A DNA stretch of 64,000 bases from the NCBI RefSeq assembly GCF_017901135.1, contig NZ_CP072801.1, positions 3,686,501-3,750,500 on the forward strand. The letters are read 5' to 3'. Of this stretch, positions 1-64,000 are shown in pieces (position 1 is the first letter of the stretch; each line of letters starts with the position of its first letter). The notes under the pieces were generated by a model that saw only the letters and a list, made by a program, of their open reading frames with translations, made no database searches and was not told where the DNA came from. Position numbers and translations under genes: made by a program. Origin of the DNA: Thiothrix litoralis. GTDB lineage: Bacteria > Pseudomonadota > Gammaproteobacteria > Thiotrichales > Thiotrichaceae.

Positions 1-848
1 TACAACTCAAAAATGCCCCGCAAATGGCAATTATTCAACTGGGAAGCGGATTCAAGCACTTCTTTGCTGGACGTACCCAGTATCCGCAATTCAAAAAGAA
101 GGGCAAAAGCCGCGACAGTTTCACCCTCACCAACGACCAATTCAGCCTTGCCGCTTGCCGCATCCGCATTCCCAATCTTGGGTTAGTGCGGATGCGGGAA
201 ACGTTACGCTTTTCCGGCAAAATCCTCTCCGCCACGATTTCCCGCACCGCTGAGCAGTGGAGTGGTTCGCCAGCATCACGGTGGACACGCAAGACCATAA
301 CCCCCTCCCACCCGCCGAAAACCAAGGTGTAGTAGGAGTGGATTTGGGCGTATCCGCACTGGCAACGCTGTCAACGGGGGAAAAAGTGGTCGGGGCGAAA
401 CCGCATAAAGCCTTGCTTTCCCGCCTACAACGGCTATCCAGGCATGGTGAAAAACCGCCACTTATCCCGTGCCATCAGTGACAGGGGATTTTTCGAGTTC
501 CGGCGGCAATTGCAATACAAAGCGGGAATGCGGGGTGCAGTGGTCGTGGTAGCAGATCGGTTTTTTGCCTCCAGCAAGACCTGTTCTGTCCCCGGATGTG
601 GGCATAAAGTGGACAAACTGCCGCTATCGGTACGCGAATGGACTTGCCCCATTTGTGGTGCAGTCCATGACCGTGACGTAAATGCCGCTAAGAATTTGCA
701 AGAATACGCCGTGAGTTACACGGTGTTTGCCTGTGGAGGGGAAGGCGCTGGCTCTTGGTGCAAACCGACAGTGAAACCAGCCCCCGTGAAGCAGGAATTC
801 AACGCCATAACTACTTTTAGCTAGATATAGGTAAATTTGATATAACGG
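1..848 (+). pseudogene. Broken tnpB of an IS607-type element (5' end outside window)
   Basis: The three frames read here match, piece by piece, the intact TnpB at 5906-7114 from about its residue 83 to its C-terminus. A frame change lies near 257, and about 56 codons are missing at about 441, between the LQRLSR and MVKNRHLSR segments. The first RuvC aspartate (VDLG) and the zinc-ribbon cysteines survive, but the segment holding the catalytic glutamate (GIEDLN in the intact copy) is deleted, so the protein cannot be active. The homology runs past the stop to ATAACGG at about 842-848; the intact copy ends with the same string, which suggests the element end. The 5' part and any tnpA lie before the window. 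Confidence 0.88.
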
Positions 849-940
849 TTAGCCATGAATACTAATGGATACCTATCCACTCAGCAATTCCCTGTTTCCA
901 GACTACCTGCCTTGCTCTTAACAGTATATGCATGACATAT

Positions 941-1751
941 AATGTGAATTAAGGGCATTTTCGTAGCTGATTCCAGAAAACCAGAGCTGCCGCCAATCGC
1001 CCAAAGACATGAACGAGTAACCCTTGGTATGAACGTACATTTGATGCGAACTCAATACCGGTTTTCTTCTCAATCCAGGCAACCAGCGATTCAATCGGCT
1101 GGCGTACTTGTGACACAGCGGTTGACAGCCACTGTTCGTCTGCTTCCAGATAGCGTTGTCCCTTCTTCTTTTTGACCGGTGTCCGCACAGTCAGCTGTTG
1201 GGATTGTTCAATGTCGGCAGCATCCGGGCGTTGATAGGCTTTGTCACCGAAGACTTCTTCCTGCTTTAGAACCGGCCTGATCTGGTCAAATACCTTGCCA
1301 TCCGGTGCGCTGGCAGGCAACCAACCGATGTATTCGGGCGTGGGCAACGTTCCCGCTTGTTTACGCCCGATGACATGAACACGCACCCCATAAACATACA
1401 GTTTTTTCGTTGAGCAGTAGCCATGGTCAGCAATATCGGCTGCCACACGGGCTTTAAAGCGATGCCCCTGTCTTGCCCGCGCAACGGGGAAGGAGTCAAC
1501 CAGCCGTTTTCCATCAGTCGGGGGAACCTGGGACTGAATACGCTATCAGTCAGTTGTAATTCAACATGGGGGGAGAAGCGCTGTACACACACCCAAAGGT
1601 CTGCTTCATATTGCTTGCAAAGGGACAGATAAATCGCTATCAATTGATCTTGCCAGTCCATAGTGAGAGTCCAGAACATCCGAGAAAAGTAGAGAGTTCC
1701 CGTATGATAATGGCTTTCGCTATGGCTGGTTGTCTGCCCTTAATTCACATT
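941..1751 (-). mobile_element. Deleted DDE insertion sequence with 17-bp terminal inverted repeats
   Basis: A perfect 17-bp inverted repeat, AATGTGAATTAAGGGCA, lies at 941-957 with its reverse complement at 1735-1751, bracketing a degenerate transposase. At 811 bp the element is short for a DDE insertion sequence, in line with the internal deletion in its gene. No clear target-site duplication is visible: the flanks are ATAT on the left and TTAA on the right. The right repeat supplies the last codons and stop of the truncated DUF2189 gene at 1740-1910, so the element appears to have inserted into that gene. Confidence 0.75.
949..1661 (-). pseudogene. Degenerate DDE transposase (IS982/IS5-like), deleted and frameshifted
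   Basis: Two minus-strand pieces belong together. The N-terminal piece (start 1661) runs to an LTDS motif typical of the start of IS982/IS5-type transposases. The C-terminal piece, read in another frame from about 1545, contains VDSFPV, which looks like the first DDE aspartate, then VFGDKAY (second aspartate) and the QPIESLVAWIE-KTGIE segment (likely final glutamate). The stretch normally found between LTDS and VDSFPV is missing and the frame changes at the joint, so there is both a deletion and a frameshift. The family assignment is from motif memory; IS982-like is favoured, IS5-like is possible. Confidence 0.75.
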
Positions 1752-1910
1752 TAAACTGGCGGAGGGGTTCGCTTTAATATCTGCCCAGCCTTGCCGCAAC
1801 CAACGCATAATCGCAGCAGGTTCAACGTGTTGGACGGGGTAACTTGTGAATAATTGTTCGGCATGAGGAGCGGTAGAAACGCTAGCCGATTTACTGGCGA
1901 CCTGTGTCAT
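1740..1910 (-). pseudogene. DUF2189 protein, truncated after about 52 codons
   Basis: The 56-codon frame starts at 1910 behind a strong ribosome site (AAAGGAGG, minus strand). Its last 30 residues (VEPAAIMRWLRQGWADIKANPSASL, shown here in outline) align with the N-terminus of the two full DUF2189 proteins at 15994-16779 and 20952-21971: a V/L-x-x-L/V segment, the MRWL or LRWL motif, GWxD, and PxAS just before the first membrane helix. The reading then runs into the inverted repeat at 1735-1751 and stops. All membrane segments of the family are lost. No continuation of DUF2189 coding is found beyond the other repeat at 941. Confidence 0.78.
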
Positions 1911-1946
1911 GATAAACCTCCTTTGAGAACGCTTGACTTTATAATA

Positions 1947-1965
1947 CCCTAGTATTTTACTAGGG
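1947..1965. promoter_or_regulatory. 8-bp dyad upstream of the truncated DUF2189 gene
   Basis: CCCTAGTA and TACTAGGG form a perfect dyad with a 3-nt spacer, 37 bp upstream of the start at 1910 in AT-rich DNA. No T-run follows, so an operator is likelier than a terminator. The cognate regulator is unknown. Confidence 0.35.
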
Positions 1966-2053
1966 ATTGAGCTTAATTTAGTGCAGAACATTCTCAACTA
2001 CAACAAACCCTTGTAGAAATACGGAAAATTTTTTCTAAAAAACGGCCTCATTT

Positions 2054-2935
2054 TTACAAGAGGTGTTCAGCCAGCTTGGTTTTGCCGATTAAATCAACCG
2101 CGTATTGGTGGGCAGAACGCCCGCTGCGGGATGCTCGTAGCCGCGCCCAGATGATCGCATCCTGTGCAACGGCATCGGTGAACTCCATGCTGAAACTGTT
2201 AACCCAATGCTGGACAATTTTCAGATAATCCTCTTCGCTGAACAGGTAGAACGATAGCCAGATGCCAAAACGCTCGGAGAGGGAGATTTTTTCTTCAATG
2301 GCGTCGGCGTGATGTACTTCCCGGTTGACGACCCGTGAATTGAGGTTGTCTTCCATCATTTCGGGTAACAGGTGGCGGCGGTTGGAGGTGGCATAAATCA
2401 GGATATTGTCAGGAATCGCTGCCATGCCGCCATCCAGTGCCACTTTTAGCGCTTTGTAACTCACGTCAGCCGCTTCAAACGACAAATCGTCGCAGAATAA
2501 AATGAATTTTTTGTCGCTATCGCGCAGCACTGCCGCAATCTCGGCAATATCCACCAAGTCTTTGCGGTCAATGTCGATGACCCGTAAACCCCGCTCGCCG
2601 TAACGTTGCAGCAAGCCTTTGATGATGGAGGATTTACCCGTGCCTTTTGCCCCCCACAACAGGGCATTGTTGGCGGGATAGCCTGCCAAAAACTGTTCGG
2701 TATTTTTCACCAGAACGGCTTTTTGGGCGTCAATACCCATCAGGTCGTCAAGGTTGATTAGCCGGGGCGTGGGGATGGCCTGACAATAGCCGTGGTGGTT
2801 TTCCTTGCGCCACGCGAACGCTAGATGGCGGTCAAAATCACCGGCGGGTGATGGATGCTTGCCCAGTAAATAGTGATCCAGATTCTCCAATGTCTGGGCT
2901 ATTTTCGTCAATACTTTCAGAGCTTCCTGATCCAT
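2054..2935 (-). CDS. DUF815 family AAA+ ATPase
   Basis: This is a cytosolic P-loop ATPase of the DUF815 family, whose role is not known. A Walker A box (GAKGTGKS) is at about residues 92-99 and a Walker B box (FILFCDD) at about 141-147. A sensor-1 like segment (IYATSNRRHLLPE) follows, with an arginine-rich C-terminal end (ARLRASRSGRSA). The start chosen is the ATG at 2935 (293 aa), because the longer frame from 2992 overlaps the divergent tatD region; the longer start cannot be excluded. The gene is transcribed away from tatD. Its length and motif order fit the family. Confidence 0.85.
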   Translation of the reverse strand: MDQEALKVLTKIAQTLENLDHYLLGKHPSPAGDFDRHLAFAWRKENHHGYCQAIPTPRLINLDDLMGIDAQKAVLVKNTEQFLAGYPANNALLWGAKGTGKSSIIKGLLQRYGERGLRVIDIDRKDLVDIAEIAAVLRDSDKKFILFCDDLSFEAADVSYKALKVALDGGMAAIPDNILIYATSNRRHLLPEMMEDNLNSRVVNREVHHADAIEEKISLSERFGIWLSFYLFSEEDYLKIVQHWVNSFSMEFTDAVAQDAIIWARLRASRSGRSAHQYAVDLIGKTKLAEHLL

Positions 2936-3045
2936 CGGTGGTTTTCCTGCGTGTTGGCTGATCAAGGGCTTACTGTAGTTGCTTGCATTCACCGGGGCAA
3001 GCCTTGAAAATCGCCCTTTCTCAGCAGCCAGAGCAGCAACACATC

Positions 3046-3852
3046 ATGTCCAAAAAACGCGAAATCCCGGTCTTTGACCACCCGATCATCGAAACCCATT
3101 GCCATCTGGATTATCTGGAAGGCGAAGCGCTGGATGCTGCGTTGCAGGCCGCCCGTGCGGTGAATGTTGAACGCATCATGACGATTGCCGTTTCACCCGA
3201 TAACCTCGATAAGGTGATGGCGTTGACGCAACAATACCCGCAAGTTTGGGGCACGCAGGGCATTCACCCACACGACGCCAATGATTATAGCGATGCCGTC
3301 GATGCGCAAATCCGCGCCAATGCTTTACACGCCAAGATACTGGCGGTTGGCGAAATCGGGCTGGATTACCATTATGACTATTCCGATCGTGCCAAACAGC
3401 GAGATGCGTTTGAGCGCCAGTTACAGATTGCGATTGATCTGGAACTGCCGATCGTGGTGCATACCCGCGAGGCCGACGAGGATATGGAAGCCATCTTGCG
3501 CAATTTCGTCGGGCAAATGCCCAAGCGCGGGGTGATTCACAGCTTTACCTCTGGGCAGGCGCTGGCGGAATACTGTTTGAGCGAAGGTTTCTGCTTGGGT
3601 TTCAATGGCATTAGCACGTTTAAAGCGGCGGAAAATGTGCGTGAAATCATTGCGCTAACGCCAGTCGAACAAATCCTGTTTGAAACCGATGCGCCGTACC
3701 TTACCCCGATTCCTTACCGTGGGCATAAGAATGAACCGAAGTACCTACCGTTCATTGCGGAGCATGTGGCACTGGTGAAAGGTGTGCCACTGGATACCTT
3801 ATTACCGCAGGTGTGGAAGAACAGTGTCGAGGTGTTTTTTGCTGGGCATTGA
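3046..3852 (+). CDS. tatD: TatD family metal-dependent hydrolase (DNase-like)
   Basis: This 268-aa TIM-barrel hydrolase of the TatD/YcfH family probably acts as a metal-dependent deoxyribonuclease or 3'-exonuclease in the cytosol. Metal-binding motifs appear in family order: ETHCHLD near the N-terminus (HxH), GEIGLDYHYDYS (bridging glutamate), VVHTREADED (His), HSFTSG (His) and ETDAPYL (Asp). The ATG at 3046 is preferred over 2983 because it places the HxH motif at about residue 17, as in relatives. It is divergent from the DUF815 gene. Whether it corresponds to TatD, YcfH or YjjV is not decided here. Confidence 0.9.
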   Translation: MSKKREIPVFDHPIIETHCHLDYLEGEALDAALQAARAVNVERIMTIAVSPDNLDKVMALTQQYPQVWGTQGIHPHDANDYSDAVDAQIRANALHAKILAVGEIGLDYHYDYSDRAKQRDAFERQLQIAIDLELPIVVHTREADEDMEAILRNFVGQMPKRGVIHSFTSGQALAEYCLSEGFCLGFNGISTFKAAENVREIIALTPVEQILFETDAPYLTPIPYRGHKNEPKYLPFIAEHVALVKGVPLDTLLPQVWKNSVEVFFAGH

Positions 3853-3867
3853 ACCCGTGGGCTTGTG

Positions 3868-3904
3868 TTGTAAAAAACACAAAATTAGTTGTAAAAATCA
3901 CAAA
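3868..3904. repeat. Tandem 16-bp direct repeat, 21-bp period
   Basis: TTGTAAAAAACACAAA at 3868-3883 recurs as TTGTAAAAATCACAAA at 3889-3904, exactly two helical turns apart. The first copy also forms part of a small dyad (TTGTGTT/AACACAA) just after tatD. It could be a pair of operator sites for the 72-aa exported protein downstream, or a weak terminator for tatD. Confidence 0.35.
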
Positions 3905-4051
3905 GCCAAATGAACCTAATTTCATCACCCTGCGACTTACTTAGCGCTTTTTGTGACTTTTCTTGCAAAAACAGAATCCAAAAGCAGACATTGCTTCGTA
4001 ATGTCTTAACAACGCCGGAACCCATTGTGATTTTGTTGAAGGAACTTTGCC

Positions 4052-4270
4052 ATGTTGAAATTTGCTCTGATCGCTACCGTCTGCTTACTGCCAACGTTCG
4101 CTATTGCTGCTGACCATAATGCAACTGTTCCAGCGGCTGCAACGGCTAGCCACAGTTTGCCGGTGATTGTTAAAAATGAAGTGATCGACTTTAATTTGTG
4201 TCGTTTGTCTTTTGAGAATGGCACATCACAAAATGTTAGCTGCGCGTCTGGCAAGGAATCTAGCCACTAA
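4052..4270 (+). CDS. Small exported protein, 72 aa, unknown function
   Basis: I do not recognise this family. The first 20 residues form a clear Sec signal peptide (MLKFALIATVCLLPTFAIAA) with an AxA-type cleavage site, leaving about 52 residues in the periplasm. The mature part is Ala/Thr-rich at first and carries two cysteines (LCRLSF and VSCASG), which could form one disulfide. A good ribosome site (GAAGGAA) lies about 9 nt upstream of the ATG. It stands alone between tatD and the IS605-type element. Short proteins of this composition are poorly conserved, so the coding call rests on signal peptide and ribosome site. Confidence 0.6.
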   Translation: MLKFALIATVCLLPTFAIAADHNATVPAAATASHSLPVIVKNEVIDFNLCRLSFENGTSQNVSCASGKESSH

Positions 4271-4319
4271 GACAGCGATTGTGTGGTGGTCATGGGGCTA
4301 AGTTCAAACATGGCGTAGG

Positions 4320-4352
4320 TTCAATACGTTGGGGGCAGAATCCGGCTATAAT
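4320..4352 (+). promoter_or_regulatory. Likely promoter of the interrupted hsdM gene
   Basis: A perfect TATAAT -10 hexamer is at 4347-4352. The best upstream match, TTCAAT at 4320-4325, is 21 bp away, so the -35 is weak. A short leader with CCGGAAG precedes the ATG at 4384, which lies at the very edge of the inserted element. Confidence 0.4.
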
Positions 4353-4383
4353 CGCTCCTCGCCCATTGACCGGAAGCTACACC

Positions 4384-5780
4384 ATGACATCCTCCCCTCC
4401 CTGAAGGAAGGGGATTCCTACTGTATTCAGCTAGATAGCTGACTGACTTCGGCGGGTTCCTGCTTCACAGAGCGGCTTAAGGCCGCATCTCCACAGGCTA
4501 ACAAGCGGTATCCCCGCTCTAAAACATTGATCGCGCCGACATGATCGGCGTTATTTTCGTAATGGCATTTCACGCACACAAACCGCGCTTGCGTCTGACG
4601 ATTGTCCGCCGCTACATGGTGACATTCGGGGCATTCCTGACTGGTGTAATGCGGTGGCACAGTGAACAACATGCCGCCTTTCCATGCCATCTTGTAGTCG
4701 AGTTGCCGTCGAAATTCACCCCAGCCTTGGTCGAGAATGGCTTTGTTTAAGCCAGATTTCTGGGCAACGTTTTTACCGGGGTTTTCCGCTGTGCCTGCCG
4801 CTGACTTGGACATATTCCGTACCTGCAAATTTTCGATGAACACGAGCGCGTGGTTTTGGCTGAGCGTGGTCGTCGCCTTGTGCAGGAAATCGCGGCGGGC
4901 ATTGGCGATTTGCGTGTGAATTTTTTGAACGTTGGCTTGTGCCTTTTTCCAGTTGTTGCTGAACTTTTGTTTGTGCGCCATGCGCCGTTGGTATTTGGCG
5001 AGTTTGGCGGCTTTGGTTTTGAAGCTGTTGCGCGGTTCGAGGTACGTACCGTCGGAGAACGTGGCAAAACGGGCTATACCAAGGTCGATGCCGATGGCTG
5101 TCGTGGCTTGAGAGGCGATTTTTTCCACTTCCCGCTGAGTTTGGATGCTGACAAACCATTGGCTGCCCTTGCTGGAAACCGTGACATTGCGCAGTTCTCC
5201 CAGCACATCGCGGCTGTTGCGGTAGCGTATCCAGCCCAGTTTCGGCAAGAAAAGTCGGCTATTGCCTGGGTCGAGCTTGATTTGTTTGGGGTCAGGATAA
5301 CGGAAGCTGTCACCGCTGCCTTTACGCTTGAAGCGGGGGAAATCAGCACGTTTCGCAAAGAAGTTTTGGTAGGCTTTATCGAGGTCTTTGAGCGCGTGTT
5401 GCAGGGGGTGAACCGGGGCATCTTTCAGCCACGGCGTTTCTTCCCCATTGCGCCATGCCGTCAGGTGTTTTGCCATTGCCACGTAACCGATGAATTTTTC
5501 GCCCGCTCCATGGTTGGCTTGCTGCAACGCTAATGCCTTGTTGTAAACGAAGCGGCATGACCCAGCAAAACGGCGTAGTTGACGCTGTGTTTCACTATTG
5601 GGCATGAGTTCGTATTTGAAGGCTTGGAGTCGTTGCATCTTCGGAGTGTAGCTAAACAAGAGCGGCTTGAGTGGGTATTCTGCGTTAATACTGCGCGGAT
5701 TATCCGACAAAACTACCGAAAATCGGGCGGCTTCGCCACCCGCGCTATCCTCCCCGACCTGAAGGACGGGGTTTGCCGCG
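4384..5780 (-). mobile_element. IS605-family element of the tnpB-only (IS1341) type
   Basis: The unit has a right end with a hairpin reading GTCAT outward at 4384-4388 (GACATCCTCCCC on the plus strand) and a left-end hairpin at 5743-5780 (CCCCGACCTGAAGGACGGGG core). Three further elements in the window have the same two end types, with GTCAA as the right terminus. No tnpA is present. It has landed directly after what looks like the start codon of an hsdM gene. The right-end hairpin region overlapping the tnpB 3' end is where TnpB guide RNAs of this family arise (established for ISDra2-like systems); whether it does so here is inference. Confidence 0.8.
4427..5638 (-). CDS. tnpB: TnpB, RNA-guided nuclease of IS605/IS1341 type, apparently intact
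   Basis: This 403-aa protein has the TnpB layout: an N-terminal helix-turn-helix/OrfB region, then a split RuvC fold. Catalytic residues are all visible: GIDLGIARF (Asp, about residue 205), VFIENLQV (Glu, about 289) and ADHVGAINV (Asp, near the C-terminus). A zinc ribbon has CPEC and CVKC pairs. The ATG at 5638 is chosen because MQRLQAFKYEL is the normal family N-terminus; the longer frame from 5710 is an extension into the left end. It is only distantly related to the IS607-type TnpB next door and to the relics at 32.7, 41.1 and 52 kb. Confidence 0.9.
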   Translation of the reverse strand: MQRLQAFKYELMPNSETQRQLRRFAGSCRFVYNKALALQQANHGAGEKFIGYVAMAKHLTAWRNGEETPWLKDAPVHPLQHALKDLDKAYQNFFAKRADFPRFKRKGSGDSFRYPDPKQIKLDPGNSRLFLPKLGWIRYRNSRDVLGELRNVTVSSKGSQWFVSIQTQREVEKIASQATTAIGIDLGIARFATFSDGTYLEPRNSFKTKAAKLAKYQRRMAHKQKFSNNWKKAQANVQKIHTQIANARRDFLHKATTTLSQNHALVFIENLQVRNMSKSAAGTAENPGKNVAQKSGLNKAILDQGWGEFRRQLDYKMAWKGGMLFTVPPHYTSQECPECHHVAADNRQTQARFVCVKCHYENNADHVGAINVLERGYRLLACGDAALSRSVKQEPAEVSQLSS

Positions 5781-5874
5781 CAACCTGATCAAAGTCCTCG
5801 AAACCGAGCTGTGGGATAGCGCCAATTCCTTGCGTACCAACTCGAAACTCACGGCTGCTGAATACAAAGATCCG
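5779..5874 (+). pseudogene. hsdM: hsdM N-terminal fragment (type I restriction methylase), cut by two elements
   Basis: The 95 bp between the IS605-type left end and the IS607 end read in frame as a typical HsdM N-terminus: LIKVLETELWDSANSLR, then TNSKLTAAEYKDP. Type I N6-adenine methylase subunits begin this way before the VLGLIFLR segment. The ATG that would start it sits at 4384, at the other side of the inserted element, behind a TATAAT box and CCGGAAG. Coding stops at GATCC, where the IS607 element begins at a GG/CC core. The rest of hsdM, hsdS and hsdR are not in the window, so this is the only trace of a lost restriction system. Confidence 0.72.
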
Positions 5875-5905
5875 TTATTTCAAACCTATCCAAATCTACC
5901 TTTAG

Positions 5906-7114
5906 CTAACTAAAAGTAGTCATGGCGTTGAATTCCTGCTTCGCGGGGGCTGGTTTCACTGTCGGTTTGCACCGAGAGCCAGAGCCTTCCCCTCCACAGG
6001 CAGACACCGTGTAACTCACGGCGTATTCTTGCAAATTCTTAGCGGCGTTTACGTCACGGTCATGGACTACGCCGCAAACAGGGCAAGTCCATTCGCGTAC
6101 CGACAGCGGCAGCTTGTCCACTTTATGCCCACAGCCAGAAGCAGAACAGGTTTTGCTGGAGGCAAAAAACCGATCAGCCACGACGACCACACTACCGCGC
6201 ATTCCTGCCTTGTATTCCAGTTGCCGCCGAAACTCGAAAAAGCCCATGTCACTGATGGCACGGGATAAATGACGGTTTTTCACCATGCCAGATACGTTCA
6301 AATCTTCAATGCCGATGGTATCGAATCGGTGGGTCAAATCCGTGGTGAGCTGGTGCAAACCGTCTTGGCGGATGTTGGCTATCCGGGCGTGAAGCCTTGC
6401 CAACTTCTGTTTTGCCTTGTGGCGGTTGGCACTGCCTTTGACCTTGCGGGACAGGCTGCGGGAGAGCCGTTGCAGGCGGGAAAGCAAGGCTCTATGCGGT
6501 TTCGCCCCTGCCACTTTTTCCCCCGTTGACAGCGTTGCCAGTGCGGATACGCCCAAATCCACCCCTACCGTGCCTTGGTTTTCGGCAGGCGGGAGGTAGT
6601 TTTGATCCGTATCCACGGTGATGCTGGCGAACCACTGATCAGCGGTGCGGGAAACCGTGGCAGAGAGGATTTTACCGGAAAAGCGCAGCGTTTCCCGCAT
6701 CCGTACTAACCCAAGGTTGGGAATGCGGATGCGGGATGCGTCGATGGCAAACTGGTCATTGGTGAGGGTGAAACTGTCTCGGCTTTTGCCTTTCTTTTTG
6801 AATTGTGGGTACTTGGCTCGACCTGCAAAGAAATTCTTGAAGGCGTTTCCCAGTTGGATAATCGCCATTTGCGGGGCGTTTTTGGTCACTTCCAGCATCC
6901 ACGGGAATTGTTCACGCTTGATGGCGTTCAATTGACGGCGCAAGCCCATTTGGTTGGGTTTTGGCTGGGTGTTATCGTCTTTCCATGCGGTGTATTGGGT
7001 TTGCCATTCCGCTAACGCCCAGTTGTAGGCAAACCGCGCTGTACCTGCGGCTTTCGCCAAGTACGTGGCTTGCTTATTGTTGGGGGCAAGGCGGATTTTG
7101 TGGCTGATGATCAT
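5906..7114 (-). CDS. tnpB: TnpB of IS607 element, RNA-guided nuclease, apparently intact
   Basis: The 402-aa protein shows the full TnpB layout. RuvC residues are the aspartate in GTVGVDLGVSALA (about residue 193), the glutamate in DTIGIEDLNVSG (about 277) and the aspartate in DRDVNAAKN near residue 362. A zinc ribbon has the cysteines of TCSASGC and CPVC. The ATG at 7114 overlaps the tnpA stop by ATGA, so the two are translationally coupled. A degraded copy at 1-848 shares most of its sequence. The C-terminal tail (ACGGEGSGSRCKPT) is outside the catalytic domain. Confidence 0.92.
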   Translation of the reverse strand: MIISHKIRLAPNNKQATYLAKAAGTARFAYNWALAEWQTQYTAWKDDNTQPKPNQMGLRRQLNAIKREQFPWMLEVTKNAPQMAIIQLGNAFKNFFAGRAKYPQFKKKGKSRDSFTLTNDQFAIDASRIRIPNLGLVRMRETLRFSGKILSATVSRTADQWFASITVDTDQNYLPPAENQGTVGVDLGVSALATLSTGEKVAGAKPHRALLSRLQRLSRSLSRKVKGSANRHKAKQKLARLHARIANIRQDGLHQLTTDLTHRFDTIGIEDLNVSGMVKNRHLSRAISDMGFFEFRRQLEYKAGMRGSVVVVADRFFASSKTCSASGCGHKVDKLPLSVREWTCPVCGVVHDRDVNAAKNLQEYAVSYTVSACGGEGSGSRCKPTVKPAPAKQEFNAMTTFS

Positions 7115-7734
7115 GCTTGCGAGTCTTCCACGGCTTTCTTTACCCCGTCCAGCAGCTTTTTGTTTTTGCGGGAACGTGAGCCGTACAAACGGGCGGAAAA
7201 TACCGTGATGATTTCCTGTACGTCGGTTGCCAAGTCTTCTTCAAAGGTGGTGTCTTCGCCCTTGTTCACAATCACCACCTCCACTTGTTTAGCTTCGCAG
7301 ATGGAAAACACCAGTTCTGCGCCAAAGCGTAGCAGGCGGTCTTTGTGGGTGATGACTAGCCGCCCGACATTACCCGCCAGTATCTCATTCAGCAGGCGTT
7401 TCAGCCCTTTTTTGTAGTAATTCATGCCTGAACCAAGATCGGATATTAGCTCAAATGTCCAGCCCTGTTGGGCGCAATACAGTTCCAGCACCTGCTTTTG
7501 GCGTTCCAAGTCGTCTTGTTGGTCTTGGCTGGATACCCGCGCATAGGCAAGTGTCTTGCAGCTGTCGCTGCTGGCACGGAACAGTTCAGGCTTGAGTTTT
7601 AGCATGTCGTAACGGCGGTGCTTGCCGCTGGTGTGTTCGGGGATTAGCCGCCCCTCCGCTTCCCATCGACGCAGGGTCGTGACGGATACACCGAGTAGTT
7701 CTGAGGCTTCGCTGATGGGGACTAATCTTTTCAT
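7111..7734 (-). CDS. tnpA: IS607 TnpA, MerR-HTH serine recombinase
   Basis: This 207-aa transposase has a MerR-type helix-turn-helix at the N-terminus (ISEASELLGVSVTTLRRWE, residues about 6-24) followed by a serine-recombinase domain. The catalytic serine is in YARVSSQDQQDDLERQ at about residue 68, and the downstream helices (ITHKDRLLRFG, VVIVNKGEDTTFEEDL) fit the IS607 class. The start at 7734 (MKRLVPIS) is the usual family start; the frame extends upstream to 7773 over the ctaA end. It forms an operon with tnpB. Confidence 0.92.
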   Translation of the reverse strand: MKRLVPISEASELLGVSVTTLRRWEAEGRLIPEHTSGKHRRYDMLKLKPELFRASSDSCKTLAYARVSSQDQQDDLERQKQVLELYCAQQGWTFELISDLGSGMNYYKKGLKRLLNEILAGNVGRLVITHKDRLLRFGAELVFSICEAKQVEVVIVNKGEDTTFEEDLATDVQEIITVFSARLYGSRSRKNKKLLDGVKKAVEDSQA

Positions 7735-7769
7735 ATTGAACAGCATAAGGTAGATTTCAAGCAAACTGT

Positions 7770-8768
7770 TCAAACCCTTGCTGAGCTAACACGCGCCGGA
7801 TACAAGCCGTGATTCAACGCCAACACCGTCAGCAATAACAGCGCCGCCCCCAAGGTATGCAAGGTTGCCACCACCAAAGGCAGCGCAAACACCACATTAC
7901 TGATCCCAAGACTCACCTGAATAAACAGTACCAGTAACAGCACATACGGCACGCTACCGAACAACACCGAACGCTTGGAAATCAACCACAGCGCCAAGCC
8001 CCCCAGATACACAAACACCAGCAATGCCCCCAGACGATGCATCAGGTGAATCGCTGTCCGTGCCGGATTATCCAGCGTCCCGAATTCGTAATTGGTTCCC
8101 GGTTGCCAATCAAACACAAAGGCACTTCTGAAATCACTGGCAGGCCACCACTCCCCATGACACAGCGGAAATTCCACCCCGCAGGCCACCGCCGCGTAAT
8201 GGGTACTCGTCCAGCCCCCCAGCAGAATCTGCCCGATCAGCAACAACAATGCCCCCAGTGCCAACCCGCGCACCGTGGTAAGCTGATGATACAGTGTGGA
8301 AAAGCGCGGGCGGTGCTGATTCAGCCACAACCACCACACCAAAGCCAGGGTAGTAAACCCACCCAACAAATGCGCCGTCACAATCGGCGGACTGAGCAAA
8401 TGCGTCACCGTCCACATTCCCAAGGCTGCCTGAAACAGCACTGTCCCCAGCAACAGGCTCGGCATCAGCACCCCACCAACCAGTCGCCGCCGGAACCAGA
8501 CGCTGAACACCCAAATCCCCAGAATCAGCATTCCCAACGTTCCAGCAGCGTAGCGGTGGATCATCTCCTTCCACGCTTTGCCCGTTTCCAGTGGGCGCTG
8601 AAACTGAGCGCCATCCACCGCCTCCGGCACAGCCAAATGCCCGTAACACCCCGGCCAATCCGGGCAACCCAAGCCTGCATCCGACAAGCGCGTGTAAGCA
8701 CCCAACACAATCACCAGCAGTGCCAGACCCAAGGTCAACGAGAGCAAGATCGAATACGCTTTTTGCAT
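7770..8768 (-). CDS. ctaA: Heme A synthase (COX15/CtaA)
   Basis: CtaA is a membrane enzyme that oxidises the C8 methyl of heme O to a formyl group, giving heme A for the aa3 oxidase encoded downstream. The 332-aa chain has about eight hydrophobic helices. It shows the GAYTRLSDAGLGCPDWPGCYG motif region near residues 23-43 with the paired cysteines, EMIHRYAAG (His ligand, about 70), TAHLLGG and a C-terminal HLMHRLGA segment. It is co-oriented with the TlpA-like gene, 5 bp away. The IS607 element abuts its 3' end and may supply the stop codon, so a few native C-terminal residues may be lost. Confidence 0.93.
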   Translation of the reverse strand: MQKAYSILLSLTLGLALLVIVLGAYTRLSDAGLGCPDWPGCYGHLAVPEAVDGAQFQRPLETGKAWKEMIHRYAAGTLGMLILGIWVFSVWFRRRLVGGVLMPSLLLGTVLFQAALGMWTVTHLLSPPIVTAHLLGGFTTLALVWWLWLNQHRPRFSTLYHQLTTVRGLALGALLLLIGQILLGGWTSTHYAAVACGVEFPLCHGEWWPASDFRSAFVFDWQPGTNYEFGTLDNPARTAIHLMHRLGALLVFVYLGGLALWLISKRSVLFGSVPYVLLLVLFIQVSLGISNVVFALPLVVATLHTLGAALLLLTVLALNHGLYPARVSSARV

Positions 8769-8773
8769 GGCTG

Positions 8774-9283
8774 TTACCGGGTCAAATAAGGATTTAGCAT
8801 AGCACGCATTTTCGCCAAGGTAAGTTCACCTTTGACACTCAGCAAGACCCGCCCCGTCGGATCGAGCAAATGGTGACTGGGCACCATCAGATCAGGGGCA
8901 AACTGCCGCGCCGCTTGCCCATCCAGATCCAAGGCCAGCGGCAAGGTTAACTGGAGGCGGTCTTGCACCTCCATCACCGTATTCGGCGGGTCGTAAGGCA
9001 TCGCCACCGCCACCATCTGCACCCGCTCGCCGTATTCCTGATGCAAGGTTTCCAGCGCAGGCAATTCATGCAAACAAGCCGCACAACTGCTCGACCAAGC
9101 ATTAACCCACGTCAGCCTGCCCCGCTGGTCAGGAAGATGGATACGTTCACCGGACAACACCGGCAAACTCAACGGCGCAATCGTCTTCGCCGACCACTTA
9201 GCCCACACCAGCACACCCGCCCCAACGCTCAATATCAGCAGTAAGGCCAGTGCGTACTTCAGCTTATTACCAGATACTAACAT
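8774..9283 (-). CDS. Membrane-anchored TlpA-like thioredoxin-fold protein
   Basis: The 169-aa protein has one N-terminal membrane helix (about residues 10-27) and a periplasmic thioredoxin fold with a CxxC site in WSSSCAACLHELPALE. Later segments (VAMPYDPPNTV, DLDGQAARQF, MVPSHHLLDPTG with a likely cis-proline) match redoxins of the TlpA/ResA/DsbE type. A role in reducing apo-cytochrome c or the CuA site of oxidase subunit II is inferred from its place upstream of ctaA in the oxidase region. The ATG at 9283 gives a signal anchor of normal length; the frame continues to 9319 but without a good ribosome site. Confidence 0.8.
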   Translation of the reverse strand: MLVSGNKLKYALALLLILSVGAGVLVWAKWSAKTIAPLSLPVLSGERIHLPDQRGRLTWVNAWSSSCAACLHELPALETLHQEYGERVQMVAVAMPYDPPNTVMEVQDRLQLTLPLALDLDGQAARQFAPDLMVPSHHLLDPTGRVLLSVKGELTLAKMRAMLNPYLTR

Positions 9284-9306
9284 GCATAATAACCCACAAA
9301 TTTCAA

Positions 9307-9318
9307 TGATAATTATCA
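9307..9318. promoter_or_regulatory. Perfect palindrome resembling a Fur-box core
   Basis: TGATAATTATCA lies 24 bp upstream of the TlpA-like start in the divergent region before the DUF2244 gene. It resembles the GATAAT/ATTATC halves of Fur boxes. It may govern the redoxin-ctaA transcript, the oxidase operon, or neither. Confidence 0.3.
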
Positions 9319-9395
9319 AAAACTAAGATATATTACTTACATCCCGTGTGAAATCACACACTTCCATTGCTTAAGCCAAGACGGGTGGTATTGTT

Positions 9396-9890
9396 TTGGT
9401 AACGACAACAAGCGACACGATCGCTGGTTCCCGTATCTTCGAGGTACGCCCCAACTGCTCATTATCCCGCGAGGGCATGGTGGTTTTCTTCGTGGCGGTT
9501 ACTGTCCTTACCCTGCTCGTTGCAGTGCGCTTCATACTACTGGGTGCTTGGCTGGTGTTGCCCTTCGCCCTGCTCGAAATACTGGTGCTAGGTGTCAGCC
9601 TGTATCTGTTTGAACGTGCCTCGCGCTATTCCGAGACCATTCAGATCGCGCCTGACAGCCTCCTGATTATTACCCGAAGTGGGGTGAAAACCCTGCGCGA
9701 ATACCGTTTTCAGCCCTACTGGGTGCACGTAGCACTGCAACCCGACCCGCGAGACTGGTATCCCAGCAAGCTGCTGTTACGCTCACACGGGGAAAGCCTT
9801 GAAATCGGTGCCTGTTTGACCAATGCCGACCGGAAAACGCTCGCGAAAACCATCACTACCGCGTTGGAGAGTTGCAGAAGAACGCATTGA
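9396..9890 (+). CDS. DUF2244 membrane protein
   Basis: The 164-aa protein has two closely spaced membrane helices (about residues 28-50 and 51-72) followed by a soluble C-terminal domain, the layout of DUF2244 (PF10003-type) proteins, which are often encoded just before cytochrome c oxidase genes. The function is not known. The best start is TTG at 9396; no ATG is available upstream of the membrane part. It ends 27 bp before ctaC and probably heads the oxidase operon. Confidence 0.75.
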   Translation: MVTTTSDTIAGSRIFEVRPNCSLSREGMVVFFVAVTVLTLLVAVRFILLGAWLVLPFALLEILVLGVSLYLFERASRYSETIQIAPDSLLIITRSGVKTLREYRFQPYWVHVALQPDPRDWYPSKLLLRSHGESLEIGACLTNADRKTLAKTITTALESCRRTH

Positions 9891-9917
9891 ACACCCCGTA
9901 ACATGTTAGGAGGAAAC

Positions 9918-11042
9918 ATGCTGCATAAAAGCAAGAAACGCTTATCCGCCCTGTCGATCACAGGTGGCGCTTGGCTATTCAGCGGCATGGCTTACGCCGG
10001 GTACGAATACAATCTGAACACGCCCGCCTCAACCCTGACGCAGGAAATCTTTGACCTGCACATGCTGACCACGGTTGTCGGCACCATCATTATGATCATT
10101 GTTACCGCACTGATCGTTTACGCTCTGTTTGCTTTCCGCCAATCCAAAGGCGCGGTGGCTGATCAGGAATTCCACAATGGCTGGTTTGGGCGCTGGGCTT
10201 GGGCGCTGGTTCCCGTGCTCGTGCTGGGCATTGACTTAAGTATTGCCAGTTCTGCGTCACATACCCTGTCTTCGGTGGAGTCCCATGACAAAGCGGATGT
10301 CACCGTCAAAGTCATCGGTTCGCAGTGGAAGTGGACTTACGAATACATGGACGACGACATCAAAATCGTCAGCAACCTGAAAAAACTCGAACCCACCGAC
10401 CCCTTATACCTGCGTGATGTGGATGAGCCGCTGGTATTGCCCACTGATAGACGGGTGCGTTTCCTGCTGACCTCCACCGATGTCCTGCATAATTGGGGAA
10501 TTGCGGAAATTGTCCCCAAGAAAATCAATATTCCCGGCTACATCAATGAAACCTGGACGCACATCACCAAGGAAGGCACTTACCGAGGGCAATGCTACGA
10601 AAACTGCGGCACAGGCCACGCTTTCATGCCTGCGGTCGTCACCGCTGTCAGCCCGGCAAAATATGAAGAGTGGAAGGCGGGCAAAAAAGCCCAACAAGCA
10701 CAGGCTGCTGCCGAAGCCTCTGCCGACAAGGAGTGGACACAAGTAGAGCTGATGGCCAAGGGTCAAGCCGTTTACACCAAGAACTGCTTGGCTTGCCATC
10801 AGGCAACCGGTCTGGGCTTGCCCGGCGTATTCCCAGCACTGGCTGGCAGCAAAATAGCCACCAGCACCAACCCCGCAGATCACATCGCCATTGTGGTGAA
10901 GGGCAAAGCGGGTACGGCGATGGCAGCCTGGGGGGCACAACTGAACGATCTGGATATTGCGGCGGTGATTAGCTACGAACGCAATTCCTGGGGCAATGCC
11001 GCTGGCATCGTACAACCCAAAGACATAAAAGCCGCGCGATAA
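9918..11042 (+). CDS. ctaC: Cytochrome c oxidase subunit II with C-terminal cytochrome c domain
   Basis: CtaC/CoxB carries the CuA electron-entry site of the aa3 oxidase. The 374-aa protein has a signal sequence, two membrane helices, a cupredoxin domain with the CuA motif CYENCGTGHAFM at about residues 225-236, and a fused c-type cytochrome with CLACH at about 290-294 and a distal methionine candidate in GTAMAAW. This is a caa3-like arrangement. The start is the ATG at 9918, preceded by AGGAGGAA; an in-frame ATG at 9903 has no ribosome site. ctaD follows after 21 bp. Confidence 0.95.
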   Translation: MLHKSKKRLSALSITGGAWLFSGMAYAGYEYNLNTPASTLTQEIFDLHMLTTVVGTIIMIIVTALIVYALFAFRQSKGAVADQEFHNGWFGRWAWALVPVLVLGIDLSIASSASHTLSSVESHDKADVTVKVIGSQWKWTYEYMDDDIKIVSNLKKLEPTDPLYLRDVDEPLVLPTDRRVRFLLTSTDVLHNWGIAEIVPKKINIPGYINETWTHITKEGTYRGQCYENCGTGHAFMPAVVTAVSPAKYEEWKAGKKAQQAQAAAEASADKEWTQVELMAKGQAVYTKNCLACHQATGLGLPGVFPALAGSKIATSTNPADHIAIVVKGKAGTAMAAWGAQLNDLDIAAVISYERNSWGNAAGIVQPKDIKAAR

Positions 11043-11063
11043 TTTCTGAGGAGGAGTTTACCC

Positions 11064-12674
11064 ATGAGTGGAGCAGCAGCACACGACGGTCATCACGATC
11101 ACCACGGGCCACCACAGGGTTGGCAGCGCTGGGTTTACAGCACTAACCACAAGGACATCGGCACGATGTACCTGTTTTTTGCCTTGTTCATGCTGTTTTT
11201 CGGCGGGGCAATGGCGATGTATATCCGCGCCGAATTGTTCATGCCGGGGGTGCAGCTCGCCAGCCCGGATTTTTACAACAATATGGTGACAGACCATGCC
11301 TTGGTGATGATCTTCGGGATGGTAATGCCTGCCGCAGCGGGAATGGCGAACTGGATGATCCCGATGATGATCGGTGCGCCGGATATGGCTTTGCCGCGCT
11401 TGAATAACCTGAGCTTTTGGTTGTTACCCGCAGCGGCGATCATGCTGATTCTGTCTATCCTCGCGCCGTATATTTTTCCGGGCAGCGGTACGCCGGTCAA
11501 TACGGGTTGGACGCTGTTGCCACCGTTGTCGATCCAGACCGGGATAGGCATGGATTTCACCATTTTTGCGATTCATACCCTTGGGGTATCGTCGATTCTG
11601 GCTTCGATCAATATTGTCACCACCATTTTGAACATGCGTGCGCCGACCATGACCATGATGAAAATGCCGCTGTTTGTATGGGCGTGGTTGTTTACCGGCT
11701 TATTGCTGATTGCGGTGATGCCGGTGTTGGCGGGGGGCGTCACCATGTTGCTGTTTGACCGTCACTTCGGCACCTCATTCTTTGATGCGGCGGGGGGGGG
11801 CGACCCTATCCTGTTCCAGCATTTGTTCTGGTTCTTTGGGCATCCTGAAGTGTATGTATTGTTGCTGCCTTCCATCGGGGTGCTGGGTTTGGTGATTCCG
11901 ACCTTTGCACGCAAGCCGTTGTTTGGCTACAAGTCACTGGTGTATGGCATGGGTGTATTGGCAGCACTGGGCATGGTGGTCTGGGCGCATCACCAGTACA
12001 CCATTGGCATGTCACTGGCGGCGACCAATTACTTCATGATCGGCACGATTCTGATTTCTATCCCGGTCGGGCTGATGCTGCTGAACTTCATTTTCACCAT
12101 GTGGCGCGGCTCGATGACCTTTGAAACGCCGATGCTGTTTGGGATTGCGATTATCCTGATGTTCTCGTTTGCCGGGGTCACCGGGGTCATGTTGGCGGTC
12201 GTGCCAGCAGATATGCAGTATCACGACACCATGTTTGTGGTGGCGCATTTCCACTATGCCTTGATTCCGGGGGCGGTGTTTGGCTTGTATGCGGGGGTGT
12301 TTTACTGGTTGCCGAAATGGACAGGCCACATGTATGACGAGCGGCTGGGCAAGATTTTCTTCTGGTGGACGACTATTTCTTTCAACGTCACCTTCTTCCC
12401 GCAACACTTTTCCGGGCTGGCGGGAATGCCACGGCGAATTGTGGATTACAGCGTGCAGTACACCGAGTTCAACGTGATTTCCAGTCTTGGCGGGTTTGCG
12501 TTTGGTTTGTCGCACTTGCTGTTCCTGTACATCATTATCAAGACGATCCGGGGTGGTGTAAAAGCACCGGACAAACCGTGGGATGGTGCGCAAATCGGCA
12601 CACCGGGGCTGGAATGGACACTGTCTTCCCCACCGCCCTTCCACAGCTTTACTGAAGCACCAGTGGTGAAATGA
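11064..12674 (+). CDS. ctaD: Cytochrome c oxidase subunit I (aa3 type)
   Basis: CtaD is the catalytic proton-pumping subunit. The 536-aa chain has 12 membrane helices and all metal ligands: heme a histidine in DHALVMIFG (about residue 77), CuB histidine with the Tyr crosslink in FFGHPEVY (about 259), the HH pair in WAHHQYT (about 309-310), and heme a3/heme a ligands in VAHFHY (about 394-396). GAGGAGGAG precedes the ATG. The N-terminus is unusually His-rich (HDGHHDHHGPP), which might bind copper. It overlaps the next small gene by one base. Confidence 0.97.
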   Translation: MSGAAAHDGHHDHHGPPQGWQRWVYSTNHKDIGTMYLFFALFMLFFGGAMAMYIRAELFMPGVQLASPDFYNNMVTDHALVMIFGMVMPAAAGMANWMIPMMIGAPDMALPRLNNLSFWLLPAAAIMLILSILAPYIFPGSGTPVNTGWTLLPPLSIQTGIGMDFTIFAIHTLGVSSILASINIVTTILNMRAPTMTMMKMPLFVWAWLFTGLLLIAVMPVLAGGVTMLLFDRHFGTSFFDAAGGGDPILFQHLFWFFGHPEVYVLLLPSIGVLGLVIPTFARKPLFGYKSLVYGMGVLAALGMVVWAHHQYTIGMSLAATNYFMIGTILISIPVGLMLLNFIFTMWRGSMTFETPMLFGIAIILMFSFAGVTGVMLAVVPADMQYHDTMFVVAHFHYALIPGAVFGLYAGVFYWLPKWTGHMYDERLGKIFFWWTTISFNVTFFPQHFSGLAGMPRRIVDYSVQYTEFNVISSLGGFAFGLSHLLFLYIIIKTIRGGVKAPDKPWDGAQIGTPGLEWTLSSPPPFHSFTEAPVVK

Positions 12675-12808
12675 TGGACAAACAACACGATGAAAAACTG
12701 CGTAAGGCCAACCGTCGGGTCGCCCTGATTCTCGGAATGATTGCCGTGGCAGCACTGGTTTATACCTTTATTACCTTGCCGAAAATACTGGCGGGAGCGG
12801 GCGGATGA
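12674..12808 (+). CDS. Small cytochrome oxidase assembly protein, 44 aa, one membrane helix
   Basis: The frame begins with the ATG that shares one base with the ctaD stop and ends in an ATGA overlap with ctaG, so it is translationally coupled on both sides. The protein starts MDKQHDEKLRKANRRVA, a charged cytoplasmic head, followed by one hydrophobic helix (about residues 16-35) and a short tail. Short single-helix proteins of this kind are known between ctaD and ctaG in proteobacteria as small oxidase assembly proteins. The assignment rests on position, overlap and topology. Confidence 0.78.
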   Translation: MDKQHDEKLRKANRRVALILGMIAVAALVYTFITLPKILAGAGG

Positions 12809-13425
12809 GTACGCAGGGCGCTCCCGACGAAACCTTGGCAAGCAAGAACAGGCGTGTGACCCGCCGCCTGTTTCTGGTGGTTGGGGGTATGTTTGCGTTT
12901 GGGTTTGCCATGGTTCCGTTGTACCAATTGGCTTGTGAGGTCGGTGGTATTAATGGCGTGGCGGGAACACCGGGGGGCGGGCGAATGACCGATATCGACA
13001 CCGCTGCCGCCGTAACGCCAATCGACACCAGCCGCCTGATCACGGTGCAGTTTGATGCCACCATCAACACAGGCTTGCCGTGGGAATTTCACCCGATGAC
13101 CAAGCAAGTGCAGGTACATCCCGGTGAAAAAGTGGCGGTGCGTTATTACGCCAAGAACAACTCGGACAAGCCGATTACCGGGCAAGCTATTCCGGGCATT
13201 ACTCCGTGGCAAGTCACGCAACACTTTAGCAAAATCGAGTGTTTTTGTTTCACCCAACAAACCTTGCAGCCCGGCGAAGCCAAGGAAATGCCGGTGTATT
13301 TCAGCATCGACCCGGCGGTGGACAAGCAGTACGAAACAGTCACGCTGTCTTACACCTTTATGAATACTGACCGCGACAAAGCCTTAACACCCGAACAACA
13401 CGCGGCACTGAACACCAGCCATTAA
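12805..13425 (+). CDS. ctaG: Cytochrome c oxidase assembly protein CtaG (Cox11)
   Basis: CtaG delivers copper to the CuB site of subunit I. The 206-aa protein has one N-terminal membrane helix (about residues 22-42) and a periplasmic immunoglobulin-like domain. The copper-binding CxC motif is present in IECFCFTQQ (about residues 144-151), and the FDATINTGLPWEF segment matches Cox11. It overlaps the small assembly protein by ATGA and is followed after 9 bp by ctaE. Confidence 0.95.
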   Translation: MSTQGAPDETLASKNRRVTRRLFLVVGGMFAFGFAMVPLYQLACEVGGINGVAGTPGGGRMTDIDTAAAVTPIDTSRLITVQFDATINTGLPWEFHPMTKQVQVHPGEKVAVRYYAKNNSDKPITGQAIPGITPWQVTQHFSKIECFCFTQQTLQPGEAKEMPVYFSIDPAVDKQYETVTLSYTFMNTDRDKALTPEQHAALNTSH

Positions 13426-13434
13426 GGAGCCACC

Positions 13435-14334
13435 ATGACCACACATGCGGATACACACACGGATACCGAAGCGTATTTTATCCCGGAACCCAGTCGCTGG
13501 CCGATTATCGCAGTGTTTGGCATCTTCATGCTGTTTCTCGGGCTGGTGCTGAGCATCAACAAGATGAGTCTGGCGGGCAGCTTGATCATGGTTACGGGCT
13601 TCGCGGTACTGGCGCATTTGATGCAAGGCTGGTTCGGCTCGGTTATCGACGAAAACCTGACTGGCAAATACAACGGGCAAGTCAGCCGTTCGTTCCGTCA
13701 GGGCATGTTCTGGTTCATTACCTCGGAAGCGGCGTTTTTCGTCACCTTTTTCGGCTGCCTGTTTTACTTGCGCAATATTACCTTGCCGTGGCTGGGCGGT
13801 GATGGGCAGTTGGGAACCTCCAATATGTTGTGGGAAGGCTTCCAGTACAACTGGCCGCTGCTCAACTTGCCGGATGCAGACACCACCAAATACGTGCCAG
13901 CCAAGGAAGCGATGGGGCCGTGGGGTCTGCCGTTCCTCAATACGATTATCCTGATGAGCAGTGGCGTGACCCTGACATGGGCACACTGGGGGTTGAAGAA
14001 AGCCAATAACCAACAGTTGGTAAGGGGTCTGGTCATGACCATTGCCTTGGGGGTCATCTTCTTCTTCGTGCAGGGCTATGAGTATTGGCACGCCCACCAT
14101 GCGATGGATCTGACCCTGAATGCCGGGGTGTATGGCTCGACATTTTACATGCTGACGGGCTTCCACGGTCTGCACGTCACCATCGGCACGATCATGCTGA
14201 CCGTGATTGCGGTGCGCAGTGCCAGAAACCATTTCACCGAACACAACCACTTCGCGTTTGAAGCGGTCGCGTGGTATTGGCACTTCGTCGACGTGGTGTG
14301 GATAGCCTTGTTTATTTTCGTGTATTGGTTGTAA
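13435..14334 (+). CDS. ctaE: Cytochrome c oxidase subunit III
   Basis: This is the seven-helix subunit III of the aa3 oxidase, 299 aa. Family signatures are FWFITSEAAFFVTFFG (helix III glutamate), the GYEYWHAHH region, YMLTGFHGLHVTIG and the C-terminal AVAWYWHFVDVVWIALF. The AAGGAG site before the ATG is good. The C-terminus ends after YWL, as is usual. It is the last plus-strand gene before the short minus-strand DUF2909 gene. Confidence 0.96.
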   Translation: MTTHADTHTDTEAYFIPEPSRWPIIAVFGIFMLFLGLVLSINKMSLAGSLIMVTGFAVLAHLMQGWFGSVIDENLTGKYNGQVSRSFRQGMFWFITSEAAFFVTFFGCLFYLRNITLPWLGGDGQLGTSNMLWEGFQYNWPLLNLPDADTTKYVPAKEAMGPWGLPFLNTIILMSSGVTLTWAHWGLKKANNQQLVRGLVMTIALGVIFFFVQGYEYWHAHHAMDLTLNAGVYGSTFYMLTGFHGLHVTIGTIMLTVIAVRSARNHFTEHNHFAFEAVAWYWHFVDVVWIALFIFVYWL

Positions 14335-14346
14335 CCGTCAAGCTCT

Positions 14347-14556
14347 TCACGGCACGACGCCGTGGGGGGTAATTTGCCCGGTGAAGTAGCCGACCATTAA
14401 CAGGCACAGCAGGAAAACTGACAGTGCTACCCGTGTAGTCAACGATGCTACCACCCGATTGGATTTGCCGTCATCCTTGGCGAGGAAAAACACACCGGAA
14501 ACCAGACTGATCAGGATCAGCGCCAGATTGATGATAATGAGTACCTTAAACCACAT
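14347..14556 (-). CDS. DUF2909 twin-helix membrane protein
   Basis: This is a 69-aa protein with two membrane helices (about residues 4-26 and 42-62) joined by a charged loop with DDGKSNRV. DUF2909 proteins are found at this place, antisense between subunit III and SURF1, in many gammaproteobacteria. Their role in oxidase assembly is suspected, not shown. A GGCTCC/AGGAGCC site lies between this start and the divergent SURF1 start at 14569, so the two starts are only 12 bp apart. Confidence 0.78.
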   Translation of the reverse strand: MWFKVLIIINLALILISLVSGVFFLAKDDGKSNRVVASLTTRVALSVFLLCLLMVGYFTGQITPHGVVP

Positions 14557-14568
14557 AGGAGCCTCGGC

Positions 14569-15324
14569 TTGTTACAACACAGTGAAAATGCCAGTATAAC
14601 AGCACGTTACCATTTCCGGCCTAGCGTTTTTACCACGCTGCTGACCGTGGTGATGGTGGGTATTTTTACGTCATTATCCGTATGGCAATACCACCGGGCA
14701 AACTATAAGGAACAGGTAGCACAAGCCGTGGCACGCCAAACCACCCTAGCTCCGCTCGACCTGAACCAAGCCGCTGTGGACTGGCCAGCACAACGCTTCC
14801 GCCACGTCACCGTCAGCGGTCAGTGGGAAACCCATCACACCGTGCTGCTGGATAATATCGTGGAGCATGGCAAAGCGGGCTACCACGTCATTACCCCGCT
14901 ACGCCTGGCTAACGGGCAACACGTCTTGGTGAACCGAGGTTGGGTGGAAGTCGGTGCTGACCGGCAGGTATTACCCAAGATCCCCACGCCCCCCGGCGAA
15001 CTCCAGTTAAGCGGCACACTGGACCAACCCCGTTCCAAACCCGTCTTCCTGTTTGGGGATATGCCAGCCGATACCGAAGGCAACCAACGCTGGCTTTACC
15101 TCGATACCGCCCATTTCGCACAAAAGCTGGGCTACCCGCTCGCGCCTTACCTGTTGCTGCAAACCTCTGACACGCCCGATAGCTTACGGCGCGACTGGCC
15201 TGCTTACAGCAATAACGCCGGAATGCACATTGGCTACAGCATCCAGTGGGCGGCTTTCGGGCTAATGGTGCTGGTTGCCTACCTGAAAATGAATACGCAT
15301 AAAACCACCAAGGAAACTGCATGA
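14569..15324 (+). CDS. SURF1 family oxidase assembly protein
   Basis: SURF1 (Shy1) helps insert heme A into subunit I. The 251-aa protein has the expected N- and C-terminal membrane helices flanking a periplasmic domain. Signatures are SVWQYHRANYKE after the first helix, GQWETHHTVLLDN, VLVNRGWV, and the C-terminal HIGYSIQWAAFGLMVLVAYL. The start is TTG at 14569 with AGGAG upstream. The stop overlaps the next start by ATGA. Confidence 0.93.
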   Translation: MLQHSENASITARYHFRPSVFTTLLTVVMVGIFTSLSVWQYHRANYKEQVAQAVARQTTLAPLDLNQAAVDWPAQRFRHVTVSGQWETHHTVLLDNIVEHGKAGYHVITPLRLANGQHVLVNRGWVEVGADRQVLPKIPTPPGELQLSGTLDQPRSKPVFLFGDMPADTEGNQRWLYLDTAHFAQKLGYPLAPYLLLQTSDTPDSLRRDWPAYSNNAGMHIGYSIQWAAFGLMVLVAYLKMNTHKTTKETA

Positions 15325-15944
15325 CTGCCACCACTGACAACACGCTTCCACCCCAGCAACGCAGCAACCGCACGCTGTGGATTCTGGTGATCGTGTGTTC
15401 ATTCCCGTATCTGGCGGGGTGGGTTTATTTCCAGTTTATGGACAAATTACCCCTGCCAGCCACCACCAACCACGGCTCGCTGGTATCGCCCGTGCGCTCA
15501 GTAGGTGAATTACCCTTACAAGATGCAGATGGCACTACGTTCAATGTAGCTGACTTGCGCGGCAGTTGGGTGTTGGTCACGGTGGCTGACTCGGCTTGCA
15601 CAACGGCTTGCCAGAAAAACCTGTATTTCCTGCGCCAGGTGCGTCAAGCCATGGGCAATGAACGCCGCCGGGTCGAACGTTTGCTGGTATTGACAGAAAC
15701 CAGCCAGTTACTCACATTACAAGAACACCTAACCGAACACGCGGGGATGAAAGTGGCGATTGGGCCACCCGCCTCCCTGCAACAGTTACAGACCTTGTTG
15801 CAAAACCCTAACCCGGTGGCGCAAGACGGCCTTTACATCATCGACCCGCTGGGCAATGTGATGATGTCGTATCCATCTGATTTCAATGGAGAATTGATCA
15901 TCAAAGATTTGCGCCGCCTGCTGAAAGTGTCGCAGGTGGGGTGA
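15321..15944 (+). CDS. SCO-like membrane-anchored thioredoxin-fold protein
   Basis: The 207-aa protein has one membrane helix (about residues 19-38) and a periplasmic thioredoxin-like domain. The CxxxC motif of SCO proteins is present in SACTTACQKN (about 92-101). The later metal-ligand histidine of true SCO proteins is not obvious (the IIDPLGNVMMSYP loop has none), so it may act as a thiol reductase rather than a copper chaperone. It overlaps SURF1 by ATGA, which ties it to oxidase assembly; a canonical SCO is at 22112-22720. Confidence 0.8.
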   Translation: MTATTDNTLPPQQRSNRTLWILVIVCSFPYLAGWVYFQFMDKLPLPATTNHGSLVSPVRSVGELPLQDADGTTFNVADLRGSWVLVTVADSACTTACQKNLYFLRQVRQAMGNERRRVERLLVLTETSQLLTLQEHLTEHAGMKVAIGPPASLQQLQTLLQNPNPVAQDGLYIIDPLGNVMMSYPSDFNGELIIKDLRRLLKVSQVG

Positions 15945-15993
15945 GCAAGAGCCACAAGGCTGAATGTTAATAAAGCGAAAAGGAGAGAGTGTT

Positions 15994-16779
15994 ATGGCTA
16001 CGATTAGCAGTACTGACCACACAATGGCGACAGAAACCCCACGTTTAAGCGTGCGGAAAGTCGATTCTGAAGCTTCCATGCGCTGGCTAAACGCCGGTAT
16101 CAAGGACTTCAAGGCATCACCGGGTGCAAGTATTGCCTATGGTATGATCTACGTCGTACTAGGGCTGGTGCTAGCTTGGCTGTCATGGTCAAACCCTATT
16201 TTCATTACTTCACTGGCAGCAGGTTTCCTGATTATCGGGCCGATTGTGGCGGTAGGCTTCTATTGCATGAGCCGCACACTGGAACAAGGCGGCAAACCAC
16301 ACTTCTCCCAAGGGCTGGATGGCTTGCGTTTCAATGGGGTCAGCCTGATCAATTTTGCTATGGTTCTCGGCGTGCTGATCGGCGTTTGGGCTGTCATTTC
16401 GGCTGTCACCGTCGCACTATTCTTCGATAACGTTACCGTCACCGACAGTGCGCTGGGTACTTTGATGGGTCATGAGCAATTTGTGCCGTTCCTGCTTGCC
16501 TGGATGCTGGGTGGTGCATTGATTGCTGTTGTTGCATTCTCCATCAGCGTGATCTCAGTCCCTTTGATCACTGACAAGAAAGTCGATTTCGTCACTGCCA
16601 TGATAACCAGTGTAAAAACCGTGATGGTAAACCCCGGTGTCATGCTGAGCTGGGCATTTATTCTGGCAACCTTGGTGTTTTTGGGCTTCATTTTCGGCTT
16701 TGTTGGCTTGGCGATTACCTTGCCGATTGCAGGCCATGCAAGCTGGCACGCTTACCGTGACCTGATCGAAACAGAATAA
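15994..16779 (+). CDS. DUF2189 membrane protein
   Basis: The 261-aa protein belongs to DUF2189, integral membrane proteins of unknown function with about six helices. Before the first helix it has the VRKVDSEASMRWLNAGIKD segment shared with the other two DUF2189 frames in the window. It ends with the conserved GHASWHAYRDLIE, like GHASWHAYRETVGE in the paralogue at 20952-21971. The ATG at 15994 has AAGGAGAG upstream; the frame opens earlier at 15964. It lies between the SCO-like gene and ctaB, so a link with the oxidase is likely. Confidence 0.85.
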   Translation: MATISSTDHTMATETPRLSVRKVDSEASMRWLNAGIKDFKASPGASIAYGMIYVVLGLVLAWLSWSNPIFITSLAAGFLIIGPIVAVGFYCMSRTLEQGGKPHFSQGLDGLRFNGVSLINFAMVLGVLIGVWAVISAVTVALFFDNVTVTDSALGTLMGHEQFVPFLLAWMLGGALIAVVAFSISVISVPLITDKKVDFVTAMITSVKTVMVNPGVMLSWAFILATLVFLGFIFGFVGLAITLPIAGHASWHAYRDLIETE

Positions 16780-16807
16780 GCCCATCCACTGACGTGAGTA
16801 CCGCCTT

Positions 16808-17704
16808 ATGATAAATGTCGCCGACCTTGATGCAGGAATGAACTGGAAAGCCTATCTCGGCTTGTGCAAACTCAAAGTGGTCAGCTTGATCGTGTTTACC
16901 GCTTTGGTCGGGATGTTACTGGCAACTCCCGATGTCGTGCCCTTCAGCACCCTGTTTTGGGGCTTGCTGGGCATTGGCTTGGGGGCTTCCTGCGGGGCTG
17001 CCATTAATCATATCGTCGACCAGAAAATTGACGCGGTGATGAAGCGCACCGAACACCGCCCCCTGCCGCAACACCAATTGAGCACAGCACAAGCCTTGGT
17101 GTTTGCGGTGGGCTTAGGCGTTCTGTCGATGTTTATTCTGGGGGTCATGGTCAACTGGCTGACAGCGGTGTTGACGCTGGCTTCCATGGTGGGCTACGCG
17201 GTGATTTACACCATGTACCTGAAACGTTCTACCCCGCACAATATCGTGCTGGGTGGCGCTGCCGGGGCTGCACCGCCGGTACTGGGCTGGACAGCCGTCA
17301 CCGGGGAATTGCACACCGACGCGCTGTTGCTGTTCCTGATCATCTTTATCTGGACACCGCCGCATTTCTGGCCACTAGCCATCAAACGTGTCGAAGATTA
17401 CCGCAAGGCAAGTGTGCCGATGTTGCCTGTGACCCACGGGATAGCGTTTACCAAACTCAATATCGTGCTGTATACGCTGATGCTGATCGCGGTGACGTTG
17501 ATGCCGTTTCTGACCCACATGAGTGGCGTACTGTATCTGGTGGCGGCTACCGTGCTGGGCGCTGGCTTCCTGTATCACGCTGTTATCTTGTACCGCACCG
17601 AAGGTGATCAACATGCGATGAAAACCTTCGGCTATTCGATTTTCTACCTGAGCGCCTTGTTCATTGCGCTGTTGGTGGATCATTATGCGGTGGCTTGGCT
17701 ATAA
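16808..17704 (+). CDS. ctaB: Protoheme IX farnesyltransferase (heme O synthase)
   Basis: CtaB attaches a farnesyl group to heme B to give heme O, the substrate of CtaA. The 298-aa UbiA-type prenyltransferase has about nine helices and the two aspartate-rich regions: INHIVDQKIDAVMKRTEHRPLP (written here in outline; NxxxDxxxD at about residues 62-70) and the later YTMYLKRSTPHN and IKRVEDYRKA. It closes the plus-strand oxidase assembly block. Confidence 0.96.
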   Translation: MINVADLDAGMNWKAYLGLCKLKVVSLIVFTALVGMLLATPDVVPFSTLFWGLLGIGLGASCGAAINHIVDQKIDAVMKRTEHRPLPQHQLSTAQALVFAVGLGVLSMFILGVMVNWLTAVLTLASMVGYAVIYTMYLKRSTPHNIVLGGAAGAAPPVLGWTAVTGELHTDALLLFLIIFIWTPPHFWPLAIKRVEDYRKASVPMLPVTHGIAFTKLNIVLYTLMLIAVTLMPFLTHMSGVLYLVAATVLGAGFLYHAVILYRTEGDQHAMKTFGYSIFYLSALFIALLVDHYAVAWL

Positions 17705-17709
17705 CATCC

Positions 17710-17726
17710 CGTTTACTGGGTAAACG
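17710..17726. terminator. Small hairpin after ctaB
   Basis: CGTTTAC and GTAAACG pair with a 3-nt loop 6 bp after the ctaB stop. There is no clear T-run, so termination would be weak. Confidence 0.3.
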
Positions 17727-17777
17727 AGTGCTTGTGCTACAATGAAAGCATCATCCAGAGACAGCAAGCTGCCGCAC

Positions 17778-19568
17778 ATGCTTAAATTTCCTTATGCAAT
17801 CAGTGATTTCTACACCCTGCGCACCCAAGGCTACCGTTACCTTGACCGCACGGCAGCCATTCCCACATTGGAGGATGCTGGTAAACAACTGGTCTTCCTG
17901 CGCCCGCGCCGTTTCGGTAAATCATTGTTGCTGTCGATGCTTGCCCATTATTACGACATCAACATGGCGGGGGAATTTGATGCCTTATTCGGTGATCTAG
18001 CCATAGGCAATGACCCTACACCAGAACACAACCAATACCTGATCCTGCGTTTCGACTTTTCCAAGGTATCGGCTAAAGGCGATATTGAGGCAATACAACA
18101 CAGTTTGTTCACTCACCTCAATCAGGCGACTCTGGACTTTACCCAACGTTACCAGCACCTGCTGAAATACCCGGTGAATGTCATGGAGGACGCGCTCGGC
18201 TCACTGCAATCGCTGGTGGATGTGGTCAAAAACAGCGGGCAAAGCATCTATGTGTTGATTGACGAATACGACAATTTTGCCAATGAAGTGCTGGTACATG
18301 ACGTTGGCAACTGGCAACGTTATTACGACTTGCTGGAAAGCGAAGGTATCGTTAAAACCCTGTTCAAAATTATCAAGGCGGGGGCATCAGAAGGCAAAAT
18401 CGCACGGGTATTCATCACCGGTGTATCGCCGCTGGTATTGAGTGAGATGACCAGCGGGTACAATGTCGCTACCAGCATTTATCTGGAACCCCGTTTTAAC
18501 ACGCTATGCGGCATCACCCATGTGGAATTGGCAGGCTTGGTTGAGGAAGTTTTGCAAGACTGTGGACAGGATGCCGTACAACAAACCAGCGTGCTGGAAA
18601 CGATGAAACAGTTTTATAACGGCTACCGTTTCTGCGAACAGCCTGACAGTGCGTTGCTCTATAACCCGACACTGGCCTTCTATTTCTTGCGCCATTACCA
18701 GCAAGCGTGCAGCCCTCCACGCAAAATGCTGGATGGTAATCTGGCCATGGATGCCAGCCGTATCCGCTACATTGCCAACCTGCCGGATGGGGCAAGCGTG
18801 ATTGGCAATATCCTTGATGAACAGAATCCGGTAGTGCTGCCCTATCTGGAAAATCAGTTTGGCATCGAGCAACTGCACAAGCTGCAACACGATGCGCGTT
18901 ACATGGTGTCTCTGCTGTATTTCTTCGGCGTCTTGACCATCGGTGGTTTGGCAGGTGAATTGGACGAACTGCGGCTGGATGTCCCTAACCGGGTCATTTA
19001 TGCCTTGTACGTGGAAGCGTTGCGGGAAAAGGCATTGCCAGACCTCGCTGACCGCCGCCAAGTGGAAGGGCTTGCCAAGCAATTCTACCAAACCGCCGAT
19101 TTACAACCCTTGGCGCATTACCTCGAAAGCAGCTATTTCAGCGTCTTCAACAACCGTGATTACCGCTGGGACAACGAGCTGACCATCAAAACCGCCTTCA
19201 TGAGCCTGCTGTTTGACGACACCTACTACATCATGGATTCGGAAGCAGCACTCAAACGGCGTTACGCCGATTTGCTGATGATTATCCGCCCCGACATGCG
19301 CCGCCTTGACGCGCTCAAAGACATCGTGATCGAGTTCAAATACCTGTCATTGGCGGATTTAGGGCTGACAGCGGAAGGGGTGCGCGGGCAAAGCCGCGAG
19401 GCATTGCAGCAACTGCCCGCCGTGCAAACCGCTTTGCAGGCAGCCTTGCGGCAATTGCGTGATTACCAACAGGTGTTGGTGGAAAAGTACCGCGAGCCGC
19501 AGCGCTTGCACTGCCTCGCTGTCGTGGCCTTGGGGTTTGAACGGCTGATATGGGTAACGCTGGGATGA
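17778..19568 (+). CDS. AAA-ATPase-like protein with C-terminal PD-(D/E)XK nuclease domain
   Basis: The 596-aa protein matches the AAA-ATPase-like/DUF1703 family: the N-terminal FPYAISDFYTLRTQGYRYLDR segment, a P-loop in RPRRFGKSLLLSM (about residues 45-57), Walker B in YVLIDEYDNF (about 158-167), and a C-terminal nuclease-like region with YADLLMIIRPD and IVIEFKYLS (D..ExK arrangement). These proteins are numerous in some Bacteroidetes and gammaproteobacteria; the function is unknown, and they are often thought to act on nucleic acid. The start at 17778 matches family N-termini; 17742 is possible. It interrupts the oxidase region and is not clearly related to it. Confidence 0.82.
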   Translation: MLKFPYAISDFYTLRTQGYRYLDRTAAIPTLEDAGKQLVFLRPRRFGKSLLLSMLAHYYDINMAGEFDALFGDLAIGNDPTPEHNQYLILRFDFSKVSAKGDIEAIQHSLFTHLNQATLDFTQRYQHLLKYPVNVMEDALGSLQSLVDVVKNSGQSIYVLIDEYDNFANEVLVHDVGNWQRYYDLLESEGIVKTLFKIIKAGASEGKIARVFITGVSPLVLSEMTSGYNVATSIYLEPRFNTLCGITHVELAGLVEEVLQDCGQDAVQQTSVLETMKQFYNGYRFCEQPDSALLYNPTLAFYFLRHYQQACSPPRKMLDGNLAMDASRIRYIANLPDGASVIGNILDEQNPVVLPYLENQFGIEQLHKLQHDARYMVSLLYFFGVLTIGGLAGELDELRLDVPNRVIYALYVEALREKALPDLADRRQVEGLAKQFYQTADLQPLAHYLESSYFSVFNNRDYRWDNELTIKTAFMSLLFDDTYYIMDSEAALKRRYADLLMIIRPDMRRLDALKDIVIEFKYLSLADLGLTAEGVRGQSREALQQLPAVQTALQAALRQLRDYQQVLVEKYREPQRLHCLAVVALGFERLIWVTLG

Positions 19569-19576
19569 GTGCTCCC

Positions 19577-20911
19577 TTATCTCGGCTTTCCATACATCGC
19601 CCGCAACAACACCACCACAAAAATGCCCCCGCCAATAATGGCAATCAACCCACCCAGCCCCATCATCCCCATGCCGAGGATTTGGGGAAGGTCGTGCAAG
19701 CCTTGCGCCGCCCCCGCTGTCTTGCGCTGCACCCCGTAACCCCCCGACCATGCCAGCCCCAAAATGTGGATCAACTGCCCGCCCCCGTAAATAAGCGGCT
19801 GCCATGCTGCCCACTGTGAGGTCGCAGGCTGAAACCCCAAACGTGGCAAGCAGTAATACGTCAAACCCATGAATGCCAGTGTCACCCCCACGATCGAACC
19901 GTGATAATGCGCCGGAATCACCACATTCACCCCGTGGATCAGAAAACCAATAATACCGCCCGCCGCAAACAACCCAATGGAAGCCCACAAAGCATTGCGT
20001 AACGGACGCAACCCCGGCGTCACTCCCCGCGCCCGCAACACAGCCCACACCACCACCAAACCCAAAGGCAAGGAAGTCAGCCCGCCGTATTGCATCAAAT
20101 GGGTAAACGCCGCCCGAAATTCTGCCGACACCACGTCGTATTGCACATAAATAAACGGCACGACCAGCACCGGCAACACCATCACCCCGAACAAGCCAAA
20201 CGCCCAACGCTGCGGCAAATGCACCGGCATTCCCGACGCTTGCGCCAACCACAACCACGCCACCATCAGCAAAATCGTATGGGTAAACTGCAAAGTATGC
20301 CCCGCCCCCCAAAACAGCAACTCATAAAACGCCTGCCCACTGTAACCATCAGGCAGATTCACCCCGGTAAACAACAAAGCCAGCACCGCCGCCGCTGCCG
20401 CCACAATACTCAGGTAAATACCAAAACCCGCGACACTCTGATGCCGCGCCACCATCAAGGAACGGATAATCAACCAAGTAAACCCAACGCCAAACACCCC
20501 CAACCCCACCAAAAACACGGGCTGCTGCAACACGGGCACGTAATTGTTCAACAGCGGATGACCATCCCCCGTAAACGGCGACACCACGATCAGCAAGGTT
20601 CCCAGCGCCGTCACCGCCAGAATGCTGTTATCCCACCACGGCTGGCGGATCTCGCTATTCGCCGTCCACAGCACCCCTGCAAACGCCAGAAACCACACCA
20701 ACACCGACAGCACCACATGCACCACCAACGCCGTGTGGAAAAAGTCCAACCAAGGAATGACATCCTGCACCGCAGGCGTGCGTGACATCACCAGCAGCAG
20801 GGAAAAAATCCCGGCTGCCAGCAACGCAAAAATCCCCAATTTCAACCAGTTTGCCGCAAGGGTGCGAGCATGACCCTGAGGGTCGGGTAAAGTGAAAACG
20901 GTGTGGCTCAT
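19577..20911 (-). CDS. Divergent heme-copper-oxidase-like subunit I, 12 helices
   Basis: The 444-aa membrane protein resembles the COX1/CcoN/NorB superfamily. Histidine positions that fit are DFFHTALVVH (low-spin heme ligand region, helix II), FWGAGHTLQFTH (matches the WGHN/GHPE CuB helix) and IPAHYHGSIVG followed by YYCLPRLG (HxH heme ligands, as in CcoN HVHSG..YYLVPRL). The usual adjacent HH pair of the CuB site is not found; the equivalent region has FTHLMQYGG with one histidine. No subunit II, ccoO or norC lies beside it. It could be a nitric oxide reductase-like or sensor/assembly paralogue rather than a terminal oxidase. Confidence 0.7.
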   Translation of the reverse strand: MSHTVFTLPDPQGHARTLAANWLKLGIFALLAAGIFSLLLVMSRTPAVQDVIPWLDFFHTALVVHVVLSVLVWFLAFAGVLWTANSEIRQPWWDNSILAVTALGTLLIVVSPFTGDGHPLLNNYVPVLQQPVFLVGLGVFGVGFTWLIIRSLMVARHQSVAGFGIYLSIVAAAAAVLALLFTGVNLPDGYSGQAFYELLFWGAGHTLQFTHTILLMVAWLWLAQASGMPVHLPQRWAFGLFGVMVLPVLVVPFIYVQYDVVSAEFRAAFTHLMQYGGLTSLPLGLVVVWAVLRARGVTPGLRPLRNALWASIGLFAAGGIIGFLIHGVNVVIPAHYHGSIVGVTLAFMGLTYYCLPRLGFQPATSQWAAWQPLIYGGGQLIHILGLAWSGGYGVQRKTAGAAQGLHDLPQILGMGMMGLGGLIAIIGGGIFVVVLLRAMYGKPR

Positions 20912-20951
20912 ACGTTACCTTGTAAACATCCAACATTACCCGGCGCAGGCA

Positions 20952-21971
20952 CTATTCCCCCACCGTCTCGCGATAAGCGTGCCAACTGGCATGACCGATC
21001 AGCGGCAATGTTACCGCCAAGCCAATGAAAAACGTAGCCATACCCAACAGAATCATGGTCGCAATAATCGCCGCCCAACGCATCATCACCACGGGATTGC
21101 GGTAAACTGCCCGAATACTGGTCACTACCGCCGTCATGACCCCGACCTGACGGTGTGCAATAAACGGCACAGTTACCACACTGATCGCAAACGCCACCAC
21201 TGCCAGCGAAAAACCCGCCACCACAAACGTCGCAATGAATGGCAGGAAATTCGCATTCCCCACCAACGTTTCCCAGCCCCCACTCACCAAGCCAGAATGA
21301 TCAAAAAACAAACCAAACAACATCGCAATCAGCCGCGCCCACACCACCAGCAGCACCAGCAAAATTACCCCGGCAGTCAAAGTATCCGTCATACGATGGC
21401 TTGCCAGCGGAATCGACACAATCGCCACCGCCGAGGCCAACAAACCCATAATCAACCCACCGAGCACAAAGACCGCAAAAAACGGCAAAGACTCGCGCCC
21501 ATCCAGCAACACCCCCAGACTCCCCGTCACCAAAGGGTTATCCCCGAAAAACAGGTTAATAATCCCCGTCGTCACCACCGCCCACACCAGCATAACCGCC
21601 CCCAGTATCAAGCCAAACTGGATCAGCTTGATCGTACTGAAACGCGCATTCGACAAAGCGTGTAACAACGAGGGTGTTTGGCCTTCCTCAATGCGCTGGC
21701 TCATGTCATACAAACCCACTGCCGCCAGCGGCCCCACCAGCATAAAACTGGAAAGCAGCAGCAAAGCAAACAAAGGGTTAGCAGGGCCAAGCTGGATCAT
21801 CAACAGACCCGCGATCACAAACACCAAACCGTAGGTAATACTGGCAACCGGCCTGACTCTCAAATCATCCCAGCCTTTGCCTAGCCAACGCAGCGGAGCG
21901 CTGCTGTCAAGTCGCCGAACAAGCGGCGCAGGTTCATCAATAACCTCAGGATCACTTACACTAAATGCCAT
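20952..21971 (-). CDS. DUF2189 membrane protein, enlarged
   Basis: At 339 aa this is the longest DUF2189 copy here, with two tandem blocks of helices in the middle (a GVLLDGRESLPFF segment and a later VGNANFLPF segment look like repeats of the same loop). The N-terminal RRLDSSAPLRWLGKGWDDLR and C-terminal GHASWHAYRETVGE align with the 15994-16779 copy. AGGAGGAAACG precedes the ATG. It is transcribed with the heme-copper-like gene 40 bp downstream, and divergently from sco. Confidence 0.85.
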   Translation of the reverse strand: MAFSVSDPEVIDEPAPLVRRLDSSAPLRWLGKGWDDLRVRPVASITYGLVFVIAGLLMIQLGPANPLFALLLLSSFMLVGPLAAVGLYDMSQRIEEGQTPSLLHALSNARFSTIKLIQFGLILGAVMLVWAVVTTGIINLFFGDNPLVTGSLGVLLDGRESLPFFAVFVLGGLIMGLLASAVAIVSIPLASHRMTDTLTAGVILLVLLVVWARLIAMLFGLFFDHSGLVSGGWETLVGNANFLPFIATFVVAGFSLAVVAFAISVVTVPFIAHRQVGVMTAVVTSIRAVYRNPVVMMRWAAIIATMILLGMATFFIGLAVTLPLIGHASWHAYRETVGE

Positions 21972-22021
21972 AACGTTTCCTCCTCAGGATAATTCCCCCC
22001 GAAGATAAACCTTTAGACCAA

Positions 22022-22072
22022 TACCTGATGAAGCACCTAAATACCTGATAAACAATAAGGAATTATCAGGTA
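22022..22072. promoter_or_regulatory. Three TACCTGAT sites between DUF2189 and sco
   Basis: TACCTGAT occurs at 22022-22029, TACCTGATAA at 22042-22051, and the reverse complement TTATCAGGTA at 22063-22072. The last two form a 10-bp perfect inverted repeat with an 11-nt spacer; the first is a 20-bp-spaced direct copy. The site lies in the divergent promoter region and could control both genes. A dimeric redox regulator is plausible. Confidence 0.5.
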
Positions 22073-22111
22073 CTATATGCTTTATTGACACCCCATGCCG
22101 GAGACACCCTC

Positions 22112-22720
22112 TTGAAAAAAACACCCATCCTGATTGCTTTACTGGCCTTCGCGGTCGGTATTGTTAGCGCCCAATACCTGCTCAGATCCAGCAGCAGCGC
22201 CCCCGCTGCGGCGGCTGGCACACGCGTACCCGTGGTGGCAGGCCAGTTTGGTGGCGATTTCACCCTGACGCAAAACGGTAAACCCGTCAAACTCAGTGAT
22301 TTCACTGGCAAAGTTGCGGTGTTGTATTTTGGCTATGCCTCCTGCCCCGACATTTGCCCCACCACACTCGCTATTATCAGCGCTGGCCTGCGCGAACTTT
22401 CCCCCGCAGAACTGGCGCAAGTGCAGCCCGTGTTTATCAGCGTAGACCCGGAGCGCGACAGCGGTGAGAAACTCATGGCCTATGCGCAACACTTTCACCC
22501 CGGCTTTACAGGCATCACCGGCACAGCGGCAGAAGTGCAGCAAGCAGCCCGCCAGTACGGGGCGTTTTTTGCCAAAGCGCCCAGCAATTCAGCGATGGGC
22601 TATACGGTCGACCACACTTCCAACACTTATTTGATCAGCAAGGATGGCAAGTTTGTCAGCATCTTGCCGCATGACATGACACCAGCATCGGTGGCGACCG
22701 GTATCCGTCAGGAATTGTGA
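22112..22720 (+). CDS. SCO1/SenC copper chaperone
   Basis: The 202-aa membrane-anchored protein has the SCO copper site: CPDIC in YASCPDICPTTLA (about residues 79-83) and the distal histidine in YTVDHTSNTYLI (about 172). SCO proteins load copper on the CuA site of oxidase subunit II in the periplasm. The TTG at 22112 (LKKTPILIALLAF) is preferred because GGAGA lies 8 nt upstream and it begins right at the signal anchor; the frame is open back to 22085. Transcription ends at the strong hairpin just downstream. Confidence 0.92.
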   Translation: MKKTPILIALLAFAVGIVSAQYLLRSSSSAPAAAAGTRVPVVAGQFGGDFTLTQNGKPVKLSDFTGKVAVLYFGYASCPDICPTTLAIISAGLRELSPAELAQVQPVFISVDPERDSGEKLMAYAQHFHPGFTGITGTAAEVQQAARQYGAFFAKAPSNSAMGYTVDHTSNTYLISKDGKFVSILPHDMTPASVATGIRQEL

Positions 22721-22724
22721 AAAC

Positions 22725-22779
22725 CTCACGTATGCAGTAAAAAGCCGGGACAAGCCCGGCTTTTTACTGCATACGTGAG
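22725..22779. terminator. Bidirectional terminator, 25-bp perfect stem
   Basis: Arms at 22725-22749 and 22755-22779 are perfect reverse complements with a 5-nt loop (ACAAG). Each GC-rich stem core (AAAAAGCCGGG/CCCGGCTTTTT) carries A/T runs on both sides, so it can serve sco and the convergent sodB. Confidence 0.9.
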
Positions 22780-22787
22780 ACTAACGC

Positions 22788-23372
22788 TTACGCGAAGTTC
22801 TTCGCTGCAAAATCCCAGTTCGCCAGTGAGTTCAGGAAGGTTTCCACGAACTTAGGGCGCAGGTTGCGGTAGTCGATGTAGTAAGCATGTTCCCACACGT
22901 CAACGCACAGCAGCGCCGTGTCGCCAGTGGTCAAAGGTGTGCCAGCAGCACCCATGTTGACGATTTCCACAGAACCGTCCGCTTTTTTCACCAACCAAGT
23001 CCACGCAGAACCGAAGTTGCCAACCGCTGACGCGGTGAAGGCTTTCTTGAATTCGTCGAAAGAACCCCATTTCGCATCAATCGCCGCAGCCAGTGCGCCT
23101 GTGGGTGCGCCGCCGCCGTTTGGCTTCAGGCAGTTCCAGAAAAAGGTGTGGTTCCAAACTTGTGCTGCATTGTTGTAAACGCCGCCTGCTGGAGCCGCTT
23201 TCACGATCTCTTCCAGACTCATGTTTTCAAACTGAGTGCCCGGAATCAGGTTGTTCAGGTTGGTGACATAAGCGTTATGGTGCTTGTCGTGGTGGAATTC
23301 CAGCGTTTCAGCCGACATGTGTGGGGCAAGTGCGTCTTTTGCGAAAGGCAGTTCTGGCAATGTATGAGCCAT
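22788..23372 (-). CDS. sodB: Superoxide dismutase [Fe]
   Basis: The 194-aa cytosolic enzyme converts superoxide to oxygen and peroxide. Metal ligands are the histidine in LEFHHDKHH (about residue 27), the histidine in [12 protein letters not shown] (about 75), and the aspartate and histidine in [13 protein letters not shown] (about 158 and 162). GSAWTWL and the glutamine-containing [13 protein letters not shown] are the iron-type signature. GAGGAGTAAC precedes the ATG. It shares a terminator with sco. Confidence 0.96.
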
Positions 23373-23482
23373 GAGTTGTTACTCCTCTGATGGTTAAGAT
23401 TTTTGGTCAGGGCGTAAGATAGGCCATTTTGGGGCAAGCGTGCAATAAGCCTGTGTTCGCTTGATGAATTGTCAACGCCCGT

Positions 23483-24592
23483 TCATTCGTAACCGGACAT
23501 CTCCAGATAGCCCTGCCCGAGCAATTTACCGCTAGCAACATCGCGGATATTCACCGCGCCTTCCCAATAGGTAATCCCCGTCTGCATCAACTGATCATCC
23601 ACCAACGCTTCAATGCGCACATGCTGCCCCTGCTGTGGCAAATGCATTTCCCACGCCACCGGATATTTCACGCCGCTGTGCGCCTGCCAGTAACGTAATG
23701 GCTTCAGCGTCACATCCTCCCGCCCCAGCGTTTGCGCCGTACCATCCGGCAACACCCACTTGCCCGCACTGTGCGGATCGGTTGCCCCTGACTTATTGCG
23801 CAGCCGATAAAACATCAGGTCATGCCCATCCTCCCATTGCAGCGAAAACCAGTCCCACCCCGCCTGATCCTTACCCAGAGCACTGGTGCTCCATTCCCGA
23901 TCCAGCCACGACTCGCCGGTGACGATGAAACGCTGCCCATCGCGGTAGATTTCACCCAAAGTCTGCAAGCGCGTCAGCGAGTAATAATACGAAGCATTGC
24001 CCGCCTCACTGCTTTTCTGGCTCAAGCCTTGATTGCCTTGCAACACGGGCTGCTTTTGCGGGCGTAACTGCAAATTCAGGGTGAAATCCTTAGCCTTCAA
24101 CGCAATTGCCCACGGAAATTCCCCCGCACCATCGCCGACGATCTGCCAATCTTCCAGCCACACCCGGAACGGTTGCAACGACTGCCCCGCCAAACCCAGC
24201 GCTCCCCGCGCAAACCGCTGGTCGTGCAAATGCTCGCCGGTTTGCACATCGGTCAGCGCCACATGCGCCATCCACACCTGATTCGTTGCCCATGCAGACT
24301 GACTCGCGGGCTTGTCCGGCGAGAGCGCAATGCGGAACAGCGTGACCTGATAACCAAACTGTCGCCCCGAGTCAGTATGCACATTCCCGGTCACATACCA
24401 CCATTCATTGCGGAAATCCGGGTGTGCCGCGTGGTCTTGCGGAAACTGAAAAGTTCGTGGGGCAAGCGCACGGGTGAAACCGGCATCGGCCACCCCGCCC
24501 AACGCCGCATTCAGATCAAGTGCCGCCGGTTCGGGTGTTTTGCTACACCCCGCCAACAGCAACATAACCAATAGAACAAGCCTAACGCCCAT
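23483..24592 (-). CDS. AttH/CrtC-like lipocalin-fold lipoprotein
   Basis: The 369-aa protein begins at 24592 with a lipoprotein signal (LVMLLLAGCSK, lipobox LAGC). It then shows the AttH/carotenoid-hydratase-like layout: FPQDHAAHPDFRNEWWYVTGN near the N-terminus, YYYSLTRLQTLGEI, SWLDREWSTSALG and WDWFSLQWEDGHDLMFYRLR. Such proteins are usually encoded beside FtsX-like ABC permeases, as here, where the start overlaps the permease end by 11 bp. Substrate binding of a lipid or hydrophobic compound at the membrane is inferred. The frame extends far upstream of 24592 only because it overlaps the permease gene. Confidence 0.87.
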   Translation of the reverse strand: MGVRLVLLVMLLLAGCSKTPEPAALDLNAALGGVADAGFTRALAPRTFQFPQDHAAHPDFRNEWWYVTGNVHTDSGRQFGYQVTLFRIALSPDKPASQSAWATNQVWMAHVALTDVQTGEHLHDQRFARGALGLAGQSLQPFRVWLEDWQIVGDGAGEFPWAIALKAKDFTLNLQLRPQKQPVLQGNQGLSQKSSEAGNASYYYSLTRLQTLGEIYRDGQRFIVTGESWLDREWSTSALGKDQAGWDWFSLQWEDGHDLMFYRLRNKSGATDPHSAGKWVLPDGTAQTLGREDVTLKPLRYWQAHSGVKYPVAWEMHLPQQGQHVRIEALVDDQLMQTGITYWEGAVNIRDVASGKLLGQGYLEMSGYE

Positions 24593-26987
24593 CCAACCCC
24601 TCCCGCACCGATGCCTGTCCAATCCGCCGTACCGGATAAAGGCTTGCCAACAAGGCCGCCACCATCGCCAGCGCCATCGCCTGCAACGGCACCAGCGCGA
24701 ACACATGCGTCTGCATCGTCCAGCCAAACGAACGCTGGTTGATAATCTCGATCAACACCACCGACATCAGCCAGCCCAGCGGCAACGACAACAGCCCCGC
24801 CAGCAAACCGATCAAGGCCGCCTGTCCCATCACCAGCCGCTGCAACTGCGGTGGGGTAAACCCGGTCGCCCGCAAAATCGCAAACTCACGCCCCTTTTCC
24901 AGAAACAAGGCCATCAAGGCACTGAACACCCCGACAAACGCCACCATAATCACCAGCACCCGCAACACATTGGTAATCACAAAGGTGCGGTCAAACACCT
25001 GCAAGGAAAACTCCCGAATATCGCGGTTAGAACGCACCACCAACGGCTGCCCCGCCTGCTGCAATTCCCCCGCCCAAACCTGCAACTGGCGTTTGATGAC
25101 CGCCACATCCGCCCCCTCAGCCACTTGGATACCGATCGAAGAAATCCCCCGATCCGCCCAATAACGCTCGTACAAGGAGCGCGGCAATACCACCATGCCC
25201 TGCGTTGCACTGTAATCGCGGAACACGCCCAACACCGGCAACTTCACCTTACCCGCCAATTCGCTCGTCACCTGCACCGTATCACCGCGCCGCTTGCCTT
25301 GGTGGTACGCAAACGGCTCCGACACCAGCAAACCTTCACCCGCCAGAAAACGCTGCCAGATCGCCGCCGCATCGCCCTCCAGAAACGCAAAACCGCGCCC
25401 GCTGTGCGTACTGGGTTGCAAGACCAGCACCGGCATCGGGAAATCTTCCACCGTCAGCCGCGCCGTGCGCCCAGTACTTAACGCCTTCACCCCCGGCAAG
25501 GCTTGCACCCGCGCCAACCACGCCGGATTCAACGCGCCATCCACCCGCGAAGCCTCTTTGGACGTGGCCGACACATACAAATCGCTACTCAAGGTCATTT
25601 CCAGCCAATCCGACACACTGGTGCGGAACGAGCCAATCATAATGCTCACCCCCACCGTTGCCGACACTGCCACCGTCAGCGCAATAATCGCCAGACTGGT
25701 ACGGCTCAAACTCGCCTGCACCCCACGTACCGCCATGCGCCACAACAAGGAAGCCTGCAACACCTGCACCCGTTGCAAGCCCCGCAAAGCAAAACGCAAC
25801 ACCAATGGCACGACCAAACCATACCCCACAATCAGCAAAAACAGCCCCACAAACCCCAGCACCAACTGCTTACCGGAATACGCAATCAAGCCGCCACTCG
25901 CCAACATCAACAGCACACCCGCCACTGCCAAACCCACCCCGGCACGCTGCCCCGCCTGTTCCAGCGTCGACTGACGCTGCACCTGCACTGGCGACACCCG
26001 CGCCGCCTCCAAGGCCGGAGCCAGCGTCGCCACCAACACCGCCAGCAAGGTAATCCCCACGCTTTTGAGCAATAAGGCTGGCGTCAGCAACAAATCCGTC
26101 GCCCGCACGCTCACGTACAAATCGCTAATGGTTTGCGTCACCAGCACCAACAAACCCTGCCCCAGCAACACGCCCAACACCACCCCACAAGCGCTGCCAA
26201 CCGCCCCCAATACCACGGCTTCCAGCAACAAATGCCGGAACAACTGCCCGCCCGTTACCCCCACCATCCGCGCAATCGCAAAGCCCGAACGCCGCTGCAA
26301 CACCGAAAACGTCATGGTGTTGTACACCAGAAACGCCCCCACCAGCATCGCCAGCAAACTCATCGCCAGCAAGTTGGTGCTAAACGCTTGCGTCATCTGA
26401 GCAAACACCTGCTGACGAGAAGCAAAAGAGTCGAGCTTCAGGGAAGGCGGCAAACGCGCTTGCAAGGCCGCCGCTTGGGCGTCGCTAAGGGTAAGCTCGA
26501 TGCGGGTAAGCCCCGGTGTTGCCCCTTGCGCCGTGGCAATATCCGTCACCAGCAAACCTGCCCGTACTTCCAGCATCGCCCCCGGCTCATTCAACAAGCG
26601 CCGCGCTTCCTCGCTGGACACCTTCATGCCCGCCGCCTGTTGCAATGGTGCGGCAAACGGATCAATGCCCAGCAAGGTATACGCCACCCCATCGCGCTCC
26701 AGCGTGGTTTCCACCACCGGTGCTGCATCCCGATAACCCCATTCCACCCGCAACTGCCGGTAAACATCATCGGGAATAGTGCCGCGCACCGCCGTGATTT
26801 CGTGCGTCATTGTCCCCGACAACACATTCACCGACTGGCGGAACGATTGCCCCGCACTCTGGTTGGCTAAATCCACCGCCAGAATCACCGCCGTACCCAA
26901 GGCAATGCTCAACAGCGTCAGCCACAACTGCCAGGGATGCCGGGTGAAAAACCGCCAACTGGAACGGGTCAATAAGCTGCTGGTCAT
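24582..26987 (-). CDS. FtsX-like ABC transporter permease
   Basis: The 801-aa permease has an N-terminal helix (about residues 18-38), a large periplasmic MacB-like domain, then a block of helices, a second periplasmic domain and a final FtsX domain. This duplicated topology is typical of the LolE/AttFGH-like exporter family (COG0577). It ends with RRIGQASVREGLDGR. It starts 1 bp after the PDC-sensor stop and overlaps the lipoprotein, so all four genes are one operon. Confidence 0.9.
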   Translation of the reverse strand: MTSSLLTRSSWRFFTRHPWQLWLTLLSIALGTAVILAVDLANQSAGQSFRQSVNVLSGTMTHEITAVRGTIPDDVYRQLRVEWGYRDAAPVVETTLERDGVAYTLLGIDPFAAPLQQAAGMKVSSEEARRLLNEPGAMLEVRAGLLVTDIATAQGATPGLTRIELTLSDAQAAALQARLPPSLKLDSFASRQQVFAQMTQAFSTNLLAMSLLAMLVGAFLVYNTMTFSVLQRRSGFAIARMVGVTGGQLFRHLLLEAVVLGAVGSACGVVLGVLLGQGLLVLVTQTISDLYVSVRATDLLLTPALLLKSVGITLLAVLVATLAPALEAARVSPVQVQRQSTLEQAGQRAGVGLAVAGVLLMLASGGLIAYSGKQLVLGFVGLFLLIVGYGLVVPLVLRFALRGLQRVQVLQASLLWRMAVRGVQASLSRTSLAIIALTVAVSATVGVSIMIGSFRTSVSDWLEMTLSSDLYVSATSKEASRVDGALNPAWLARVQALPGVKALSTGRTARLTVEDFPMPVLVLQPSTHSGRGFAFLEGDAAAIWQRFLAGEGLLVSEPFAYHQGKRRGDTVQVTSELAGKVKLPVLGVFRDYSATQGMVVLPRSLYERYWADRGISSIGIQVAEGADVAVIKRQLQVWAGELQQAGQPLVVRSNRDIREFSLQVFDRTFVITNVLRVLVIMVAFVGVFSALMALFLEKGREFAILRATGFTPPQLQRLVMGQAALIGLLAGLLSLPLGWLMSVVLIEIINQRSFGWTMQTHVFALVPLQAMALAMVAALLASLYPVRRIGQASVREGLDGR

Positions 26988-26988
26988 G

Positions 26989-28173
26989 TCAAATACTGCA
27001 CACGCCACCGTCGTACACATCCATCACCGACTTAAGCTCGTGGTAAATATAATCACGCTCCTCCGGGGTGAAAGCCTCCAAGCGTGCTGGGGTATCGCCC
27101 TTTTCCAGCGCATACAGCACCTTGTTGACTTTCATACAGCCTGTGCCTGCAATTTCTTCCACCACATGATCCAATTGCGGCTTATCCAATGGCTCGGCAG
27201 GCACCACCGCTTGTGGGAAATCATCTGCACCAAACCAGAAATCCAACCCTTTCGAGAGAAACTCGTCATACCCCAAATAATGCGTACCGTCGCAGGAAAA
27301 ATTCAGCCCCACCTTCCCATTCACAATATTCAGCGAAGCCGAGCGCAAGTAAATGGTCTCATCCGCAAAACGTAAGGCTTTGAATTGATGCAACACTTTA
27401 CCCACATCCACCTTGGGCACAATGGCACGTTCAAAATACGGGCGGCGCGGGTAAGCCAAGCAAATATTCGGGTCAATCAATTCTTCATTGGACAAGAGAC
27501 GGTACACATACGGGTCATCCCGATGCCAGATCGTGGTACGGCTGCTGGAAAAGTGCACCTGAAAATGATGCACGCCCTGATCCAGAACCAGCGCCTCGTG
27601 CACCGACATCACCGTATCAATATGCCGATCCATCACGCTTTCCACCCGCTGCTGCGCGAACAAACCGCTGCGAATGGCCGGGTCGCCCTTGATTTGCCGC
27701 CACTGGCTGGGTTCTTCGTAAATCACTTCTGAATGCGGCAATTCGCGCAAATCGTAATCCACCCCCAGAAACCCGACGCGCTGCCCTTGCTCATCGCGAA
27801 TCGTCTGGATTGCCGTCACCGACGGACGCTTTTTATTGCGGCTAATGTAGGCTTCCGACAAATTAAATTCGACACTCGCATCCTTGATGTGCCGCATGTA
27901 AGGCCGCTCGGAACGGTCACGTCCACGCGACTCAGCATCCACGCCATAACGGTTGGCGGTCGAGCTGATTTGCACCCCATTGGCATCCAGCACGTACACG
28001 TACTTACAGTAGTCCAGCGTACCGAATACCCGGCGCACACACTCATCCAGACGCTCAGACTCACCGATGTGTGGCAAAATTCTGCCTGCGTAATCATTCA
28101 ATGCCGTACCCAACAAATCCGTCAGCAAGGCACGGTGCGCATTGATCGAATGTTGCAATGTATTTAATGTCAT
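26989..28173 (-). CDS. Soluble PDC/dCache-like sensor protein in an ABC operon
   Basis: The 394-aa protein has an N-terminal helix region and a PDC (Cache-like) fold: YVYVLDANGVQISSTANR, then RDRSERPYMRHIKD, YISRNKKRPSVTAIQTI and GQRVGFLGVDYDLREL. These are the usual ligand-pocket and YISR-type segments of Cache domains. No membrane helix, histidine kinase, GGDEF or MCP output domain is seen; the C-terminal 200 residues have Cys-containing and Asp/Glu-rich segments I do not recognise. GAGGAATTTT precedes the ATG. It sits between the ABC ATPase and the permease, an odd place for a sensor. Confidence 0.75.
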   Translation of the reverse strand: MTLNTLQHSINAHRALLTDLLGTALNDYAGRILPHIGESERLDECVRRVFGTLDYCKYVYVLDANGVQISSTANRYGVDAESRGRDRSERPYMRHIKDASVEFNLSEAYISRNKKRPSVTAIQTIRDEQGQRVGFLGVDYDLRELPHSEVIYEEPSQWRQIKGDPAIRSGLFAQQRVESVMDRHIDTVMSVHEALVLDQGVHHFQVHFSSSRTTIWHRDDPYVYRLLSNEELIDPNICLAYPRRPYFERAIVPKVDVGKVLHQFKALRFADETIYLRSASLNIVNGKVGLNFSCDGTHYLGYDEFLSKGLDFWFGADDFPQAVVPAEPLDKPQLDHVVEEIAGTGCMKVNKVLYALEKGDTPARLEAFTPEERDYIYHELKSVMDVYDGGVCSI

Positions 28174-28199
28174 AAAATTCCTCGTTTTCTTGTTTGGCC

Positions 28200-28889
28200 T
28201 TACCACGCCAAGGCTTGCTCACCTGTCTGCAAGCAACCATCCACCATCACCACAATACGCCCAGCACGTTCCGCCACGGCACGGCTGTGCGTCACCACCA
28301 GCAGTGTTTGTTGCGCCGCATCTGCCAATGAAAACAGCAAATCCAACACCAACGCGCCGGTTTTTGCATCCAGATTCCCAGTCGGTTCATCCGCCAGCAC
28401 CAGTGCGGGGCGGTGAATCAAGGCACGCGCAATCGCCACGCGCTGCTGTTCCCCACCGGATAACTGATCGGGAAACGCCGCGCCACGGGTCGGCAATTGC
28501 ACCGCTTCCAGCCAGTGCTGTAAACGTTGCTGCTGCTCATCCGCCGCTATTCCCAGCAAAGCCAGTGGCAACAAAATATTCTCCGCCACCGTCAAGGTAG
28601 GGATCAGATTGAACTGCTGGTAAATAAACCCAATGTGTTGGCGGCGAAACAAGGTCAATTCCGGCTCTTGCAAACGCGACAGAGACTTCCCCGCGAGGTG
28701 AATATCCCCTGTCGCAGGCACATCAATTCCCCCCAACAGGTTCAACAGGGTAGACTTACCCGAGCCGCTGCTACCGACCAAGGCCACGTGTTCACCTGCT
28801 TGCAAACTCAGGCTAACATCGCGCAACACCGTGTGCTCGCGGCCTGCTTCAGGATAAGCATAATGAAGGTGCGTTGCCTGTAACAACAT
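28200..28889 (-). CDS. ABC transporter ATP-binding protein (LolD/MacB type)
   Basis: The 229-aa ATPase has Walker A (GSSGSGKST, about residues 40-48), a Q-loop (YQQFNLIPTLT), the signature LSGGEQQRVAIARAL (about 137-151), Walker B LVLADEPTGNLD and the switch histidine in VVTHS. The LolD/MacB-type signatures match the FtsX-like permease in the same operon. The start is the ATG at 28889; the longer frame continues through the divergent gene at 29026 and is not coding. It heads the four-gene exporter operon. Confidence 0.93.
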   Translation of the reverse strand: MLLQATHLHYAYPEAGREHTVLRDVSLSLQAGEHVALVGSSGSGKSTLLNLLGGIDVPATGDIHLAGKSLSRLQEPELTLFRRQHIGFIYQQFNLIPTLTVAENILLPLALLGIAADEQQQRLQHWLEAVQLPTRGAAFPDQLSGGEQQRVAIARALIHRPALVLADEPTGNLDAKTGALVLDLLFSLADAAQQTLLVVTHSRAVAERAGRIVVMVDGCLQTGEQALAW

Positions 28890-29025
28890 AACAGTCCCCA
28901 AAGTCGAAAAAGCAGGTGTAACACGGAATACCAGCGGCGGTAAAATACCTTTCAGCCCATCAATGGAATGGGCAAGCAGAAACTTTCTGCTATCCTCCCC
29001 ACATTGATGATGAACGAGAAGCGAC

Positions 29026-30159
29026 ATGAGCGGAATGACAAAATTCATATTGGGCGGTTTATTGATCGTCCTAGCCCTGCTGGGAATCAAAAGCCTGTTA
29101 CCCACCGACCCAGCAAACGCCCCCCCCAGCGCCGACGGTTGGGAACAACCCATGCTCATGCCCAATGCCAATCTGCCCTCACCCGACACCCTGACGGACA
29201 ACAGTCGCCTGACGAATCCGAAAAACGACAAGCCGGAGGAAGACGATACCAAGGTTGAACTGGTCGGTGAACCCGATACCAAAGAGCCTACAGCCAAAGC
29301 ACCGGCGGCAGAAGAAGCACCCGCCTCCGTGGCCGCAGCCCCGACAATACCAGAACCACCTGCGGATGAAATCACTACCAGCCCCACACCAGCCACAACA
29401 CCGCCACCCGCCGCGCCCGTGCCACAACCTGTCGTGGGTCAAACCGGCAAGCTGGAAATCGTCGCCCAGAGCGAGAGCGGCAAAGCCATCAAGGCCAACG
29501 TTTACGTGCAGCAAACCAACGGCGCGAATATCGACAAAGCTACTTACACCAACAAAGCCACGTTTAGCCTTAAACCCGGCAAATACAAAATCACGGTACG
29601 GGCGGAAGGCTACGCCAGCTTGTCACGCAATATCTCTGTACCGGATGGCGCAGTGGTCAACGAAATTTTCCCGCTGCCCGCCATTGCTGCCAGCACCCCC
29701 GCACCTGCTGCGCCACCTCCGATTACTCGCGCCCCACCACAACCTGCTCCGATGCCTGCGCAACAACCGGGGCAACGGGATGGCAAACTACGGGTCGTCG
29801 CCCTTTCCGCCGATGACGGCAGCCCTATCAAGGTAAATTTCACCATTGCCCGACTGGATGGCACGGTCGTTGATCGAATCAATAACGTCTCACTGGCAGA
29901 ACTCACCCTGCCGCCACAGGAATTCGTGGTCAGCTTTGATTTCCAGGGGTTTCAGGGCTACAAATCCCTGACGGTACAGCCGGGGCAAGTGAGCACGCAT
30001 ACCTTCAATATCCGGGGCGTGAGTGGGCAAAGCCAAGCACCCGCCCCACACATGCCACCGATGGATAACTTCCAGCAACAGCAGCAGCAACCCCAAAATG
30101 TCGAAGACATGCTGATGCAGCGGTTGCAGGACGAATTACAGAAGCATTTGACGAATTGA
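29026..30159 (+). CDS. Membrane-anchored proline-rich protein with PEGA-like repeats
   Basis: The 377-aa protein has an uncleaved N-terminal helix (about residues 6-21), a long Pro/Ala/Glu-rich linker (about 30-140), then two beta-rich domains of about 75 residues. Each contains a PEGA/carboxypeptidase-regulatory-like core: KLEIVAQSESGKAIKANVYV..LKPGKYKITVRAEGY and LRVVALSADDGSPIKVNFTI..LPPQEFVVSFDFQGF (parts shown). A Gln-rich tail ends the protein. It probably extends into the periplasm and binds wall or matrix. It is not related to a neighbour I can name. Confidence 0.68.
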   Translation: MSGMTKFILGGLLIVLALLGIKSLLPTDPANAPPSADGWEQPMLMPNANLPSPDTLTDNSRLTNPKNDKPEEDDTKVELVGEPDTKEPTAKAPAAEEAPASVAAAPTIPEPPADEITTSPTPATTPPPAAPVPQPVVGQTGKLEIVAQSESGKAIKANVYVQQTNGANIDKATYTNKATFSLKPGKYKITVRAEGYASLSRNISVPDGAVVNEIFPLPAIAASTPAPAAPPPITRAPPQPAPMPAQQPGQRDGKLRVVALSADDGSPIKVNFTIARLDGTVVDRINNVSLAELTLPPQEFVVSFDFQGFQGYKSLTVQPGQVSTHTFNIRGVSGQSQAPAPHMPPMDNFQQQQQQPQNVEDMLMQRLQDELQKHLTN

Positions 30160-30165
30160 AGAAAC

Positions 30166-30189
30166 TGTCGGGCTTTAGCTAGCCCGACA
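30166..30189. terminator. Hairpin terminator between the proline-rich gene and yoeB
   Basis: TGTCGGGCT and AGCCCGACA pair with a 6-nt loop, followed by TCTTTAAT. It serves convergent genes on both strands. Confidence 0.75.
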
Positions 30190-30192
30190 TCT

Positions 30193-30447
30193 TTAATAAT
30201 GGTAGCGGCACATAGCGATCAGTAAATCCTCACCTTCCACCTTGTAGACCAAGCGATGTTCATCATTGATCCGTCGTGACCAATAGCCGGACAAGCCATG
30301 CCGCAACGGTTCGGGCTTACCGATACCCTCAAATGGCTCGCGGGAAATCGCCTTGATCAACTCATTGATGCGTTTCAGGATTTTCTTGTCGGCTTGCTGC
30401 CAGTACAGATAGTCTTCCCACGCTTTGGATGAAAAAACTATCCTCAT
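30193..30447 (-). CDS. yoeB: YoeB mRNA interferase toxin
   Basis: The 84-aa protein matches the E. coli YoeB length and motifs: the FSSKAWEDYLYWQQAD start, PFEGIGKPEPLRHGLSGYWSRRI with the catalytic glutamate/arginine region, and the terminal CRYHY with the active-site His-Tyr pair. It cuts mRNA on the ribosome. Its ATG lies in the 4-bp overlap with yefM, the normal antitoxin-first order. Confidence 0.95.
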   Translation of the reverse strand: MRIVFSSKAWEDYLYWQQADKKILKRINELIKAISREPFEGIGKPEPLRHGLSGYWSRRINDEHRLVYKVEGEDLLIAMCRYHY

Positions 30448-30695
30448 TCCAGCAACTCTCGCGCTTGCCCATTCCCACGCCCCAATTCAGCAATGGATTC
30501 CAGCAAGCGACTGGCATTAGCTGGGCTACGCAACAAATAGGCGGTTTCTTCCATCGCTTTGTAATCTTCCAACGAAATCATGACGACGGCTTGTTCGCGG
30601 TTGCGGGTAATGATGATGGGTTCGTGATCTTCGCAGACCCGATCCATCGTTTTGGCGAGTTCCGCTCGCACAGCGGTGTAGGAGATGGCGTTCAT
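30444..30695 (-). CDS. yefM: YefM antitoxin
   Basis: The 83-aa antitoxin has the Phd/YefM DNA-binding N-terminus (MNAISYTAVRAELAKTMDRV, helix-turn region) and DHEPIIITRNREQAVVMISLEDYKAMEETAYLL, where the last part leads into the toxin-binding tail. It neutralises YoeB and represses its own promoter. Putative operator repeats are 13-31 bp upstream of its start. Confidence 0.95.
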   Translation of the reverse strand: MNAISYTAVRAELAKTMDRVCEDHEPIIITRNREQAVVMISLEDYKAMEETAYLLRSPANASRLLESIAELGRGNGQARELLE

Positions 30696-30707
30696 GGTCA
30701 GTCAACC

Positions 30708-30726
30708 TGTACGTGATTATGTACGT
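30708..30726. promoter_or_regulatory. Candidate YefM operator, two TGTACGT repeats
   Basis: TGTACGT at 30708-30714 and 30720-30726 are direct repeats 12 bp apart, just upstream of yefM. YefM of E. coli recognises TGTACA-containing sites. This fits autoregulation. Confidence 0.5.
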
Positions 30727-30854
30727 AAAACTATAAGTAAGATAATTAGACTCTGCAAGTTATTTTGAAGCATAGCAATAATGGTCTTTTAGATTTGCTT
30801 ATCAACTTGTGGCACACTGCATGGCAGAAATTTAGCGGATAACAAGGAATACCC

Positions 30855-32630
30855 ATGTGCGGCATCTGCGGTGAACTACGCCTCGACGGGCAACTCCCCG
30901 AACTGAAATACCTCAACAGCATGATGGCGAAGCTCGAAAAGCGTGGCCCCGACCACGCAGGCAGCTTTTCCGACGGTGGCTTAATGTTTGGGCATCGCCG
31001 CCTAGCAATCATCGACCTGTCGTACAAATCCAGTCAGCCGATGGTGGACGCGGAATCGGGGCTGGCACTGGTGTTCAACGGCACGATCTACAACCACCCC
31101 GAACTGCGGGCGCAACTGAAAGCCAAAGGCCACCACTTCTTCTCCGAAGGCGATACCGAAGTCATCCTCAAAGCCTACGCGGAATGGGGCGAAGACGCGC
31201 CCAAACACCTGCACGGCATGTTCGCTTTCGCCATCTGGGACATGCGCAAAAAAACGCTGTTCGTGGCGCGTGACCGCATGGGCATCAAGCCGCTGTACTA
31301 CGCCGCCGACGGCAAACGTTTCCGCTTTGCCTCCAACACGCAAGCCCTGCTGACCACGCCGGGGATTGATACCGGCCTCGACCCGCTGGCCATCCACAAC
31401 CTGTTTTCGCTGCACGCCGTTGTGCCAGCCCCACGCACCGTGCTAAACGGCATCCGCAAGCTGCAACCCGCACACAGCCTCACCATCCACGCCGACGGAC
31501 GCCAAGAGCTGAAACGTTACTGGAATCTGGTGGCACGTCGCCCCGCCGAGCCGCGCACCGAACAGGAATGGATCGACGCCGTACACGAATCGTTAAAAAC
31601 CGCCGTGCGCCGCCGCAACAATATCGCCGACGTACCCGTGGGCGTGCTGCTCTCCGGCGGCCTCGATTCCAGCCTATTGGTCGCCTTGCTCGCCGAAATC
31701 GGCATTAAAGACATCCGCACCTTCACCATCGGTTTCGACGACCAGCCGGAAGAAAAAGGCAGCGAATACGAATATTCCGACGCGGTGGTAGAACGCTTCA
31801 AGCCCACCCACCACAAATTCCACATTCCCAACGAACAAACCCTGTCGCGCCTGCCGGAAGCGGTAGAAAATATGGCGGAACCGATGTTCGGGCAGGATGC
31901 GATTGGCTTTTACCTGCTCTCCGAACAAGTATCCAAGCATGTGAAAGTGGTGCAATCCGGGCAAGGCGCGGATGAAGTCTTCGGCGGCTATTTCTGGTAT
32001 CCGCAAGCGCACGCCTCGACCCACTCCGACATGCTGCAACGCCTCGCCCCGTATTATTTCGACCGCGACCATTCTGAAATGGCAGAAATGCTGCAAACCC
32101 CGTTCCAGACCCGCGATTACACCAGCGAATTGGTGCGCGAATTGCTGGAGTCGCCCGATGCGGAAGAAACGCTGGATGCGGTATTACGCGCCGACACCAC
32201 CACCTTCATCGTCGACGATCCGGTCAAGCGTGTGGATAACATGACGATGGCATGGGGCTTGGAAGCTCGCGTGCCGTTCCTCGACCACGAACTGGTGGAA
32301 CTCGCCGCGCAAATGCCGACCGAATTGAAACTGCGCGACGGCGGCAAGTATGTGCTGAAACAGATTGCACGCGGGCACGTGCCGGATAGCGTGATCGACC
32401 GCCCCAAGGGGTATTTCCCCGTGCCTGCGCTCAAGTTTGTGCGGGGCGAATTTCTGGACATGATGCGCGATTTGCTGGATTCGCAAGCGTGTCGCGAACG
32501 GGGATTGTATCAGCGTAGCTATATCGACAAGGTACTGGCGTCACCCGAGGCACACTTAACGCGGATTCAGGGTAGCAAGCTGTGGCACATGGCGGCGTTG
32601 GAAATGTGGTTGCAGGGTCAGGGCGTTTAA
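30855..32630 (+). CDS. Glutamine amidotransferase of the N-acetylglutaminylglutamine type (AsnB-like)
   Basis: The 591-aa protein has an N-terminal class II glutaminase with nucleophile Cys2 (MCGICGE) and an asparagine-synthetase domain with the ATP-binding SGGLDSSLL motif (about residues 263-271). The whole sequence, ending in GSKLWHMAALEMWLQ, resembles NAGGN amidotransferase (the asnO-type enzyme of the osmolyte N-acetylglutaminylglutamine amide pathway) rather than AsnB. The partner NAGGN synthetase expected next to it is not in the window; a mobile element lies directly downstream. The asparagine synthetase alternative is possible. Confidence 0.75.
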   Translation: MCGICGELRLDGQLPELKYLNSMMAKLEKRGPDHAGSFSDGGLMFGHRRLAIIDLSYKSSQPMVDAESGLALVFNGTIYNHPELRAQLKAKGHHFFSEGDTEVILKAYAEWGEDAPKHLHGMFAFAIWDMRKKTLFVARDRMGIKPLYYAADGKRFRFASNTQALLTTPGIDTGLDPLAIHNLFSLHAVVPAPRTVLNGIRKLQPAHSLTIHADGRQELKRYWNLVARRPAEPRTEQEWIDAVHESLKTAVRRRNNIADVPVGVLLSGGLDSSLLVALLAEIGIKDIRTFTIGFDDQPEEKGSEYEYSDAVVERFKPTHHKFHIPNEQTLSRLPEAVENMAEPMFGQDAIGFYLLSEQVSKHVKVVQSGQGADEVFGGYFWYPQAHASTHSDMLQRLAPYYFDRDHSEMAEMLQTPFQTRDYTSELVRELLESPDAEETLDAVLRADTTTFIVDDPVKRVDNMTMAWGLEARVPFLDHELVELAAQMPTELKLRDGGKYVLKQIARGHVPDSVIDRPKGYFPVPALKFVRGEFLDMMRDLLDSQACRERGLYQRSYIDKVLASPEAHLTRIQGSKLWHMAALEMWLQGQGV

Positions 32631-32682
32631 AACCGCCCGTAAACACTCACCCATCCCCCTCTGATACCGGCAGGGGAGCTGT

Positions 32683-33017
32683 TGACATCCTCCTCGCCCT
32701 AAAGAACGAGGATTCCTCCTACGAGACGGCTATGCCCAGCCGCGAGAATGTTCCGTGCTGCATTGACATCTCTGTCGTGCAGCGTGCCACACTCGGCACA
32801 CGTCCATTCTCTTATTCCAAGTCCTGCTCTACCTTTCGGACTGCTGGCGGAAAGACTGCCGCAACACGAGCAAGCTTGGGTAGTGTACGCTTCGTCGACT
32901 TCCTCAAACACCTGTTTTTGATCTTGGCATGAATCGCTTTCACGCGCTTTTTCTGTTTGGCGCGTTGGGCAATGCCTAGCTTTGCTTCGAGGTTGCGGTA
33001 GAAATCACCGCGCTCCA
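32683..33017 (-). mobile_element. Right-end fragment of an IS605-type element with deleted tnpB
   Basis: TTGACATCCTCCTCGCCC at 32683 opens a right end identical in type to those at 41063 and 51871. The tnpB remnant has a zinc-ribbon C-terminus (CSCCGS, CAEC, HDRDVNAARN) joined out of frame to an upstream segment (LERGD..AKIKN) by a deletion that removed the RuvC glutamate region. The same joint is in the 41063-41569 element. The left end is missing: identity to that element stops at 33017, where deacetylase sequence begins. Confidence 0.85.
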
Positions 33018-34655
33018 CGGTGTTGAGCCGGGAATAATGATGAACGGTGCTGATGTGGTTACCTTGGCATTATTCAGGTAGAAAATGGCCGAATATTCCT
33101 GACCTGTGACGGCTTCCGACACGGTAATGCCGATCTTGCCGGAAGCGCTACTATTCGTGGTTGCCCCAGACATGCCGGGCTGCCAGTCTGGTTGGCTGGT
33201 GGGCACGATACCTACAAAGTCGTGGGGTGGCATATTGCTCCAGTTGAGCCTTACCCGGTTGATGTTTTCGATGGAGACGCTGATAGTGGCGTTCGATGGG
33301 GGAGGAGGAGTATTCGTCGTGAAATTTGCTGTAACCGTTTGTGCTGCCGTCATGTTGACCACGCAACTGGCCTGCGTGCCGCTACAGCCTGCGCCTGACC
33401 AGCCAGCGAAGGTTGAGCCGGTTGCGGCTGTTGCTGCGAGGGTGACACTGGTGCCGCTGGTGTAGTTCTCGGCGCAGTCCGTGCCACAATTAATGCCCGC
33501 TGGCAAACTGCTGACCATGCCCAAACCTGTGCCGGTTTTGTTAATGGTCAGGGGCTGGGGGGTAGGTGATGTTCCGGGGATAATCACAAAGGGGGCGGAG
33601 GTCACAACCTTGTTGCCGTGATAGTACAGAATAGCCGTATATGCCTGCCCCGCCTGAACACCCGGTACGTTGATGCCAAGGTTGCCGGAAGGGCTGCCAT
33701 CCGTCGTCGCACTCTCGACCCAGTACGGGCTGCCTAGCGGAACAATACCGATGAAATCGTTGATGGGCATACTGTTCCAGCGGACGCGCACCCGGCTGCT
33801 GGATTCAACACTGACGGTGATATTGTTGGGGTCGCCCGTTTGTCCCTGTGGGTTGGGGGCAGGGCCAACCGAGTAGGCTTCACTGAACGTATAGAAACGT
33901 AGCCCAAGTTGTTTGGCTTTACTGATGACACCATTGAGTTTGCTGACATTCAGGCTGTAGGTATGGGGTTGGGCGTCCGGCTGGATGCGGTGGGTATACA
34001 ACGTGAGGATTTCGGTATTATTTTTTGCGCGGGTCAGGGCATCCCCAATTTCCGGGAGTTCGTTTTGGGTATCATTGTCGATACTGTCGCCTTCCAGAAA
34101 TGTGTAGTACTTGTCGCTGTTGTGATAAAGCCGATCCCGTTGCGAGAGTGGTCGGGTTTCATCCGCGTAGCCTGCCCGCAGGAAGGGGAAGTAGGGGCGA
34201 ATGGCGTCATCATAGGCATTGGTATGCCCGTTGGATGGGTAAGCGAAACTTAACGGCGTAAAACCCGCCGCGACCATCCCGGTTAAGGTGGGCAATACTT
34301 GTGTATTCAGGTAGGTGCTGACTTTCGCGGGGTCATTAACCGTCGGGTCGCTGGTGTTGATTTCGCCGTGAGAATAACTGTGGCTGCCGATCTCGTGCCC
34401 GGCGTTAGCCAGTATGTGTAATTTGTTGAGCTGGTCATTGGACAGCAGGTGAAAGTTGCTCACAAAGAAGGTTGCTTTCACATTCGACAGGTTGATGTTT
34501 TGGCTATTGGTTATGAAATAGTCATACCATTGGTCAACGTAGTCGTCGTCAAATGTCAGGGCAAGCCCTGCTTGGTTCGTAGCCGCTTGCGTGTTGAGGG
34601 GTAATATAAACATCAACACGAGCAGGCTTAACAACCATGTGGTGTAAATTTTCAT
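32976..34655 (-). CDS. Secreted polysaccharide deacetylase, 3' end replaced by element DNA
   Basis: The 559-aa protein has a signal peptide, a NodB-type deacetylase domain with TFDDDY (metal aspartates, about residues 34-39) and HEIGSHSYSH (about 88-97), then three C-terminal modules: an 85-residue beta module, a bacterial-repeat (InlB-like) module with GWSGAGCSG, and a second copy of the first. Both outer modules end SAPF(V/I)IIPG. After STP at about residue 546 the frame enters the tnpB relic and adds 13 foreign residues before its stop. Native C-terminal sequence may be missing. Cell-wall or capsule/sheath sugar deacetylation is likely. Confidence 0.82.
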   Translation of the reverse strand: MKIYTTWLLSLLVLMFILPLNTQAATNQAGLALTFDDDYVDQWYDYFITNSQNINLSNVKATFFVSNFHLLSNDQLNKLHILANAGHEIGSHSYSHGEINTSDPTVNDPAKVSTYLNTQVLPTLTGMVAAGFTPLSFAYPSNGHTNAYDDAIRPYFPFLRAGYADETRPLSQRDRLYHNSDKYYTFLEGDSIDNDTQNELPEIGDALTRAKNNTEILTLYTHRIQPDAQPHTYSLNVSKLNGVISKAKQLGLRFYTFSEAYSVGPAPNPQGQTGDPNNITVSVESSSRVRVRWNSMPINDFIGIVPLGSPYWVESATTDGSPSGNLGINVPGVQAGQAYTAILYYHGNKVVTSAPFVIIPGTSPTPQPLTINKTGTGLGMVSSLPAGINCGTDCAENYTSGTSVTLAATAATGSTFAGWSGAGCSGTQASCVVNMTAAQTVTANFTTNTPPPPSNATISVSIENINRVRLNWSNMPPHDFVGIVPTSQPDWQPGMSGATTNSSASGKIGITVSEAVTGQEYSAIFYLNNAKVTTSAPFIIIPGSTPWSAVISTATSKQS

Positions 34656-34818
34656 CCAACGCCCCTCGCTTTTGCCATAAAACTTTCCTATTCACCGTGC
34701 TTTGTTGATACGGATTATGGTTATAGCTTAAATCTATAGGGTTCTTTTTATTTTGTTGGGTTGGCAACCTAATAGGTTTAAAAATTGCGATAAAGGGTGG
34801 GGTATTGTGGAGCCTGCC

Positions 34819-35520
34819 TCAAATCGCGATATAGCGCCAGCCGTTGCGCATGTGATCGACCACAAATTCCACCGCTGACGGGGCAATTTCTGTCTCGTCG
34901 ACCAGCGATACCAGCTCCCCGCGTTGCTTGAAGGAATACAAGGTATTACTGCACGCCACAAATTTCAGGTGCGGGTATTCTTCGCTCATTTGCAGGATGC
35001 GGCCTTCGTGCTTGGTTGTCCCCAGCCGCAGTAAGTCGATGCCTTCCGCACTGGTGACGACAAAAACGCTGCCGTCATTATGCTCGACCTGTTTGGCGAG
35101 GTCTTCGGCTTTTATCAGGGCTTTCTCCAGTTTGGCAGGTTCATGCGAGTCGAGGAATACGATGAAACGGTTGTCGTGTGCCGCTGCATTTTCCAGCGTC
35201 AAGCCTTCGGGTTGCCACAGGCGTGGCAGGTATTCAGTCGTGCCTGCCCCGGCGAGGAAGGTCAGGCCGAATACCAGTGCGTATACGGCTGCCTGTTGCC
35301 ACACTTGCGGACGCTGGCGTTGTTTGCTCATGCTGCTCATGGCGGGCAAGGGGTAGGCGGATTTGATCAAGTGTTTGATGCGCTGGATGTCGCACAGCTC
35401 TTTTTGCAAGCCAATATCGGCTTCTACTTGGGTAAGCACGCGGCGGCTTTGTTCGGCATCCAGTTGTCCATCTGCCAGTGCGTGCAGGCGGTCGTGGATG
35501 GTTAGCTGATCCGGGTTCAT
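34819..35520 (-). CDS. Anti-sigma-like membrane protein with C-terminal DsrE-like domain
   Basis: The 233-aa protein has an N-terminal anti-sigma-like domain (HDRLHALADGQLDAEQSRRVL, a pattern of RsiW/NrsF-type and FecR-like anti-sigma heads), a single membrane helix at about residues 76-93, and a C-terminal domain of about 110 residues with DsrE-family features: FIVFLDSHEPAKLEKALIKA, VFVVTSAEGIDLL, LKFVACSNTLYSFK and a closing NGWRYIAI. The cysteine of VACSNTL matches the usual DsrE CxNT position. It overlaps the sigma gene by ATGA. If the first half is cytosolic the DsrE domain would be periplasmic. Confidence 0.7.
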   Translation of the reverse strand: MNPDQLTIHDRLHALADGQLDAEQSRRVLTQVEADIGLQKELCDIQRIKHLIKSAYPLPAMSSMSKQRQRPQVWQQAAVYALVFGLTFLAGAGTTEYLPRLWQPEGLTLENAAAHDNRFIVFLDSHEPAKLEKALIKAEDLAKQVEHNDGSVFVVTSAEGIDLLRLGTTKHEGRILQMSEEYPHLKFVACSNTLYSFKQRGELVSLVDETEIAPSAVEFVVDHMRNGWRYIAI

Positions 35521-36056
35521 TTCACTCTCCGTAAATAGTGAACGTTGTCAGTGTTGCGTATGCCTTGCAGGCGTTTTTTCATGGTGTCACGGGCGCGGCT
35601 GAGGCGGCTCATCACCGTGCCGACGGGTATGTCTAGGATTGCAGCGACCTGTTCATAGCTGCATCCTTCCAGATCAACCAAGGTCATCACCTGACATTGA
35701 CCGATGGGTAAGGTTTCTACCGCTGCGCGTACTTGTTCGGCTAGTTGGTCATCGGCCAGTTGCTTTTCCGGGCAGTCGGTGCAAGCCACTTCCATGTCGT
35801 CGATGTCCAGCGTGGGCTTTTGGGTGCGCAGGTGTTCCATCCAGCAGTTATGCAGGATTTTGTATAACCAGGCGCCAAGGCGCTCGTCGTCCTTGAGCTG
35901 TTCCTGTTTTTCCAGCGCTTTGGCGAGTGCATCCTGCACCAGATCGTCAGCTAACACCGGGTCGCCACACCACGCCACCGCCATGCGGTACAGTTTGGCG
36001 CGGTATTCTGCTAACCTGTGGTCGAGTCGGTTAAAACGAAAATAATGGCTAAACAT
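35517..36056 (-). CDS. ECF sigma factor (sigma-70 family)
   Basis: The 179-aa protein has sigma region 2 (DDLVQDALAKALEK and LGAWLYKILHNCWMEHLR, about residues 37-81) and region 4 (LPIGQCQVMTLVDLEGCSYEQVAAIL..GTVMSRLSRAR, about 116-152), with no other domain, as in ECF factors. A DIDDMEVACTDCPEK linker has two cysteines. Its gene overlaps the anti-sigma-like gene by 4 bp, so the two are co-translated. It is divergent from soxB, which is a natural target candidate. The ribosome site before the ATG is poor. Confidence 0.88.
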   Translation of the reverse strand: MFSHYFRFNRLDHRLAEYRAKLYRMAVAWCGDPVLADDLVQDALAKALEKQEQLKDDERLGAWLYKILHNCWMEHLRTQKPTLDIDDMEVACTDCPEKQLADDQLAEQVRAAVETLPIGQCQVMTLVDLEGCSYEQVAAILDIPVGTVMSRLSRARDTMKKRLQGIRNTDNVHYLRRVK

Positions 36057-36110
36057 AATAGTTATTTAAATTCTCCTGCGGTTCTGTCGAACATGATGCC
36101 GAAAACCTGC

Positions 36111-36139
36111 AAAATATTCCAAAAAAGATGGAATATTTT
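36111..36139. promoter_or_regulatory. 11-bp dyad between the sigma gene and soxB
   Basis: AAAATATTCCA and TGGAATATTTT form a perfect inverted repeat with a 7-nt spacer, centred 78 bp before the soxB GTG and 69 bp before the sigma gene. No T-run beyond the stem suggests an operator. Confidence 0.45.
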
Positions 36140-36202
36140 AGCGGCTGCCCCGTCAGTAAACCTGTAGCGAGAACAACTTCAGCCCGTTTGAGGAGAGAGA
36201 AC

Positions 36203-37951
36203 GTGAGTCTAACCCGTCGTGAATTTATGCAAATGCTGGCGGCCGCCAGTGTTGCCGGTTTCAGCCTGAATAATGCCTTTGCTGCCGATGGTGCCAGCAA
36301 GGAAGGCAGTAAAACCGATACCAAAGCCCCCGGTAATCCCTATGAACTGCCTGCATTCGGCAATGTATCGCTGATGCATTACACCGACTGTCATGCACAG
36401 TTGATGCCGATTTATTTCCGTGAACCCAGCGTCAATCTTGGTCTTGGCAGTATGAAAGGCCAGGTACCACATTTGGTTGGCGAACACTTCCTGAAAAAGT
36501 ACGGTCTTGAGGCCGGAACGATGGATGCGCACGCCTTTACCTATCTGGATTACGTCGAAGCCGCTAAAAAATACGGTAAGGTTGGCGGGTTTGCTCACCT
36601 GAAAACCTTGGTTGATCAAGTACGGGCGCAACGCCCCGGCTCGCTGTTGCTGGACGGCGGTGATACTTGGCAAGGTTCGTGGACGGCGCTGAAAACCAAT
36701 GCGCAAGACATGGTAGACGCCCAGCTTGCCCTCGGTGTCGATGTCATGACTCCGCACTGGGAAATGACTTTCGGCGCTGACCGCGTAAAAGAAATCGTCG
36801 AGAAGGATTTCGCGGGCAAGATTGATTTTGTTGCCCAGAACGTCTTCAGTAATGACTTTGACGAGCGTGTGTTTGAACCGTTCGTGATCAAGGAAATCAA
36901 CGGTGTGCCGGTGGCCATTGTCGGGCAAGCCTTCCCGTATGTGCCGGTTGCCAACCCGAAACACATGGTGGCTGACTGGAGCTTCGGTATCCGTGACGAT
37001 GACATGCAGGAAGCGGTGGATGCTGCCCGTGCCAAGGGTGCCAAAGTCGTGATCGTGCTGTCCCACAACGGTATGGACGTTGACCTGAAAATGGCCAGCA
37101 AAGTCACCGGCATCGACGCGATCATGGGCGGTCACACCCACGACGGCGTGTTCCAACCAGTAGTCGTGGAAAACAGTGGCGGTAAAACACTGGTAACCAA
37201 TGCCGGTTCCAACGGTAAATTCCTCGGTGTCCTCGACCTTGATGTGAAAGATGGCAAAGTTGCTGATTTCCGTTACAAATTGCTGCCAGTGTTCTCCAAC
37301 CTGCTGGAAGCCAACAAGGACATGCAAACGCTGATCGACAAGATCCGCGAACCGTACAAGAAAGAGCTGGCGGAAGAACTCGCTGTATGTGACGACGTGC
37401 TGTACCGTCGTGGCAACTTCAACGGTACGTTCGACCAATTGATCTGTGACGCGCTGATGGAAGGGTTGGATGCGCCGATGGCGTTCTCACCGGGGTTCCG
37501 TTGGGGCACAAGCGTGCTGCCGGGTCAGCCAATCACTTTTGAACACGTTGCTGACCAAACGGCGATCACTTACGGCACGGTCACGCGCAACGAGATGAGT
37601 GGTGAAATGATCAAAACCATCCTCGAAGACGTGGCGGATAATCTGTTCAATGAAGACCCTTACTACCAGCAAGGGGGGGACATGGTGCGGGTTGGTGGCT
37701 TGAAGTTCAGCTTTGACCCTACTGCGAAGATGGGGCAGCGTGTTTCTGACATGGAATTGGGCGGAAAACCGTTGGATGCAGCAAAAACCTACCCAGTAGC
37801 GGGTTGGGCAAGCGTGCAGGAAGAAGTGCCTGAGAATAAGCAGATTTGGGAAGTGGTCGCGGATTACCTGCGTAGCAAAAAGACCATTGGCAAAATTGAG
37901 TTGAATACCCCGAAACTGAAAAACGTCGAGGGCAACGAAGGTTTGGCTTAA
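36203..37951 (+). CDS. soxB: Thiosulfohydrolase SoxB
   Basis: SoxB hydrolyses the sulfate group from the thiosulfate-SoxY conjugate in the periplasm, with a dimanganese site. The 582-aa protein starts at the GTG at 36203 (GAGGAGAGAGA upstream), giving a Tat signal with the twin arginines in SLTRREFMQML. Metal motifs are HYTDCHAQ (about residue 58), GGDTWQGS (about 150), VLSHNGMDVD (about 284) and GGHTHDG (about 308). It stands apart from other sox genes; only the sigma/anti-sigma pair is divergent beside it. Confidence 0.95.
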   Translation: MSLTRREFMQMLAAASVAGFSLNNAFAADGASKEGSKTDTKAPGNPYELPAFGNVSLMHYTDCHAQLMPIYFREPSVNLGLGSMKGQVPHLVGEHFLKKYGLEAGTMDAHAFTYLDYVEAAKKYGKVGGFAHLKTLVDQVRAQRPGSLLLDGGDTWQGSWTALKTNAQDMVDAQLALGVDVMTPHWEMTFGADRVKEIVEKDFAGKIDFVAQNVFSNDFDERVFEPFVIKEINGVPVAIVGQAFPYVPVANPKHMVADWSFGIRDDDMQEAVDAARAKGAKVVIVLSHNGMDVDLKMASKVTGIDAIMGGHTHDGVFQPVVVENSGGKTLVTNAGSNGKFLGVLDLDVKDGKVADFRYKLLPVFSNLLEANKDMQTLIDKIREPYKKELAEELAVCDDVLYRRGNFNGTFDQLICDALMEGLDAPMAFSPGFRWGTSVLPGQPITFEHVADQTAITYGTVTRNEMSGEMIKTILEDVADNLFNEDPYYQQGGDMVRVGGLKFSFDPTAKMGQRVSDMELGGKPLDAAKTYPVAGWASVQEEVPENKQIWEVVADYLRSKKTIGKIELNTPKLKNVEGNEGLA

Positions 37952-37960
37952 GTGTCTGAC

Positions 37961-37992
37961 CCCGCTCCCTTCGACTACGCTCAGGGGGCGGG
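37961..37992. terminator. GC-rich hairpin after soxB
   Basis: CCCGCTCCC pairs with GGGGGCGGG (one G-T wobble) around a 14-nt loop containing the common CTTCGACTACGCTCAG string, between soxB and the convergent lipoprotein. It resembles a dispersed repeat hairpin and may act as a terminator. Confidence 0.45.
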
Positions 37993-37999
37993 ACTTTAC

Positions 38000-38293
38000 T
38001 TACTGGCATTCTCCTGGTGTAAACCCTTGCACGAGTGGATTTGCACAGGCCTTGCAGTCGTTGACATACGTCAGACGCAGGCTGGAAGGGCATGGTGCCG
38101 TGACACAACGGATGGCTGGGTCATTGATGGTTGCGCACACTGGCGCAAACACTTCATAACAAATTTCTGGTCGTGGTTCCTGACACTGTAGAAAAGGCGT
38201 TGTCGGTGCATTCGCCGCATCAGAACGGCTACACCCTGCCAACGACACTGCTAGCAATAGCCACCCGAACAGTAGCATTCCTCGCATTTTCAT
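38000..38293 (-). CDS. Small Kazal-domain-like lipoprotein
   Basis: The 97-aa protein has a lipoprotein signal (FGWLLLAVSLAGCSR, lipobox) and a mature part with eight cysteines in a Kazal-like spacing: CQEPRPEICYEVFAPVC, CVTAPCPSS and TYVNDCKACANP. Kazal folds inhibit serine proteases, but in bacterial lipoproteins the role is unknown. The start at 38293 has GAGG upstream, and the frame opens earlier at 38395. It is convergent to soxB and divergent from pcm. Confidence 0.65.
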   Translation of the reverse strand: MKMRGMLLFGWLLLAVSLAGCSRSDAANAPTTPFLQCQEPRPEICYEVFAPVCATINDPAIRCVTAPCPSSLRLTYVNDCKACANPLVQGFTPGECQ

Positions 38294-38393
38294 AAAAAAC
38301 CTCGTATTAGATGCTTTTGGGCAGTACTCAATCACTTGCGACATGCCGTTGTAATCCGTACTCTTAGTGCCATTCTTTGTCTGGAGCCTGCAC

Positions 38394-39053
38394 ATGAATC
38401 TGGAACATGCCCGCTTTAATATGATCGAACAACAGATACGTCCGTGGGACGTACTGGATCAGACCATTCTGGAAACCTTTGGTTTCATCCAGCGTGAGCT
38501 GTTTGTACCCAAAGTCCATAAGACACTCGCGTTCGCCGATGTTGAAATACCCTTGGCTCACGGCGAACACATGATGTTCCCGCGCATGGAAGCCCGGATG
38601 TTGCAGGCACTTGCGATCACTCCAGAAGACACTTGCTTAGAAATTGGCACAGGAAGCGGTTTTGTAACGGCTTGCCTGTCCCATATTAGCAAACACGTCG
38701 ACAGTGTGGATATTTATGACGATTTTATCCGACAAACGGAGGAGCGCCTGTTTTCCCTGAAGCTGCGTAACCACACCTTGCATACGGCTGATGCCTTGCG
38801 TGATAAGGGAACTGGTAAGCAATACGATGTCATTGCGGTGACTGGTTCGATTCCGGCTTACCTGCCGAATTTTGAAACACAATTGGCCGTTGGTGGGCGT
38901 TTGTTTATTGTGGTCGGGCGTGGTGCTGCGATGCAGGCCATGCTGGTCAAGCGTGAAGAAGAAGGCGAATTTACCCGTACTGCTTTATTTGAAACCCGCT
39001 TGCAAGCGCTGGTGGGTGCAGACAGCGATGCCGGGCGTGATTTTGTGTTCTGA
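38394..39053 (+). CDS. pcm: Protein-L-isoaspartate O-methyltransferase-like SAM methyltransferase
   Basis: The 219-aa cytosolic enzyme has the PCMT layout: FNMIEQQIRPWDV at the N-terminus, the SAM motif LEIGTGSGFVTACLS (about residues 81-95) and VDIYDDF. The C-terminal FETRLQALVG is variable in this family. It may repair isoaspartyl residues, but the pcm-like protein upstream of rhodanese and tolC is a separate subfamily. The ATG at 38394 has TGGAGCC upstream. It overlaps no gene and is followed at 2 bp by the rhodanese gene. Confidence 0.85.
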   Translation: MNLEHARFNMIEQQIRPWDVLDQTILETFGFIQRELFVPKVHKTLAFADVEIPLAHGEHMMFPRMEARMLQALAITPEDTCLEIGTGSGFVTACLSHISKHVDSVDIYDDFIRQTEERLFSLKLRNHTLHTADALRDKGTGKQYDVIAVTGSIPAYLPNFETQLAVGGRLFIVVGRGAAMQAMLVKREEEGEFTRTALFETRLQALVGADSDAGRDFVF

Positions 39054-39055
39054 TC

Positions 39056-39370
39056 ATGCGCCACTGGACACCCGCCGAACTGGCTGAACATTTAAAAACG
39101 TCTGAACCCTTGCAGATACTGGACGTTAGGGAAGAGTGGGAATACGATATTGCACACTTGGAAGGCTCAACCTTGCTTCCCTTGGGGCAATTGGCAGGGA
39201 AAATGGCGCAATTGGATAGCAGTCGGGAGTGGCTGGTCGTATGCCATCATGGTATCCGCAGTGCCCATGCGTGTTATTATCTGGAACGAAATGGCTTTCA
39301 GGTGGTCAATCTGACAGGCGGTATCGACCGCTGGGCTAAAGAGGTTGACCGCGATATGTTACTCTATTAA
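39056..39370 (+). CDS. Single-domain rhodanese
   Basis: The 104-aa protein is one rhodanese domain: ILDVREEWEYDIAHLEG near residues 21-37, and the active-site loop VVCHHGIRSAHA with the catalytic cysteine at about residue 63. Such proteins carry persulfide sulfur. It starts 2 bp after pcm and lies before tolC, an order common in gammaproteobacteria. Confidence 0.9.
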   Translation: MRHWTPAELAEHLKTSEPLQILDVREEWEYDIAHLEGSTLLPLGQLAGKMAQLDSSREWLVVCHHGIRSAHACYYLERNGFQVVNLTGGIDRWAKEVDRDMLLY

Positions 39371-39461
39371 CACGAATTAGGGCTATAATTCGCGTTTGAA
39401 TCAATTTAAATGAACATGCCGAGTCCGCATGTGGCTAACTACATTACTGGAACCGTTTTTT

Positions 39462-41066
39462 ATGAAACAACAGACACTGGCATTCTTGATTGCAGCCTCC
39501 CTGACACTGGCAACCCAGCAAGTTCAGGCGGAAAACCTGCTTCAGGTTTACCAACAGGCAAAAGGCTACGATGCCCAATTTAAAGCAGTGGAAAGCAATT
39601 ATCTTTCGATTCTGGAACGCAAGCCCCAAGCGTTGGCAGCCCTCAAGCCGCAAGTGGGGCTTTCCGGCTCCATTACCGAAACCCGCCAGCGGATTACCTA
39701 TGATTATTCGTTGCTTGACACGGATGGCGTTGCTAATGGTAGTAGCGCCACTTATAGCCTGAGTTTGAGCAAATCCCTGTACAATAAAACGCTGAATGAG
39801 CAAGTCAAGCAGACTGATTCCATCATTGCCCAAGCCAGTTCAGAACTGGAGGCCGAACGCGAAGCCTTGGTCTTACGGGTAGGAGAAGCCTACTTCAATT
39901 TCCTATTGGCGCAGGATAACCTAGAGTTTGCCCGTACCGAGAAAACCGCGATCGGTCGCCAACTGGAACAGACCCGTGCGTATTTTGATGCAGGCCGTTC
40001 CGCCATCACCGATGTCAAGGAAGCAGAATCCCGTTATGACCTCGCGGGTGCACAAGAAATCAATGCCGTGAACCAGCTTGATCTGACGCGGGAACAGTTA
40101 CGGGTACTGACCGGCGGTTTCTACCAGAGCCTGAATGCCCCGGCTGCCAACTTGCCACTGGTTATGCCGACTCCGGCAGATATTGAGCAATGGGTTAAAA
40201 CGGCCAAGGCCAACAACAAGCAACTGATTGCCAGCCAATATGCTATCCAGTCAGCACAGACGGCCATCGACATCCAGCGTGCTACCAAAAAACCGGTGGT
40301 GGATCTGGTGGCCAAGCAAACGGGCAGTGACACTCAAAGTTATGCATCGCTTGACCAGCGATACTATGGTGTCAGCGTTGGGGTGCAGGTGAGTATGCCC
40401 TTGTACACAGGTGGCGCGACGGACTCCAAAATCCGCGCCGCCCAACACAGTTTCCGTCAGGCACAACAGGAATATGACTTCCAGAACCGCACCACTGAGC
40501 AACAAGCGCGTAATGCCTTCCTCACGGTGCAGTCCAGCATCAGTCAGGTAAAAGCCAACCAACGCGCCCTTGCTTCGGCGGAAACCGCTGCTGAAGCGAC
40601 TCAGGCAGGTTTTGAGGTGGGGACACGTACCGCCGTTGACGTGCTGACTGCCTTGCGCAATGTGTTCAGTGCGCGTCGTGACTATGCACAGACCCGTTAC
40701 ACCTACTTGTTGAATACCCTGAAACTGCGCCAGGCAGCGGGTACGTTGTCCGATCAGGACATTGTGACGATGAACACTGTCATGACCACGACGCCAAAGC
40801 AATTGGCAGCAGCTTTGCAGCCCAGCGCTCCACCCGCAGATCTGGAGGACAATGGCAGTTTTGAACGCTACAGTGCTGTGCCGACCAATAAGGATGACAT
40901 GAAAAGCACGCAGCCTGAGCCTGCTGTTGCCGATAAAGCGATGCCAGAAACAGCGCCAGTGAAGCAAGCTGCACCAAAGGCACAAGCCAAGCCAGCACCT
41001 GTCCAGCAGCCCAAGGCTGACGCGCCGCAATACTTCATTATCCCCAAGGATGTTGGCAAGTATTGA
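39462..41066 (+). CDS. tolC: TolC-family outer membrane efflux protein
   Basis: The 534-aa protein has a signal peptide (LAFLIAASLTLATQQVQA), two structural repeats of the OEP fold (AQFKAVESNYLSILER and QASSELEAEREALVLRVGEAYFN in repeat 1; GVSVGVQVSMPLYTGGATDS and RNAFLTVQSSISQV in repeat 2) and a Pro/Ala/Lys-rich tail after about residue 445. It is the outer channel for type I secretion and efflux. Its TGA stop at 41064-41066 lies inside the 5-bp terminus of the IS605-type element at 41063, so the native C-terminus may be longer. Confidence 0.92.
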   Translation: MKQQTLAFLIAASLTLATQQVQAENLLQVYQQAKGYDAQFKAVESNYLSILERKPQALAALKPQVGLSGSITETRQRITYDYSLLDTDGVANGSSATYSLSLSKSLYNKTLNEQVKQTDSIIAQASSELEAEREALVLRVGEAYFNFLLAQDNLEFARTEKTAIGRQLEQTRAYFDAGRSAITDVKEAESRYDLAGAQEINAVNQLDLTREQLRVLTGGFYQSLNAPAANLPLVMPTPADIEQWVKTAKANNKQLIASQYAIQSAQTAIDIQRATKKPVVDLVAKQTGSDTQSYASLDQRYYGVSVGVQVSMPLYTGGATDSKIRAAQHSFRQAQQEYDFQNRTTEQQARNAFLTVQSSISQVKANQRALASAETAAEATQAGFEVGTRTAVDVLTALRNVFSARRDYAQTRYTYLLNTLKLRQAAGTLSDQDIVTMNTVMTTTPKQLAAALQPSAPPADLEDNGSFERYSAVPTNKDDMKSTQPEPAVADKAMPETAPVKQAAPKAQAKPAPVQQPKADAPQYFIIPKDVGKY

Positions 41067-41569
41067 CATCCTCCTCGCCCTAAAGAACGAGGATTCCTCC
41101 TACGAGACGGCTATGCCCAGCCGCGAGAATGTTCCGTGCTGCATTGACATCTCTGTCGTGCAGCGTGCCACACTCGGCACAAATCCATTCTCTTATTCCA
41201 AGTCCTGCTCTACCTTTCGGGCTGCTGGCGGAAATACTGCCGCCACACGAACAGGCTTGGGTAGTGTACGCTTCGTCGATTTCCTCAAACACCTGTTTTT
41301 GATCTTGGCATGAATCGCTTTCACGCGCTTTTTCTGTTTGGCGCGTTGGGCAATGCCTAACTTTGCTTCGAGGTTGCGGTAGAAATCACCGCGCTCCAGC
41401 TTGTCGCCATTGCTGCACGTCATAGAACACCATTCAGCGGTTTCCGCAATGACCCGTTTAGGTGTGAATGACAACGGGAAAACCGTATGAAAGGTGGGAG
41501 ATACGCCACCAACGGATAGGTTAGCTAAAGACGCTTATATCCCCGACCTGAAGGACGGAGCTTTACGCG
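41063..41569 (-). mobile_element. Deleted IS605-type element, 507 bp, both ends intact
   Basis: The right end reads TTGACATCCTCCTCGCCC at 41063 and the left-end hairpin is at 41532-41569 (CCCCGACCTGAAGGACGGAG core). Between them is only a relic tnpB: an upstream segment (LERGDFYRNLEAKLG, AKIKN) joined out of frame to the zinc-ribbon end, as in the 32683 fragment. The N-terminal half of the gene is also lost. With complete ends and no coding capacity it is a non-autonomous (MITE-like) unit that could be moved in trans. Confidence 0.85.
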
Positions 41570-41579
41570 AATATTGGTA

Positions 41580-41690
41580 ATGATGGCGGTGTCAGCCTTG
41601 CTGTTGCGGAGTGTGACGGGAACAACACCAGGCGATGCTTGGAATGCTGCATTTACTCGCCTCTACGTCGCAGAAAAGTGTAGCGCTTAA
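41580..41690 (+). other. 36-codon open frame, possible remnant gene
   Basis: ATG at 41580 opens a 36-residue frame with Ala/Leu-rich then Trp/Ala content (MMAVSALLLRSVTG, GDAWNAAFTRLYV). It begins immediately after the left end of the 507-bp element, so it could be a leftover from an interrupted gene. No ribosome site or homology is recognised, and chance is a real alternative. Confidence 0.2.
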
Positions 41691-41701
41691 CCGTATAACA
41701 C

Positions 41702-41744
41702 CTACCTTCAAATAACAAACTTAGGTAGTATCATTCGCCTACCT
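41702..41744. promoter_or_regulatory. CTACCT half-sites upstream of the DabA operon
   Basis: CTACCT at 41702-41707 and AGGTAG at 41723-41728 form an inverted pair with a 15-nt spacer, and a third CTACCT is at 41739-41744, 33 bp before the first start of the operon. It is a candidate binding site, e.g. for a LysR-type regulator such as those that control carbon-concentrating genes; this is inference. Confidence 0.38.
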
Positions 41745-41777
41745 TCCCTGTCCCAACCTGAAAGCGTATTGGATCTT

Positions 41778-43274
41778 ATGGATCACCCTTTAATCCTGTT
41801 GCTGTTATTACCCGCTGTGGGTGCTTGCGTCCTGGCATTGTTGCCTGATGAACGCCCCGGCCTGATTCGTTATACAGCCATTACCGTGGCGTTAGTAACC
41901 TTTGTTTATGCGGTTGGTTTAACCAGCCAGATGGATTTCGCCAAGGCTGCGACCCAGTTGGACACCAGCGTGGTGTGGAATGAGCAATTGGGTACGTCTT
42001 TTTCGCTGGGCGTTGATGGCTTGTCCTTTCCGCTGGTCTTGCTGACCACACTGTTGGTGCTGATGGCCTTGCTGGCTTCGCACATGATTACGCATCACGT
42101 CAAAGGCTATTACCTGTTAATGCTGTTGCTGGAAGCGGCTACGCTGGGGGTGTTCATCGCGCAGGACTGGGGTTTGTTCTACGTGTTCTGGGAACTGGTG
42201 CTGATTCCGTTGTTTTTTCTGATCGACCGCTGGGGTGGTAAAAATCGTCAGACTGCCGCATTGAATTTCGTGCTGTATACCATGGGCGGCTCGGTTTTCA
42301 TGTTGTTGGCCTTGTTGGTGCTATTCGATGCTACGCCGCAGCATTCCTTCACGTTTGCGGCCATGGCGCAAGGGGCGAAGGGTTTGAGTACTGCCGAACA
42401 AGTGCTGATTTTCGGGGGATTGTTGATTGGTTTGGGGGTAAAAATACCGCTGTTCCCGCTGCATGGCTGGTTGCCGCTGGCGCACGTGGAAGCACCTAGC
42501 CCGGTGAGTATTTTGCTGTCCGGTATCCTGTTGAAAATGGGGGCGTATGGCTTGTTGCGGGCGATTGATAGCTTGCCTGCTGCTGCGCTTGCCCTGCAAG
42601 GCTTGCTGTTTGCATTGGGGGTAATTGGTTTGATTTACGGCGGCCTGTTGGCGTGGCGGCAAAGCGATATGAAAAAAATGATCGCGTATTCGTCGGTGAG
42701 CCACATGGGGGTGGTGTTGATGGGTATTTCCACCCTGAATGTCCACGGCATGACTGGGGCGGTTTACCAGATGGTGGCGCATGGTCTGGTGGCGGGCGCA
42801 ACCTTCATGCTGATCGGCTTGCTGTATGAGCGTACCCATACCCGCGACATTAATGATTACGGCTCGCTGATCAAGGTGACACCGCGTTTTGCCTTCCTGA
42901 TTATTCTGGCGTTTGTGGGGGGGGTAGGCTTGCCGAGTACCGCCGGGTTTGTGGCGGAATTGCATGTGCTAATCGGTGGTTTTGAGCGCTGGGGCTGGCC
43001 TATCGTGCTGTTGTCACTGGGCGTGCTGATTACCGCAACTTACAGCCTCCGCACCGTCAAGCAGCTTTACACCGGCCCGGTACGGCTGGACATGCAACAG
43101 GTGGAAGACCTGCGTCCGTTGGAAATGCTGGCGGCGGGTGGCCTGATTGCTGGTACGTTTTTACTGGGCTTTTACCCCGCGCCCTTGCTGCACATGGTGG
43201 ATATGTCGGTGCAACAACTCATTAGCCACTTTGCACTGGAAACCATGGCGCAGGTTTCAGGGGGTAATCTGTGA
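41778..43274 (+). CDS. NuoM-like antiporter subunit, first gene of the DabA operon
   Basis: The 498-aa membrane protein belongs to the proton-pumping NuoL/M/N (Mrp antiporter) family. Signature features are GVDGLSFPLVLL, FWELVLIPLFFLI (helix V glutamate), and GVKIPLFPLHGWLPLAHVEAP with SGILLKMGAYGLLR (helix VII lysine). The ATG at 41778 is chosen; an in-frame TTG at 41769 has no advantage. It overlaps the dabA start by 4 bp (GTGA). Complex I genes are absent, so it serves the DabA complex. Confidence 0.9.
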   Translation: MDHPLILLLLLPAVGACVLALLPDERPGLIRYTAITVALVTFVYAVGLTSQMDFAKAATQLDTSVVWNEQLGTSFSLGVDGLSFPLVLLTTLLVLMALLASHMITHHVKGYYLLMLLLEAATLGVFIAQDWGLFYVFWELVLIPLFFLIDRWGGKNRQTAALNFVLYTMGGSVFMLLALLVLFDATPQHSFTFAAMAQGAKGLSTAEQVLIFGGLLIGLGVKIPLFPLHGWLPLAHVEAPSPVSILLSGILLKMGAYGLLRAIDSLPAAALALQGLLFALGVIGLIYGGLLAWRQSDMKKMIAYSSVSHMGVVLMGISTLNVHGMTGAVYQMVAHGLVAGATFMLIGLLYERTHTRDINDYGSLIKVTPRFAFLIILAFVGGVGLPSTAGFVAELHVLIGGFERWGWPIVLLSLGVLITATYSLRTVKQLYTGPVRLDMQQVEDLRPLEMLAAGGLIAGTFLLGFYPAPLLHMVDMSVQQLISHFALETMAQVSGGNL

Positions 43275-46200
43275 GTCAAAACCATCAGGCATACCACGAA
43301 CAGTTGCGAGAAGCCATTGCCGCGCTGGATGCGGTGTTACCGATTCAGGCACCGTTGCAGGATTTTGTGCATTTTAACCCGCTGGTGAATTACGAACATT
43401 TGCCATTTGCGGAGGCGTTACGCGCTGCCCATGCCGACAGTGGTTCACTGGGTTATTTGCCTGCTAGCGACTACCAACGTTTTTTCCGGGAAGGGCGCAT
43501 TAGCCGTCATGATATTTTTAGCGTACTGGCGGGCGAACCGGACAAGTTCGCTGACCGCGAGATTTACCTCACTGTGCTGGCGACTGAGATCAAGGCGATC
43601 AGTTTCCAGCAAATGCGTTGGCAGGTGGAAGAAAACCACGCGCTGGAACGCTTTCAGGCAGACGTGGCCTTCGAGCAACGTGACAAACTGCTGGAAGCTG
43701 CCGGGCAGGATGAAGCCACTGCCATCCGCGCCCTGTGGGAAACCTGTTTGCAAAAGCTGGAGCTTCAATACGACTTGCCGCACCCGGAAGCCCTGCTGAA
43801 CTTGCGCCTCACCGACATTAATGGCATCTGGGATCAGATCAAGCAGCAAGGCCAGATCGGTGCCAGCATCCCGGATGCGGAAAGCTTCATCCATGCCGAA
43901 AGCCGTCACCTGTTGCACCACTTGCTGGATCAGGTGGGTGAAACCCTGACCCTGCGTGGCCTGTTACACAAGCTGGTGAATGTCGATGTCATGGAGAAAC
44001 TGCTGCCCTTGCTGGATCGTCATCTGGCAAGCTGGCTGGATCAGGGGATAGCAGGGTTGAGAGCAAGCGGGGAGGGTTTCTATGCCTACTGGCGCGAAGC
44101 TACTTTGCATGACATCACCCTGACGCTGGAGGGGATGGATGATTGGGAAGATTACCTGTGTTCCCTGCACGATGACCCACTGGAAACTATCCATCAGGAA
44201 TTGATGCGCATCGGTATCGACCGCCAGCACTGGGGCGGCTACCTGCGGGTATTGGCGCTGGAACTGCCGGGCTGGTCGGGTATGTTCAACTGGCGCTCGA
44301 AAAACCCCGGTTATGACGGGTTGTCAGCGCCTGTCAGCATGGCAGATTACCTCGCGGTCAGGCTGGTGCTGGAACACCTGTATTGCCGTCAATACACCAG
44401 CGAACACTGGAAAATCAATGCCAGTACTACCAACTTGCGCGGCTATTTTCACCAGCATCAGGACGAGTTTTTTGTTCGCTACCACGCTTACAACACTACC
44501 TTGCCGGAATTCTTGCAGCAGCTTGCCCAGCAGTTTCTGGTGAGTGAGGAGGACATCCTGCCGCAAGACTGGCATCAGCTTGCTCACCAGATTCTGACGT
44601 GGAGCCTTGCGCCGCAAACGGTTATCCCGGTCGGCACGGACATCTACCGCAAGGCATGGCGTTTGTTCCATCTGGCGCAACATTTGGCGCTGGATGCTGC
44701 CAGTGTTGCCCAACTGGAACCACAACGGATCAAGCGCTTGCTGGCGATTTTGGAGGAGCTGGATGACCCTAACACCAGCGGCTACCTGTGGCTGCAAGCC
44801 TATGAGCACCACTATCAGGAAGAAATCTTCAGTGCAGTGCTGAACAAGCACGCCGATGAGGCGCCTTCCGCTCTTTCTGCCCCGCCTGCTGCCCAACTGA
44901 TTTTTTGCATGGATGACCGCGAGGAAAGCGTGCGCCGCCATCTGGAGGAAATCGCCCCTGATCTCGAAACCTTGGGCGCTGCGGGCGTTTTCGGCTTGCC
45001 CAATAACTGGCGCGGGCTGGATGCGCCTGCCCCGCTCAAGCTGGCACAGCCGACGGTGACCGCAGTACACGAACTTCACGAAATCCCGGATAGCAGCGCT
45101 GAACCCCAGTTACCCGCGCACCAACGCCGCCAGCGTTTCCTCAACAGGCTGAAAGGGCTGAAAAATTACTGGATGCGTCGCAGTGTGTTGGGAACGGCCT
45201 TAGCTTTGCCGTTGCTTGCGCCGTTTGCGCTGCTGGAATTGCTGGGGCGTGGTTTGATGCCAGCGGCTTACCAGCGTTTCATAAGCAAGTGGCAACACAA
45301 GGCCAGTCTGCCCCTGCAAACCCGCGTGGCTTACAATGCTACCGAGGTGTTGGAATGCCCTAGCAAGGAACACAACCAGATCGGTTTGAGTGCAGCAGAA
45401 AAGGTCGCCAAAGTTGCGGCTTTCCTCAAGTTGACGGGGTTCATCAGCGGGTTCGCACCCTTGGTGGTGTTGATGGCGCACCGTTCACGCCATTTGAATA
45501 ATCCGCATATTCTTGGTTATGGCTGCGGGGCGTGCAGCGGGCGTTTCGGGGGGCCGAATGCGCGGGCGTTTGCGGGGATGTGTAATGAGCCGGAAGTGCG
45601 CACTCAGTTGCTTGAACAACACGGCATCCACATGCCTGAAGGTTGCTGGTTTATGGCCAGTGAACACGACACCACTAGCGATGACATCGACTGGTTTGAT
45701 ACGGATCTGATTCCCGCCAGCCATCAGGCGGTGTTCGAGCGGGTGCAACAAGCGACCGAGCAGGCCGCCCGCCAGTCAGCGCAGGAACGTTGCCGCAAGT
45801 TTGCCTCTGCCCACCCGCAGTTGACCCCGGAAAAGGCCAAGCGTCATGTGGAAGGCCGTGCCGCTTCCCCCGATCAGGTGCGTGCCGAGCTGGGGCATCA
45901 AGGCTGTGCTGTGGCATTCATCGGGCCGCGCAGTTTGAGTAAAGGGGTATTTTGGGATCGGCGTTCCTTCCTGATTTCCTATGACCCGCAGCATGACTCG
46001 GAAGGCAAGCTGCTGGAAGCGCAATTGAATGGCAATGGCGTGGTCGGGGTCGGTATTCAGATGGATTATTATTTTTCGCGGATGCAAAGCGGTTACTTCG
46101 GTTCCGGTAGCAAGGCGACCCATAACCTGACGGGAATGTTTGGGGTGATGGAAGGTGGTTCCAGCGATTTGCGTACTGGGCTTGCTCAGCAAATGGTGGA

Positions 46201-46501
46201 GTTACATGAGCCGATGCGGCTGCTGGTGATTGTGGAGGCGGAACTGGCAACACTGGGGGTGATTCACCGGCGCGACGCTTACCTACGGCAGTTGTTGGAT
46301 AATGGCTGGGTGTTGCTGGCGGTAAAGCCACCGGCGCGTAATGAAATTTATGTGTTTCAGCCCGGGCAGGGGTTTGTGCAATGGCAGGGGACGGTGCATC
46401 CCTTGCCGCAAGTGCAGCATTCGCAGGAGTGGTACGCCGGGCATCATGGGCATTTGTCGCCTGCGGCAGTGCGCGGGATGGCGGAGGTGAATCATGCCTG
46501 A
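43271..46501 (+). CDS. dabA: DabA, inorganic-carbon transporter catalytic subunit (DUF2309)
   Basis: DabA is a beta-carbonic-anhydrase-like protein that hydrates CO2 vectorially, driven by its membrane partner. The 1076-aa chain is longer than the roughly 830-aa H. neapolitanus DabA. Predicted zinc ligands have the known spacing: Cys546 and Asp548 in FCMDDREES, then His737 (AHRSRH) and Cys752 in GYGCGACSG (15 apart). FGGPNARAFAGMCNEPEVR follows. It starts at the GTG at 43271 and overlaps the NuoL-like gene by 8 bp. The zinc-site reading is mine from spacing. Confidence 0.93.
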   Translation: MSQNHQAYHEQLREAIAALDAVLPIQAPLQDFVHFNPLVNYEHLPFAEALRAAHADSGSLGYLPASDYQRFFREGRISRHDIFSVLAGEPDKFADREIYLTVLATEIKAISFQQMRWQVEENHALERFQADVAFEQRDKLLEAAGQDEATAIRALWETCLQKLELQYDLPHPEALLNLRLTDINGIWDQIKQQGQIGASIPDAESFIHAESRHLLHHLLDQVGETLTLRGLLHKLVNVDVMEKLLPLLDRHLASWLDQGIAGLRASGEGFYAYWREATLHDITLTLEGMDDWEDYLCSLHDDPLETIHQELMRIGIDRQHWGGYLRVLALELPGWSGMFNWRSKNPGYDGLSAPVSMADYLAVRLVLEHLYCRQYTSEHWKINASTTNLRGYFHQHQDEFFVRYHAYNTTLPEFLQQLAQQFLVSEEDILPQDWHQLAHQILTWSLAPQTVIPVGTDIYRKAWRLFHLAQHLALDAASVAQLEPQRIKRLLAILEELDDPNTSGYLWLQAYEHHYQEEIFSAVLNKHADEAPSALSAPPAAQLIFCMDDREESVRRHLEEIAPDLETLGAAGVFGLPNNWRGLDAPAPLKLAQPTVTAVHELHEIPDSSAEPQLPAHQRRQRFLNRLKGLKNYWMRRSVLGTALALPLLAPFALLELLGRGLMPAAYQRFISKWQHKASLPLQTRVAYNATEVLECPSKEHNQIGLSAAEKVAKVAAFLKLTGFISGFAPLVVLMAHRSRHLNNPHILGYGCGACSGRFGGPNARAFAGMCNEPEVRTQLLEQHGIHMPEGCWFMASEHDTTSDDIDWFDTDLIPASHQAVFERVQQATEQAARQSAQERCRKFASAHPQLTPEKAKRHVEGRAASPDQVRAELGHQGCAVAFIGPRSLSKGVFWDRRSFLISYDPQHDSEGKLLEAQLNGNGVVGVGIQMDYYFSRMQSGYFGSGSKATHNLTGMFGVMEGGSSDLRTGLAQQMVELHEPMRLLVIVEAELATLGVIHRRDAYLRQLLDNGWVLLAVKPPARNEIYVFQPGQGFVQWQGTVHPLPQVQHSQEWYAGHHGHLSPAAVRGMAEVNHA

Positions 46502-48053
46502 AGTGATGTTGTTGCTGATTCCCGGTTTGCCCTTGCTGGCGGCGTTGTTGATGGTGTTGGATCGTTTGTTCGGCTGGAGCAAGCGCGATGGGTGTGAACG
46601 TTTCACGGCGCGTTTGTTACAGGCAGCGGGTAGCCTGAGTTTGTTGCTGGTGTTGTGGGCGGATGTGGATTATTGGCTGTTGGGAAGCCGTCATGTGCTG
46701 GTGTTGCCTTGGCTGCACAGCGGCCTGTATAGCGCTAGCATCAGCTTTATGCTCGACCCGTTGGCGCTGAGCATGGCAACGCTGGTGGGGCTTATTGCCT
46801 TGCTGGTGACGCGCTTTTCGGTGGCTTATTTGCATCGGGAGGCAGGCTTTCAGCGCTTTTTCATGGTGATGGCGCTGTTCACGGCGGCGATGCAATCGAT
46901 TGCGCTTTCCGGCAGTGCCTTGCTGGCCTTTGTGGGCTGGGAATTGGCGGGGGTAAGTTCTTACCTGCTGATCGCTTACAACTGGCAAAGCCGCACGGCA
47001 GCCACGAGTGCAACCCGTGCGTTTGTGACCAACCGGATGGGGGATGCCGGGTTTTTGTTGGGAATGTTCATGGCCTTTACGCTGTTCCGTACCACCGAAT
47101 GGGATGTGATGCTGGTGGCGCAACCGGAGACCTCCAGCTTGTTGGTGGGGGTGCTGGCACTGGGCTTTATCGCGGCAGCTTTGGTGAAGTCGGCGCAATT
47201 TCCGTTTTCGGCGTGGATTACGCGGGCGCTGGAAGGCCCAACGCCTTCAAGTACGGTGTTTTATGGCTCACTCATGGTTCATGCGGGGATTTTCCTGTTA
47301 CTGCGGATTCATCCCTTACTGGAACAAGCGCCGGTGCTGCAATGGTTGTTGCTGGTGGTGGGGCTTCTGACGGTGTTGTATGGCAGGCTGGGTGGGATGG
47401 TGCAAACCGACATCAAAACCTCGCTGATGTTTGCAACCTTGGCACAAACTGGCCTGATGCTGGTGGCGATTAGCTTTGGTTGGTATACGCTGGCGTTGGT
47501 GCATTTGTTGTTGCACGCGGTGTGGCGGGCTTACCAGTTTCTGCATTCGCCGTCTTTTGCATTGCACACGCAATGGCAGCCTGCACCGGCGGCTCCAGCG
47601 TGGCTGGGCAAGCAGCGCTGGTTGCACAATGCAGCCTTGCAACGTTTCTGGCTGGATCCGCTGGCAGATTGGTTGCTGGTAAAGCCGACCTTGGCCTTGT
47701 CGCAGGAAGCACAGGTGTTCGATGGGCAAATCCTCGACAAGCTCAGTGGTACGCCGGGGACGCACAGTAGTATTGAAACGCTGGCGGATATGCAGGCATT
47801 GCAACAAGGGCGTTTGCGGGTGGAAAGCAGCATCGGCGTGGGTTCAGGGGTGTTCGGCAAGCTGATGCAGTGGGTGGCGGAACATTTGGAGTGGTTTGAA
47901 AACCGTCTGCTGTTGCAACAGGATGGCGGTAAAGCCAAAACCTTGTTGGATCGGCTGGGGCATTATATCGACAGGGTTGAGCGCTTATTGACCCAGCCGC
48001 GTTATCTGGTGTTACTGATTATGGCGACACTGGTGGTCATCTTCCGAGGGTAG
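46494..48053 (+). CDS. NuoL-like subunit, probable DabB
   Basis: The 519-aa protein is NuoL-like with a long C-terminal extension. Features are MLDPLALSMATLVGL, FVGWELAGVSSYLLI (helix V glutamate), and KSAQFPFSAWITRALEGPTPSS (helix VII lysine region). The C-terminal third has amphipathic and hydrophobic helices, like the lateral arm of NuoL. In known DAB pairs the NuoL-like DabB is the membrane partner of DabA, so this is the likeliest DabB. It overlaps dabA by 8 bp. Confidence 0.9.
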   Translation: MPEVMLLLIPGLPLLAALLMVLDRLFGWSKRDGCERFTARLLQAAGSLSLLLVLWADVDYWLLGSRHVLVLPWLHSGLYSASISFMLDPLALSMATLVGLIALLVTRFSVAYLHREAGFQRFFMVMALFTAAMQSIALSGSALLAFVGWELAGVSSYLLIAYNWQSRTAATSATRAFVTNRMGDAGFLLGMFMAFTLFRTTEWDVMLVAQPETSSLLVGVLALGFIAAALVKSAQFPFSAWITRALEGPTPSSTVFYGSLMVHAGIFLLLRIHPLLEQAPVLQWLLLVVGLLTVLYGRLGGMVQTDIKTSLMFATLAQTGLMLVAISFGWYTLALVHLLLHAVWRAYQFLHSPSFALHTQWQPAPAAPAWLGKQRWLHNAALQRFWLDPLADWLLVKPTLALSQEAQVFDGQILDKLSGTPGTHSSIETLADMQALQQGRLRVESSIGVGSGVFGKLMQWVAEHLEWFENRLLLQQDGGKAKTLLDRLGHYIDRVERLLTQPRYLVLLIMATLVVIFRG

Positions 48054-48059
48054 TGTGCA

Positions 48060-49595
48060 ATGAACTTTTCCGAGATAGCGGCTAATACGCCCTTGCTGAC
48101 AATCTTGCAATTGTTGCCCTTTCTGACTGGCTTGGTGTTGGTGTGGGTGCGGGGCAATGCCGCCGTCGCGTTGGGGGGCATCATGTCGTTGGCACAGGTG
48201 TTTCTGGCGATCAATCTGTATGCGAAATTTGATGTTCACCAACCTGCGGGGGTGATGCAGTTTGCCGAAAGTGTGCAGATTCTGGGGGCTTTTCACTACC
48301 ACGCGGCGGTGGATGGCATCAGTGTGATGTTTGTGTTGCTGACCAGCCTGATCAGCTTGCTGAGTGTGGCCTTCATTCTGGTGATGCGCTTGCATGAGAG
48401 TTTGATGCTGGCGGTGATGATGATGCTTCAGGCCGTGGTGACCAGCCAGTTTGTGACGGTGGATTTGCTGTGGTTTACCAGCATGTCTTGCCTCGAAATG
48501 CTGCTGGTGGGGTATTTGATTAAACGTTGGCCGACATCGAATGATGTGCAGCCTGCGCTGGCGCGTTACCTGCAATTCATGACGGTGAGTTTGTTGCTGA
48601 TGGTGTTCGGGACGCTGGTGCTGGGTTGGAATTACGCAGATGCCACGGGGGGGCGCTGGAGCTTCAGTTTGTATGAGTTGGCGAAACTCGGTTTCGGCAA
48701 GCATGACATGGTGGGGACGCTGGTGTTTTTCGCACTGTTTTATGCGCTGGCCATACGGATTCCGCTGTTCCCGTTCCACGGCTGGTTGCCGGGCTTTATG
48801 TTGCACGGCAATGTGGCGGTGGCACCGATTTATTTGCTGGGCTTGAAAGTCGGGGTGTACGGTTTGTTGCGCTTTGTGTTCCCGATTTTGCCGAATGCGG
48901 TGTGGGAATGGCATGTGGTGGCGACGGCCTTTGCGGCTACTGGGGTGTTTTACGCGGCGTTTTTGGCGATGCGTCAACAGACGCTGCGGGAATTGCTGGC
49001 GTTTGCGGTGATCAGCCATACCGGGATTTTGACGATTGGATTATTCAGCTTGCACCGGATGGCGTTGCAAGGCGCGGTGTTGTTGGCGCTGAATTTTGGC
49101 TTGGCGATTACCGGCTTGCTGCTGATGACGGGGATGGTGTGGCAGCGTACCCGCACGACGCGGCTGAGTAAGCTGGGTGGCTTGCTGGATTATATTCCTA
49201 TCGTGGGTTTGGCGTTTTTGGTGGCGGGTCTGGCGATTGTGGGGATGCCGGGGACACCGGGGTTTGATGCGGTGCATTTTGTGCTGGAAGGTTCGATCAA
49301 AAGTTTCGGGGCAGTGGTGACGGTGGCGGCAGCGCTGGGCAATCTGGTGGCGGCTGGCTTTTTGTTACGGGCTTTCCAACAGGCATTTTTGGCAACGCCG
49401 GGGGTGGATACCCGACGTTGGGATACTAACCCGGCTTATCCGGCTGAGCAGTTGATGGCGGGCATTGTGATGTTGGTGACGGTGGCGGTGGGTTTCTACT
49501 CTGCGCCGTGGATTGCGTTAATTGAGCAACCGATCAGTGGTTTGGCTGGGGTGTTTAGCGAATACGTCGGCACTGTACAGGGAGTGGGACATTGA
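48060..49595 (+). CDS. NuoM/N-like antiporter subunit
   Basis: The 511-aa protein is a further antiporter-like membrane subunit: HAAVDGISVMFVLLT, ALAIRIPLFPFHGWLPGFMLHG, GLKVGVYGLLRF (helix VII lysine) and the VGMPGTPGFDAVHFVL segment. The helix V glutamate is not in the usual FWE form; the equivalent is FTSMSCLEMLLVG, where Glu may still serve. It starts 6 bp after the NuoL-like gene and shares one base with the next gene. Confidence 0.88.
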   Translation: MNFSEIAANTPLLTILQLLPFLTGLVLVWVRGNAAVALGGIMSLAQVFLAINLYAKFDVHQPAGVMQFAESVQILGAFHYHAAVDGISVMFVLLTSLISLLSVAFILVMRLHESLMLAVMMMLQAVVTSQFVTVDLLWFTSMSCLEMLLVGYLIKRWPTSNDVQPALARYLQFMTVSLLLMVFGTLVLGWNYADATGGRWSFSLYELAKLGFGKHDMVGTLVFFALFYALAIRIPLFPFHGWLPGFMLHGNVAVAPIYLLGLKVGVYGLLRFVFPILPNAVWEWHVVATAFAATGVFYAAFLAMRQQTLRELLAFAVISHTGILTIGLFSLHRMALQGAVLLALNFGLAITGLLLMTGMVWQRTRTTRLSKLGGLLDYIPIVGLAFLVAGLAIVGMPGTPGFDAVHFVLEGSIKSFGAVVTVAAALGNLVAAGFLLRAFQQAFLATPGVDTRRWDTNPAYPAEQLMAGIVMLVTVAVGFYSAPWIALIEQPISGLAGVFSEYVGTVQGVGH

Positions 49596-51085
49596 TGGTG
49601 AATCTAACGGGAACGGCTTTTCCGTGGTTGAGTTTGCTGGTGCTGATGTTGCCACTGGGGGCGTTGCTGACGGCGATGATGCCGGGTAAAGAGGCACGTT
49701 TGGCGGCGTTGACTACGGCGTTGCTGGCCTTGGGGGTTACGCTGGTGATTTTGGCGGGGTTTGACCCGCAGCAGACGGGCTTCCAGTTTGTGGAAAAAAC
49801 CGCGTGGATGCCGAGTCTGGGGATTGCTTATTTCATGGGGGTGGATGGGCTGTCGGTACTGTTTTTGCCGTTTACGGCCTTGCTGTTTGTCGGGGTGATT
49901 CTGGCGTCGTGGAATGCGATTCGTACCCTGCCGCGTTTGTATTTCGCGCTGTTGCTGGTGCTGGAATGTACCATGATGGGGATTTTTACCTCGCTGGATA
50001 CCATCCTGTTTTTCCTGTTTTGGGAAATGACCTTGCTGCCGCTGTTTTTCCTGATCAGCTTGTGGGGTAGTGGGGCGAACCGGCGTTATGCGGGGGTGAA
50101 GTACAGCTTGTTTATGCTGGCGGGGGGCTTGCCGATTCTGTTGGGTTTCGTGTTGCTGGCGCTCCATAATTCCACGGGCATGAGCTTTTCCTATACCGAG
50201 TTGTTGCAGGGAAGCCGTAGTAAAGAGATTCAGGTGGCGGTGTTTTTCCTGCTACTGGTGGGGTTCGGGGTGAAAATACCGTTGTTTCCGCTGCATACGT
50301 GGTTGCCGGTGGTGGCGCAGGAAGGCCCTGCGACCACGGTGGCTCTGCTGACGGGGTTGAAAGTGGGGGCGTATGGTTTGTTACGCTTTGGCTTGCCATT
50401 AGTGCCAGAGGCGGCGTTGGAGTTCCGCTGGGTTCTGGTGGGGCTGGGGATGATCGGGGTGCTGTATGGAGCGGTGGCGGCGTTGAGTCAAACCAGTTTG
50501 CGGCGGATGCTGGCGTTTTCATCCTTGAGTCATGTGGGGCTGGTGGTGCTGGGAATAGCGGCGTTTAGTCCACAGGGGATTCAGGGAGCCGTGTTCCAGT
50601 TGTTGAATTTTACCTTGATTGCGGGTGGGCTGTTCTTGCTGACCGGCTTTTTGCATCAACGTACCGGGTCAACGGAATTATTGAGTCTGGGAGGAGTGGC
50701 GAAGTCGATGCCGGTGTTGGCGTCGCTGTTCTTCTTCTTGGGGTTGGCGAGTATCGGGATACCGGGTACCAGTGGCTTTCCGGCGGAATTTTTGCTAATC
50801 ATGAGTGTGCTGGAAACGCATACGGGGGCGGGCTTGGTGGTGTTGTTTGTGGTGATTCTGGGGGCTGCGTATTTCCTCAATTTTTACCGCAAGGCCTTTT
50901 GGGGTGAAGCGCGTCACGACATTATCCGTGACGCACCTGACTTGAAGCAGCGGGAACTCGGTGTCCTGTTGCTGATGGGTATACTGGTGCTGGTATTCGG
51001 TTTCTACCCACAGGGGATGTTGAATATCACCGAAACCAGCAGCCAGTATTGGGTGAGTCTGATGCTGCCGACGGGATCACCGTGA
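49595..51085 (+). CDS. NuoM-like antiporter subunit, last gene of the DabA operon
   Basis: The 496-aa protein is NuoM-like, with FMGVDGLSVLFLPF, FFLFWEMTLLPLFFLISLWG (helix V glutamate), GVKIPLFPLHTWLPVVAQEGPAT and GLKVGAYGLLRFG (helix VII lysine). The ATG at 49595 shares one base with the previous stop; the TTG at 49592 is an alternative. It ends convergently with the DUF1566 gene, overlapping 9 bp. It closes a run of four antiporter subunits around one DabA. Confidence 0.9.
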   Translation: MVNLTGTAFPWLSLLVLMLPLGALLTAMMPGKEARLAALTTALLALGVTLVILAGFDPQQTGFQFVEKTAWMPSLGIAYFMGVDGLSVLFLPFTALLFVGVILASWNAIRTLPRLYFALLLVLECTMMGIFTSLDTILFFLFWEMTLLPLFFLISLWGSGANRRYAGVKYSLFMLAGGLPILLGFVLLALHNSTGMSFSYTELLQGSRSKEIQVAVFFLLLVGFGVKIPLFPLHTWLPVVAQEGPATTVALLTGLKVGAYGLLRFGLPLVPEAALEFRWVLVGLGMIGVLYGAVAALSQTSLRRMLAFSSLSHVGLVVLGIAAFSPQGIQGAVFQLLNFTLIAGGLFLLTGFLHQRTGSTELLSLGGVAKSMPVLASLFFFLGLASIGIPGTSGFPAEFLLIMSVLETHTGAGLVVLFVVILGAAYFLNFYRKAFWGEARHDIIRDAPDLKQRELGVLLLMGILVLVFGFYPQGMLNITETSSQYWVSLMLPTGSP

Positions 51086-51598
51086 GTCGCGCACCAGACG
51101 GACATAATTGCCAGCGCCTTTGAGGTTGTTGAAGGTTTTACCCTTGGTAAAATCCAGGCTCCATGCATTGGGGTCAGACTGGTTGCCTGACCACACACTT
51201 GCAGTAAGCATGTGAGGGAATATCTCAAGATTAATGGCGGGCGAATTGCAATGCTGCTCAACAATACTCTTCAGCTCTGCAAGAGAGGGTAAGTGCCAGT
51301 CAGAGTGGTTGGCGAAGCCTCTTTGATTGGCGAGCTGGGTAGTGTTGACGGCTTGTTGCCACTGCATCCGTTCGGCGTGACCGCTTGAGCAATCAGCGCC
51401 TCTTTGCCCTTCCAGGCAGATTTTCCACATCAGGCCAGTATGGGTATCCGTAATCGTGCCATCACTGTGGTTACTGAAACGTTGGCTAGGTGTTGAGGGT
51501 GGGATATTAGTGTTACAACTCTGCCGTGCCATGACGAGAGAAGCATTGGTGAGCAGCAGGCAGCCGCTCAAAATAAGAGTGAACCTTGTCTTTATCAT
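51077..51598 (-). CDS. Exported DUF1566 protein
   Basis: The 173-aa protein has a Sec signal peptide (TRFTLILSGCLLLTNASLVMA) and the DUF1566 core: DGTITDTHTGLMWKIC, ANHSDWHLPSLAELKSIV, then SVWSGNQSDPNAWSLDFTKG and a final GAGNYVRLVRDSR. Proteins of this fold are surface or periplasmic and of unknown function. It is convergent with the DabA operon, overlapping by 9 bp. The ATG at 51598 gives the normal signal peptide. Confidence 0.8.
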   Translation of the reverse strand: MIKTRFTLILSGCLLLTNASLVMARQSCNTNIPPSTPSQRFSNHSDGTITDTHTGLMWKICLEGQRGADCSSGHAERMQWQQAVNTTQLANQRGFANHSDWHLPSLAELKSIVEQHCNSPAINLEIFPHMLTASVWSGNQSDPNAWSLDFTKGKTFNNLKGAGNYVRLVRDSR

Positions 51599-51613
51599 AT
51601 TGTTATTTACCAA

Positions 51614-51870
51614 GCAAGCTATTTGTGAAATCTATTGATATACGTCAGAAGTGTTTATTAATCAATCTTTGAGTCGTATATTTAATCAAATTGGTTCAAA
51701 TTGATAAATTAAATCTATCACTAATTGTTTCGCTGCGTAAGTATCATTTATGAGTGATGCCTGAATACAACCTAGTATTATCCCTTAACCCTGATTATCA
51801 ACTCAGCGTTAAAAGTGCTTCGATGAAAGTTAGTTGATCTTCATGATGCACATCTACTGTAATAGGCGCA
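51614..51870. other. AT-rich intergenic region
   Basis: No gene, hairpin terminator or RNA was recognised between the DUF1566 start and the element at 51871. It must hold the DUF1566 promoter, but no clear -10/-35 pair stands out. Confidence 0.5.
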
Positions 51871-52945
51871 TTGACATCCTCCCCGCCCTAAAGGGCGAGG
51901 ATTCCTCCTGCGAGACGGCTATGCCCAGCCGCGAGAATGTTGCGGGCTGCATTGACATCTCTGTCGTGCAGCGTGCCACAATCGGCACACATCCATTCCC
52001 TTATTCCAAGCCCTGCTCTACCTTTCGGACTGTTGACGGAAAGACTGCCGCAACACGAACACGTCTGGGTACTGTACGCTTCGTTGACTTCTGCAAACAC
52101 CACTGACCGCGCTATCGCTTTGTATTTCAGTTGGGTTTTGAGCATGAACCAGCCTGCATCCAAGACGCTTTTAGCCATCGTGGTTTTTGCTAGGCCAGCA
52201 CTGCTGACGTTGCCGACGAATATAGCACCGTGCTGTTGCACCAGTGCGGTGGTGAATTTGTGGGTATCGTCCTTGCGTTGGTGTTTGATTTTGGCATGAA
52301 TCGCTTTCACGCGCCGTTTTTGTTTGGCACGTTGGGCTTTGCCGAGCTTCACTTCAAGATTTCGGTAACGCTGCTGGCGTTCCAACACCGTGCCATCACT
52401 ACAGACTGTCCCATACCTTGAAAAAATGCTTGTTATAGCGAACTTGTCCGTCTTTCCAAACCGCCGCACCCGACTTGAAGGGAATCCAGCCCAACGAACG
52501 TTGGGAGCCACCGGAAATCCGCCAGCGCAATTTGTCTTTTTTGAACTGTTTGCGGGCTTTCGCGTGTGCCTCAGTGACTTCTTGCACGGTTTGCGAATGC
52601 AGGGTGAAGCCGCGCTCTTTTTTGTACGCTGCCTGCTGTTTGGCTAAGTCGAAGGCGGTGATGTTACTGCGCACCCAACCTACCCCGGGAATGGGAATGT
52701 TGCTGTATTCTGCCGTGTAAGCATTGGCGAAATTCCACACCTGATTGCACTCAAACGCCCACTGGCGCAACACCGGCGCGTGTTTATCGCGGATGCGGAC
52801 TTGGAGCGTTTTCAAGGTGGTGGCGATAGGGTTCATGCGATAGAGTGTAGCGGCATGACGGCAAAAAACCACTGGGTGGACGACGTTTCATCAGAGAAAG
52901 CCGAAAACGCTTATATCCCCGCCCTGAAGGACGAGGTTTTACGCG
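51871..52945 (-). mobile_element. IS605-type element with a decayed tnpB
   Basis: The right end reads TTGACATCCTCCCCGCCC at 51871 and the left-end hairpin is at 52908-52945 (CCCCGCCCTGAAGGACGAGG core). The unit is 1075 bp. No tnpA is present. The tnpB inside is an early, longer version of the relics at 32.7 and 41.1 kb, with a different deletion. Confidence 0.87.
51888..52836 (-). pseudogene. Decayed tnpB (IS605/IS1341 type)
   Basis: The N-terminal half (start 52836, MNPIATTLKTLQVRIRDKHA) ends at KHFFKVWDS and the C-terminal half resumes at DGTVLERQQRYRN in another frame. About 50 codons between them are gone, including the first RuvC aspartate (GIDLG equivalent). The glutamate region (GAIFVGNVSSAGLAK) shows no clear catalytic Glu, while the zinc ribbon (CSCCGS, CADC) and HDRDVNAARN remain. 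So the nuclease is dead. Confidence 0.85.
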
Positions 52946-52985
52946 ATTACTGATAACGTTAGCAAACGTAACAGAAGGTAACATA

Positions 52986-53660
52986 ATGGGTATGATTGTT
53001 CCGTCACTGGCTCAGTGGCTGGAAACGTCGGGAGTGCTGGATGCGTCCGGTATCTTCGTCACGGGTACAGATACGGGGGTGGGTAAAACCCACGTGGGCG
53101 TGCTATTGATTCACACTTTGCGGGTATTGGGGCGTACTGTCATTCCGCGCAAGCCAGTGGAATCAGGTTGGCTGGAAGATAGTGGCGCAACTGATGCCGC
53201 TCAGTTGGCACAGGCTGCCGGGGTGACGCTGGACAGTCGTGTTTGCCCCTACCATTTTAGGGCGGCACTCGCGCCACCCCGTGCCGCTGATCAGGAAGGG
53301 CAAACCTTGCGGATACGTGAGCTTGCGGCAACTTGCCCCGTGCGTTGGGAGAAAGGGCAGTTTTTGCACGTAGAAGGCGCAGGCGGTTTCTATTCCCCGA
53401 TCGCGCACGACGGGCTAAATGCTGACCTTGCACAAATTCTGGGTTTGCCGGTGGTGTTGGTGGCGGAAGACAAGCTGGGGTGCATTAACCAAGTGCTGCT
53501 GACGGCTGAGGCCATCAGGCAACGCCAGCTTAGGCTTGCCGGGGTGATTCTCAATGTTCGTACACCACCGCTGGAGGGGATGGATAACCTCAGTGACTTA
53601 CAGAAATACCTGCAAGAGCCAGTCGTGCGTTTTCCGTTTGACTCAAGCCATTTCGGGTAA
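52986..53660 (+). CDS. bioD: Dethiobiotin synthetase
   Basis: BioD makes dethiobiotin from 7,8-diaminopelargonate, CO2 and ATP. The 224-aa enzyme has the P-loop GTDTGVGKTHVGV (about residues 26-38), RKPVESGW with the catalytic lysine, and the HVEGAGGFYSPI segment. GAAGGTAAC precedes the ATG. It has no other bio gene beside it and overlaps the convergent PilT-family gene at its 3' end. Confidence 0.93.
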   Translation: MGMIVPSLAQWLETSGVLDASGIFVTGTDTGVGKTHVGVLLIHTLRVLGRTVIPRKPVESGWLEDSGATDAAQLAQAAGVTLDSRVCPYHFRAALAPPRAADQEGQTLRIRELAATCPVRWEKGQFLHVEGAGGFYSPIAHDGLNADLAQILGLPVVLVAEDKLGCINQVLLTAEAIRQRQLRLAGVILNVRTPPLEGMDNLSDLQKYLQEPVVRFPFDSSHFG

Positions 53661-54788
53661 GCCGTGGTTAAAATCAGCGTCACCTGTTTGCCCGTCTTTG
53701 CCCTCTTTTGCGCCAAAATTGATTTGCCATTCGAGGTTATTGCGTGAACCGGCGTACTCCAGTGCAATATGCTTGCTGATATGCTTGTCACTGTAAAGCT
53801 GATAAAGCGCTTGGTCAAAGGTTTGCATTCCGTCCACGGAGCCTTTGGCGATGATGGTTTTCAGTTCGCCGAATTGCCCGGTGCGGATCAATTCCGCCAC
53901 ATACGGCGTGTTGATCAGCACTTCTGCTGCCAGATGCAAGCCGTCATTGTCATCAGGAATCAGCCGTTGCGCTACAATGCCGCGCAGGTTCAATGACAAA
54001 TCCATCAATACCCGGTTTTTATTTTCGCTGGGGAACAGGTACAGCATCCGTTCCAGCGCCTGGATCACGTTGGTGGCGTGCAGCGTTGACAATACCAGAT
54101 GCCCGGTATCGGCAAACCCTAATACCGCATCCATCGTTTCAGTGTCACGTACTTCCCCTACCATGATCATGTTGGGGGCTTCGCGCATCGCTTCGCGCAT
54201 CGCATTGGCGTAACTGAGGGTATCAAATCCGACTTCACGCTGCCCGATAATCGACTTGCTGTGGCGGAAGGTGTACTCAATCGGGTCTTCGATGGTCAAG
54301 ATATGCCCATAGTGGTTTTCATTGCGGTACTGGATCAGCGAGGCCATTGAGGTGGATTTGCCAGAGCCGGTAGAACCTACAAACAGCAACATACCTTCCT
54401 TTTGCATCACCAGTTTTTTCAGCACTTCAGGCAGTTTGAGTTCTTCGGGTTTGCGGATGTCGGAACGGATGTGGCGGATGACCATCGACACTTCGCCGCG
54501 CTGAAAATAGAAGTTCATGCGGAAGCGCCCGATGCCTTTCAGCGAAAACCCTTTGTTTAGTTCGCGGTCGGTGAAAAAGGCTTCGATTTCGGTGGCCGTG
54601 AGGATTTCTTCAGCTAACTGACGAATATTGCCCGGTTTCATCGGTTCGCGGCTGATGCGTCGTAATTGTCCGCGTACCTTGATGGTGGCGTGTGCACCCG
54701 TGGTCAAATACAGGTCGGATGCGCCCTGTTTCACCATCATGTTCAGCAGTGGGGTAATGCGCAGGTCGGCTTCGGTCATGATGGTCAT
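53643..54788 (-). CDS. Second PilU-type type IV pilus ATPase
   Basis: The 381-aa protein is a PilT/PilU-family retraction-class ATPase: KQGASDLYLTTGA N-terminal domain, Walker A in GSTGSGKST (about residues 136-144), the Asp box ILTIEDPIEY, Walker B IMVGEVRDTETMDAV and the His box GHLVLSTLHA. It shares one base with the pilU stop (TAATG), so the three genes are one operon. It is closer to PilU than PilT by its C-terminal tail and has no AIRNLIRE motif. Its exact role beside PilT and PilU is unknown. Confidence 0.88.
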   Translation of the reverse strand: MTIMTEADLRITPLLNMMVKQGASDLYLTTGAHATIKVRGQLRRISREPMKPGNIRQLAEEILTATEIEAFFTDRELNKGFSLKGIGRFRMNFYFQRGEVSMVIRHIRSDIRKPEELKLPEVLKKLVMQKEGMLLFVGSTGSGKSTSMASLIQYRNENHYGHILTIEDPIEYTFRHSKSIIGQREVGFDTLSYANAMREAMREAPNMIMVGEVRDTETMDAVLGFADTGHLVLSTLHATNVIQALERMLYLFPSENKNRVLMDLSLNLRGIVAQRLIPDDNDGLHLAAEVLINTPYVAELIRTGQFGELKTIIAKGSVDGMQTFDQALYQLYSDKHISKHIALEYAGSRNNLEWQINFGAKEGKDGQTGDADFNHGLPEMA

Positions 54789-55942
54789 TAGTTGGCGTTC
54801 TCCATGGGTTCAATGGTGAGGTCGTCCAGACCCTTGAAAAAGTCGTTGTCTTGGGCAAAGCGGCTTTCCAGTTTGAGGCGCAGGCGTAGGTCATTTTGGG
54901 AATCAGCATGGCGCAAGGCTTCTTTCACGGTAATCTGGCGGGCTTCGATCAGGTCAAACAGGGCTTGGTCGAAAGTACGCATCCCGTGTTCGCGGGATTT
55001 GGAGGTGAGTACTTTCATCCCCGGTACGTCGCCTTTGAGGATTAGATCAGCCATCAGCGGGGTATTGATCACCACTTCCACGGCAGCTAAACGCCCTTCG
55101 CCCTTGGCTTTGCGCACCAGCCGTTGTGATACCACGGCTTTCAGGTTGAGGGATAAATCCATCAATAACTGGTTGCGGCGTTCTTCCGGGAAAAAGTTGA
55201 TGATGCGGTCAATGGCTTGGTTGGAACTATTGGCGTGTAAGGTCGTCAGGCACAGATGCCCGGTTTCAGCATAGGCAATCGCGTAATCCATCGACTCGCG
55301 GTCACGGATTTCCCCGAGCAGGATGACGTCGGGTGCTTGCCGCAGGGTGTTCTTCATGGCTATTTCGTAATTGGCAGTATCGACCCCGATTTCCCGTTGG
55401 GTAATCAGGCAGCCTTTGTGCTGGTGGACAAATTCAATCGGGTCTTCAATGGTAATGATATGACCCTTGGAATGGGTATTGCGGAAGTCGACCATCGACG
55501 CCAGCGTGGTGGATTTACCCGAGCCGGTCGCACCAACCATGATCACCAGCCCGCGTTTGGTCATGGCGATGTCGCGTAATACCGGCGGTAGCCCCAAGTC
55601 TTTCAGGCCGGGTATATGGCTGGGAATATGCCGCAGCACCATGCCTGCACAACCACGCTGGGTGAAGGCATTCACCCGGAAACGTGCCTTGCCGGGCAGG
55701 CTGATGGAAAAGTTACATTCCATCTCTTCCTCAAACTGTTTGAGCTGGCGGTCATTCATGATGGCACGTACCAACATGCGGGCATTTTGCTCATTCAATG
55801 CCTGTGTGGTCAGTGGCAGCATTTCGCTGGCAATTTTGGCGGAAGGCGCGGCATCCGCCGTGATATACAAGTCGGAAGCGTTTTTTTCCAACATGGTGGC
55901 CAGCAATTTGTGGACATAGCTGACGGCGGCATCGCGATCCAT
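54788..55942 (-). CDS. pilU: Type IV pilus ATPase PilU
   Basis: The 384-aa protein matches PilU along its length: KNASDLYITADAAPSAK, Walker A GATGSGKST (about residues 136-144), GHIITIEDPIEFVHQH, VILLGEIRDRESMDYA, and the C-terminal ALRHADSQNDLRLRLKLE typical of PilU. PilU assists PilT in pilus retraction and twitching. The gene lies 13 bp after pilT. Confidence 0.93.
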   Translation of the reverse strand: MDRDAAVSYVHKLLATMLEKNASDLYITADAAPSAKIASEMLPLTTQALNEQNARMLVRAIMNDRQLKQFEEEMECNFSISLPGKARFRVNAFTQRGCAGMVLRHIPSHIPGLKDLGLPPVLRDIAMTKRGLVIMVGATGSGKSTTLASMVDFRNTHSKGHIITIEDPIEFVHQHKGCLITQREIGVDTANYEIAMKNTLRQAPDVILLGEIRDRESMDYAIAYAETGHLCLTTLHANSSNQAIDRIINFFPEERRNQLLMDLSLNLKAVVSQRLVRKAKGEGRLAAVEVVINTPLMADLILKGDVPGMKVLTSKSREHGMRTFDQALFDLIEARQITVKEALRHADSQNDLRLRLKLESRFAQDNDFFKGLDDLTIEPMENAN

Positions 55943-55955
55943 AATCTACCTCTGC

Positions 55956-56990
55956 TTAAATGGAGTCCGGGTTGTCGGCTTTGCGGCGGGCGGTTTCCCG
56001 ATCGACTAGCCCTTTCAGCACCAGATTTTTGAGTGACTGGTCAAGGGTTTGCATCCCATCACTTTGCCCGGTTTGCATTGCGGAGCGCATTTGTGCAATT
56101 TTGTTTTCGCGGATCAGGTTACGTACTGCACGTGTGCCGATGAGGATTTCGTGTGCTGCTACCCGTCCGCCGCCTTTTTTCTTCAGCAGGGTTTGGGAGA
56201 TGACCGCTTGCAGGGATTCGGAAAGCATCGAACGCACCATTTCCTTTTCCGCTGCCGGGAATACGTCGACAATACGGTCGATGGTTTTGGGGGCGGAAGT
56301 GGTGTGCAAGGTACCGAACACCAAATGCCCGGTTTCGGCAGCGGTCAGGGCAAGGCGGATGGTTTCGAGGTCACGCATTTCCCCAACCAGAATGGTGTCC
56401 GGGTCTTCACGCAAGGCGGAACGCAAGGCGGCTTCAAAGCCTTTGGTGTCGCGGTGGACTTCCCGTTGGTTGACCAGACTTTTTTTGCTTTCGTGGACAA
56501 ATTCGATTGGGTCTTCAATGGTGAGGATGTGCCCATAATCGGTATCGTTTTTGTAATCGACCATTGCTGCCAGCGTGGTGGATTTGCCTGAACCTGTGGG
56601 TCCCGTCACTAACACCAAACCGCGTGGATTTTCGGAAATTTTGCGGAAAATACCGGGAGCACCGAGTTGGTCGAGCGTCAGTACCTTGCTGGGGATGGTA
56701 CGGAAGACGGCACCTGCACCACGATTCTGGTTGAAGGCATTGACCCGGAAACGTGCCACGCCGGGGATTTCAAACGAGAAATCGCATTCCCAGTGTTCTT
56801 CGTAGTTTTTGCGCTGGTGATCGTTCATGATGTCGTAAACCAATGCGTGTACCTGTTTGTGGTCAAGCACGGGTAGGTTGATCTTGCGCATTTCGCCATC
56901 GACACGGATCATCGGTGGCATCCCCCCCGACAAGTGTAAGTCGGAAGCATTGTTTTTGACGCTGAACGCCAGCAGTTGGGTAATATCCAT
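55956..56990 (-). CDS. pilT: Type IV pilus retraction ATPase PilT
   Basis: The 344-aa PilT has the family N-terminus (QLLAFSVKNNASDLHLSGGMPP), Walker A GPTGSGKST (about residues 130-138), ILTIEDPIEFVHESK, Walker B ILVGEMRDLETIRLAL, the His box GHLVFGTLHT, and the PilT-specific AVRNLIRENKIAQM (about 288-301). It drives pilus retraction. It is divergent from yggS, the usual arrangement. Confidence 0.96.
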   Translation of the reverse strand: MDITQLLAFSVKNNASDLHLSGGMPPMIRVDGEMRKINLPVLDHKQVHALVYDIMNDHQRKNYEEHWECDFSFEIPGVARFRVNAFNQNRGAGAVFRTIPSKVLTLDQLGAPGIFRKISENPRGLVLVTGPTGSGKSTTLAAMVDYKNDTDYGHILTIEDPIEFVHESKKSLVNQREVHRDTKGFEAALRSALREDPDTILVGEMRDLETIRLALTAAETGHLVFGTLHTTSAPKTIDRIVDVFPAAEKEMVRSMLSESLQAVISQTLLKKKGGGRVAAHEILIGTRAVRNLIRENKIAQMRSAMQTGQSDGMQTLDQSLKNLVLKGLVDRETARRKADNPDSI

Positions 56991-57051
56991 TGTTGTTATT
57001 ATTCGTGTTGGTTGTTTAGGTCGTTAATTGGTGAGGAAAGTAACACAAATC

Positions 57052-57732
57052 ATGACAATCCATGACAATATCCAGACAATCGGCGAACGCATCCGTGCCG
57101 CTGAACAGCGTTTCGGTCGCGAGCAGGGCAGCGTTAGCCTGCTGGCTGTCAGTAAAAAGCATCCAGCCACGAATATCCGTGAGGCGCTTGCTGCGGGGCA
57201 GGGTTTGTTTGGCGAGAATTACGTGCAGGAAATGGTTGAAAAATCGGCTGAATTGGCCGATGCCAATATCGAATGGCATTTCATCGGCCCTATCCAGTCC
57301 AACAAAACCCGGCTAATTGCAGCAACCGCTCGTTGGGTGCATTCCGTTGATAGTTTCAAGGTGGCAAAACGCCTTAGTGAGCAAAAGCCTGTGGATGCGC
57401 CTGCCCTGAATATTTGCTTGCAAGTGAATATCAGTGGCGAAGCCAGCAAGTCCGGGGTGCAAGTGGGGGAATTGCCTGCGCTGGCGGCTGAGGTTGCGGC
57501 GTTACCGGGCGTGCGTTTGCGTGGTTTGATGGCGATTCCTGCCCCGGAACATGACTTTGCCCGGCAACGTGCCGTCTTCGCGCAAGTGCGGGAATGTCAG
57601 GAAGCGCTGATTGCGCAAGGGTTCGCGCTGGATACCCTGTCGATGGGGATGACGGATGATATGGAGGCGGCGATTGCCGAAGGCGCAAGCATCGTGCGCA
57701 TTGGTACGGCGATTTTCGGGGTGCGTGAATAG
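57052..57732 (+). CDS. yggS: YggS family PLP homeostasis protein
   Basis: The 226-aa protein binds pyridoxal phosphate without catalysis and helps maintain PLP levels. SLLAVSKKHP carries the Schiff-base lysine at about residue 36, FGENYVQE and WHFIGPIQSNK follow, and the C-terminal LSMGMTDDMEAAIAEGASIVRIGTAIFG is the family signature. The ATG at 57052 is chosen over TTG at 57028. It is divergent from pilT. Confidence 0.95.
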   Translation: MTIHDNIQTIGERIRAAEQRFGREQGSVSLLAVSKKHPATNIREALAAGQGLFGENYVQEMVEKSAELADANIEWHFIGPIQSNKTRLIAATARWVHSVDSFKVAKRLSEQKPVDAPALNICLQVNISGEASKSGVQVGELPALAAEVAALPGVRLRGLMAIPAPEHDFARQRAVFAQVRECQEALIAQGFALDTLSMGMTDDMEAAIAEGASIVRIGTAIFGVRE

Positions 57733-57743
57733 CGCGTGTAGGT

Positions 57744-58289
57744 CTATTGGCCTTGCAAGGCTGAATAACGCAAGACGTTGAATTTGACAGGTTCAGTGTT
57801 CTGGATAATGTTGCCGCTTGCATCACTTAGGACTGCGAACACGCTGTGTTCGCCGCGTTCCACTTCGGTGAGGGCAAAGGATAGCGAGCTACCGGCGGCT
57901 ACCTGTTTTGCATCCAGATACAGGGTTATGCCATCGCCCGGTTTGAGTTGCGGTTTCAGGGATACAGTGATGGTCACGTTACCTTCGTTGGCGCGGATGG
58001 TTTCATCCGCAGTGGGGGCGGTAATCTTGAAATCAGAATAGGTTTCCGCGTCCGCATCTGCTGCTTTTGGGTTTGTTGTTGGTGTGCTGGTGGGCGTGTT
58101 TTGTCTGGGGGCAGGGCTATCCGCCACTGTCAGCAACGGCAAGTTCACGGGTTTGGCGGCACTCTGTTTTGGCGGGTTATCGCCATAGACCGTGTTACCG
58201 CTGGCGTCTACCCAGCGGTAAATTTCTGCATTCGCAGAAAGCACGGAAAAACCGAGCACCAAGACTAAAAACAGTAAACCGAAGCGCAT
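57744..58289 (-). CDS. Exported DUF4124 protein
   Basis: The 181-aa protein has a signal peptide (FGLLFLVLVLGFSVLSANA) followed by the DUF4124 motif EIYRWVDASGNTVYGDNPP (residues about 22-40), an Ala/Pro/Thr linker, and a beta-rich C-terminal domain (ITAPTADETIRANEGNVTITVSL) that resembles an immunoglobulin-like fold. The function is unknown. It is convergent with yggS. Confidence 0.78.
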   Translation of the reverse strand: MRFGLLFLVLVLGFSVLSANAEIYRWVDASGNTVYGDNPPKQSAAKPVNLPLLTVADSPAPRQNTPTSTPTTNPKAADADAETYSDFKITAPTADETIRANEGNVTITVSLKPQLKPGDGITLYLDAKQVAAGSSLSFALTEVERGEHSVFAVLSDASGNIIQNTEPVKFNVLRYSALQGQ

Positions 58290-58393
58290 ATATTTCCACG
58301 ATTGTTGGTTAATACGCTAATGATTCTACTGAAATTAATCAGTGGGGCAGTAAGTGTAGGGATAAACGGCGCGGATTGGCTGCTTGTTGATAC

Positions 58394-59749
58394 CTACAGG
58401 AAACGGCTAACCAGAATCATGTCGGTATCCACACCTTCGGGGAGCGGAATGCGCATTTTGTGGCCACTGCCCGGTGCGGTGGTGACGGGAATGCCTTCGA
58501 GGTTTTCCATGCGTTCCAGCACCAGTTCGCGGTTACCAGTGGGTAATACCAGTTCCAGCCGGTCGCCGACGCTGAAGCGGTTTTTTACATCCAGCTCGAT
58601 CCAGCCGTTTTCACGGTCGACATTCATGGCCTCGGCGACGAATTGTTGCTGATGCCCCATCGACGCGCCTTGCATGTAGTTTTGGTAGTCGTGGGTGTGG
58701 TGGCGTTCGTAGAAGCCGTCGGTGTAACCCCGGTTGGCAAGGTTTTCCAGCACGCCCAGCAATTTGGGGTCGAATGCACGGCCTGCCAGTGTGTCATCAA
58801 TGGCTTGCTTGTAAGCCTGCGCGGTGCGAGCAACGTAATAGTGTGACTTGGTGCGGCCTTCGATCTTGAGACAGTCCACGCCGATTTCCGTTAGGCGCTG
58901 CACGTGTTCAATGGCACGCAAATCCTTGGAATTCATGATGTAAGTGCCGTGCTCGTCTTCCATTACTGGCATCAACTCGCCGGGGCGGTTGGTTTCTTCG
59001 AGGAAGTATACCTTGTCTGCCAGCGGGTGGCGTTCTTGATTGCCACAACTGCCCATGCTTTGTGCCTGATTGAACAAATCCATCGGCAATACTGCTTCTT
59101 TGGGGACGAATTTACCTTCAGCGGCTTCTACTGCCTCAGTGGTTTTGTATTCCCAACGGCAGGCGTTGGTGCAAGTGCCTTGGTTCGGGTCGCGGTGGTT
59201 GAAGTAACCTGATAGCAGGCAGCGCCCGGAATAGGCGATACACAAGGCGCCGTGGACGAATACTTCCAGTTCCATATCCGGGCATTGCTGGCGGATTTCG
59301 GCGATTTCATCCAGCGACAGTTCGCGGGACAAAATGACGCGGGTCAAGCCCAACGCTTTCCAGAATTTCACCGTGGCGTAGTTGACGGTGTTGGCTTGTA
59401 CCGATAAGTGAATCGGCATTTCTGGCCATTTCTCGCGCACCATCATGATTAAGCCGGGGTCGGCCATGATCAGCGCATCCGGCTGCATCGCAATCACCGG
59501 GGCAAGGTCGTGCATGAACGTGCCAATTTTGCTGTTGTGCGGGGAAATATTCGCCGCAACAAAAAACTGCTTGCCTTGGGCGTGCGCTTCCGCAATGCCC
59601 ACTTCAAGGATGTCGTTCTTGAAGTCGTTGTTGCGCACCCGCAGCGAGTAGCGCGGTTGGCCTGCATACACTGCATCCGCACCGTAGGCGAAGGCGTGGC
59701 GCATGGATTTGAGTGTGCCAGCAGGGGCAAGCAATTCAGGGCGTTTCAT
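58394..59749 (-). CDS. trhP: U32-family tRNA hydroxylation protein (TrhP/YegQ)
   Basis: The 451-aa protein is a YegQ-type U32 protein, which takes part in prephenate-dependent 5-hydroxyuridine formation at the tRNA wobble base. Signatures are RPELLAPAGTLKSMRHAFAYGADAVY at the N-terminus (in part), LEVFVHGALCIAYSGRCLLSGYF with the iron-sulfur-type cysteines, GTCTNACRWEY, and DCLKIEGRTKSHYYVA. The ATG at 59749 is the normal start; the frame opens at TTG 59758. It follows the thioredoxin-fold gene by 5 bp and is likely co-transcribed with it. Confidence 0.92.
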   Translation of the reverse strand: MKRPELLAPAGTLKSMRHAFAYGADAVYAGQPRYSLRVRNNDFKNDILEVGIAEAHAQGKQFFVAANISPHNSKIGTFMHDLAPVIAMQPDALIMADPGLIMMVREKWPEMPIHLSVQANTVNYATVKFWKALGLTRVILSRELSLDEIAEIRQQCPDMELEVFVHGALCIAYSGRCLLSGYFNHRDPNQGTCTNACRWEYKTTEAVEAAEGKFVPKEAVLPMDLFNQAQSMGSCGNQERHPLADKVYFLEETNRPGELMPVMEDEHGTYIMNSKDLRAIEHVQRLTEIGVDCLKIEGRTKSHYYVARTAQAYKQAIDDTLAGRAFDPKLLGVLENLANRGYTDGFYERHHTHDYQNYMQGASMGHQQQFVAEAMNVDRENGWIELDVKNRFSVGDRLELVLPTGNRELVLERMENLEGIPVTTAPGSGHKMRIPLPEGVDTDMILVSRFL

Positions 59750-59754
59750 GTGTT

Positions 59755-60336
59755 TCAAGTTCCGTAATAATCCGGTTCATGACCGGCTTTCCATTTGATA
59801 TTGCAGCCGAGTGACGCTTTTTGGTCAGCAGGCGGGTACATATGATCCAGCAGTCTATCGAGTGCATGGCGTAGGTCATTACCTGTTACCGGAACATCGC
59901 TGCTGGGGCGAGCCTCATCGAATTGCCCACGGTAAAACAGTTTATGGTGTTCGTCGAACAGGTATAAGTCGGGGGTACAGGCTGCCTGATAGGCTTTGGC
60001 AACGGCTTGCGATTCGTCGTACAGGTAGGGGAAGGTGTAGCCGTGGTTATTAACTTCTTCGACCATCTTTTCGGGGCTGTCGTCCGGGTAATTGGCAACG
60101 TCATTGGCGTTGATGGCGACGACGGCAACGCCGCGTTCCTGATAGTCCTTGGCGAGTTGTGCGAACACTTCTCGGATCAGGATGACATAGGGGCAATGGT
60201 TACAAATGAAGGCCACTAACAAGGGCTTGCCTGAAAAATCCTGACGCGTAACGATTTTCCCGCTGGCTGGTGCTAGCAGGGCAAAGTCGGGTGCTTCGGT
60301 ACCGAGTTCCAACATGGTGGAAGGGGTGCGAGCCAT
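59755..60336 (-). CDS. Thioredoxin-fold redoxin protein (AhpC/TSA type)
   Basis: The 193-aa cytosolic protein has a redoxin fold: LELGTEAPDFALLAPASG, the CxxC-type site FICNHCPYVILI (about residues 44-55), ANDVANYPDDSPEKM and CTPDLYLFDEHHKL with the cis-proline. It is close to thioredoxin-family proteins with CNHCP motifs found in many bacteria, whose substrate is unknown. It precedes trhP. Confidence 0.85.
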   Translation of the reverse strand: MARTPSTMLELGTEAPDFALLAPASGKIVTRQDFSGKPLLVAFICNHCPYVILIREVFAQLAKDYQERGVAVVAINANDVANYPDDSPEKMVEEVNNHGYTFPYLYDESQAVAKAYQAACTPDLYLFDEHHKLFYRGQFDEARPSSDVPVTGNDLRHALDRLLDHMYPPADQKASLGCNIKWKAGHEPDYYGT

Positions 60337-60469
60337 GGCTGCCTCCTTTAATTCTGACTGTGGTGGTGAGGATTAATGATTATACGCAAATTGCAGGGAC
60401 AAGTGACAAATTCCCTGATTTTCTGTTTATACTGCTGCACTGCAATATAAATGGGTGGAGGAAGTGGAC

Positions 60470-61429
60470 ATGGCGGCACGTTACGAAGACTTGGGCAATG
60501 GTGTGTATTGTATTGATACTGACCTCTACCGTCCGCAAATGGCGGCGTGCTATCTGGTGCGTGAAGGTGATGCGGCCGCTTTCGTCGACACTGGCACATA
60601 CCACACCATTCCCATGCTGATGGAAGTGTTGGCGGATCTGGGGTTAACGGCTGAGCAGGTGCGTTACGTCATCCCCACTCATGTGCATCTGGATCATGCG
60701 GGTGGGGCGGGTGAGCTGATGGCGCGTTGCCCGAATGCCACCATGCTTGTGCATTCTAAGGGTGCGCCACACATGATTGATCCGTCACGTTTGCAGGCGG
60801 GGGCAACGGCGGTTTACGGTGAGGAAGGCTTTGCCAAGGATTACGGCAAACTGATTCCAGTGCCTGAAGAGCGGGTGGTGATTGCGCAAGATGGTCAGGC
60901 AATTGATCTGAATGGTCGCACCTTGATGTTCATCGATACACCGGGGCACGCCAATCATCATGGCTGCATTTTCGATGAGCAGAGCCGTTATTGCTTTACG
61001 GGCGATACCTTCGGGATTGCTTACCGCGAATTTATCACGGATCAGGGGCCGTGGATGTTTGCACCCACCACACCTGTGGCCTTTTCCCCGCAAGATTGGC
61101 AACGCAGTCTGGATAAGCTGGCAGCGTTGAACCCGGCGGCGATGTTATTGACGCATTACGGGCGGGTGACGGATGTGCGGGGGCTGCTGCCAACATTGCG
61201 TGCCAGCATTGATGCTTTGGCGCAAATGGCGCTGGCGGAGGAAAATGCACCAGAAGGGCGCGTTGATACCCTCAAAGAGCGCATTTTTTGTACCTGGCTT
61301 GAAGAGATAGGTGCTCATGGGGTTGCCCTTCCCGAAAGGGATAGCCGCGAATTACTGGCTGTGGATGCGGCTCTGAATGCTCAAGGGCTGGATGTCTGGT
61401 TGCAACGTCGGGCAAAGGCCAAAACCTGA
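60470..61429 (+). CDS. MBL-fold metallo-hydrolase
   Basis: The 319-aa protein is a metallo-beta-lactamase fold hydrolase with the metal motif THVHLDHAGG (about residues 72-81), GHANHHGC (about 163-170), FTGDTFG (Asp, about 181-187) and the LTHYG histidine (about 227-231). It has a C-terminal helical extension. Enzymes of this type include sulfur dioxygenase, glyoxalase II and lactonase relatives; the motifs do not decide, though sulfur dioxygenase would suit the setting. GGAGGAAG precedes the ATG. It ends 307 bp before sat. Confidence 0.82.
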   Translation: MAARYEDLGNGVYCIDTDLYRPQMAACYLVREGDAAAFVDTGTYHTIPMLMEVLADLGLTAEQVRYVIPTHVHLDHAGGAGELMARCPNATMLVHSKGAPHMIDPSRLQAGATAVYGEEGFAKDYGKLIPVPEERVVIAQDGQAIDLNGRTLMFIDTPGHANHHGCIFDEQSRYCFTGDTFGIAYREFITDQGPWMFAPTTPVAFSPQDWQRSLDKLAALNPAAMLLTHYGRVTDVRGLLPTLRASIDALAQMALAEENAPEGRVDTLKERIFCTWLEEIGAHGVALPERDSRELLAVDAALNAQGLDVWLQRRAKAKT

Positions 61430-61736
61430 AGTATATTCAGATAATTACGAATAACCCAGTAATAAAATCAACTAATTCTTTATCAGTATAGCGATATATA
61501 ACAATATAATAATATACTTTAAATATAAGCATTTACAGACGCTATTGATACAATTTCCTTATGATACAGAAGAAACAAACTCATTGGTTTGCGCCCTAAA
61601 AGTGTATAAAGTGTGCGTGGTTCAAAATTTCAAGCAAGTGGCTAATGAAATTTTTCTATAATGAATAGAATTAGTGTTGGTCACTTGAAAATCTACACAA
61701 GATTTGGCGGGTACCACACACTGACGGGAGATTGGC
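61430..61736 (+). promoter_or_regulatory. AT-rich leader with -10 box before sat
   Basis: The 307-bp gap is strongly AT-rich. A TATAAT hexamer at 61657-61662 lies 75 bp before the sat ATG; no convincing -35 is seen at the right spacing. No gene or RNA was recognised. A GGGAG site lies just before the ATG. Confidence 0.45.
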
Positions 61737-62930
61737 ATGATCAAGCCTCATGGTTCTGATGAACTGAATCCATTATTCGTATATGACAGTGCTGAAAACG
61801 AAGCGCTGCAGAAAGAAGCAGAAGGTCTTACTTCAATCGTAGTCAGCTCTGCGACAGCAGCGAATGCTGTGATGCTCGGCGGTGGCTACTTCAACCCGCT
61901 GACTGGCTATATGAACAAGGCAGATGCGCTGTCAGTCGCTGCAACTATGCACACCACTTCTGGCCTGTTCTGGCCAACACCCGTGCTGAACCTGCTGGAA
62001 GATGCTGGCAGCATCAAGGCCGGTGATCGTATTGCATTGAGAGACCCCAACGTGGAAGGCCATCCGGTACTGGCCGTGATGGATGTCAGCGGTGTCGACG
62101 AATTCACCGATGCAGAAATGGCCACCATGACCCAGCAGATTTATCGTCCTGCTGAAGGTGAAGCGCATATCGGTGCAGATACCTTCAACTCCCAAGGCAA
62201 GTTCTGCCTGTCAGGGGCGATCAAGGTACTCAACTTCTCTTACTTCCAAAGCGAATTCCCGGATACTTTCCGTACTGCTGTTGAAATCCGCAACGAAATT
62301 ACCGAGCGCGGCTGGAAAAAGGTTGTTGCCTTCCAGACCCGTAACCCGATGCATCTGGCACACGAGGAACTGTGCCACATGGCGATGGATCGTCTCGGCT
62401 GTGATGGCTTGGTCATCCACATGCTGCTGGGCAAGCTGAAGAAGGGCGATATTCCCGCCCCGGTACGTGATGCCGCCATCCGCAAGATGGTTGAGCTGTA
62501 TTTCCCGCCGAACAGTGCGATGGTTACCGGTTACGGTTTCGACATGTTGTATGCGGGGCCAAAAGAAGCGGTATTACATGCCGTATTCCGCCAAAACATG
62601 GGTGCAACACATTTCATTATTGGTCGTGACCATGCCGGTGTTGGCGATCATTACGGTGCATTTGATGCTCAGGAAATTTTCGATAATGAAGTGCCTAAAG
62701 ACGCCCTTGATATCGAAATCTTCCGCGCAGACCACACCGCTTACTCCAAAAAACTGGATAAGGTTGTGATGATGTGTGAAGCACCCGATCATCAGAAGGA
62801 TGATTTTGTACTGCTTTCTGGTACCAAAGTTCGTGAAATGCTGGGTCAGGGCATTGCACCACCCAAAGAGTTTTCGCGTCCTGAAGTCGCCCAGATTCTG
62901 ATCGATTATTATCAAAGTGAGAACAGTTAA
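61737..62930 (+). CDS. sat: Dissimilatory ATP sulfurylase
   Basis: Sat converts adenosine 5'-phosphosulfate and pyrophosphate to sulfate and ATP at the end of cytoplasmic sulfite oxidation. The 397-aa enzyme has FQTRNPMHLAHE (about residues 198-209, HxxH-like and QxRN), GRDHAGVGDHYGAFDAQ (about 298-314), and no kinase domain, so it is the homo-oligomeric sulfate-adenylyltransferase of sulfur oxidisers. It precedes aprB and aprA in the same direction. Confidence 0.97.
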   Translation: MIKPHGSDELNPLFVYDSAENEALQKEAEGLTSIVVSSATAANAVMLGGGYFNPLTGYMNKADALSVAATMHTTSGLFWPTPVLNLLEDAGSIKAGDRIALRDPNVEGHPVLAVMDVSGVDEFTDAEMATMTQQIYRPAEGEAHIGADTFNSQGKFCLSGAIKVLNFSYFQSEFPDTFRTAVEIRNEITERGWKKVVAFQTRNPMHLAHEELCHMAMDRLGCDGLVIHMLLGKLKKGDIPAPVRDAAIRKMVELYFPPNSAMVTGYGFDMLYAGPKEAVLHAVFRQNMGATHFIIGRDHAGVGDHYGAFDAQEIFDNEVPKDALDIEIFRADHTAYSKKLDKVVMMCEAPDHQKDDFVLLSGTKVREMLGQGIAPPKEFSRPEVAQILIDYYQSENS

Positions 62931-63044
62931 GTCTGTTTAAAGTATCTCTGGTGCAGTCTGAGCTTTGAGGAAAGGGCAACAGGCTTCACTGGTTGAGTTC
63001 TGTGACCATATGTAGCAATACAATCAATTTCAAGGAGTTACACA

Positions 63045-63515
63045 ATGCCTACGTTTGTACGTACTGACAAATGTGATGGCTGCAAAGGCGGCGACCGCAC
63101 CGCTTGCATGTACATCTGCCCCCACAACCTGATGAAGCTGGACGTTGACGGTTCTGCGACAGGCCACGCGATGAAAGCGTATAACCAAGAGCCGGATCAA
63201 TGCTGGGAATGCTATTCCTGCGTTAAAATCTGCCCTTCCAACGCGATTGAAGCACGTCACTATGCTGACGTTGTACCACTCGGCGGTTCTGTACAGCCTT
63301 TGCGCGGTCAGGATTCCATCATGTGGTCTATCAAATTCCGTAACGGCACCATGAAGCGTTTCAAGTTCCCGATCCGTACTACCCCAGAAGGTTCCATTGA
63401 TTGCTACGGCGGCAAGCCGAAAGCTGATCTGGCTAACCTCGGTAAAGCCCTGTTGACGCGTGATGTCATGGGTGGCTACCGCGCTGGCAACCCGGCTGAA
63501 CTGATTTGCAAGTAA
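63045..63515 (+). CDS. aprB: Adenylylsulfate reductase beta subunit
   Basis: AprB is the iron-sulfur subunit that passes electrons to AprA. The 156-aa protein has two [4Fe-4S] binding motifs: CDGCKGGDRTACMYICPHNL (about residues 8-27) and CWECYSCVKICPSN (about 49-62), then the FKFPIRTTPEGSIDCYG segment and a tail that wraps AprA. In sulfur oxidisers the complex makes APS from sulfite and AMP. A strong CAAGGAG site precedes the ATG. Confidence 0.97.
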   Translation: MPTFVRTDKCDGCKGGDRTACMYICPHNLMKLDVDGSATGHAMKAYNQEPDQCWECYSCVKICPSNAIEARHYADVVPLGGSVQPLRGQDSIMWSIKFRNGTMKRFKFPIRTTPEGSIDCYGGKPKADLANLGKALLTRDVMGGYRAGNPAELICK

Positions 63516-63571
63516 TTGGTAAATCACAAGACACGCTTCGTTATTAACTCTTAAGTATTGAGGAAACACAA

Positions 63572-64000
63572 ATGGCAGGTACATTTGGTAATCCAGAGGT
63601 TGTCCAAGAAGAAGTTGACATCCTCATCATCGGTGGCGGTATGGCTGCGTGTGGCGCGGCGTATGAAATCATGCCTTGGATCGGCGCTGCAAAAGAAGCA
63701 GGCGTTGACATCACCGTTAAGCTGATCGACAAAGCAGCAATGGATCGTTCTGGTGCCGTTGCACAAGGTCTGTCTGCGATCAACACTTACATCGGTCCAA
63801 ACCAAGATCCAGCGGACTACGCTCGCATGGTTTCCAACGACCTGATGGGCATCACCCGTGACGACTTGGCTTACGACTTAGGCCGTAACGTTGACGATTC
63901 CGTGCATTTGTTTGAAGAATGGGGTCTCCCCATCTGGAAAACAGTCAACGGCGAGCGTTTTGACGGTGCTACTTGGCCTAAAGAAGGCGGCAAGCTGTTG
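63572..64000 (+). CDS. aprA: Adenylylsulfate reductase alpha subunit, 3' end outside window
   Basis: The first 143 codons of AprA are present. The N-terminus has the FAD-binding motif DILIIGGGMAACGAA (about residues 16-30), a KLIDKAAMDRSGAVAQGLSA segment (about 50-69) and YARMVSNDLMGITRDDLAYDL. AprA is the flavoprotein that makes APS from sulfite and AMP, with AprB. GAGGAAACAC precedes the ATG, 56 bp after aprB. The frame is open to the last base. Confidence 0.97.
   Translation, partial: MAGTFGNPEVVQEEVDILIIGGGMAACGAAYEIMPWIGAAKEAGVDITVKLIDKAAMDRSGAVAQGLSAINTYIGPNQDPADYARMVSNDLMGITRDDLAYDLGRNVDDSVHLFEEWGLPIWKTVNGERFDGATWPKEGGKLL

Follow-up and report, generated by a model that had tools for sequence, protein, structure and literature searches.

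How do the regulators of sulfur oxidation sense sulfur outside the cell? As late as 2024 this was called poorly understood (PMC11582611). A locus of Thiothrix litoralis, in which a sigma factor gene and a gene for an unusual membrane protein face soxB, bears on this question. We analyzed a stretch of 64,000 nucleotides around this locus (the window) from a genome of 4.28 Mb in a single contig.

An ECF sigma factor gene and its partner diverge from soxB

The open reading frames listed for the window contain an ECF sigma factor gene and, overlapping it by 4 nt, a gene whose product joins an anti-sigma-like head to a DsrE-type domain (the fusion protein); soxB lies on the forward strand, divergent from this pair (Table 1). 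This is the arrangement given in the first-pass annotation, and the reading frames and the match of soxB to TIGR04486 (E = 4.8e-260 in NCBIfam) bear it out, coordinates included. The start of soxB is probably GTG 36203 rather than ATG 36128; the GTG and a GAGGAGAG-type ribosome-binding site are kept in 15 aligned genus genomes, and the ATG overlaps the dyad described below. The fusion protein is 91% identical in T. lacustris, 81% in T. caldifontis and 79% in T. fructosivorans.

Table 1. Features of the sigma-fusion and soxB locus (positions in the window)
Feature	Coordinates	Strand	Basis
Anti-sigma-like membrane protein ending in a DsrE-type domain, 233 aa	34819..35520	-	ORF; genus orthologues 15/16; family matches among relatives
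DsrE-type domain, residues 116-233, presumably periplasmic	34822..35175	-	profile to solved structures; PF02635 in 20/37 relatives; fold comparison
Codon of Cys190, sole cysteine of the C-terminal domain	34951..34953	-	invariant in relatives
Likely membrane helix, residues 77-95, N-side cytoplasmic	35236..35292	-	hydropathy; basic N-flank; helix 72-89 in low-confidence model
Anti-sigma-like head, about residues 1-60 (LHALADGQLDAEQ...)	35341..35520	-	zf-HC2 below cut-off; NF052375 in relatives; D17 invariant
ECF sigma factor, 179 aa	35517..36056	-	PF04542 and PF08281; TIGR02937
Predicted sigma-fusion promoter: GGAATA (36120-36115), N16, CATC (36098-36095)	36095..36120	-	14/15 genus genomes, 30/36 distant loci
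11-bp dyad, read as two back-to-back -35 regions	36111..36139		alignment and motif scan
Predicted soxB promoter: GGAATA (36130-36135), N15, CGTC (36151-36154)	36130..36154	+	15/15 genus genomes
soxB, thiosulfohydrolase	36203..37951	+	TIGR04486; conserved start

The fusion protein is predicted to span the membrane

The head of the window protein matches zf-HC2 in Pfam at E = 0.051, below the cut-off. Among its relatives, 24 of 37 match the family NF052375 “anti-sigma factor” at E ≤ 1 (best 1.7e-4), and residue D17 of the head is invariant (37/37). Behind the head lies a probable membrane helix of modest hydropathy, with a 19-residue mean of 1.57 in the window protein and values above the threshold of 1.6 in 33 of 51 proteins. 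The more basic flank of this helix is the N side in every one of the 51 proteins, and the DsrE domain is therefore placed in the periplasm, the location that had been suggested for it at first pass. The accompanying description of an anti-sigma-like head and a single membrane helix draws support from the NF052375 matches of the relatives and from hydropathy and charge, but the zf-HC2 match remains below the cut-off and the helix is not a strong one.

AlphaFold models were built from four sequences, the window protein and those of loci L016-L018. The full-length model is poor (mean pLDDT 54.1) and gave no Foldseek match at E ≤ 0.001, and only a model of the C-terminal domain was used for fold comparison. 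A search of plasmids with the fusion protein returned one weak partial match only.

The C-terminal half resembles DsrE proteins and carries a lone cysteine

The assignment of the C-terminal half to the DsrE family had been made from three motifs (FIVFLDSH, VACSNTL and NGWRYIAI), all of which are present. Searched alone, the window protein has no match to PF02635 in Pfam at E ≤ 10 and no DsrE match in NCBIfam. Against solved structures, phmmer finds one match, MTH1491 (1l1s, titled “hypothetical protein”), with E = 0.0014 for the whole protein and 0.00097 for the C-terminal domain. A profile of the 37 relatives matches the same structure at 6.6e-17, and also 2pd2 at 1.2e-10 and 8uja, titled “engineered DrsE like sulfur reductase”, at 4.4e-9; PF02635 itself is matched by 20 of the 37 full-length relatives at E ≤ 1 (best 2.1e-8). 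A standalone DsrE-like relative in another Thiothrix genome (G003), over the cut-off for PF02635, aligns with the domain profile at E = 2.5e-18. The profile showed no similarity to one DsrE-like protein of the window's own genome (E = 0.09), for which a single-sequence template may be too weak.

Fold comparison points the same way. The model of the C-terminal domain, again from four sequences, is of modest confidence (mean pLDDT 66.4), and VIA-align ranks 1l1s first (Z 12.2). The top ten entries, from Z 12.2 to 8.3, are 1l1s, 8uja, 2pd2, 2fb6, 2qs7, 3mc3, 1jx7, 3pnx, 2d1p and 2hy5; DsrE/DsrF-like entries score 9.8 and 9.7, TusBCD 8.4 and DsrEFH 8.3, and the eleventh entry is unrelated (Z 7.0). 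We take 1l1s, 2pd2, 2fb6 and ychN to be DsrE-fold proteins. Foldseek with the same model is weaker, with 8uja as its single match at E ≤ 0.001. With the relatives included, profiles and modeled fold make a firm case that the C-terminal half is a DsrE-type domain; the original call stands on that wider evidence, but not on the window protein by itself, where PF02635 is missing. The motifs ACSNTL and GWxYI are common to MTH1491 and the fusion protein, as is the fold, which is shared more widely with DsrE/MTH1491-type proteins (PF02635; 1l1s and 2pd2; DsrEFH, 2hy5; TusBCD, 2d1p). Whereas those proteins are standalone and either act in sulfur transfer or are uncharacterized, the domain here follows an anti-sigma head and a membrane helix in one polypeptide.

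Three residues of the domain, C190, W228 and Y230, are invariant in 37/37 proteins. The C-terminal 122 residues hold exactly one cysteine in each of these 37, always C190, and the C-terminal domains of the genus fusion proteins likewise hold one (15/15). Because there is one cysteine per domain, the domain cannot form an internal disulfide, but it could bear a persulfide or a thiosulfonate or take part in an intermolecular disulfide. The invariance of this lone residue suggests that chemistry takes place at C190, which by its position is the putative equivalent of the sulfur-binding cysteine of DsrE.

The sigma-fusion pair extends beyond the genus, its linkage to soxB does not

The fusion is present in 15 of 16 genus genomes, and sigma and soxB adjoin it in all 15 (in G009 the sigma factor aligned over its first 120 residues only). 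The remaining genome, G003, has no fusion; its soxB sits in a soxX-Y-Z-A-B run, next to genes for a standalone periplasmic DsrE protein and for a sulfur transporter. Beyond the genus, the fusion was matched in 6 of the 47 order genomes and in 68 of 369 genomes of a class sample. Among the matches listed from a sample of 397 genomes of the phylum, only those from the same class cover both the head and the DsrE domain.

For a closer look at gene neighborhoods we used 40 regions from 36 genomes, picked among the best-scoring matches rather than from all of them. Six regions were dropped, one for a partial match (L186) and five (L188, L194, L197, L199 and L218) in which the gene was lost to the overlapping-frame filter. 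The 34 loci kept contain 36 full-length fusion genes, each with an ECF sigma gene upstream (36/36), so that the pairing seen in 15/15 genus genomes with the fusion extends to distant relatives. By contrast, soxB was near the fusion in 0 of the 40 loci outside the genus. Unlinking of the fusion and soxB in relatives, which the first-pass annotation had named as refuting its reading, is thus seen at the family and class level but not within Thiothrix (15 of 16 genomes linked). SoxY was found in 22 of 25 class genomes with a verified fusion (a number that leaves out five class genomes whose loci had been dropped) versus 190 of 368 overall, a difference with a Fisher p of 1.1e-4 before any correction for relatedness.

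Other genes recur near the fusion. A standalone DsrE-like gene is found in 26 of the 34 loci and a porin-like gene in 21. The porin-like protein, recurrent outside Thiothrix (for example, L220:5191-6564(-)), is about 460 aa long, has no Pfam match and has a sub-cut-off match to the selenite/tellurite porin ExtI; it may form a channel in the outer membrane through which a sulfur compound passes. Within sox clusters of the genus there are also genes for standalone secreted DsrE-like proteins (PF02635), one next to a sulfur transporter gene (L034:3252-3731(-)) and one next to genes for a metallo-beta-lactamase and a DUF4395 protein (L110:12638-13147(+)). Two tandem sigma-fusion pairs lie side by side in each of two genomes (L205 and L210), which suggests duplication and perhaps two signals.

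A shared predicted promoter motif precedes the sigma gene, soxB and soxYZ

Between the sigma gene and soxB lies an exact 11-bp dyad (AAAATATTCCA at 36111-36121 and TGGAATATTTT at 36129-36139, 7 nt apart), and in the genus intergenic alignment both of its arms persist amid changing surroundings. Each arm carries a GGAATA box. Toward soxB the pattern GGAATA-N15-CGTC is found in 15/15 genus genomes and is the only match in the window, where 0.22 would be expected. Toward the sigma gene, GGAATA-N16-C[AG]TC is found in 14 of 15, with N15 in G011 and none in G009.

The motif also recurs at the distant loci. In a first test, GGAA-N15..18-CGTC matched 22 of 36 distant loci versus a mean of 1.42 and a maximum of 5 in 200 mononucleotide shuffles, and all 22 matches read GGAATA. 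A CATC variant was added after most loci without CGTC showed it, and the resulting counts for GGAATA-N15/16-C[AG]TC are therefore partly post hoc: 30 of 36 loci have it toward sigma, 17 on the divergent side and 32 in any direction, compared with means of 0.04, 0.06 and 0.1 (maximum 2 for any direction) in 300 dinucleotide shuffles. Four of the 36 loci have no match in any direction, and elsewhere in the same loci the motif occurs 15 times in 501 kb. Where it faces both ways (n = 15), the boxes lie 9 to 269 nt apart, and a fixed dyad is therefore not kept. Read most simply, the Thiothrix dyad would be two divergent ECF -35 boxes lying back to back by chance, and not a separate operator. The dyad of the first-pass annotation is thus exact, but it is better read as two ECF -35 elements. 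As placed, the two divergent promoters would be unlikely both to be active at the same time on a single DNA molecule.

Which other genes carry the motif? A strict pattern, GGAATATTN{13,14}CGTC, has two matches in the window's genome, one before soxB and one before a soxY 0.5 Mb away; the reversed control has none. Across the genus it gives 39 sites versus 8 for the reversed control, of which 23 precede soxB, sigma or soxY and 16 are elsewhere. The relaxed pattern GGAATAN{15,16}CGTC was set aside as too loose for genome-wide use (17 sites versus 10 reversed controls, a mild enrichment). A test of intergenic placement was also non-discriminating because the true soxB and soxY sites themselves lie within long stop-free frames.

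Twelve genus genomes have the motif 36 to 110 nt upstream of a soxY that belongs to a soxYZ operon. In G011 it lies before a tsuA-like ORF, the first of a tsuA-soxX-Y-Z-A-Y-Z run, at a distance of 72 nt by ORF positions (384 when counted from the aligned part). SoxY had no match over the cut-off in G006 and G010. Counting G011, the motif precedes both soxB and soxYZ in 13 of 13 testable genus genomes. The site at soxY is a solitary half-site with the same -10. Only one of two soxY copies has the motif, the second copy being without it, and it was not seen at the soxX and soxA starts in the genus scan of sox genes. In G003, without sigma and fusion, the motif is absent from 18 kb around the sox genes. 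The regulatory link between the pair and the sox genes that had been proposed from position and dyad is thus supported by a conserved motif, as predicted promoters, before soxB and soxYZ. In the window's genome a DUF302 gene (PF03625; L263:994-1377(-)) has GGAATA-N16-CGTC 123 nt upstream and is a possible further target of the sigma factor.

The locus resembles ECF26 sulfite-response systems

The motif matches the published consensus of the sulfite-responsive SmRpoE4 and SnSigE promoters, with a -35 of GGAAT and a -10 of CGTC (PMC6527743), and the sigma factor presumably uses it. RpoE1 and RpoE4 belong to ECF26, and their autoregulation has been shown (PMC3511301). Relatives of the sigma factor on plasmids are about 40% identical; of five such regions, two are RpoE1-like with a DUF305 neighbor, two have no sulfur-gene neighbor and one is unannotated. 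A DUF305 gene also neighbors SnRpoE1 (PMC6527743). Since its ties to this group are the promoter consensus and the DUF305 neighbors of two of five plasmid relatives, we call the sigma factor ECF26-like, short of a proven ECF26 member.

The ECF26 sulfite-response pairs (RpoE4/SMc04050 and RpoE1/SMc01420 of Sinorhizobium meliloti, SigE and RpoE1 of Starkeya novella; PMC3511301, PMC6527743) share with this locus the order of an ECF sigma gene and then an anti-sigma gene, as well as the -35 GGAAT and -10 CGTC elements. They autoregulate, as the predicted promoter of the sigma-fusion operon would allow here, and their targets too act in periplasmic inorganic sulfur oxidation. However, those targets are sulfite dehydrogenases (sorT, sorAB) and not soxB and soxYZ, and the passages considered mention no DsrE domain in their anti-sigma proteins, whereas the fusion protein has one. 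In related alphaproteobacterial loci, three proteins in the anti-sigma position gave no DsrE match in Pfam at E ≤ 0.1.

More generally, surveyed anti-sigma factors bind sigma through an N-terminal domain, frequently have a membrane helix and end in a C-terminal accessory domain, a plan that the fusion protein shares; the main text of that survey contains the term DsrE 0 times. A limited search of the open-licence PMC literature found no description of a DsrE-fused anti-sigma factor, an apparent “DsrE” in PMC3511301 being DsRed. Relative to these papers, the new element is the DsrE domain, as putative sensor, on an anti-sigma protein. That reduced sulfur can govern the transcription of thiosulfate oxidation genes is itself known from Hyphomicrobium denitrificans, where sulfane-sulfur-responsive ArsR repressors, SoxR and sHdrR, work with SoxT importers (PMC10451225, PMC12423496, PMC11582611). 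Those repressors are cytoplasmic and require sulfur import, whereas a membrane anti-sigma protein would read periplasmic sulfur.

A periplasmic reactive-sulfur switch and its alternatives

We propose, with a probability of roughly two in three, that a DsrE-ended anti-sigma protein keeps an ECF26-like sigma factor at the membrane and that this sigma factor is freed by reactive sulfur at the cysteine, and drives its own operon, soxB and soxYZ. The proposal builds on computed features, namely the domain make-up, the invariant cysteine, the linkage and the promoter motif with its target genes. In this scheme the fusion protein would inhibit the sigma factor and its periplasmic DsrE domain would act as the sensor. 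Reactive sulfur, perhaps persulfide or sulfane sulfur on Sox proteins, or sulfite, would react at C190; the anti-sigma head would then let go of the sigma factor, by conformational change or by proteolysis; and the freed sigma factor would transcribe the sigma-fusion operon, soxB and soxYZ from the GGAATA-N15/16-C[G/A]TC promoters. A bolder version, to which we give somewhat less than an even chance, is a transmembrane reactive-sulfur receptor in which C190 is persulfidated or sulfonated by sulfite, through Sox intermediates or through a standalone DsrE partner, and so frees the sigma factor; such receptors, with their GGAATA-N15/16-C[G/A]TC regulon, would form a class across sulfur-oxidizing Gammaproteobacteria that was rewired in Thiothrix for soxB and soxYZ.

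The same switch could answer to another signal, with the DsrE domain as a docking or oligomerization module (for example, for a standalone periplasmic DsrE) or with thiosulfate, tetrathionate or a metal as the ligand. The standalone DsrE-like gene near the fusion in 26/34 loci could supply a partner that brings the signal, and among known relatives the response is to sulfite or tetrathionate (PMC6527743); the lone invariant cysteine in 37/37 domains nevertheless suggests chemistry at that residue, and we hold this reading to be unlikely, if worth keeping in mind. A further alternative is a role in sulfur stress or detoxification, like that known for sulfite, in which the sox genes would be incidental and expressed mainly from other promoters. 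Such a role would fit relatives whose sulfite oxidation is regulated as part of a stress response (PMC6527743) and the other genera, where DsrE and porin-like genes and not sox adjoin the pair, but it sits poorly with a motif that closely precedes soxB and soxYZ in all testable genus genomes (13/13, G011 included), and we consider it rather improbable.

The dyad might instead be the operator of another regulator, such as an ArsR-type SoxR, with the sigma-fusion pair a mere neighbor of soxB. It is perfect over 11 bp and conserved in the genus, and elsewhere sox genes are known to be repressed by a SoxR of the ArsR type (PMC10451225, PMC12423496). An operator of this kind is, however, hard to reconcile with a soxY half-site that stands alone with the same -10, with half-sites spaced 9 to 269 nt apart in the 15 distant two-sided loci, with a second box conserved at fixed spacing, and with the lack of the motif in the sox cluster of the genome that has no sigma gene (G003); we regard it as very improbable.

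The reactive-sulfur switch would make this locus a testable answer to how external sulfur can be sensed without import, through a single-cysteine DsrE domain of a membrane anti-sigma protein facing the periplasm; if it is true, the receptor reads periplasmic sulfur directly, with no import step. For testing it supplies a sharp promoter motif, a set of target genes and a site for point mutation (C190), and its relevance would extend beyond Thiothrix to many sampled sulfur-oxidizing Gammaproteobacteria.

Other features of the window

A gene pair for a YoeB-type toxin and a Phd/YefM antitoxin lies at 30193-30695(-). Two direct copies of 300 nt, 97% identical and 8.4 kb apart (32682-32981 and 41063-41362), flank the sigma-soxB region and are probably a mobile-element remnant or a small repeat.
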